From assembly GCA_022072045.1 (NCBI GenBank), contig JAJVIL010000019.1, positions 1-38,090 on the forward strand: a stretch of 38,090 bases of DNA. The letters run 5' to 3'. The notes below the pieces were generated by a model. The model was given only the letters and a program-made list of their open reading frames with translations, searched no databases and was not told where the DNA came from. Below, one piece after another: positions 1-38,090 of the stretch. Position numbers and translations under genes: made by a program. Origin of the DNA: Burkholderiaceae bacterium (GTDB lineage: Bacteria; Pseudomonadota; Gammaproteobacteria; Burkholderiales; Burkholderiaceae_C). Position 1 is the stretch's first letter, and each line of letters opens with the position of its first letter.

Positions 1-2102
1 GCCGGGGCGACCGCCGCCGGCGTGCCGTGCGCCGGCGCCGTCGAGCCCGCGGGCACCGGCAGCAGCGGCACGATCAGCAGCGCGACGATGTTGATGATCT
101 TGATCAGCGGGTTGACCGCGGGGCCGGCGGTGTCCTTGTAGGGGTCGCCCACGGTGTCGCCGGTGACAGCGGCCTTGTGCGCTTCGCTGCCCTTGCCGCC
201 GAAGTTGCCGTCTTCGATGTATTTCTTGGCGTTGTCCCACGCGCCGCCGCCGGTGCACATGCTGATGGCGACGAACAGGCCGGTGACGATGGTGCCCATC
301 AGCAGGCCGCCGAGCGCCTCGGCGCCGAGCAGCAGGCCCACCAGGATCGGCACCACCACCGGCAGCAGCGACGGGATCATCATTTCCTTGATCGCCGCCG
401 CGGTGAGCATGTCGACGGCCTTGCCGTACTCGGGCTTGGCCTTGCCCTCCATGATGCCCTTGATCTCGCGGAACTGGCGGCGCACTTCCTCGACCACCGA
501 GCCCGCGGCGCGGCCGACGGCCTCCATCGCCATCGCGCCGAAGAGGTAGGGAATCAGGCCACCGATGAACAGGCCGATGATCACCTTGGGGTTGCTCAGA
601 TCGAAGCTGGCGGTGATGCCGCGCGTGTCCAGCGAGTGCGTGTAGTCGGCGAACAGCACGAGCGCGGCCAGGCCGGCCGAGCCGATCGCGTAGCCCTTGG
701 TCACCGCCTTGGTGGTGTTGCCCACCGCGTCGAGCGGGTCGGTGATGTCACGCACGCTGTCGGGCAGTTCGGCCATCTCGGCAATGCCGCCGGCGTTGTC
801 GGTGATCGGGCCGTAGGCGTCGAGCGCGACGATGATGCCGGCCATGCTCAGCATCGAGGTGGCGGCCACCGCGATGCCGTAGAGCCCGGCGAGCCAGTAA
901 GACGCCAGGATCGCGATGCAGACGAAGATCACCGGCCAGGCCGTGCTCTTCATGCTGACGCCGATGCCGGCGATGATGTTGGTGGCGTGGCCGGTGGTGG
1001 AGGCCTGCGCCACGTGCTTGACCGGCTTGAAGTCGGTGCCGGTGTAGTACTCGGTGATCCACACCATGCCGGCGGTCAGCAGCAAGCCGACGACGCAGGC
1101 ACCGAACAAGGCCATCGCGCTGACCTTGCCGCCGCCGGTCACGTCGACCGGCTGCGGGAACATCTTGGTGGTGACGAAGTAGAAGGCGATCAGCGAGATC
1201 ACGCCGGCGACGATCAGGCCCTTGTACAGCGCGGGCATCACGTTCTTCATGCCGGGGCTGGCCTTGACGAAGCTGCAGCCGATGATCGAGGCGATGATCG
1301 ACACGCCGCCCAGCACCAGCGGGTACACCACCGCCTCGGTCCGTGCGCCGATCACCATCAGCGCGCCCAGTGCCATGGTGGCGATCAAGGTCACCGCGTA
1401 GGTCTCGAACAGGTCGGCCGCCATGCCGGCGCAGTCGCCGACGTTGTCGCCCACGTTGTCGGCGATCACCGCCGGGTTGCGCGGGTCGTCTTCGGGGATT
1501 CCGGCTTCGACCTTGCCCACCAGGTCGGCACCGACGTCGGCGCCCTTGGTGAAGATGCCGCCGCCCAGACGCGCGAAGATCGAGATCAGCGAGGCGCCGA
1601 ACGCCAGGCCGAGCAGCGGCTTGAGCGTTTCGGAGTCGACCTTGGTGCCGCCCGACACATACCAGAAGAACGCGCCCACGCCGAGCAGCCCAAGGCCGAC
1701 CACCAGCATGCCGGTGATGGCGCCGCCCTTAAACGCGATGTCGAGCGCCGGCCCGATGCCTTGCGTGGCGGCCTGCGCCGTGCGCACGTTGGCGCGTACC
1801 GACACGTTCATGCCGATGAAGCCGCAGGCGCCCGACAGCACGGCGCCGAGCACGAAGCCCGCCGCCGTCTTGCCGCCGAGGAAGATCGCGATCAGGATCG
1901 CCAGCACCACGCCGACGATGGCGATCGTGCGGTACTGGCGCGCCAGGTACGCGGCAGCGCCTTGCTGCACCGCGCCCGAGATCTCCTGCATGCGGGCGCT
2001 GCCCGGATCCTTGCTCAGGATGAGACCGCGCTGCACGAATCCGTAAACCACCGCGGCCAATCCGCAGGCCAGCGCCACATACAACGCCATGGTCATCGAC
2101 AT
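1..2102 (-). CDS. hppA: K+-independent membrane-bound proton-translocating pyrophosphatase (partial, C-terminus runs off window start)
   Basis: Reverse complement from ATG at 2102 reads [22 protein letters not shown]...; contains [11 protein letters not shown]-like, [38 protein letters not shown] and [24 protein letters not shown] motifs. Open to the window edge, so missing from the ORF track. Confidence 0.97.
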
Positions 2103-2280
2103 GGAGACTCCTTCCTCAATCAACGGCTGATTCGTTCGCGACCGCTGCTCCTTGCCGGCTGCAGCGCCGGCGGGGCGGTTCGCACGGCGCGAATCCTAAG
2201 CGATGCGGTGTGGCGGCCCGACGACGGTCGGCCGATCGTCCTTAGAATGCGGGTTTCCCCGGTGCGGGCGAGGCTGCAAA

Positions 2281-2819
2281 TGAGTCTGCACAACGTCGGT
2301 CCAGGCGCGCGGGCGCCCGACGAGTTCAACGTCATCGTCGAAATCCCGATGAACGCCGACCCGATCAAGTACGAGGTCGATGAGGCATCGGGAGCACTGT
2401 TCGTCGACCGCTTCATGTCGACTTCGATGCACTACCCGTGCAACTACGGCTACATCCCGCAGACGCTGGCCGACGATGGCGACCCGGTCGACGTGCTGGT
2501 GATCACGCCGGTGCCGCTGATCTCCGGTGTCGTCGTCTGTTGCCGACCGCTGGGCGTGATGCAGATGCGCGACGAGGCCGGCGGCGATAACAAGCTGCTC
2601 GCGGTGCCTGTGGACCGCGTGCTGTCGCTCTACACCCAATGGCAGGCGTACTCCGACCTCAACCCGCTGCGACTGAAGACCATCCAGCACTTCTTCGAGC
2701 ACTACAAAGATCTGGAGCAGGGCAAGTGGGTCAAGGTGCTGGGATGGCTGGGTCCCGACGCGGCGCGCGCCGAGGTGCGCGCCGGCATTCAGGCGTGGTC
2801 GGCACGCGGGGCCGCCTGA
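2281..2819 (+). CDS. ppa: Soluble inorganic pyrophosphatase (family I)
   Basis: MSLHNVGPGARAPDEFNVIVEIPMNADPIKYEVD...DDGDPVDVLVITPVP; the true start is internal to the long 27..2819 ORF. Confidence 0.96.
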
Positions 2820-2966
2820 ACCGCTGCCCACGCCCGGCCATCGGTCTTTCGCCGAACGACGCGGACGCGCGGGGCGCTTGCCTACACTGAAGCCGCTGAG
2901 CCGGGCGATGGCGTCGTGGCGCTTGTGTCACGCATTTCCAACTCACGACACTAGGGAGTTCGATTC

Positions 2967-5672
2967 ATGCGCATCGTCAGAGCGCTGCTGGGTGGCCTGG
3001 GTTTGATGGCGGCGGTGTCGGCTGCGGCGCTGCCCAAGCCGGTGACCGAAGTCGAGGGCATCACCGAGTACCGCTTGCGCAACGGCTTGCAGGTGCTGCT
3101 GGCGCCCGACGACAGCAAGCCGACGACGATCGTCAACGTGACCTACCGCGTCGGCTCGCGCCACGAGAACTACGGCGAAACCGGCATGGCGCATCTGCTG
3201 GAGCACCTGATCTTCAAGGGCACGCCCAGGCATCAGAAGGTATGGGCCGAGTTCTCCAAGCGCGGCCTGCGCGCCAACGGCTCGACCTGGGTCGACCGCA
3301 CCAACTACTTCGCCAGCTTCTCGGCCAACGACGACAACCTGCGCTGGTACCTCGGCTGGCAGGCCGACGCGATGGTCAACTCGTTCATCGCGCGCAAGGA
3401 CCTCGATACCGAGATGACGGTGGTGCGCAACGAGATGGAGATGGGCGAGAACGATCCCGGCCGCATCCTGTTCGAGAAGACGCTGGCGGCGATGTTCCAG
3501 TGGCACAACTACGGCAAGTCGACGATCGGTGCGCGCAGCGACGTCGAGAACGTCGACATCGCGCGTCTGCAGGCCTTCTATCGCCTCTATTACCAGCCCG
3601 ACAACGCGACGCTGATCGTGGCAGGCAAGTTCGACGCGGCGCGCACGCTGGGTTGGATCGAGCAGGCGTTCGGCCGCATTCCCCGGCCGAAGCGCGCGCT
3701 GCCACGCTTGTACACGCTCGATCCGGTGCAGGACGGCGAGCGCAGCATCACGCTGCGCCGCATCGGCGGCACACCGCAGGTGATGCTCGGGTATCACATT
3801 CCGGCCGGGCCCGACCCCGCCTACCCGGCGATCGAACTGATCGCGCAGATCGTCGGCGACAGCCCGGCGGGCCGAGCACACAAGAGGCTGGTCGAAGGCG
3901 GTCTCGCGTCGGCCGTGTACGCCGAGGCGATCGCGATGGCCGATCCGGGCGTGGCGCTGTTCGGCGCGCAGTTGGCCGCCGGGCAGGACCCGGCGCGCAG
4001 CGCGCAGGAGTTGACCCAGGTGGTCGAAGGCTTCGGCAGCGAGCGCATCACCGACGAGGAGTTCAAGCGCGCGCAGGTCAAATGGTTGAAGCACTGGGAG
4101 CAGCAGTACAGCAACCCCGAGACGATCGGCCTCGTGCTGTCGGAGACCGTCGCGCAAGGCGACTGGCGGCTGTTCTTCCTCGACCGCGACCGGGTGAAGG
4201 CGTTGACCCGCGACGCCGTGCAGCGCGTGGCGCAGCAGTGGCTGGTGCGATCGAACCGCACGCTGGCAACTTACGTGCCCACCGACAAGCCGCTGCGCGC
4301 CCCGCCGCCCGAGGAGGCCGACGTGGCAGCGCAGATGAAGACTTTCGAGCCGCAGCCCACGGCCGCAGCGGTGGCGGCGTTCGACCCGTCGCCGGCCAAC
4401 ATCGACGCCCATACGCAGCGCGCGGTGCTGGCCAACGGCATGAAGGTAGCGCTGCTGCCCAAGCCGACGCGCGGCCAGACGGTGCGCATCTCGATGGCGC
4501 TGCGCCTCGGGCAGGAGCGCAGCCTGACGGGTCTGCGCGAGGTGTCGGAGTACACCGCGGCGTTGATCGACAAGGGCGGCGCAGGGCTCAGCCGCGTGCA
4601 GATCCAGGACCGGCTCGACGCGCTGAAGTCCGAACTGCAGATCGGCTCGAGCGGCGACGAAGTGAGCGTCACGATGCGCTCGCGGCGCGATACCGTGGCC
4701 GAGGCGATCGCGCTGCTGGCGCAATTGCTGCGCACGCCGGAGTTCCCTGCCGCAGCGCTCGACGAACTGAAGCGCCAGACCGCCACCGATATCCAGGCGC
4801 AGCGCGACGACCCGCAGGCGATCGTCAGCAACGCGCTGGCGCGGCGCGGCGACCCGTACCCGCGCGGCGACGTGCGGCATGCGCGCAGTCTCGACGAGCG
4901 CCTCGAAGACTCGCAGGCGGTGACGATCGACAAGGTGAAGGATTTCCACGCCCGCTTCTACGGCGCCTCGCAGGGGCGCTTCGCCGCGGTGGGCGACTTC
5001 GATGCCGACGCGGTGCGCCGCGCCCTGACCGCCGGCTTCGGCGACTGGGTGGCCAGCGAGCCGGTCGAGCGCGTGGCGCGGCCCAGCTACGCGATGGCGC
5101 CCGGCCGCGAGGTGGTGCGCACGCCCGACAAGCAGAACGCCACGCTCGGCGTCGAGTTGCACCTGCCGCTGTCGGACAGCGACGCCGTGTATCCGGCGCT
5201 GATGCTGGCCAACTTCATTCTCGGCAGCGGAGGCGACTCGCGCCTGTGGAAGCGCATCCGCGAGCGCGACGGCCTGTCGTACGACGTCTTCAGCTACCTG
5301 GATTGGGGCGACCTCGATGCCCACACGCGCTGGATCGGCGGCGCGATCTTCGCACCGCAGAATGCCGACAAGGTCGAACAGGCCTACCGCGAAGAACTGG
5401 CGCGCGCGCTGCAAGAGGGTTTCAGCGATCGGGAGGTGGCGTCGGCCAAGGCCGCGCTGCTGAACTTCCGGCGCCTGGCGCGTGCGCAGGACGACCGGCT
5501 CGCGCGGGCGCTGCAACGCGATCTCGAACTCGACCGCACGTTCGCCTTCGCCGGTCGCGTCGACGCGGCGCTGGCCGCGCTGCAGCCCGGACCGGTGAGC
5601 CAGGCGCTGCGCGCGCAGATCAAGCCCGAATCGATGGCCTTCATGCTGGCGGGCGATTTCAAGCGGCCCTGA
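2967..5672 (+). CDS. M16 family metallopeptidase (pitrilysin/insulinase-like, two tandem M16 halves)
   Basis: Signal-peptide-like N-terminus; GMAHLLEHLIFKGT (HxxEH) zinc motif in the N-terminal half; second M16-like half lacks an obvious HxxEH. Confidence 0.95.
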   Translation: MRIVRALLGGLGLMAAVSAAALPKPVTEVEGITEYRLRNGLQVLLAPDDSKPTTIVNVTYRVGSRHENYGETGMAHLLEHLIFKGTPRHQKVWAEFSKRGLRANGSTWVDRTNYFASFSANDDNLRWYLGWQADAMVNSFIARKDLDTEMTVVRNEMEMGENDPGRILFEKTLAAMFQWHNYGKSTIGARSDVENVDIARLQAFYRLYYQPDNATLIVAGKFDAARTLGWIEQAFGRIPRPKRALPRLYTLDPVQDGERSITLRRIGGTPQVMLGYHIPAGPDPAYPAIELIAQIVGDSPAGRAHKRLVEGGLASAVYAEAIAMADPGVALFGAQLAAGQDPARSAQELTQVVEGFGSERITDEEFKRAQVKWLKHWEQQYSNPETIGLVLSETVAQGDWRLFFLDRDRVKALTRDAVQRVAQQWLVRSNRTLATYVPTDKPLRAPPPEEADVAAQMKTFEPQPTAAAVAAFDPSPANIDAHTQRAVLANGMKVALLPKPTRGQTVRISMALRLGQERSLTGLREVSEYTAALIDKGGAGLSRVQIQDRLDALKSELQIGSSGDEVSVTMRSRRDTVAEAIALLAQLLRTPEFPAAALDELKRQTATDIQAQRDDPQAIVSNALARRGDPYPRGDVRHARSLDERLEDSQAVTIDKVKDFHARFYGASQGRFAAVGDFDADAVRRALTAGFGDWVASEPVERVARPSYAMAPGREVVRTPDKQNATLGVELHLPLSDSDAVYPALMLANFILGSGGDSRLWKRIRERDGLSYDVFSYLDWGDLDAHTRWIGGAIFAPQNADKVEQAYREELARALQEGFSDREVASAKAALLNFRRLARAQDDRLARALQRDLELDRTFAFAGRVDAALAALQPGPVSQALRAQIKPESMAFMLAGDFKRP

Positions 5673-5680
5673 CAGCCGCG

Positions 5681-6883
5681 TCACGATGCGCGCCGGAACG
5701 GCGCGCGCTCGCTCAGCTCGTCGACGTAGTGGCGCACGCCCTCGCGCTCGGCACCCAGGAAGTCGTCGACCGCGCGAGCGAATGCCGGGTGCGCCAGCCA
5801 GTGCGCCGAGGCGGTCGGCGTGGGCATCAGGCCGCGTGCCATCTTGTGCTCGCCCTGCGCGCCGCCTTCGAAACGCTCGAAGCCGTTGGCGATGCACCAC
5901 TGCAGCGGCTGGTAGTAGCACGCCTCGAAGTGCAGGCTGTCAATGAAGCGCGTGGCGCCCCAGTAGCGGCCGAATGCGGCGCGACGCCCGCGATCGAGCG
6001 CGACCAGCGACGTCGCGACCGGCTCTCCCGCGATGCGGCCGACGAACAGCACCCAGTGCTCGGGCATCGATGCGGCCATCGCGGCGAAGAATGTGCGCGT
6101 CAGGTAAGGCGTCGAACCGTGGGCGGCATAGGTCAGCGTGTAGCAGCGGTGAAAGAAGCCCCACAGCGATTCGTCGATCGCGCCGCCCTCGTGCACGCTG
6201 AAGGCCACGCCGGCTGCCGCCACCTTGCGGCGCTGCTGATTGATCTTCTTGCGCTTGTCGTGCTGCAGTCGCGCCAGGAAGTCGTCGAAGTCGCGCGCCG
6301 GAGCCGACGCGTCGCGTGTCCAGTGGAACTGCACGTTGGCGCGCGCCAGCCAGCCGGCGCGCTGCAGCGCCCGCGCATCGACCTCGTCATGGAACAGCAC
6401 GTGCGCCGACGAGAGCTGGGCGGCGGCGGCCACGCGGCGCAGCGCGGCCACCAGCGCGTCGCGCGCGCGATCGTCCTCGGCCATCAGGCGTGTGCCCGGC
6501 ACCGGCGTGAACGGCACCGCGACCAAGAGCTTGGGGTAGTAGTGCAAGCCGTGGCGTCGATAGGCGTCGGCCCAGGCCCAGTCGAACACGTACTCGCCCC
6601 ATGAGTGCGTCTTCAGGTACGCCGGTGCGGCTGCGCACAGCCGCGCGCCCGACCACAGCGTGACGAAGCGCGGCGACCAACCCGTTCGGGGCCACGCGCT
6701 GCGCGACTCGTGCAGGGCTCGCATATAGGTTGCGCTCATGAACGGTGTGGGCAGCGCCTGCCGCGCCAGCAGCTCGTCCCAGGCAGCACCATCGAGCGCC
6801 GCGGGATCGTCGACGATCCGGATGACATAATCGTCCGGACCGTTGTTGCTCGCGTTGCGCGTCTTGCCGCGCGTCGTCGTCAC
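5681..6883 (-). CDS. COG3146/DUF482 GNAT/FemAB-like acyltransferase (start uncertain, track ORF extends to 6973)
   Basis: Protein ...AWDELLARQALPTPFMSATYMRALHES...SWGEYVFDWAWADAYRRHGLHYYPKLLVAVPFTPVPGTRLM... matches the family pattern; GTG start at 6883 avoids overlap with nadE. Confidence 0.8.
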   Translation of the reverse strand: MTTTRGKTRNASNNGPDDYVIRIVDDPAALDGAAWDELLARQALPTPFMSATYMRALHESRSAWPRTGWSPRFVTLWSGARLCAAAPAYLKTHSWGEYVFDWAWADAYRRHGLHYYPKLLVAVPFTPVPGTRLMAEDDRARDALVAALRRVAAAAQLSSAHVLFHDEVDARALQRAGWLARANVQFHWTRDASAPARDFDDFLARLQHDKRKKINQQRRKVAAAGVAFSVHEGGAIDESLWGFFHRCYTLTYAAHGSTPYLTRTFFAAMAASMPEHWVLFVGRIAGEPVATSLVALDRGRRAAFGRYWGATRFIDSLHFEACYYQPLQWCIANGFERFEGGAQGEHKMARGLMPTPTASAHWLAHPAFARAVDDFLGAEREGVRHYVDELSERAPFRRAS

Positions 6884-6905
6884 CCGCTCACCGTCACCGT
6901 TGCAC

Positions 6906-8597
6906 GTGTCCAAGGTCCGCGTCGCGCTGGCGCAAATCAACCCCACCGTCGGCGACCTGTCCGGCAATGCCAAGCTGATCGCCGAGGCGGCGCGAGCGGC
7001 GCATGCCGGCGGCGCAGCGCTGATGATCGCACCGGAGCTCGCGCTGTCGGGTTACCCGCCGGAAGACCTGCTGTTGCGTCCGGCCTTCATGGACGCCTGC
7101 GAGCAGCAACTCGCGGCGCTGGCCGTCGAGCTGGCGCCGTTGCAGGGGCTGTCGGTGCTGCTCGGCCATCCGGCACGCAGCCGCACGGTGGTCGTCGCGC
7201 GCACGCGGTCGTTGGCCGCTCCGGTGTGCTTCAACGCGGCATCGGTGCTGGCGCAGGGGCGGGTGCAGGCCACCTACTGCAAGCGCGAGTTGCCCAACTA
7301 TCAAGTGTTCGACGAGCGTCGCTACTTCGTCAGCGGCCGCGAGGCCGGGCTCGCTCCCGTGGTGTTCGATGCCGGTGGCCGGCGATTCGGCGTGCTGATC
7401 TGCGAGGACGCCTGGTTCGACGAGCCCGCCGCCGCCGCGGTGAGCGCCGGCGCACAGGTGCTGTGCGTCCTCAACGCCTCGCCGTTCCACCTCGACAAGG
7501 GCGAGGAGCGCGAGGCCCGCATGGCCGAGTGCGCCCGCAACGTCGGCGTGCCGCTGTTGTATGCGCACCTGGTCGGTGGCCAGGATGAAGTGGTGTTCGA
7601 CGGAGCGTCGTTCGCCGCCGATGCGCGCGGACGCATCGTCGTGCGCGGGCCGAGCTTCGAGCCCGGTCTGGTGTGGGTGGATCTCGATGCGCAGCATGCG
7701 CCGAGCGGCCAGTGCTGCGAGATGCCGAGCCTCGAGCAGCAGGCCTGGAGTGCGCTGGTGATGGGCGTGCGCGACTACATCGGCAAGAACCGCTTCCCCG
7801 GCGCGGTGATCGGGCTGTCCGGCGGCGTCGATTCGGCGCTGGTGCTGGCGATCGCGGTCGACGCGCTGGGCGCGCAGCGCGTGCGCACCGTGATGATGCC
7901 GTCGCCGTACACCGCCGACATCTCGTGGCTCGATGCGCGCGAGATGGCGCAGCGCCTCGGGGTGCGCTACGACGAGATCGCGATCGCGCCGATGTTCGAC
8001 GCCTTTCGCGCGTCGCTGGCGCAGGAGTTCCATGGGCTGCCGGAGGACACCGCCGAGGAGAACATCCAGGCGCGCATCCGCGGCACGCTGCTGATGGCGT
8101 TGTCGAACAAGCACGGCTCGATCGTGCTGACGACCGGCAACAAGAGCGAGATGGCGACCGGCTACTGCACGCTGTACGGCGACATGGCCGGCGGCTTCGC
8201 GGTCATCAAGGACGTTGCCAAGACGCTCGTGTACCGGCTCGCGAGGTGGAAGAACCAGCAAGCCAGCCGTCGCGCCGACGGTACGATCGGGCCCGTGATT
8301 CCCGAACGCATCATCACGCGCGCCCCGTCGGCCGAATTGCGCCCCAATCAGACCGATCAGGACAGCCTGCCGCCGTACGACGTGCTCGACGCGATCCTGG
8401 CGCGCTACATGGAAGACGATCAGGGCATCGAGCAGATCGTGGCTGCCGGCTTCGCGCGCAGCGATGTCGAGCGCGTGACGCGCCTGATCAAGGCCAACGA
8501 GTACAAACGCCGGCAGGCGCCGATCGGCATTCGCATCACGCATCGCGCGTTCGGGCGCGACTGGCGCTACCCCATCACGTCGGGGTTCCGTGCTTAA
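6906..8597 (+). CDS. nadE: Glutamine-dependent NAD+ synthetase
   Basis: N-terminal nitrilase domain (VRVALAQINPTVGDLSGN...CEDAWF) plus NH3-dependent synthetase domain (GLSGGVDSALVLAIAVDALG). GTG start at 6906 preferred over the TTG-initiated ORF at 6843. Confidence 0.95.
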   Translation: MSKVRVALAQINPTVGDLSGNAKLIAEAARAAHAGGAALMIAPELALSGYPPEDLLLRPAFMDACEQQLAALAVELAPLQGLSVLLGHPARSRTVVVARTRSLAAPVCFNAASVLAQGRVQATYCKRELPNYQVFDERRYFVSGREAGLAPVVFDAGGRRFGVLICEDAWFDEPAAAAVSAGAQVLCVLNASPFHLDKGEEREARMAECARNVGVPLLYAHLVGGQDEVVFDGASFAADARGRIVVRGPSFEPGLVWVDLDAQHAPSGQCCEMPSLEQQAWSALVMGVRDYIGKNRFPGAVIGLSGGVDSALVLAIAVDALGAQRVRTVMMPSPYTADISWLDAREMAQRLGVRYDEIAIAPMFDAFRASLAQEFHGLPEDTAEENIQARIRGTLLMALSNKHGSIVLTTGNKSEMATGYCTLYGDMAGGFAVIKDVAKTLVYRLARWKNQQASRRADGTIGPVIPERIITRAPSAELRPNQTDQDSLPPYDVLDAILARYMEDDQGIEQIVAAGFARSDVERVTRLIKANEYKRRQAPIGIRITHRAFGRDWRYPITSGFRA

Positions 8598-8975
<378 letters not shown>

Positions 8976-9050
8976 GCGGGACCCGGCGGCGCTCGAATCG
9001 AGCGGGTGCTCAGGCGGACGATCTCTGCGCGGGCGGCCGCCCGAGCCCCT

Positions 9051-9638
9051 TCAGATGCGCCGCAGATCCTCGGACGCGCTGTTCGCTGTCAAGCGTTCGA
9101 TCGCGTCGAGCAGCGCGTCGGGCGATTCGCGCGGTGTCACCATCGCCAATTGCTCGGCGGTGACGAAGCCGTCGCGCTGCGCCTGCTCCATCATCGCCAG
9201 CAGCGGCCGGAAGTAGCCCGCCACGTCGAGCAGGCCGAGCGGGCGGTCGTGGTAGCCGAGATGGCGCCAGCTCCAGACCTCGAACAACTCCTCGAACGTG
9301 CCCACGCCACCCGGCAGCGCGACGAAAGCGTGCGTGTGCTCGGCCATCAAGCGCTTGCGCTCGTGCATCGTGTCGACCACCTGCAGACGCGTCAGCCCGG
9401 TGTGGCCGGCCTCGCGTTGCATCAGCGAGCGCGGAATCACGCCGTCGACACTGGCGCCAGCGGCGAGCGCGGCGTCGGCCAGCGCACCCATCATGCCGAC
9501 GCGTCCGCCGCCGTAGACCAGTTCCCAGCCGCGCCGGCCGATCGCCGCTCCCATCTGACGCGCGCTGCGCAGGTACGCCGGGTCGGCCCCGGGGCGTGAC
9601 CCGCAGTAGACGCAGATGCGCAGCTTCGGCGGCGTCAT
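9051..9638 (-). CDS. LOG family protein (TIGR00730 Rossmann fold, cytokinin riboside 5'-monophosphate phosphoribohydrolase-like)
   Basis: MTPPKLRICVYCGSRPG...VYGGGRVGMMG...MHERKRLM...LPGGVGTFEELFEVWSW. Confidence 0.94.
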   Translation of the reverse strand: MTPPKLRICVYCGSRPGADPAYLRSARQMGAAIGRRGWELVYGGGRVGMMGALADAALAAGASVDGVIPRSLMQREAGHTGLTRLQVVDTMHERKRLMAEHTHAFVALPGGVGTFEELFEVWSWRHLGYHDRPLGLLDVAGYFRPLLAMMEQAQRDGFVTAEQLAMVTPRESPDALLDAIERLTANSASEDLRRI

Positions 9639-10012
9639 GCCCAGCGCTGCCAGATCGCCGCGCACCACACGGCCGCACAAGCGAGCAGCGACAGCATCAC
9701 CGCGGCGCTGCCGAGATCCTTGGCGCGCTTGGACAGCGGGTGCAGATCGGCCGAGATGCGGTCGACTGCCGATTCGACGGCCGAGTTGAGCAACTCGACG
9801 ATCAGCACCGCGATCACCGAACCCGCCAGCAGGGCCGTCTCGACCCAACTGCGCCCCAGCCACCAGGCCGCCGGCAGCATCACCACGGCGAGCACGCATT
9901 CCTGGCGGAAGGCGCTCTCGTGGCGCCAGGCGGCCGACAGTCCGGCCATCGAGTAGCCCGTCGCGTGCACGATGCGCTGCACGCCCGAGCGCGCCTCATG
10001 GGGGTGCGTCAT
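9635..10012 (-). CDS. dgkA: Diacylglycerol kinase
   Basis: MTHPHEARSGVQRIVHATGYSMAGLSAAWRHESAFRQE...ELLNSAVESAVDRISADLHPLSKRAKDLGSAAV; typical DgkA motif ELLNSAIE..VDRI. Confidence 0.94.
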   Translation of the reverse strand: MTHPHEARSGVQRIVHATGYSMAGLSAAWRHESAFRQECVLAVVMLPAAWWLGRSWVETALLAGSVIAVLIVELLNSAVESAVDRISADLHPLSKRAKDLGSAAVMLSLLACAAVWCAAIWQRWA

Positions 10013-10547
10013 GCTGCATTCTTGCAGGCGAGGGGGCGGCCCTGGTGTCGACCAGCCGCGTACCGCACACCACGTCGTGCAGCAACTGGCGGTCGGCGCG
10101 CAGGCGGGCCATCCCGGCATACGCTGCGACGCCCACGGCCACCAGGCTGGCCATGAAGCCGACGCTGCGGATGCCCGCCGCGTGCGCCGACGCCAGCGCG
10201 GGCAGGAACCACAGCCAGCTTGCGACATACCGCGCGAGCGCGCGCAGCCGGCGCGGCGGCCGGCCGTCGGCGGCCAGCACGCGGATGTGCCAGGTCTTCA
10301 TCGCCAACGTCTGACCGCGCCACGACCACAAGCCGGCGAAGTACACGCCAAGCACGCAGAACAGGAACGCCTGCAGGCCGGCGCTGCCCTGCAGGGCATG
10401 GCGCTGGTCGGTCCAGACGCCGTAGGCCAGGCCGGCAGCCATCACCACACCGAACAACAGCACGGCTTCGTACGACATGCACGCCAGCCGGCGCCACAGG
10501 CCGGGCGTTGGCAGTGCCGCCGCCAATGGCGGCGGGCCGCCGGTCAT
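9996..10547 (-). CDS. RDD family membrane protein
   Basis: MTGGPPPLAAALPTPGLWRRLACMSYEAVLLFGV...GQTLAMKTWHIRV...LLHDVVCGTRLV; RDD family hallmarks. Confidence 0.9.
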   Translation of the reverse strand: MTGGPPPLAAALPTPGLWRRLACMSYEAVLLFGVVMAAGLAYGVWTDQRHALQGSAGLQAFLFCVLGVYFAGLWSWRGQTLAMKTWHIRVLAADGRPPRRLRALARYVASWLWFLPALASAHAAGIRSVGFMASLVAVGVAAYAGMARLRADRQLLHDVVCGTRLVDTRAAPSPARMQHDAPP

Positions 10548-11305
10548 GGCTTGCTCGCGGGCGGAGCAGGCTTGCGCACGCCAGCGCCCTGCGGGCCGCG
10601 CTGTGGCAACAAGGTGCGCCGGTCGACGAAGCCAGGCGTCGCGGCGATCTTGGGCATGCCGGCTTGCTGGTGCGCCGGAGGCGACGGCTGGCGCGTGACC
10701 AACGTCGTCGTGGCGCCTGGGGCCGCTTGGACAACCGTGGGGGAAACCGACCTGACCCTGGATGTGGCCTGCGACGGGTTGGCGACGAGGTTGCGCTTGT
10801 TCGTGCGCGGGGCCGGCTGCTTGGCGCCTCCATTGGCTCGGGCCGACGACCGGGCGCGCTCGGCCAGCGCCTTGCGTTCGCTCTCGGGCAGCGCCTGATA
10901 CGCCTGCCACTGGGATTGCCGCTCCTGGTTCGGCAGTTGCCTGACCTGCTGGTAGTTCAGCCGGGCCTGCGCGCGTTGCTGCGGAGTCATGTGCGCCCAT
11001 TCGGTCATGCGCTCTTGCAACCGCTGCTGGTCCGCCGGCGAGATTCTGGGGTAACGCGCCGCCAACTCCAGCCACTTGGACTTGCGGTTGGCGTCGATCG
11101 ACGACCAGTCGTTGCGCAGTGGCGCCAGCACTTTGCGCTGTTCGGGGCTGAGCGAGGCCCAGGACGGCCCCGACGGGTCGGCCTGACGCCTGGCTTGCGC
11201 CGGCGGCTGTGCCGAGGCGCCGGCGACCAAGCCGAGACACAAGACGGCCAGCGCCACTGTGGCCGCCGAGGCGCCCAGTGCAATGCCACGGCGCCAGGCG
11301 ATCAT
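10544..11305 (-). CDS. DUF3106 domain protein, predicted exported
   Basis: Signal-peptide-like MIAWRRGIALGASAATVALAVLCLGLVAGASAQP, then LSPEQRKVLAPLRNDWSSIDANRKSKWLELAARYPRISPADQQRLQERMTEW... Confidence 0.85.
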   Translation of the reverse strand: MIAWRRGIALGASAATVALAVLCLGLVAGASAQPPAQARRQADPSGPSWASLSPEQRKVLAPLRNDWSSIDANRKSKWLELAARYPRISPADQQRLQERMTEWAHMTPQQRAQARLNYQQVRQLPNQERQSQWQAYQALPESERKALAERARSSARANGGAKQPAPRTNKRNLVANPSQATSRVRSVSPTVVQAAPGATTTLVTRQPSPPAHQQAGMPKIAATPGFVDRRTLLPQRGPQGAGVRKPAPPASKP

Positions 11306-11757
11306 TCCACCGTGTGCGGCGAACGCAGGTATTCGGCGAACCCCTGGTCGCTGTACGCCTGTGGCGGCAGGTCGTCGGTCAGTATGGCGGCATCGAGTTC
11401 GGCGGCCGCGCGCACCTGCTGGTCGACGTAGCTGCGCTGAATGCACAACAGCCCAACCAGCAGCAGCGCGAGCGGGGCCAACGAGGCGAGCCGCAACCAC
11501 CACGACGGCGGGCCAGCCAGGACCAGCGTGCCGCCTTGCCGGTGGTGTGCCGGCGCGGTCTGCAGCTTGTGCATCTCGCGTCCGCGCTCGACGGCGCGCA
11601 GCCGGGCGACCTTGAGGCGCTCGGCGATGTCGTGGGGGAGGTTGTCGCTGTTACGGGCGAGGGCGCCGGCGATGCGCAGTCCGACCCTCGCCTCCAGTGC
11701 GTCGGGGTTCGGCACCGTCTCGGCGGCGCCGGGCGGGGTGCGTGGCATGCCGGTCAT
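11302..11757 (-). CDS. DUF3619 family protein, single predicted TM helix
   Basis: MTGMPRTPPGAAETVPNPDALEARVGLRIAGALARNSDNLPHDIAERLKVARLRAVERGRE...WWLRLASLAPLALLLVGLLCIQ... Confidence 0.85.
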   Translation of the reverse strand: MTGMPRTPPGAAETVPNPDALEARVGLRIAGALARNSDNLPHDIAERLKVARLRAVERGREMHKLQTAPAHHRQGGTLVLAGPPSWWLRLASLAPLALLLVGLLCIQRSYVDQQVRAAAELDAAILTDDLPPQAYSDQGFAEYLRSPHTVE

Positions 11758-12320
11758 GGTGTGATTCCCTTGGCTTTCAAGGCCTTCGCCAATGCATGAA
11801 CCGCCCTGGAACAGTGGGTCTTGACGCTGCCCTCGGAACAACCCATGACGGCGGCCGTCTCCGTCACGTCGAACTCCTCCCAGTAACGGAGGAGGAAGGC
11901 CTCCCGTTGACGCTGTGGCAGCTGGCTGACTTCATGCTCGATCTGAAGCAGGATCTGGGCCCGCCCGACGCTGTCGGCCGCGCTTTCGGTGCCGATGGAG
12001 TCTTCCGACAAGTGCAGAGTCTCCAGCAAATCGAAGTCGCCAGCCTCGGCCTCGGTCTCGAAGTCCGAGAAGTTTTGCATCACGGCATTGCGCACGCGCT
12101 GGCGCCGGAACCAGTCCATCGTAGCGTTGGACAGGATGCGCTGGAAGAGCAGCGGCAACTCGGCCGCCGGGCGATCGGCGTATTTCTCGGCCAATCGAAT
12201 CATCGAATCCTGCACGATGTCCAGCGCCGCCTCGTCGTCGCGGACGGCGAACGCCGTTCGCTTGAAAGCCCGCCTCTCGACACTCCTGAGGAAATCGGAC
12301 AGTTCTTGGTCGGTCGCCAA
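11754..12320 (-). CDS. ECF-type RNA polymerase sigma factor (TTG start proposed)
   Basis: (M)ATDQELSDFLRSVERRAFKRTAFAVRDDEAALDIVQDSMIRLAEKYADRPAAELPLLFQRILSNATMDWFRRQ...LPQRQREAFLLRYWEEFDVTETAAVMGCSEGSVKTHCSRAVHAL; sigma region 2 and 4 patterns. Confidence 0.92.
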   Translation of the reverse strand: MATDQELSDFLRSVERRAFKRTAFAVRDDEAALDIVQDSMIRLAEKYADRPAAELPLLFQRILSNATMDWFRRQRVRNAVMQNFSDFETEAEAGDFDLLETLHLSEDSIGTESAADSVGRAQILLQIEHEVSQLPQRQREAFLLRYWEEFDVTETAAVMGCSEGSVKTHCSRAVHALAKALKAKGITP

Positions 12321-12431
12321 TGGTGCGAGGAACCGGCGCCCGAGCCCCGGCAGTTTTTGGGCGGCGCGATTATGGCACCGGGGCACCCACGGACACGGGG
12401 TGCAGCGGACGACGCGGCCTGCAGTGACATA

Positions 12432-12491
12432 ATGCTGCTTCGCACAACGCTCCTTTGGATCATCGCGGCGGCCGACACGGCTCACCGATGA
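12432..12491 (+). CDS. Candidate ilv leader peptide MLLRTTLLWIIAAADTAHR
   Basis: ATG CTG CTT CGC ACA ACG CTC CTT TGG ATC ATC ... TGA; four Leu and two Ile codons in 19 residues, directly upstream of ilvB. A CATAAT box (12428-12433) overlaps the ATG and competes as a promoter element. Confidence 0.45.
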   Translation: MLLRTTLLWIIAAADTAHR

Positions 12492-12525
12492 ATGGTTCGC
12501 GCAGGCTCCAAGTCCACCTCACGAG

Positions 12526-12553
12526 GGTGCGAGTAGGGGCACCGATGGTTTTT
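12526..12553 (+). terminator. Weak candidate attenuator terminator upstream of ilvB
   Basis: GGTGC (12526-12530) pairs with GCACC (12539-12543), then GATGG and TTTTT (12549-12553). Only a 5-bp stem. Confidence 0.35.
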
Positions 12554-12580
12554 CGTCAGAGAAATTCACAGAGGTTCGAA

Positions 12581-14362
12581 ATGGACATGTCTGCCGCGGA
12601 AGTCAAGCGCGCCGCTTCGGCGCAACCGCAAGCCAACTCAGCCAGCGCCGACGTCATCAACGGCGCCGAGATCATCGTTCGCTGCCTGCAGGCCGAAGGG
12701 GTCAAGTACCTTTGGGGCTACCCCGGCGGTGCGGTGCTCTACATCTACGACGCGTTGTACAAGCAGCAGGGCATCGAGCACGTGCTGGTGCGCCATGAAC
12801 AGGCCGCCGTGCACGCCGCCGACGGCTACGCGCGCGCCACCGGCGAGGTGGGCGTCGCGCTGGTGACCTCGGGCCCCGGGGTGACCAACGCGGTGACCGG
12901 TATCGCCACCGCGTACATGGACTCGATCCCGATGGTCATCATCACCGGCCAGGTGCCCACGCCGGCGATCGGGCTCGATGCCTTCCAGGAGTGCGACACG
13001 GTGGGCATCACGCGCCCGGTGGTCAAGCACAACTTCCTGGTCAAGGACGTGCGCGAGCTGGCGCCGACCATCAAGAAGGCCTTCCACATCGCGCGCAGCG
13101 GTCGACCGGGGCCGGTGGTGGTCGACGTGCCGAAGGACGTGTCGGTGAAGACCGCCGCGTTCGCCTACCCCGAGCGCATCGAGATGCGCTCGTACAACCC
13201 GGTGCGCAAGGGCCATGGCGGCCAGATCCGCAAGGCCGTGCAGTTGCTGCTGCAGGCCAAGCGGCCTTACATCTACACCGGTGGCGGCGTCGTCCTGGGC
13301 AATGCGGCGGCCGAACTGCGCGAGCTGGCCGACTGGCTCGGCTTCCCATGCACCAACACGCTGATGGGGCTCGGCTCCATCGCGTCGAGCGACCCCAAGT
13401 TCCTCGGCATGCTCGGCATGCACGGCACCTACGAGGCGAACATGACGATGCAGCACTGCGACGTGCTGCTCGCGGTGGGCGCGCGATTCGACGACCGCGT
13501 GATCGGCAACCCGAAGCACTTTGCATCGGTCGAGCGCAAGATCATCCACATCGACATCGACCCTTCGTCGATCTCCAAGCGCGTGCGCGTGGACATTCCC
13601 ATCGTCGGTGACGTCAAGGACGTGCTGCGCGAGCTGATCGATCAAATGAAAGAGGGTAGCGCCAAGCCCGATTCGATCGCGCTCGCCGCCTGGTGGAGTC
13701 AGATCAACGAGTGGCGGCGCCGCGAGTGTCTGAGCTACAGGCGCAGCACCGAAGTCGTCAAGCCGCAGCAGGTGGTCGAGACGCTGTGGCAGCTGACCCG
13801 CGACAGCGATGCCTATATCACCTCCGACGTCGGCCAGCACCAGATGTGGGCCGCTCAGTTCTACGGCTTCAAGGAGCCGCGCCGCTGGATCAACTCCGGC
13901 GGCCTCGGCACGATGGGCGTGGGGCTACCCTACGCGATGGGCATCAAGCTCGCTAAGCCGCAGGCCGACGTGTTCTGCATCACCGGCGAGGGCTCGATCC
14001 AGATGTGCATCCAGGAGCTGTCGACCTGTGCGCAGTACAAGACGCCGGTGAAGATCGTGTCGCTGAACAACCGCTACCTCGGCATGGTGCGGCAGTGGCA
14101 GGAACTGGACTACGGCAAGCGCTATTCGCACACCTACATGGATGCGTTGCCCGATTTCGTGAAGCTCGCCGAGGCCTACGGTCACGTGGGCCTGCTGATC
14201 GAGAAGCCGGCCGATGTCGAGCCGGCGCTGCGCGAGGCGATCCGGCTGAAGGATCGCACGGTCTTCCTCGATTTCCGCACCGACCCCACCGAGAACGTCT
14301 GGCCGATGGTGCAGGCCGGCAAGGGCATCACCGAGATGCTGCTCGGTTCCGAGGATCTCTGA
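12581..14362 (+). CDS. ilvB: Acetolactate synthase large (catalytic) subunit
   Basis: GAEIIVRCLQAEGVKYLWGYPGGAVLYIYDAL...VRHEQAAVHAADGYARATGEVGVALVTSGPGVTNAVTGIATAYMDSIPMV; ThDP-binding CITGEGSIQMCIQELSTCAQY. Confidence 0.97.
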   Translation: MDMSAAEVKRAASAQPQANSASADVINGAEIIVRCLQAEGVKYLWGYPGGAVLYIYDALYKQQGIEHVLVRHEQAAVHAADGYARATGEVGVALVTSGPGVTNAVTGIATAYMDSIPMVIITGQVPTPAIGLDAFQECDTVGITRPVVKHNFLVKDVRELAPTIKKAFHIARSGRPGPVVVDVPKDVSVKTAAFAYPERIEMRSYNPVRKGHGGQIRKAVQLLLQAKRPYIYTGGGVVLGNAAAELRELADWLGFPCTNTLMGLGSIASSDPKFLGMLGMHGTYEANMTMQHCDVLLAVGARFDDRVIGNPKHFASVERKIIHIDIDPSSISKRVRVDIPIVGDVKDVLRELIDQMKEGSAKPDSIALAAWWSQINEWRRRECLSYRRSTEVVKPQQVVETLWQLTRDSDAYITSDVGQHQMWAAQFYGFKEPRRWINSGGLGTMGVGLPYAMGIKLAKPQADVFCITGEGSIQMCIQELSTCAQYKTPVKIVSLNNRYLGMVRQWQELDYGKRYSHTYMDALPDFVKLAEAYGHVGLLIEKPADVEPALREAIRLKDRTVFLDFRTDPTENVWPMVQAGKGITEMLLGSEDL

Positions 14363-14516
14363 GCCCCTGCGCGGCAGGAGGCGGTGCTTACCGGCACCGC
14401 GGCCGTGCCGCACAGTGGCCGGAGGTTCGTTTCCGCAACGATTGACTTCGAAGCACGCGACCAAGGCCCGGCGGTGACCGCCGCCGGCGCTGAAGAGTCC
14501 GAAGGACGAACGAAAG

Positions 14517-16065
<1,549 letters not shown>

Positions 16066-16133
16066 GCTGGTCGGCCAGCGCCGGAATCGACGTTGGCCGG
16101 GGTCGGCACGGTCGCGCGCACAATGGCGGCACG

Positions 16134-16964
16134 ATGAGCGACCTGTCGCAACCGCACGCTGAAGAGGGCGTCGTTCCCCCGCCGCTGCGGCCGCGGCGCA
16201 AGGGCATCTACATCCTGCCCAACCTGTTCACGGTGGCGGCGCTGTTCGGTGGCTTCTACGCCATTCTGATGGCGATGAACGGCCGCTTCGACGTCGCCGG
16301 CATCGGCGTTTTCAGCGCGATGGTGCTCGACAGCCTCGACGGTCGCGTGGCACGCATGACCAACACGCAAAGCGCGTTCGGCGAGCAGATGGACAGCCTG
16401 TCGGACATGGTGAGCTTCGGCGTCGCGCCGGCGCTCATCGTCTACGAGTGGGGGCTCAAGGGGCTCGGCAAGTGGGGGCTGATCGCCGCCTTCGTGTACT
16501 GCGCGTGTGCCGCGCTGCGGCTGGCGCGCTTCAATACCAACATCGGCGTGGTCGACAAGCGGTTCTTCCAGGGTTTGCCGAGTCCGGCCGCCGCCGCGCT
16601 GGTGGTCGGCTTCATCTGGGTGCTCGACGACTACGGCTTCAAGGATGCCGCGCGCGTCGAATGGCTGGGCTGGACGGCGTTCGCCGTCACGCTGTACGCC
16701 GGCCTGACGATGGTCACCAACGTGCCTTTCTACAGTTTCAAGGATGTCAGCTTCAAGCGCTCGGTGCCGTTCATCGTGATCGTCGCCATCGCGCTGGCGA
16801 TCGCGGTGGTCAACATCGCGCCGCCGCTGGTGCTGTTCGCGGCCTTCTGCGTCTACGGCTTCTCGGGCTACGCGGTCTACGGCTACAAGCGCGCGAAGGG
16901 CAAGCCGGTCAGCGTGATCGCGACCTCGACGGACGAACCCGACGAAGAGGGCCTTCATCGCTGA
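16134..16964 (+). CDS. pssA: CDP-diacylglycerol--serine O-phosphatidyltransferase
   Basis: CDP-alcohol phosphotransferase motif (LDSLDGRVARMTNTQSAFGEQMDSLSDMVSFGVAPA); N-terminal RRKGIYILPNLFTVAALFGGFYAI. Confidence 0.95.
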   Translation: MSDLSQPHAEEGVVPPPLRPRRKGIYILPNLFTVAALFGGFYAILMAMNGRFDVAGIGVFSAMVLDSLDGRVARMTNTQSAFGEQMDSLSDMVSFGVAPALIVYEWGLKGLGKWGLIAAFVYCACAALRLARFNTNIGVVDKRFFQGLPSPAAAALVVGFIWVLDDYGFKDAARVEWLGWTAFAVTLYAGLTMVTNVPFYSFKDVSFKRSVPFIVIVAIALAIAVVNIAPPLVLFAAFCVYGFSGYAVYGYKRAKGKPVSVIATSTDEPDEEGLHR

Positions 16965-17019
16965 AGGCGCCGCCGCCGGCCCTGCGAACGCGGCGGTCGG
17001 GCGTGCTACAGTGCACCCC

Positions 17020-17079
17020 ATGATGCTGCCGAACGCGATCGCTCTGGCTCTACTGCTAGGAGACCCACGGGCTCGCTGA
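17020..17079 (+). CDS. leu leader peptide [19 protein letters not shown]
   Basis: ATG ATG CTG CCG AAC GCG ATC GCT CTG GCT CTA CTG CTA GGA GAC CCA CGG GCT CGC TGA; Leu run with two CTA codons, followed by a terminator-like hairpin and then leuA. TACAGT (17007-17012) lies 7 nt before the ATG. Confidence 0.75.
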
Positions 17080-17108
17080 TCGTCCACGTCCAATCGTTTC
17101 CCGATCTC

Positions 17109-17147
17109 ACGGCCCGTATGCAACCCGCAGCGGGCCGTTTGCTTTGT
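17109..17147 (+). terminator. leuA transcription attenuator (terminator hairpin)
   Basis: ACGGCCCG (17109-17116) pairs perfectly with CGGGCCGT (17131-17138), followed by TTGCTTTGT. Alternative pairing of ACGGGCT (17067-17073) with GGCCCGT (17111-17117) forms a candidate antiterminator. Confidence 0.72.
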
Positions 17148-17180
17148 CTGAAATGCGGGTTGCGAACACCAGAGGAACCC

Positions 17181-18869
17181 ATGCTGAAGCAACCGCAGAC
17201 CAAGTACCGCCCGTTCGCACCGGTATGTCTGGCCGACCGCCGCTGGCCCGACGCCGTCCTGACCCGGGCCCCGGCGTGGTGCAGCGTCGACCTGCGCGAC
17301 GGCAATCAGGCGCTGATCGAGCCGATGGACAGCCAGCGCAAGCTGCGGATGTTCGACATGCTGGTGGACATCGGGTTCAAGGAGATCGAGGTCGGTTTTC
17401 CTTCGGCGTCGCAGACCGATTTCGACTTCGTGCGCATGCTGATCGAGCAGCGTCTGGTTCCCGACGACGTGACGATCCAGGTGCTGACGCAGGCGCGCCC
17501 CGAGTTGATCGAGCGCACGTTCGCGTCGCTGGTCGGGGCCAGGCGCGCGATCGTGCACCTGTACAACGCAACCGCGCCGGTGATGCGGCGCGTCGTGCTC
17601 GGGCTCGACGAGGACGGCATCGTCGAACTGGCCGCTTCGCACGCACGGCTGATCCGCGACCTGGCGGCGCGCCAGAGCGCCACCGAATTCGTCTTCCAGT
17701 ACTCGCCCGAGATGTTCTCGGGCACCGAGCTGGCATTCAGCAAGCGCGTGGTCGATGCGGTGACCGAGGTCTGGCAGCCGACGCCGCAGCGCAAGTGCAT
17801 CGTCAACCTGCCGTCGACGGTCGAGCACAGCACGCCCAACATCTTTGCCGACATGATCGAATGGATGCACCGGCACCTCGCACGCCGCGATGCGATCGTG
17901 CTGTCGGTGCACCCGCACAACGACCGCGGCACCGGCACCGCGGCGGCGGAGTTCGCGCTCATGGCCGGGGCCGACCGAGTCGAAGGTTGTCTATTCGGCA
18001 ACGGCGAGCGCACCGGCAACGTCGACCTGGTCAACATCGCGCTCAACCTGTACACGCAGGGCGTGACGCCGAACCTCGACTTCTCCGACATCGACGACGT
18101 GCGGCGCTGCGTCGAGCACTGCAACCAGTTGCCGGTGCACCCCCGTCACCCCTATGTCGGAGATCTTGTCTACACGTCGTTCTCAGGCTCGCACCAGGAC
18201 GCGATCAAGAAGGCGTTCGCGGCGCGTCGTGAAGGCGACATCTGGGAGATGCCGTATCTGCCGATCGACCCCAAGGATCTCGGTCGCAGCTACGACGCGG
18301 TGATCCGCGTCAACAGCCAGTCGGGCAAGGGCGGGATCGCCTACCTGCTCGAGCACGAGTTCGGGCTCGAACTGCCTCGCAGGCTGCAGATCGAGTTCAG
18401 CCGCGTCGTGCAGGCCATGACCGACGACACCGGCAAGGAAGTGACGGCGCCGCAGCTCAAGCGGCTGTTCGATGCCGAGTATGGCCTGGGGTCGCCTGCG
18501 GTCTCTCAGGTATCGATCGCCGAGCGCAGCGACGGCAGCGTCGCCGTCCACGCCCAGTGGCTGCAAGGTGACGGATCGCGCCAGCCGATCGGCGGCGTCG
18601 GCAACGGGCCGATCGACGCCTTCGTTGCCGCGCTGCAGGTGCACGTGGGCGAGCCGATCCGCGTGCTCGACTACCATGAGCACGCGATCAGCGGCGGGGC
18701 CGACGCGAGCGCCGCGGCGTACATCGAGCTGCGCGTGGGCGAGCACACCGTGTTCGGCGTCGGCGTCGATCGCAGCATCACCACCGCGTCGTTCAGCGCG
18801 ATCGTGTCCGGTGTGCGCCGGGCCCGCTCGCGCAGCGCCGCCATGCAGCCGTCGACCGCGGTTGCCTGA
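17181..18869 (+). CDS. leuA: 2-isopropylmalate synthase, long type-2 (LeuA2-like)
   Basis: [83 protein letters not shown]...[43 protein letters not shown]-terminal regulatory domain present. Confidence 0.95.
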
Positions 18870-18896
18870 GATCCAGCACATCCCCGGGAGCACGCC

Positions 18897-20438
18897 ATGG
18901 CCGACAAGCTGATCGTTTTCGACACCACGCTGCGCGACGGCGAGCAGTCGCCCGGCGCCTCGATGACGCGCGAGGAGAAGCTGCGCATCGCGCGCCAGCT
19001 CGAGCGGCTGAAAGTCGACGTGATCGAAGCCGGCTTCGCGGCCTCGTCCAACGGCGACTTCGAGGCGGTCCGGTCGATTGCGCAGGCAGTGCGCGACAGC
19101 GTGGTGTGCTCGCTCGCGCGCGCCAACGACCGCGACATCGCGCGCGCGGCCGAGGCCCTGAAAGGTGCGGCGCGTGCGCGCATCCACACCTTCATCGCCA
19201 CCAGCGCGCTGCACATGGAGAAGAAGCTGCGCATGACGCCCGAGCAGGTGTTCGAGCAGGCCAAGCTTGCGGTGCGCTTCGCGCGCAACCTGTGCGACGA
19301 CGTCGAGTTCTCGCCCGAGGACGGCTACCGCTCCGATGTCGACTTCCTGTGCCGTGTGCTCGAAGCCGCGATTCGCGAGGGCGCGACGACGATCAACATC
19401 CCCGATACCGTGGGCTATGCCGTCCCCGAACTGTACGGCGGGTTCATCGCAGCGCTGCGCCAACGCGTGCCCAACTCGGACAAGGCGGTGTGGTCGGTGC
19501 ACTGCCACAACGATCTCGGCCTGGCCGTGGCCAACTCGCTGGCCGGCGTCAAGATCGGCGGCGCGCGCCAGGTCGAATGCACGATCAACGGCCTGGGCGA
19601 GCGCGCGGGCAACTGTGCGCTCGAGGAAGTGGTGATGGCGGTGCGCACGCGGCGCGACTACTTCGGACTCGAACTCGGCGTCGACACCAGCCAGATCGTG
19701 CCGGCGTCGCGCATGGTGAGCCAGACCACCGGCTTCGTCGTGCAGCCGAACAAGGCGGTGGTCGGCGCCAACGCGTTCGCCCACGCCTCGGGCATCCATC
19801 AGGACGGCGTGCTGAAGGCGCGCGACACCTACGAAATCATGCGCGCCGAGGACGTCGGCTGGAGCGCCAACCGCATCGTGCTGGGCAAGCTGTCGGGGCG
19901 CAACGCGTTCAAGCAGCGGCTACAGGAGCTTGGAATCGCGATGGAGTCGGAGGCCGACATCAACGCGGCGTTCATGCGCTTCAAGGATCTCGCCGACCGC
20001 AAGAGCGATATCTTCGACGAGGACATCCTGGCGCTCGTCAGCGACGAGGCTGTCAGCGGCCCGCGCGAGCACTACCGACTGCTCAGCCTCAGCCAGCACA
20101 GCGAGACCGGCGAGCGCCCGTGCGCCCACGTCAGCTTTGCCATCGGCGAGCAGGAGTTCGCCGCCGACAGCGAAGGCAACGGTCCGGTCGATGCGATCCT
20201 GAAGGCCATCGAGTCCAAGGTGGGTTCGGGCGCCGAGTTGCTGCTCTACTCGGTGAACGCCATCACTTCGGGCAGCACCGAATCGCAGGGTGAGGTGACC
20301 GTGCGCCTGCAACTCGGTGGTCGAATCGTCAACGGCGTCGGCGCCGACCCCGACATCGTGGTGGCCTCGGCGAAGGCCTACATCGCCGCGCTGAACAAAC
20401 TGCACCACGGCTCCGAACGGGTTGCGGCCCAAGGGTAA
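18897..20438 (+). CDS. leuA: 2-isopropylmalate synthase, type-1 (E. coli LeuA-like)
   Basis: [58 protein letters not shown]...[40 protein letters not shown]-terminal regulatory domain. Confidence 0.95.
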
Positions 20439-20505
20439 ACCCGTAGCTTCGGATCCCCGACTCGCGTGGCAACAACGCACGGCAGAAATTGGCGCACCCC
20501 CGCAC

Positions 20506-20534
20506 TTGAGGAAAATTACCTAAGCTTTTGATAT
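20506..20534 (+). promoter_or_regulatory. Candidate sigma70 promoter for the D-Ala-D-Ala endopeptidase gene
   Basis: TTGAGG (20506-20511), 17-bp AT-rich spacer, TGATAT (20529-20534), in an AT-rich island of a GC-rich window. Confidence 0.45.
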
Positions 20535-20638
20535 TGCCCACGTTTTGATGCGCCGATACACTGGCGCACCGGTCAGCTCATGGCCGGTTCGTTTGTCGAG
20601 ATCGCGCGGTGCATGCAAGAACCTGGGGAACGTCGTTG

Positions 20639-21709
20639 GTGAAGCGAATGAGCGCGTGGGCGGCCGGTGCGTTCGCCATGGTTTGCTTTCTGGCCACACC
20701 CACCTTCGCGGTTGCCGGCGGCGACGCACGGCCGGTCGCCAAAGCCAAGAGCAGCAGCGCAACCAAGAGCGCATCGCGACGCAAGGCGCGCGTGACGGTA
20801 CGACCGTCGCTGGCGCAGAAGCAAGGCCTGCGAGGCACCGAAGACGCGCTGCGTCTCAAATCCAGTGCCGCGCTGGTGATCGATCAGGACACCGACGAGG
20901 TGCTGTACAGCAAGAATGCCGAGGCGGTGCTGCCGATCGCGTCGATCACCAAGCTGATGACGGCGATCGTCGTGCTCGATGCCGACCAGCCGATGGACGA
21001 GCCGATCAAGGTGTCGAAGGTCGCGCTCGACACCCCGAGGAACAACCGTTCTCGCCTCCGCGTGGGCGCCACGCTGTCGCGCGGCGAGTTGATGCACCTG
21101 GCCCTGATGTCGTCGGAGAACCGCGCCGCCTTCTCGATCGGTGCGGCCTACCCGGGCGGGCTGCCGGCGCTGGTCGAGGCGATGAACCGCAAGGCGGGCG
21201 AACTCGGCATGCACGATTCGCACTTCGTCGAACCCACCGGCCTGTCGAGCGACAACCGCTCGAGCGCGCACGACCTCGCGCTGCTCGTCCAGGCTGCGTA
21301 CGAGCACCCGGTGCTGCGTGAATACTCGACCACTGAAGATGCGTCGGTGCCGATCGGACGGCGCATGGTGCAGTTCCGTACCACGAATTCGCTGGTGCGC
21401 AACCCATCGTGGGAAATTGGCCTGCAGAAGACTGGCTACATCTCCGAGGCGGGTCGCTGCCTGGTGATGCAGGCCGAGTTGGCCGGTCGCAAGCTGATCA
21501 TGGTGCTGCTCGATTCGGTCGGCCGCTACTCGCGCGTCGGCGATGCCGAGCGCATCCGGCGTTGGCTCGACTCGTTGCCGACCGCACACGCGCAAGAGCA
21601 GGGGACGCCCGATGCGCCCGATGCGGCTTCTGCAGTGGCGCACGAGCCTTCAGCGGCGGTGACCGAGGGCGAGGGAGATCTGGGCCGCAGTGGCTCGGAC
21701 ACGTTCTAG
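20639..21709 (+). CDS. pbpG: D-alanyl-D-alanine endopeptidase (PBP7/DacA-like)
   Basis: SxxK (PIASITKLMTAIVVLDADQPMDE), SxN (SSEN) and KTG (QKTGYISEAGRCLVMQA) motifs; signal-peptide-like N-terminus. Start uncertain (GTG 20639 or ATG 20648; track ORF from 20609). Confidence 0.9.
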   Translation: MKRMSAWAAGAFAMVCFLATPTFAVAGGDARPVAKAKSSSATKSASRRKARVTVRPSLAQKQGLRGTEDALRLKSSAALVIDQDTDEVLYSKNAEAVLPIASITKLMTAIVVLDADQPMDEPIKVSKVALDTPRNNRSRLRVGATLSRGELMHLALMSSENRAAFSIGAAYPGGLPALVEAMNRKAGELGMHDSHFVEPTGLSSDNRSSAHDLALLVQAAYEHPVLREYSTTEDASVPIGRRMVQFRTTNSLVRNPSWEIGLQKTGYISEAGRCLVMQAELAGRKLIMVLLDSVGRYSRVGDAERIRRWLDSLPTAHAQEQGTPDAPDAASAVAHEPSAAVTEGEGDLGRSGSDTF

Positions 21710-22435
21710 CCAAGACTCCTCGAGCCGGTCGGCCGGCGCCGACACCGACAGCCCGGCGACCAGGCTCGACTGGTCGTCGAAGATCCCAGCGGCGAGGCAG
21801 CGCACGCCGAGTTCCAACTCCTCGTCGTCGCGCGCCGTGGCGGTCTGTCTCACCAGCATCAGTTCGCGCTCCAGGCGCGCCAGGTCGGTGATGCTGTTGC
21901 GCGTGTGGCCCGCCAGACCGGTGCGTGTCGCGTAGGCACGCACACGTTGCGGTTCGTCGAAGGCCAGGAACAGCTTGCCCACCGACGTCAGGTGCAGGGG
22001 CGCACGCCCCCCGACGGCGCGCACCACCTGCATCCCCGAGCGCTCGCTGTACGTGCGCTCGATGTAGACGATCTCGTCGCCCTGGCGCACCGAAAGGTTG
22101 ACCGGCTGGTGCGTCAGCTTGTGCAGCTCGCGCATCGGCCCGAGCGCCGCGTCGCGCACGTCGAGACGCGCCTTCACCAGATTGCCCAGTTCGAGCAGGC
22201 GCATGCCGAGCCGGTAGCTGCCGGCTTCGGGTCGATCGACGAAGCGGCCGATCACCAGGTCGTTGAGGATGCGGTGGGCGGTCGACGGATGCAGCCCGGT
22301 GCGCGCGGTGAGTTGCTTCAGTGGTACCGGATCGGGCTGCGACGCCAGCACGTCCAGCAGGGTGAACATGCGCTCGATCACCTGGATGGTCGGCGCCACC
22401 GGTGCGCGCGCGGCGTCTCGTTGCTTCTCGCTCAT
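21650..22435 (-). CDS. IclR family transcriptional regulator
   Basis: MSEKQRDAARAPVAPTIQVIERMFTLLDVLASQPDPVPLKQLTARTGLHPSTAHRILNDLVIGRFVDR...HLTSVGKLFLA; wHTH plus IclR effector domain. Confidence 0.94.
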   Translation of the reverse strand: MSEKQRDAARAPVAPTIQVIERMFTLLDVLASQPDPVPLKQLTARTGLHPSTAHRILNDLVIGRFVDRPEAGSYRLGMRLLELGNLVKARLDVRDAALGPMRELHKLTHQPVNLSVRQGDEIVYIERTYSERSGMQVVRAVGGRAPLHLTSVGKLFLAFDEPQRVRAYATRTGLAGHTRNSITDLARLERELMLVRQTATARDDEELELGVRCLAAGIFDDQSSLVAGLSVSAPADRLEESWLERVRATAAQISLALGHRR

Positions 22436-22503
22436 GGAACGCGATTCTGCATCCTGAGAGCGTCGATTCGACAATTCGGATGGCCGGGATCTCCGCGGTT
22501 GGG

Positions 22504-23787
22504 TCAGGCGGTGCGCACCGCGTGCGCCGCTGCCACCCCCGATCGCACGGCACCTTCGAGCGTGGCCGGGTAGGGGCCGTCCACGTAGTCGCCGGCGGCC
22601 AACAGATTGGGCGCGATCAGCGCCGTGGGGCGCCGCAACGCCGGCACGCAGGCGAAGGTGGCGCGACGCTCGAGCGCCGTGTGCACCACCTCGGGCTGCG
22701 GGCCGAACGAAGCAGGCAGGTCGCGAGCGCCCTGCGCCTGCACGGCCGAGGCCAGTGCAGGCAACCCCCTCTCGAGCCAGTCGCTGGCACCGCTGACGAC
22801 GAGCGCCGCGAGGTCGTGATGCTGCCCCAGCAGCCCGAGATCGAAGGCGAATTGCGCCGGGCGCTCGCGGTCGCTTCGCAGGGCCACCATGGGGCTGGGT
22901 AGCGCAAACCTGCGTCGCAGGTACACGGTGGCAATGGGCTCGTGCCGCAGTGCTCGCGCCCGTTGTGCCCAGGGCGCGTTCAGCGGCGAAGCCAGCCGCG
23001 CTGCCTCGACGGCGCTGCAGGCGAGGATCACCGCATCGAAGGCGGTGCCGTCGACCAACCATCCGGTGCCAGACGTCGGGCCGATCGCGAGCACGCGGTG
23101 TCTGAGTCGAAGCGTCGCCCCCTGCTGCTCGAGCCAGCGCAGCGCCGGCTCCGGCAGCAGCCGCGAGAGCCCGGCGGCCGGGAGCAGCAGGTCGGAGCTG
23201 CCACGTCCGCCGAACAGCGCGTCGGCCAACACCCGCAGAAACACCGTCGCGTCCGCGAGCGCCGACGGCGTGTTCAGCGCTGCGAGGCAAAGCGGATCGA
23301 TCAGATCCTGCCGCACGCGCGGCGGCAATCCCGCGCAGAGCTGGGCCACCGTCTCGACTCCGGGATTGCGCATGCCGTTGCGCAACCAGGCAAAGGTCTG
23401 GCGCAGCAGCGCAGTGCGCTCGCGCCAGCTCCACCGGTGCTGGCGCGCAACCGCCCAGGCGAACGCCAGGTGCACGTTGCCGCGCGGCAACCGGATGCCG
23501 CCACCATCCGGGTACAGCAATTCGAGCCGGCGGCGCTGCAGCACCCGCGCAGGGTCGACGCCGACCCGCCGCATCAGGCGCAGCGTTTCGCGATAGGCGC
23601 CGATCAGGATGTGCTGACCATTGTCGAGTGCAAGCCCATCGACGGCCACGCTGCGCGCGCGGCCGCCGCCGCTGCCCGCCATTTCGAACAACGTGACCGC
23701 ATGGCCGTCGGCGCTGGCCTGCACCGCGGCGGCGAGCCCCGCCCAGCCGGCGCCGACCACCGCCACGCACCTGCGTGGCAGGCTCAC
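22504..23787 (-). CDS. hpnE: Hydroxysqualene dehydroxylase
   Basis: FAD-dependent amine-oxidase-like fold (VAVVGAGWAGLAAAVQASADGHAVTLFEMAGSGGGRARS...LDNGQHILIGAYRETL), directly downstream of hpnD. Confidence 0.93.
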   Translation of the reverse strand: MSLPRRCVAVVGAGWAGLAAAVQASADGHAVTLFEMAGSGGGRARSVAVDGLALDNGQHILIGAYRETLRLMRRVGVDPARVLQRRRLELLYPDGGGIRLPRGNVHLAFAWAVARQHRWSWRERTALLRQTFAWLRNGMRNPGVETVAQLCAGLPPRVRQDLIDPLCLAALNTPSALADATVFLRVLADALFGGRGSSDLLLPAAGLSRLLPEPALRWLEQQGATLRLRHRVLAIGPTSGTGWLVDGTAFDAVILACSAVEAARLASPLNAPWAQRARALRHEPIATVYLRRRFALPSPMVALRSDRERPAQFAFDLGLLGQHHDLAALVVSGASDWLERGLPALASAVQAQGARDLPASFGPQPEVVHTALERRATFACVPALRRPTALIAPNLLAAGDYVDGPYPATLEGAVRSGVAAAHAVRTA

Positions 23788-23788
23788 T

Positions 23789-24637
23789 TCAGTGGCCTTG
23801 CCACTGTGTGCGCGCAGCGATCCACAGCTTGCGCAACGGCGTCAGCGAGGTACGCTGGTGCAGCACCCGGAAGCCGTCGTCTTCGATCTCCTGCAGCAGC
23901 GTGCGATAGATGTTGGCCATCATCAGACCGGGTCGTTGCGATTCGCGGTCGGCCTCGGGCAACAGCGCCAGCGCGCCGTCGTAGGTGGCCTGCGCGCGTT
24001 GCGCCTGAAACCGCATGAGCGCGGTGAAGCGATCGCTGTAGCCCCACGGGGACTCGCGCTGCAGGATCTCCGAGGCCTTGACCCCGAAGCGCTGCAAGTC
24101 CTCCAGCGGCAGATAGATGCGGCCGCGGCGGGCGTCGTCGCCGACATCGCGAATGATGTTGGTCAACTGCAGCGCCAGTCCCAGTTTGTGCGCGTAGTCG
24201 ATCGTGCGCACGCTGCGGCGCCCGAAGATGTTGGCTGCCACCTCGCCGACGACGCCGGCCACCAGGTGGCAATAGCGCTCGAGCAGCGCGAAGTCGAGGT
24301 AGCGCGTCTGGTCGAGGTCCATCTGGCAGCCTTCGATCACTGCCAGCAAATGAGACGGCTCGATGCCGTGCGCAGCGGCCTGCGGCATCAGCGCCTGCAG
24401 CACCGGATGGCTCGGTGTGCCGGCGAAGGCGCTGGCCACCTCCTGCCGCCACCAGGCGAGCTTGGCGGCCGCAACGCCGGGGTCGGTGACTTCGTCGACC
24501 ACGTCGTCGACTTCACGGCAAAAGGCATAGAACGCCGTGATCGCCGCGCGCTTGGCCGGCGGCAGGAACATGAACGCGTAGTAGAACGACGATCCGCTGC
24601 CGGCCGCCTTCTGCTGCACGTATTGCGCAGGGGTCAC
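23789..24637 (-). CDS. hpnD: Presqualene diphosphate synthase
   Basis: GTG start; TPAQYVQQKAAGSGSSFYYAFMFLPPAKRAAITAFYAFCREVDDVVDE...ALQLTNIIRDVGDDARRGRIYLPLEDL. Confidence 0.94.
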   Translation of the reverse strand: MTPAQYVQQKAAGSGSSFYYAFMFLPPAKRAAITAFYAFCREVDDVVDEVTDPGVAAAKLAWWRQEVASAFAGTPSHPVLQALMPQAAAHGIEPSHLLAVIEGCQMDLDQTRYLDFALLERYCHLVAGVVGEVAANIFGRRSVRTIDYAHKLGLALQLTNIIRDVGDDARRGRIYLPLEDLQRFGVKASEILQRESPWGYSDRFTALMRFQAQRAQATYDGALALLPEADRESQRPGLMMANIYRTLLQEIEDDGFRVLHQRTSLTPLRKLWIAARTQWQGH

Positions 24638-25491
24638 ACCAGGCGCTCGGGGGCGAACCACGTGGTGCGATAGCGCAGGCTGCGCCACGCCAGCAGGGGC
24701 GCATCGGCTGCGTTCAGCCGCGGCCGGCGGGTGATCGATGCGCAATCCATCCGCGCGATTCTCTCAAGGATGCGCCAGCCGCCGTGCACCACGAGGCGCA
24801 GCTCCCAGCCGGCGCGGCCCGGCACGCGCAGCGGCAGGGCGGCGCCTTCGGCCAGCAGCGAGGCGGTCCAGCGCACGAGGTCGCGCACCAATGCACGCAA
24901 TGCGGGGGTGTCGCCGAGCGCGCGCGGATCGGCGAGATCGACACCGTGCAACGCGGCGTCGGCGTACGGAAGGTAGTTGCGCCCGCGTGGCAGATCGACG
25001 CTGAGGTCTTGCCAGAAGTTGATGAGCTGCAGGCTCGAGCACACGGCGTCGGCCTGGTGCAGCGACTGTGCGTCGCCGATGCCGTACAGGTGCAGCAGCA
25101 GGCGCCCGATCGGATTGGCCGAGCGGCGGCAATAGGCGAGCAGCGCCTCGCGGTCGGCATAGCTGGGGTTGCCGGCGTCCTGCTCGAACGCATCGAGCAG
25201 GTCGTGCAGCGGCGCGGGCGGCAGCGCGTGCGTGCGCATTGCGGCGGCCAGCGCGTCGAAGACGCCCGCCCAGGGTTGCGCCGCGGGAAGCGGGTCGCCG
25301 GCGATGGTTGCCGTCAGCGCCGCGCGAAAGCGCGCCAACTCGCGCAGGCGGGCCGCAGGCTCGGCGTCGCCCTCGTCGGCGATGTCGTCGGCGGTGCGGG
25401 CGAGGGCGTAGATCGCCCGCACGGGCGCACGCAGCGACGGCGGGCACAGCAGCGACGCCACCGGAAAGTTCTCGTAGTGACCGACCCCCAT
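24634..25491 (-). CDS. hpnC: Hydroxysqualene synthase
   Basis: MGVGHYENFPVASLLCPPSLRAPVRAIYALARTADDIADEGDA...SLQLINFWQDLSVDLPRGRNYLP; squalene/phytoene synthase family. Confidence 0.94.
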   Translation of the reverse strand: MGVGHYENFPVASLLCPPSLRAPVRAIYALARTADDIADEGDAEPAARLRELARFRAALTATIAGDPLPAAQPWAGVFDALAAAMRTHALPPAPLHDLLDAFEQDAGNPSYADREALLAYCRRSANPIGRLLLHLYGIGDAQSLHQADAVCSSLQLINFWQDLSVDLPRGRNYLPYADAALHGVDLADPRALGDTPALRALVRDLVRWTASLLAEGAALPLRVPGRAGWELRLVVHGGWRILERIARMDCASITRRPRLNAADAPLLAWRSLRYRTTWFAPERLV

Positions 25492-25504
25492 GCGCGGATT
25501 CTGA

Positions 25505-25516
25505 TTTCAATTGAAA
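25505..25516. promoter_or_regulatory. 12-bp perfect palindrome TTTCAATTGAAA in the hpnC/RND intergenic region
   Basis: Perfect inverted repeat 13 bp upstream of the hpnC start codon and 10 bp upstream of the RND -35 box. Confidence 0.45.
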
Positions 25517-25526
25517 CGAGCCGGGT

Positions 25527-25555
25527 TTGACAGCGCATCGGTTGGCCCATACATT
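25527..25555 (+). promoter_or_regulatory. Sigma70 promoter of the RND efflux operon
   Basis: TTGACA (25527-25532), 17-bp spacer, TACATT (25550-25555). Confidence 0.8.
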
Positions 25556-25573
25556 ACTGACCGGCCGGTCAGT
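25556..25573. promoter_or_regulatory. TetR-family-like operator
   Basis: Perfect 18-bp palindrome ACTGACCGGCCGGTCAGT immediately abutting the -10 box. Confidence 0.75.
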
Positions 25574-25627
25574 CACTAAAAAGGAAGCGACCGGCCGCCG
25601 TCGCGCTGTTCATCCGATCGCCCCGCC

Positions 25628-26758
25628 ATGAAGCGCCTTCTTCTCGCCCCGCTGTTGCCACTCATCGCCACCGCCTTGATTGCCTGCTCGCCCAAGCCGC
25701 CGCCCGCACAGCCGACTCGGGCGGTGCGCACGGCGGTTGTCGCATCGACCGCGGGCGGAGCCCACGAGTACGCGGCAGAGATCCGCGCGCGCACCGAATC
25801 GAGGCTGGGTTTTCGCGTCGGCGGCAAGCTGGTCTCGCGCTCGGCCGACCTGGGCGACGCAGTTCGCGCCGGGCAGGTGCTGGCGCAACTCGACCCTCGT
25901 GATCTTCAACTGGGTCAGCAGGCGGCACAGGCCGCGCTGGGGGCCGCCAAGGCCAACTTCGAGCTCAGCCAGACCGAATTCAAGCGCTATCAGGAACTGC
26001 GCGAACAGGGCTTCATCAGCCGGCTCGAGCTCGAGCGTCGCGCAACCGGCCTCGTCGCTGCGCAGGCGCAATACGAGCAGGCGCGGGTGCAGGCCGGCAT
26101 GCAGGGCAATCAGGCGCGCTACGCCACGCTGAGCGCCGATGCGTCGGGGGTGATCACGGGCGTCGATGCCGAACCCGGTGCGGTGGTGGCAGCCGGTGCA
26201 CCGGTGCTGCGGCTCGCGCACGACGGGCCGCGCGACGCGGTCTTCAACGTGCCGGAGGACCGGGTGGCGCAGATGCGTTCGCTGCTCGGAGTGACCAACG
26301 CGTTGCAGGTGACCCTGTGGAATGACCGCGCCGCGCCGATCGTCGCCACGGTGCGCGAGGTGGCCGCCGCCGCCGACCCGACGACGCGAACCTTCGTCGT
26401 CAAGGCCGACATCGGCCGTGCCGCGGTCAGGCTCGGTCAGACGGCAGCGGTCAGGGTCGAGTCGCCGCACGTGGTCGGTCAGATCAAGCTGCCGCTGCCG
26501 GCCGTGTTCGAACTGCGGGGCGTGCCGACGGTGTGGGTGCTCGACCGCGCGAGCATGACGGTCAGGCCGCAGGCGGTGCGCCTGACCGGTGCCGAGGGCA
26601 ACGACGTGGTGATCGCCGGCGGCGTGTCGCTTGGCGAGACGGTGGTGGTGGCCGGCGTCCACGTGCTGAGCGCCGGACAGAAGGTGCGCCTGTACGCCGA
26701 GCGCGGCGCACAGGCGGGCCACACCGCGCCGCTCGGTGGCAGCGTCGCGACGCGCTGA
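25628..26758 (+). CDS. RND efflux periplasmic adaptor subunit (lipoprotein)
   Basis: Lipobox-like LIACSPKPP; RVGGKLVSRSADLGDAVRAGQVLAQLDPRDLQLGQQAAQAAL; HlyD/AcrA-like. Confidence 0.95.
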   Translation: MKRLLLAPLLPLIATALIACSPKPPPAQPTRAVRTAVVASTAGGAHEYAAEIRARTESRLGFRVGGKLVSRSADLGDAVRAGQVLAQLDPRDLQLGQQAAQAALGAAKANFELSQTEFKRYQELREQGFISRLELERRATGLVAAQAQYEQARVQAGMQGNQARYATLSADASGVITGVDAEPGAVVAAGAPVLRLAHDGPRDAVFNVPEDRVAQMRSLLGVTNALQVTLWNDRAAPIVATVREVAAAADPTTRTFVVKADIGRAAVRLGQTAAVRVESPHVVGQIKLPLPAVFELRGVPTVWVLDRASMTVRPQAVRLTGAEGNDVVIAGGVSLGETVVVAGVHVLSAGQKVRLYAERGAQAGHTAPLGGSVATR

Positions 26759-26773
26759 AGCGAGGCTGAGCCG

Positions 26774-29700
26774 ATGTCTGCCGCTGCGACTGCCGGGGCG
26801 TCGCGCTTCAACGTGTCGAGTTGGGCGCTGGCGCATCCGGCGTTGACGCGCTATCTGCTGATCGTGCTGATGGTGCTGGGGTTCGCGGCGTACTTCCAGC
26901 TCGGCCAGGACGAAGATCCGCCGTTCACTTTTCGTGCGATGGTCGTGCAGGCGTACTGGCCAGGCGCCAAAGCGCAGCAGATCGCCGAGCAGGTGACCGA
27001 CCGCATCGAGAAGACGCTGCAGGAGGTGCCGCATGCCGACATCATCCGCAGCTACACCAAGCCCGGCGAGTCGCTGACCATCCTGCAGCTCGCCGACAGC
27101 ACGCCGCCCAAGGAGGTGGCTAATGCGTGGTATCAGGCGCGCAAGCGCGTCGGCGACATGCGCGCCACGCTGCCGCAGGGCGTGATCGGCCCGCTGTTCA
27201 ACGACGACTTCGGCGATGTCTACGGCTCGATCTTCGCGTTGTCGGCCGACGGCTTCAGCGACGAGGAGCTGCGCGAGTTCGCCGAGGATGTGCGCTCGGC
27301 GCTGCTGCGCGTGCCCGACGTCGCCAAGGTCGAGCTGTTCGGCGTGCAGCCCGAGAAGCTGTTCGTCGAGATCTCGCACCAGCGCCTGGCGCAGCTCGGA
27401 CTCGGCCTGAGCCAGGTGGTGGCCCAGCTGGGTGCGCAGAATGCCATCGAAGGGGCCGGCGTGCTCGACGCCGGCGCGCAGAACCTCCAGGTGCGGGTCG
27501 GCGGCGCGTTCGATTCGGTCGACGAGTTGCGTCGCTTCCCGATCCGTGCCCTCGACCCGGCCACCGGCGTAGCGAGCAGTCTGCGTCTGGCCGATATCGC
27601 CGAGATCCGCCGCGCGACGGTCGACCCGCCGGCGGTGAAGGTGCGCCACCAGGGCAAGACGGTGATCGCCTTGGGTGTGGCGATGGCCAAGGGCGGCGAC
27701 ATCATCGCGCTCGGCGACGCGCTGCACGCCAAGGCCGACGCGTTGCGGCGCGACCTGCCCGCTGGCATCGAGCTGATGCAGGTGCAGGATCAGCCGCGCG
27801 CCGTGTCGCGCTCGGTGGGCGAGTTCGTCCGCGTGCTGATCGAGGCGATCGTCGTCGTGCTGGCGGTCAGCTTCGTCAGCCTCGGGCTGCACACCCGGCC
27901 GCTGCGCATCGACATGCGGCCGGGGCTGGTGGTGGGCATCACGATCCCGCTGGTGCTGGCGATCACCTTCATCGCCATGTACTACTGGGGTGTCGGCCTG
28001 CACAAGGTCTCGCTCGGCTCGCTGATCATCGCGCTCGGTCTGCTGGTCGACGACGCGATCATCGCGGTGGAGATGATGGTGCGCAAGCTCGAGGAGGGCT
28101 ACGACAAGGCGCGCGCCGCGTCGTTCGCCTACGAGATCACGTCGATGCCGATGCTCACAGGCACGCTGATCACGGCGGCAGGCTTCCTGCCGATCGGCCT
28201 GGCCAAGTCGATGACCGGCGAGTACACCTTCGCGATCTTCGCGGTGACGTCGGCCGCGCTGTTGATCTCATGGGCAGTATCGGTGTACTTCGTGCCGTTT
28301 CTCGGCGCGGCGCTGCTGCGCACCCGCAGCCGAGCCGGCGGCCAGGCGCACGAGTTGTTCGACACCCCGTTCTACTCGCGCTTTCGCGCGCTGGTCGACT
28401 GGTGCGTGCAGCATCGCTGGCTGACGATCGGCGCCACCGTGCTGACCTTCGCGCTCGGGTTGGCCGGCATGGGCAAGGTGCAGCAGCAGTTCTTCCCGGA
28501 CTCGAGCCGGCCCGAGATCCTGGTGGACCTGTGGCTGCCCGAGGGCTCGACCATCCAGCAGAGCGAGGCGGTCGCGCGCCGCTTCGAGCAGCGGATGATG
28601 AAGGAACCTGGCATCGACACCGTGACGGCGTGGATCGGCTCTGGCGTGCCGCGCTTCTACCTGCCGCTCGACCAGATCTTCCCGCAGAGCAACGTCAGCC
28701 AGACCATCCTGCTGGCGCGCAGCCTCGAGCAGCGCGAAGTGCTGCGTCAGCGGTTGCCCGCGCTGCTGGCCGAGGAGTTCCCTGAGGCGCGCGGCCGCGT
28801 CAAGTTGCTGCCCAACGGGCCGCCGGTGCCGTATCCGGTGCAGTTCCGCGTGCTGGGCTCCGATGTGCAGCAGGTGCGCGCCTGGGCCGACGAGGCACGC
28901 GCCATCGTCGCCTCGGACCCGGCGATGCGCGGCGTCAACGACAACTGGAACGAATCGATCAAGGCCCTGCAGCTCGAGATCGACCAGGACAAGGCGCGCG
29001 CCATCGGCGTCAGCAGTCAATCGGTGGCGCAGGCCTCGCGCACGATCCTGTCGGGCATCACGATCGGCCAGTACCGCGAGGGCGACAAGCTGGTCGACAT
29101 CGTGCTGCGGCAACCGCTGCACGAGCGCGACGCCATCACCGACCTCGGCAGCGCCAACCTGCCCTCCGCGAGCGGGCGCTCGGTGCCGCTGACCCAGGTG
29201 GCGCGCATCGGCATGGGCTTCGAGCCCGGTGTGCTGTGGCGCGAGGGCCGCAAGTTCGCGGTCACCGTGCAAGGCGACGTCGCCGAGGGCGTCGAGGGGG
29301 CCACCGTCACGCAGCGCATCTGGCCCAGGCTGCAGGAACTGCAGGCCCGCATGCCCGCGGGTTACTCGATCCAGGTCGCCGGTGCGGTGGAGGAGAGCCG
29401 CAAGGGCCAGGGCGCGATCGTCGCCGGCGTGCCGCTGATGTTGTTCATCATGATGACGCTGCTGATGCTGCAACTGCAGAGCTTCTCGCGGTCGGTGCTG
29501 GTGTTCCTGACCGCGCCGCTGGGCCTGGTCGGCGTCGCCGCAGCGCTGCTGCTGCTGAATCGCCCGTTCGGCTTCGTCGCGTTGCTCGGCGTGATCGCGC
29601 TGATGGGGATGATCATGCGCAACTCGGTGATCCTGATCGATCAGATCGAGCAGGACCGCAGGCGTGGCGTCGATGCCTGGACCGCGATCGTCGAGGCAGC

Positions 29701-29893
29701 CGTGCGGCGCTTTCGGCCGATCGTGCTGACCGCCGCCGCGGCGGTGCTGGCGATGATCCCGCTGTCGCGCAGTGTGTTCTGGGGCCCGATGGCGGTGGCA
29801 ATCATGGGCGGCCTGGTCGTCGCAACCGTGCTCACTCTGTTGTCGCTGCCGGCGATGTACGCCGCGTGGTTCCGCGTGAAGCGCGAACGCTAG
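26774..29893 (+). CDS. RND efflux permease subunit
   Basis: 1039 aa; QLGQDEDPPFTFRAMVVQAYWPGAKAQQIAEQVTDRIEKTLQEVP...LGLLVDDAIIAVEMMVRKLEEG...; AcrB/HAE family. Confidence 0.96.
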   Translation: MSAAATAGASRFNVSSWALAHPALTRYLLIVLMVLGFAAYFQLGQDEDPPFTFRAMVVQAYWPGAKAQQIAEQVTDRIEKTLQEVPHADIIRSYTKPGESLTILQLADSTPPKEVANAWYQARKRVGDMRATLPQGVIGPLFNDDFGDVYGSIFALSADGFSDEELREFAEDVRSALLRVPDVAKVELFGVQPEKLFVEISHQRLAQLGLGLSQVVAQLGAQNAIEGAGVLDAGAQNLQVRVGGAFDSVDELRRFPIRALDPATGVASSLRLADIAEIRRATVDPPAVKVRHQGKTVIALGVAMAKGGDIIALGDALHAKADALRRDLPAGIELMQVQDQPRAVSRSVGEFVRVLIEAIVVVLAVSFVSLGLHTRPLRIDMRPGLVVGITIPLVLAITFIAMYYWGVGLHKVSLGSLIIALGLLVDDAIIAVEMMVRKLEEGYDKARAASFAYEITSMPMLTGTLITAAGFLPIGLAKSMTGEYTFAIFAVTSAALLISWAVSVYFVPFLGAALLRTRSRAGGQAHELFDTPFYSRFRALVDWCVQHRWLTIGATVLTFALGLAGMGKVQQQFFPDSSRPEILVDLWLPEGSTIQQSEAVARRFEQRMMKEPGIDTVTAWIGSGVPRFYLPLDQIFPQSNVSQTILLARSLEQREVLRQRLPALLAEEFPEARGRVKLLPNGPPVPYPVQFRVLGSDVQQVRAWADEARAIVASDPAMRGVNDNWNESIKALQLEIDQDKARAIGVSSQSVAQASRTILSGITIGQYREGDKLVDIVLRQPLHERDAITDLGSANLPSASGRSVPLTQVARIGMGFEPGVLWREGRKFAVTVQGDVAEGVEGATVTQRIWPRLQELQARMPAGYSIQVAGAVEESRKGQGAIVAGVPLMLFIMMTLLMLQLQSFSRSVLVFLTAPLGLVGVAAALLLLNRPFGFVALLGVIALMGMIMRNSVILIDQIEQDRRRGVDAWTAIVEAAVRRFRPIVLTAAAAVLAMIPLSRSVFWGPMAVAIMGGLVVATVLTLLSLPAMYAAWFRVKRER

Positions 29894-29923
29894 AATCCAC
29901 GACCGAGCCGCCTCCACCTGAAA

Positions 29924-29944
29924 GGGGTCGCCCCGGGCGACCCC
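29924..29944 (+). terminator. Strong hairpin after the RND gene (terminator-like, no U-tract)
   Basis: GGGGTCGCC (29924-29932), CCG loop, GGCGACCCC (29936-29944); 9-bp perfect stem. Confidence 0.4.
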
Positions 29945-29964
29945 GCTATCCGTCCAACACCCTC

Positions 29965-30051
29965 GCGCGGGTGGCGAAATTGGTAGACGCACCAGGTTTA
30001 GGTCCTGACGCCCTTACCGGCGTGCCGGTTCGAGTCCGGCCCCGCGCACCA
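29965..30051 (+). tRNA. tRNA-Leu(UAG)
   Basis: Acceptor GCGCGGG/CCCGCGC plus encoded ACCA; anticodon loop TTTAGGT (TAG); long variable arm; GGTTCGAGTCC T-arm. Confidence 0.96.
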
Positions 30052-30077
30052 GAAACCTCAAGCAATCGAAGGCCCAC

Positions 30078-31391
30078 ATGGCAGTGCAGATCGAAACCCT
30101 CGAGAAACTCGAACGCCGCATCACGCTGACCGTGCCGGCGCAGGAGATCAGCGCCGAAGTGCAGGCGCGCCTGAAGAAGCTGTCGCGCACGGTGCGCGCC
30201 GACGGCTTCCGGCCCGGCAAGGTGCCGCTGTCGGTGGTGGCGCAGCGCTATGGTGCATCGGTGCAGTACGAAGTGATGAACGACAAGCTCGGCGCCGCCT
30301 TCGAGCAGGCGGCCAACGAGGCCAAGGTGCGCGTGGCCGGCATGCCGCGCATCACGCCCAAGGACGACGCACCCGAGGGCAGCGTGTCGTTCGATGCGAC
30401 GTTCGAGGTCTACCCCGAGGTCACGCTCGGCGACCTGGCAGCAGCCGAGATCGAACGCGTGCGCTGCGAGGTCGACGACGCGGCGATCGACCGCACGATC
30501 GACATCCTGCGCAGGCAGCGCCGCACGTTCGCGCAGCGCCCCGCCGCCGAAGGAGCGGCCGAAAGCGACCGCGTGACGATCGACTTCGAGGGCAAGATCG
30601 ACGGCGAAGCCTTCGCCGGCGGCAAGGCCGAAGGCTTCGCGTTCATCATCGGCGAAGGCCAGATGCTCGAGCAGTTCGACAAGGCGGTGCGCGGCATGCA
30701 GGTCGGCCAGTCGAAGACGTTTCCGCTGCAGTTCCCGGCCGACTACGGCAGCAAGGACGTCGCCGGCAAGGAGGCCGACTTCCTGGTCACGATGAAGAAG
30801 ATCGAGGCGCAGCATCTGCCCGAGGTGAACGAAACGTTCGTCAAGGCGCTGGGCATCGCCAGCGGCACCACCGATGCGCTGCGTGCCGACGTGCGCAGGA
30901 ACCTCGAACGCGAGGTGAAGCAGCGGGTGCTCGGGCGCAACAAGGCCGCCGCGATGGATGCGCTGGTGAAGCACGCCACGCTGGAGGTGCCGAGGTCGCT
31001 GGTGGCTGCCGAGGTCGACCGCATGACCGCCGTCGCGCGCGAGGATCTCAAGCAGCGCGGCGTCAAGGACGCCGAAAATGCGCCGATTCCGGCCGACATC
31101 TTCCAGGCGCAGGCCGAGCGGCGCGTGCGGCTCGGCCTGGTGGTCGCGGAACTGGTGCGCCAGCAGTCGCTGCAGGCCAAGCCCGAGCAACTGCAGGCGC
31201 ACATCGAGGAGCTGTCGCAGAGCTACGAGAAGCCCGCCGAGGTGATGCGCTGGTACCTGTCGGACCGCAAGCGGATGGCCGAGGTCGAGGCGATGGTGGT
31301 GGAGTCCAACGTGACGCAGTACCTGATGGAGCACGCGAAGGTGGTCGACAGGGCGCTGGCGTTTGCCGACCTGATGGAGACCCAGGCATGA
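30078..31391 (+). CDS. tig: Trigger factor (ribosome-associated chaperone)
   Basis: [63 protein letters not shown] domain [22 protein letters not shown]. Confidence 0.97.
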
Positions 31392-32014
31392 GCCGAGACA
31401 GCAGCATGAGCGTTCAAGAGACCACCGGGCTGGGCATGGTGCCCATCGTCATCGAGCAGTCCGGTCGCGGCGAGCGCGCCTACGACATCTACAGCCGTCT
31501 GCTGCGCGAGCGCATCGTCTTCCTGGTTGGCGGCATCAACGACGCCACCGCCAATCTGGTGGTCGCGCAGCTGCTGTTCCTGGAGAGCGAGAACCCCGAC
31601 AAGGACATCTCGCTGTACATCAACTCGCCGGGCGGCAGCGTCAGCGCCGGGTTGTCGATCTACGACACGATGCAGTTCATCAAGCCCGACGTGTCGACGC
31701 TGTGCCTGGGAATGGCCGCCAGCATGGGCTCGTTCCTGATGATGGCGGGCGCTCCGGGCAAGCGCGCGGCGCTGCCCAACTCGCGGCTGATGATTCATCA
31801 GCCCTCGGGCGGCGCGCAGGGGCAGGCCGCCGACATCGAAATCCAGGCGCGCGAGATCCTGAAAACACGCGAGCAACTCAACCGCATTTACGCCGAGCGC
31901 ACCGGGCAGTCGGTGGAGAAGATCGCCGCCGACATGGAGCGCGACTACTGGATGTCGCCCGGCGAAGCGAAGGACTACGGCCTGATCGACCAGGTGCTCG
32001 ACAAGCGTGCGTAA
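31388..32014 (+). CDS. clpP: ATP-dependent Clp protease proteolytic subunit (start may be the internal ATG at 31406)
   Basis: [71 protein letters not shown] and LMIHQPSGG active-site motifs. Confidence 0.98.
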
Positions 32015-32128
32015 TCCACGGCCTCGTTTGGCCCCGTCGGGGCCGTTGCGGGGTGCAGGCGAGGGTGGCGCGGGCTTGGCATATCATCCAATCAACCCGG
32101 CATCGCGGCGGATCGCATCCTAGACACC

Positions 32129-33394
<1,266 letters not shown>

Positions 33395-33459
33395 CCATGA
33401 AACTCCGGGCGCGACCTGCAGTCCGACCCCAGAGCCCGCCGATTCCCTTGCATTCATCG

Positions 33460-33494
33460 TCTCAGACCTCATGTCGGCCTGAGAAAGTGAGGTC
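33460..33494 (+). promoter_or_regulatory. Overlapping alternative inverted repeats in the lon 5' region
   Basis: TCTCAG (33460-33465)/CTGAGA (33479-33484) and GACCTCA (33465-33471)/TGAGGTC (33488-33494); the second covers the likely Shine-Dalgarno GAGG. Confidence 0.5.
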
Positions 33495-33498
33495 CTAG

Positions 33499-35925
<2,427 letters not shown>

Positions 35926-35967
35926 CCATCCGGCAAGTGAAGGGGCCTGCCAAGCGGGTGCCGTGGC

Positions 35968-35973
35968 TATAAT
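35968..35973 (+). promoter_or_regulatory. -10 element of the tRNA-Gly promoter
   Basis: Perfect TATAAT 32 nt upstream of tRNA-Gly, followed by a GC-rich discriminator (TCGCGCC); no clear -35. Confidence 0.6.
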
Positions 35974-36005
35974 TCGCGCCTGCGCCGGGCCCGAGCCCGG
36001 CCGTT

Positions 36006-36081
36006 GCGGGAATAGCTCAGTTGGTAGAGCGCAACCTTGCCAAGGTTGAGGTCGGGAGTTCGAGACTCCTTTCCCGCTCCA
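36006..36081 (+). tRNA. tRNA-Gly(GCC)
   Basis: GCGGGAA...TTCCCGC TCCA; anticodon loop CTTGCCAAG; encoded CCA. Confidence 0.97.
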
Positions 36082-36089
36082 GATGACGC

Positions 36090-36119
36090 ACGAAGGGGAA
36101 GCCGACGCTTCCCCTTCGT
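36090..36119 (+). terminator. Perfect 13-bp hairpin between tRNA-Gly and tRNA-Cys (terminator-like, no U-tract)
   Basis: ACGAAGGGGAAGC - CGAC - GCTTCCCCTTCGT. Confidence 0.45.
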
Positions 36120-36175
36120 CGTTCCAGGCGGCCCGGGCGAGGAGCATGGCGGCTTGTGGGAGAATCCACGCCCTC

Positions 36176-36249
36176 GGCGCGATAGCAAAGCGGTTATGCA
36201 CCGGACTGCAAATCCGTTGAGGCCGGTTCGACTCCGGCTCGCGCCTCCA
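36176..36249 (+). tRNA. tRNA-Cys(GCA)
   Basis: GGCGCGA...TCGCGCC TCCA; anticodon loop CTGCAAA; encoded CCA. Confidence 0.96.
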
Positions 36250-36357
36250 CCTTCTTGCGACCCGCCCGCCTGTTGAACGACGGGTGCGCTCTCGATCAAG
36301 CCCTTGCCGGGCGTTTGACCAAGAATGCCCCGATTCCGCCGTTGTCGGGATGAAGGC

Positions 36358-37953
36358 ATGGTGCAGCAGACATACGACTTCGTGGTGGTGGGCGGCGGCT
36401 CGGCCGGCTGCGTGATCACGCATCGCCTGGTGCGCGCCGGGCACTCGGTGCTGCTGCTCGAAGCAGGCCCGAACGACGACTCGATGTTCGTGCAGATGCC
36501 CGCCACCTTCGTGCGCGTGATCGGCACCGAGCGCAGCTGGATCTACGAGACCGAGCCGCAGGCCGGCGCGGCGGGCCGCAAGATGGCGGTTCCGCAGGGC
36601 CGCATGCTCGGCGGCGGCAGTTCGCTCAACGCGATGGTCTACATGCGCGGCACGCGCGAAGACTACGACGGCTGGGCGCGCCAGGGCTGCGCGGGCTGGG
36701 GCTGGGACGAGGTGCTCGAGGTCTTCAAGCGGGCCGAAAGCAACCAGCGGCTGTCGCAACCGCTGCATGGCACCGACGGCCCGCTGAAGGTCAGCGACAC
36801 GCGCTTCCGGCACCCGCTGAGCCTGGCGTTCGTGAAGGGCGCGCAGGAGGCGGGCCTGGCCTACAACGATGACTTCAACGGCGTGCGCCAGACGGGCGTC
36901 GGTTTCTACCAGACCACCACCGTCGGCGGCCAGCGCGGCAGCACCGCGGCGACCTACCTGGCTGCGGTGCAGGGCAACCCGCGCCTCACCGTGGTCACCG
37001 GCGCGCATGTGCTGAAGCTGTCGCTCCGCGGCGCCGAGGTCACCGGGGTCGAGTACCGCACGAAGGCAGGCACGGCAACGGCCTCGGCGGCCAAGGAGGT
37101 CATCCTGGCCGCCGGCGCGCTGGCGACGCCGAAGATCCTGATGCTCTCGGGGATCGGCCCGGGCGCGCACCTGCAATCGCTGGGCATTCCGGTGCTGAGG
37201 GACCTGCCCGGCGTCGGCGGCAACTACCACGACCATCTCGAGGTGGGCGTCTACGGCCGCGCGCGCGACCCGATCAGCCTGTTCGGCAACGACCGGGGCT
37301 TGAAGGCCTTCAAGCACGGCGTCCAATGGAAGCTGTTTCGCACCGGCCTGCTGACCTCCAACGTGGTCGAGAGCGGCGCCTTCGTCGACACGCTCGGTGC
37401 CGGCGGACGGCCCGACATGCAGTTTCACGTGCTGCCGACGCTGGTGGGCGACGTCGACCGCGAGCCGCTGGGCGGTCACGGCATCTCGCTCAATCCGTGC
37501 TTCCTGCACCCGAAGTCGCGCGGCACCGTGCGCCTGCGCAGCACCGACCCGATGGCGCCGATCGTGTTCGACGCTGCCGCGCTGCGCGAGCAGGCCGATG
37601 TCGACGCGCTCGTTCGCGGCGTGAAGCTCGCCCGGCGCATCCTGCGTACGCCGTCGATGAGCAAGCTGATCAGCGAAGAGCTCGAGCCGGGCCGCGACGA
37701 GGCGATCGCGGACCAGGCGCTGGAAGACTACGTGCGCCGGCGCGCCAAGACCGTCTACCACCCGGTGGGCACCTGCAAGATGGGGGTCGACGCCGAGGCG
37801 GTGGTCGATCCGCAGTTGCGCGTGCACGGCGTGGCGCGGCTGCGCGTGTGCGACGCCTCGGTGTTCCCGACGATCATGAGCGGCAACACCAACGCGCCGG
37901 TGATCATGGTCGCCGAGCGCTGCGGCGACTTCATTGTTTCGGGTGCGCGCTGA
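36358..37953 (+). CDS. GMC family oxidoreductase (choline dehydrogenase-like)
   Basis: [35 protein letters not shown]...[18 protein letters not shown]...[16 protein letters not shown] signatures. Confidence 0.95.
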
Positions 37954-37977
37954 GCGCAGCCCTCGCAAGAGACAGGC

Positions 37978-38090
37978 ATGGGCGCATTCGACGGCCGCGT
38001 GGCGTTCATCACCGGCGGCGGCAGCGGCATCGGTGCGGCGGCGGCGCGCCAGTTCGCCGCCGCCGGCGGCAAGGTGGTACTGATGGGTCG
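37978..38090 (+). CDS. SDR family oxidoreductase (partial, runs off window end)
   Basis: [37 protein letters not shown]; TGxxxGIG Rossmann motif. Confidence 0.88.

Follow-up and report, generated by a model that had tools for sequence, protein, structure and literature searches.

A predicted leucine attenuator with an apparently leaderless leader peptide upstream of leuA in a betaproteobacterial family

The window analysed here, a stretch of 38,090 nucleotides from a Burkholderiaceae bacterium (contig JAJVIL010000019.1), carries in this order ilvB, ilvH, ilvC and pssA, a leader region, and two successive leuA genes. The ilv genes and pssA were named from their own sequences. The first leuA (17181–18869) matches the profile of 2-isopropylmalate synthases of the NF002991/TIGR00970 type and is preceded by a Shine-Dalgarno sequence, AGAGGA (17171–17176); the second (18897–20438), of the TIGR00973/NF002087 type, lies 27 nt past the first and belongs to the type that stands behind the leader in other genomes. 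Both leuA genes, the leader and all of the helices described below are on the forward (+) strand. Another short ORF, MLLRTTLLWIIAAADTAHR, rich in branched-chain residues, was noticed upstream of ilvB (12432–12491, +) and is a possible ilv leader peptide.

An earlier note on this DNA had proposed a leucine attenuator between pssA and the first leuA, and the components that it listed were all recovered. The ORF at 17020–17079 encodes, base for base as claimed, a leuL-like leader peptide of 19 aa closed by a TGA stop codon (17077–17079), and similar leaders were found in homologous loci. Its five Leu codons are CTG (17026), CTG (17044), CTA (17050), CTG (17053) and CTA (17056), the last three forming the putative control codons CTA CTG CTA (17050–17058). 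Downstream, ACGGCCCG (17109–17116) and CGGGCCGT (17131–17138) form a perfect 8-bp terminator stem followed by the tail TTGCTTTGTC, the T-rich stretch of the window being interrupted (TTGCTTTG); stem arm and tail together occupy 17131–17147. Direct reading likewise bears out the complementarity between ACGGGCT (17067–17073, overlapping leader codons 16–18) and GGCCCGT (17111–17117), so that the 5′ arm of the terminator largely coincides with the 3′ arm of an alternative, antiterminator helix. Taken by itself, the element of the window is inconspicuous: its single-sequence fold is unremarkable (z −1.42) and a strict promoter and terminator scan of it returned no match, the hairpin escaping the terminator scan because its loop is longer than the 8-nt limit of that scan. 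The evidence is therefore comparative.

A blastn search with positions 16965–17240 against 41 relatives matched 13 other genomes, in all of them before a leuA gene, and each matched relative had a Leu-rich ORF in which CTA occurs once or more. With a covariance model of 14 sequences, the element was detected in 130 of 151 genomes sampled from the family, in most of them as a single copy (21 of the 151 gave no match), and in 21 of 300 genomes of the wider order, where a single additional family accounted for the strong matches beyond this one. Among leuA loci from titled genome records, 77 of 80 carry the element; in the remaining three, no more than 34 nt of sequence is available upstream of leuA. 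The 225 collected matches comprise 134 that precede a leuA of the first type, 76 that precede the second type, and 15 without a leuA match, whose scores are all 34 bits or below; all of the 210 leuA-linked matches are directly upstream of leuA, no more than 83 nt away in all except two cases. Antisense model matches overlapped in two pairs, of which the second (e.g. L003 1604–1703) was set aside as a reflection of the palindromic terminator. Reduction of the overlapping match sets left 198 distinct loci, and in 197 of these we found a leader ORF, the conservation that had been proposed beforehand as a check.

The choice of Leu codons in these leaders is very different from that of the genes around them. 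In the window, two of the five Leu codons of the leader are CTA, against 3 of 197 in ilvB, ilvH, ilvC, pssA and both leuA genes, so that the rarity of CTA in the neighbouring genes holds as described; the tRNA-Leu with anticodon UAG reported from the same window is also present (29965–30051). In the 198 distinct leaders, CTA accounts for 440 of 878 Leu codons (50%), against 13 of 7,701 (0.17%) in the downstream leuA genes. The leader ORFs (n = 198) average 18 codons with 25% Leu and are thus enriched in codons for the end product. Their spacing is also constrained, as a CGGG motif mostly follows the final Leu codon at 11–12 nt and precedes the stop by 9 or 13 nt. The use of rare CUA as a sensor has a tested precedent, since a change of CUA to CUG in the leu leader of Salmonella is described as lowering its sensitivity (Carter et al. 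1986, as cited in PMC1183508).

The leader ATG is preceded by an extended −10 element, TGC-TACAGT (17004–17012), which ends 7 nt ahead of it. Among the 124 leaders in which only one in-frame ATG is present, 97% have a −10 box (TANNNT with at least four of six matches to TATAAT) that ends 5–9 nt before this ATG, most often at 7 nt, versus 2.7% of shuffles, and none of the 124 displays a Shine-Dalgarno-like sequence before the leader ATG. A −10 box placed so that the start codon would fall at the 5′ end of the transcript, combined with this lack of a Shine-Dalgarno-like sequence, suggests an apparently leaderless leader transcript, as is established for Sinorhizobium trpL (PMC7298713, PMC10117765). 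Five loci from other families of the order (L248, L249, L250, L254, L259) have Leu-rich leuA leaders that are built differently: they carry CTGCTGCTG rather than CTA, their Leu runs are of the CTGCTGC type and lie near a GCGCGC end, and a TA...T box stands 6–7 nt before their ATG. Leu leaders without a 5′ untranslated region may be common across the Betaproteobacteria.

The apparent leaderless start is one of three features that the earlier note overlooked, together with a protector hairpin and a downstream partner of the terminator loop. The arms of the attenuator itself are strongly conserved. The terminator stem is paired in 98.9% of cases and nearly invariant, and the 8 nt after it contain on average 5.5 T (197 leaders), as expected of an intrinsic terminator between the ORF and leuA. 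The antiterminator core is paired in 97.5% of cases in the window's subgroup and 98.7% in the other. Its 5′ arm CGGG[C/T] is read as CGG GCT in 74 leaders and as ..C GGG C.. in 107 with the spacing kept, which argues for selection on the RNA rather than on the peptide. The first arm of the protector hairpin, GACCC (17062–17066), pairs with 17070–17074 with one C-C mismatch; over 47 relatives of the window's subgroup, 84.3% of its cells are paired and 8 are double-changed versus 3.0 in shuffles, and in the second subgroup it is conserved without covariation. An alternative register of this hairpin, 17060–17062 with 17072–17074, showed no covariation and was dropped for 17062–17066/17070–17074. 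Placed after the Leu codons, the protector hairpin would round off a trp-like 1:2, 2:3, 3:4 logic, with covariation seen in one subgroup only; regions 1 to 4 would be GACCC (17062–17066), ACGGGCT (17067–17073), the 5′ terminator arm (17109–17116) and the 3′ terminator arm with its tail (17131–17147).

A comparison of the best antiterminator stems with those of shuffled sequences was uninformative because the region is GC-rich, and alignment-based counts were used instead. Covariation of the helices in relatives, the other comparative check proposed beforehand, was found on this basis. The antiterminator and the helix formed by the terminator loop (hereafter helix B) were counted together: in the 47 relatives of the window's subgroup they are 94.2% paired with 26 double-changed cells versus 5.4 in shuffles and 2–4 in slid versions of the same pairing, and in the other subgroup (50 leaders) the paired fraction is 97.1%, and 19 cells are double-changed versus 5.5 in shuffles. 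Most of this signal comes from helix B, since the antiterminator core hardly varies.

Folding of 180 leaders with a ribosome placed by rule yielded the states expected of such a switch. In the free RNA the motif is held by the upstream arm (mean 0.78); with a ribosome stalled at the first CTA the antiterminator forms (0.97), and with a ribosome at the stop codon the terminator forms (0.94), the motif 17067–17073 or its equivalent being covered in 99% of the leaders. Equilibrium folds cannot decide between antiterminator and terminator, as the terminator (about −20 to −22 kcal/mol, versus −11 to −13 kcal/mol for the antiterminator) dominates in most leaders. The switch must therefore be kinetic, decided during transcription as in known attenuators.

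Taken together, the Leu- and CTA-rich ORF, the fixed spacing of the arms, the terminator, the constant leuA context and the covariation uphold the initial reading, and make it highly probable, as judged from sequence, that this element is a leucine-responsive, ribosome-mediated transcription attenuator for leuA. Transcription would start at or beside the A of the leader ATG, so that the ribosome would begin on a leaderless RNA. When charged tRNA-Leu(UAG) is scarce, the ribosome is predicted to stall at CTA CTG CTA and to cover the protector arm (17062–17066) while leaving most of ACGGGCT (17067–17073) free; the latter could then pair with 17111–17117, block the terminator and let leuA be transcribed. 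With ample leucine, the ribosome would reach the stop codon and cover ACGGGCT, and the hairpin 17109–17116/17131–17138 would terminate transcription. If no ribosome were present, the protector hairpin would hold ACGGGCT and the terminator would form too. The second leuA, behind the first, is probably under the same attenuator.

The third overlooked feature, helix B, joins the terminator loop to RNA that is made only on read-through. Its 5′ arm GCAACCCGCA (17120–17129) is within the terminator loop, and its 3′ arm TGCGGGTTGC (17154–17163) lies past the terminator, 17 nt ahead of the leuA start codon; across leaders, the helix ends at a median of 26 nt ahead of the leuA ATG. It is paired in 93–96% of cases, the pairing being kept in both subgroups by compensatory changes (e.g. 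GC:33 and AU:16 at one pair in the second subgroup) and by G-U changes. A helix B of at least 7 bp can be formed in 80% of the leaders that precede the first leuA type versus 8% of dinucleotide shuffles, and in 44% of those that precede the second type versus 10% of shuffles. After read-through, the loop could pair with 17154–17163 in either of two arrangements: nested beside the antiterminator, the arrangement of lowest energy in the window, or on the terminator stem as an H-type pseudoknot, with which the loop lengths agree (L1 mostly 2–5 nt, L2 mostly 0, L3 median 16 nt). As helix B can be formed only in read-through RNA, it should not affect the termination decision, and is thus conserved without an obvious role in termination. 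Within the same loop, an ATG at 17118 starts a 583-aa ORF that continues in frame into leuA (17118–17180 ahead of leuA), probably by coincidence.

The other readings of this element differ mainly in what they make of the hairpin and of helix B. It is very hard to credit that the hairpin is simply the intrinsic terminator of the upstream ilv-pssA operon, with the ORF incidental. Terminators between operons are common, and the hairpin at 17109 comes after the end of pssA at 16964, but about 200 leaders retain the ORF, its CTA codons and its distance from the antiterminator arm, always upstream of leuA, and the leader ATG has a −10 element of its own.

If helix B were the active structure, in the manner of the actinobacterial LEU element, the leader would act mainly on leuA translation or mRNA stability, a reading that we regard as unlikely. 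The covariation of helix B, its textbook H-type geometry and its end ahead of the leuA ATG would suit such a role, and a leader with a pseudoknot upstream of leuA has been proposed for Actinobacteria (PMC1262725). However, the conserved terminator and its T-rich tail would then be superfluous, helix B is weaker where the leader precedes the other leuA type, and the downstream segment shows no conserved pairing with the leuA ribosome-binding site: a few sequences had suggested pairing of 17154–17163 with this site, but real and swapped combinations gave −9.8 and −9.5 kcal/mol, respectively. It also appears quite improbable that the terminated leader is a trans-acting small RNA, like Sinorhizobium rnTrpL (PMC7298713, PMC10117765), whose exposed loop could pair with leuA mRNA at 17154–17163 or with other targets; the RNA set free by termination would be about 125 nt long, with a loop complementary to the leuA 5′ untranslated region, yet the cis copy of the loop on the leuA mRNA would compete with it. 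The attenuator is our preferred reading, to which helix B might, as a tentative proposal, add a second control layer: a pseudoknot or antiterminator-stacked helix that exists only after read-through and sets leuA translation or mRNA stability, or a terminated leader that acts in trans. If true, one leader would control leuA both transcriptionally and post-transcriptionally.

The core of the element is a textbook leucine attenuator; what sets it apart is a leader that appears to be leaderless and the helix formed by the terminator loop. Precedents make the core mechanism a known one, namely Salmonella leuL with its CUA codons and the leaderless Sinorhizobium trpL. As in leuL of E. coli and Salmonella leuABCD, a short peptide with clustered Leu codons, mainly rare CUA, is followed by antiterminator and terminator alternatives and directly by leuA; unlike in these species, the leader is about 18 aa long and seems to be leaderless, the ORF shares its last part with the antiterminator arm, the terminator loop has a pairing partner downstream, and the enzyme is a TIGR00970-type or, elsewhere, a TIGR00973-type LeuA. 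Sinorhizobium meliloti trpL/rnTrpL also combines a leader ORF at the 5′ end of the RNA (an apparent one here) with ribosome-mediated termination (PMC7298713, PMC10117765), but it senses Trp rather than Leu, in an alphaproteobacterium, with another peptide and other helices. In Corynebacterium glutamicum, the ilvBNC leader peptide is said to form without a ribosome-binding site (cited in PMC4046766) and a putative leuA leader peptide has four consecutive Leu codons (PMC4046766); these actinobacterial leaders are likened to ours by description, not by sequence. The actinobacterial LEU element shares a Leu-rich leader ORF and a conserved pseudoknot upstream of leuA, but its base stem joins the Leu codons to the leuA Shine-Dalgarno sequence and a terminator is not described (PMC1262725), whereas the present element has a terminator, and the energies do not support pairing between the helix B segment and the leuA ribosome-binding site.

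The element has no match in Rfam at either the gathering or a relaxed threshold. In the open-access literature searched, leu attenuators are described from Enterobacteria, Epsilonproteobacteria and Actinobacteria, and this betaproteobacterial leader family is not. The 2004 survey of proteobacterial attenuators by Vitreschak et al. may mention it.

Counted over distinct loci of the family sample, a second-type leuA follows the leader in 74 cases and a first-type leuA in 44. Among 23 sampled genomes in which a second-type gene follows the leader, 19 are without a first-type leuA, three have only a distant first-type copy (56–59% identity), and one (G489) has the leader twice, on contigs C12 and C77 (loci L168 and L133), before a leuA of each type. 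Loss of the first leuA gene would join the leader to the second.

The same leader stands in front of leuA genes of two types, in most cases in genomes that lack the other type. Rare CUA codons would be used as a sensor outside the enterobacteria, in an apparently leaderless leader, and the element offers a testable leucine switch for a GC-rich betaproteobacterial family that includes Ideonella, Piscinibacter, Rhizobacter, Ramlibacter, Variovorax, Polaromonas, Roseateles and their relatives.
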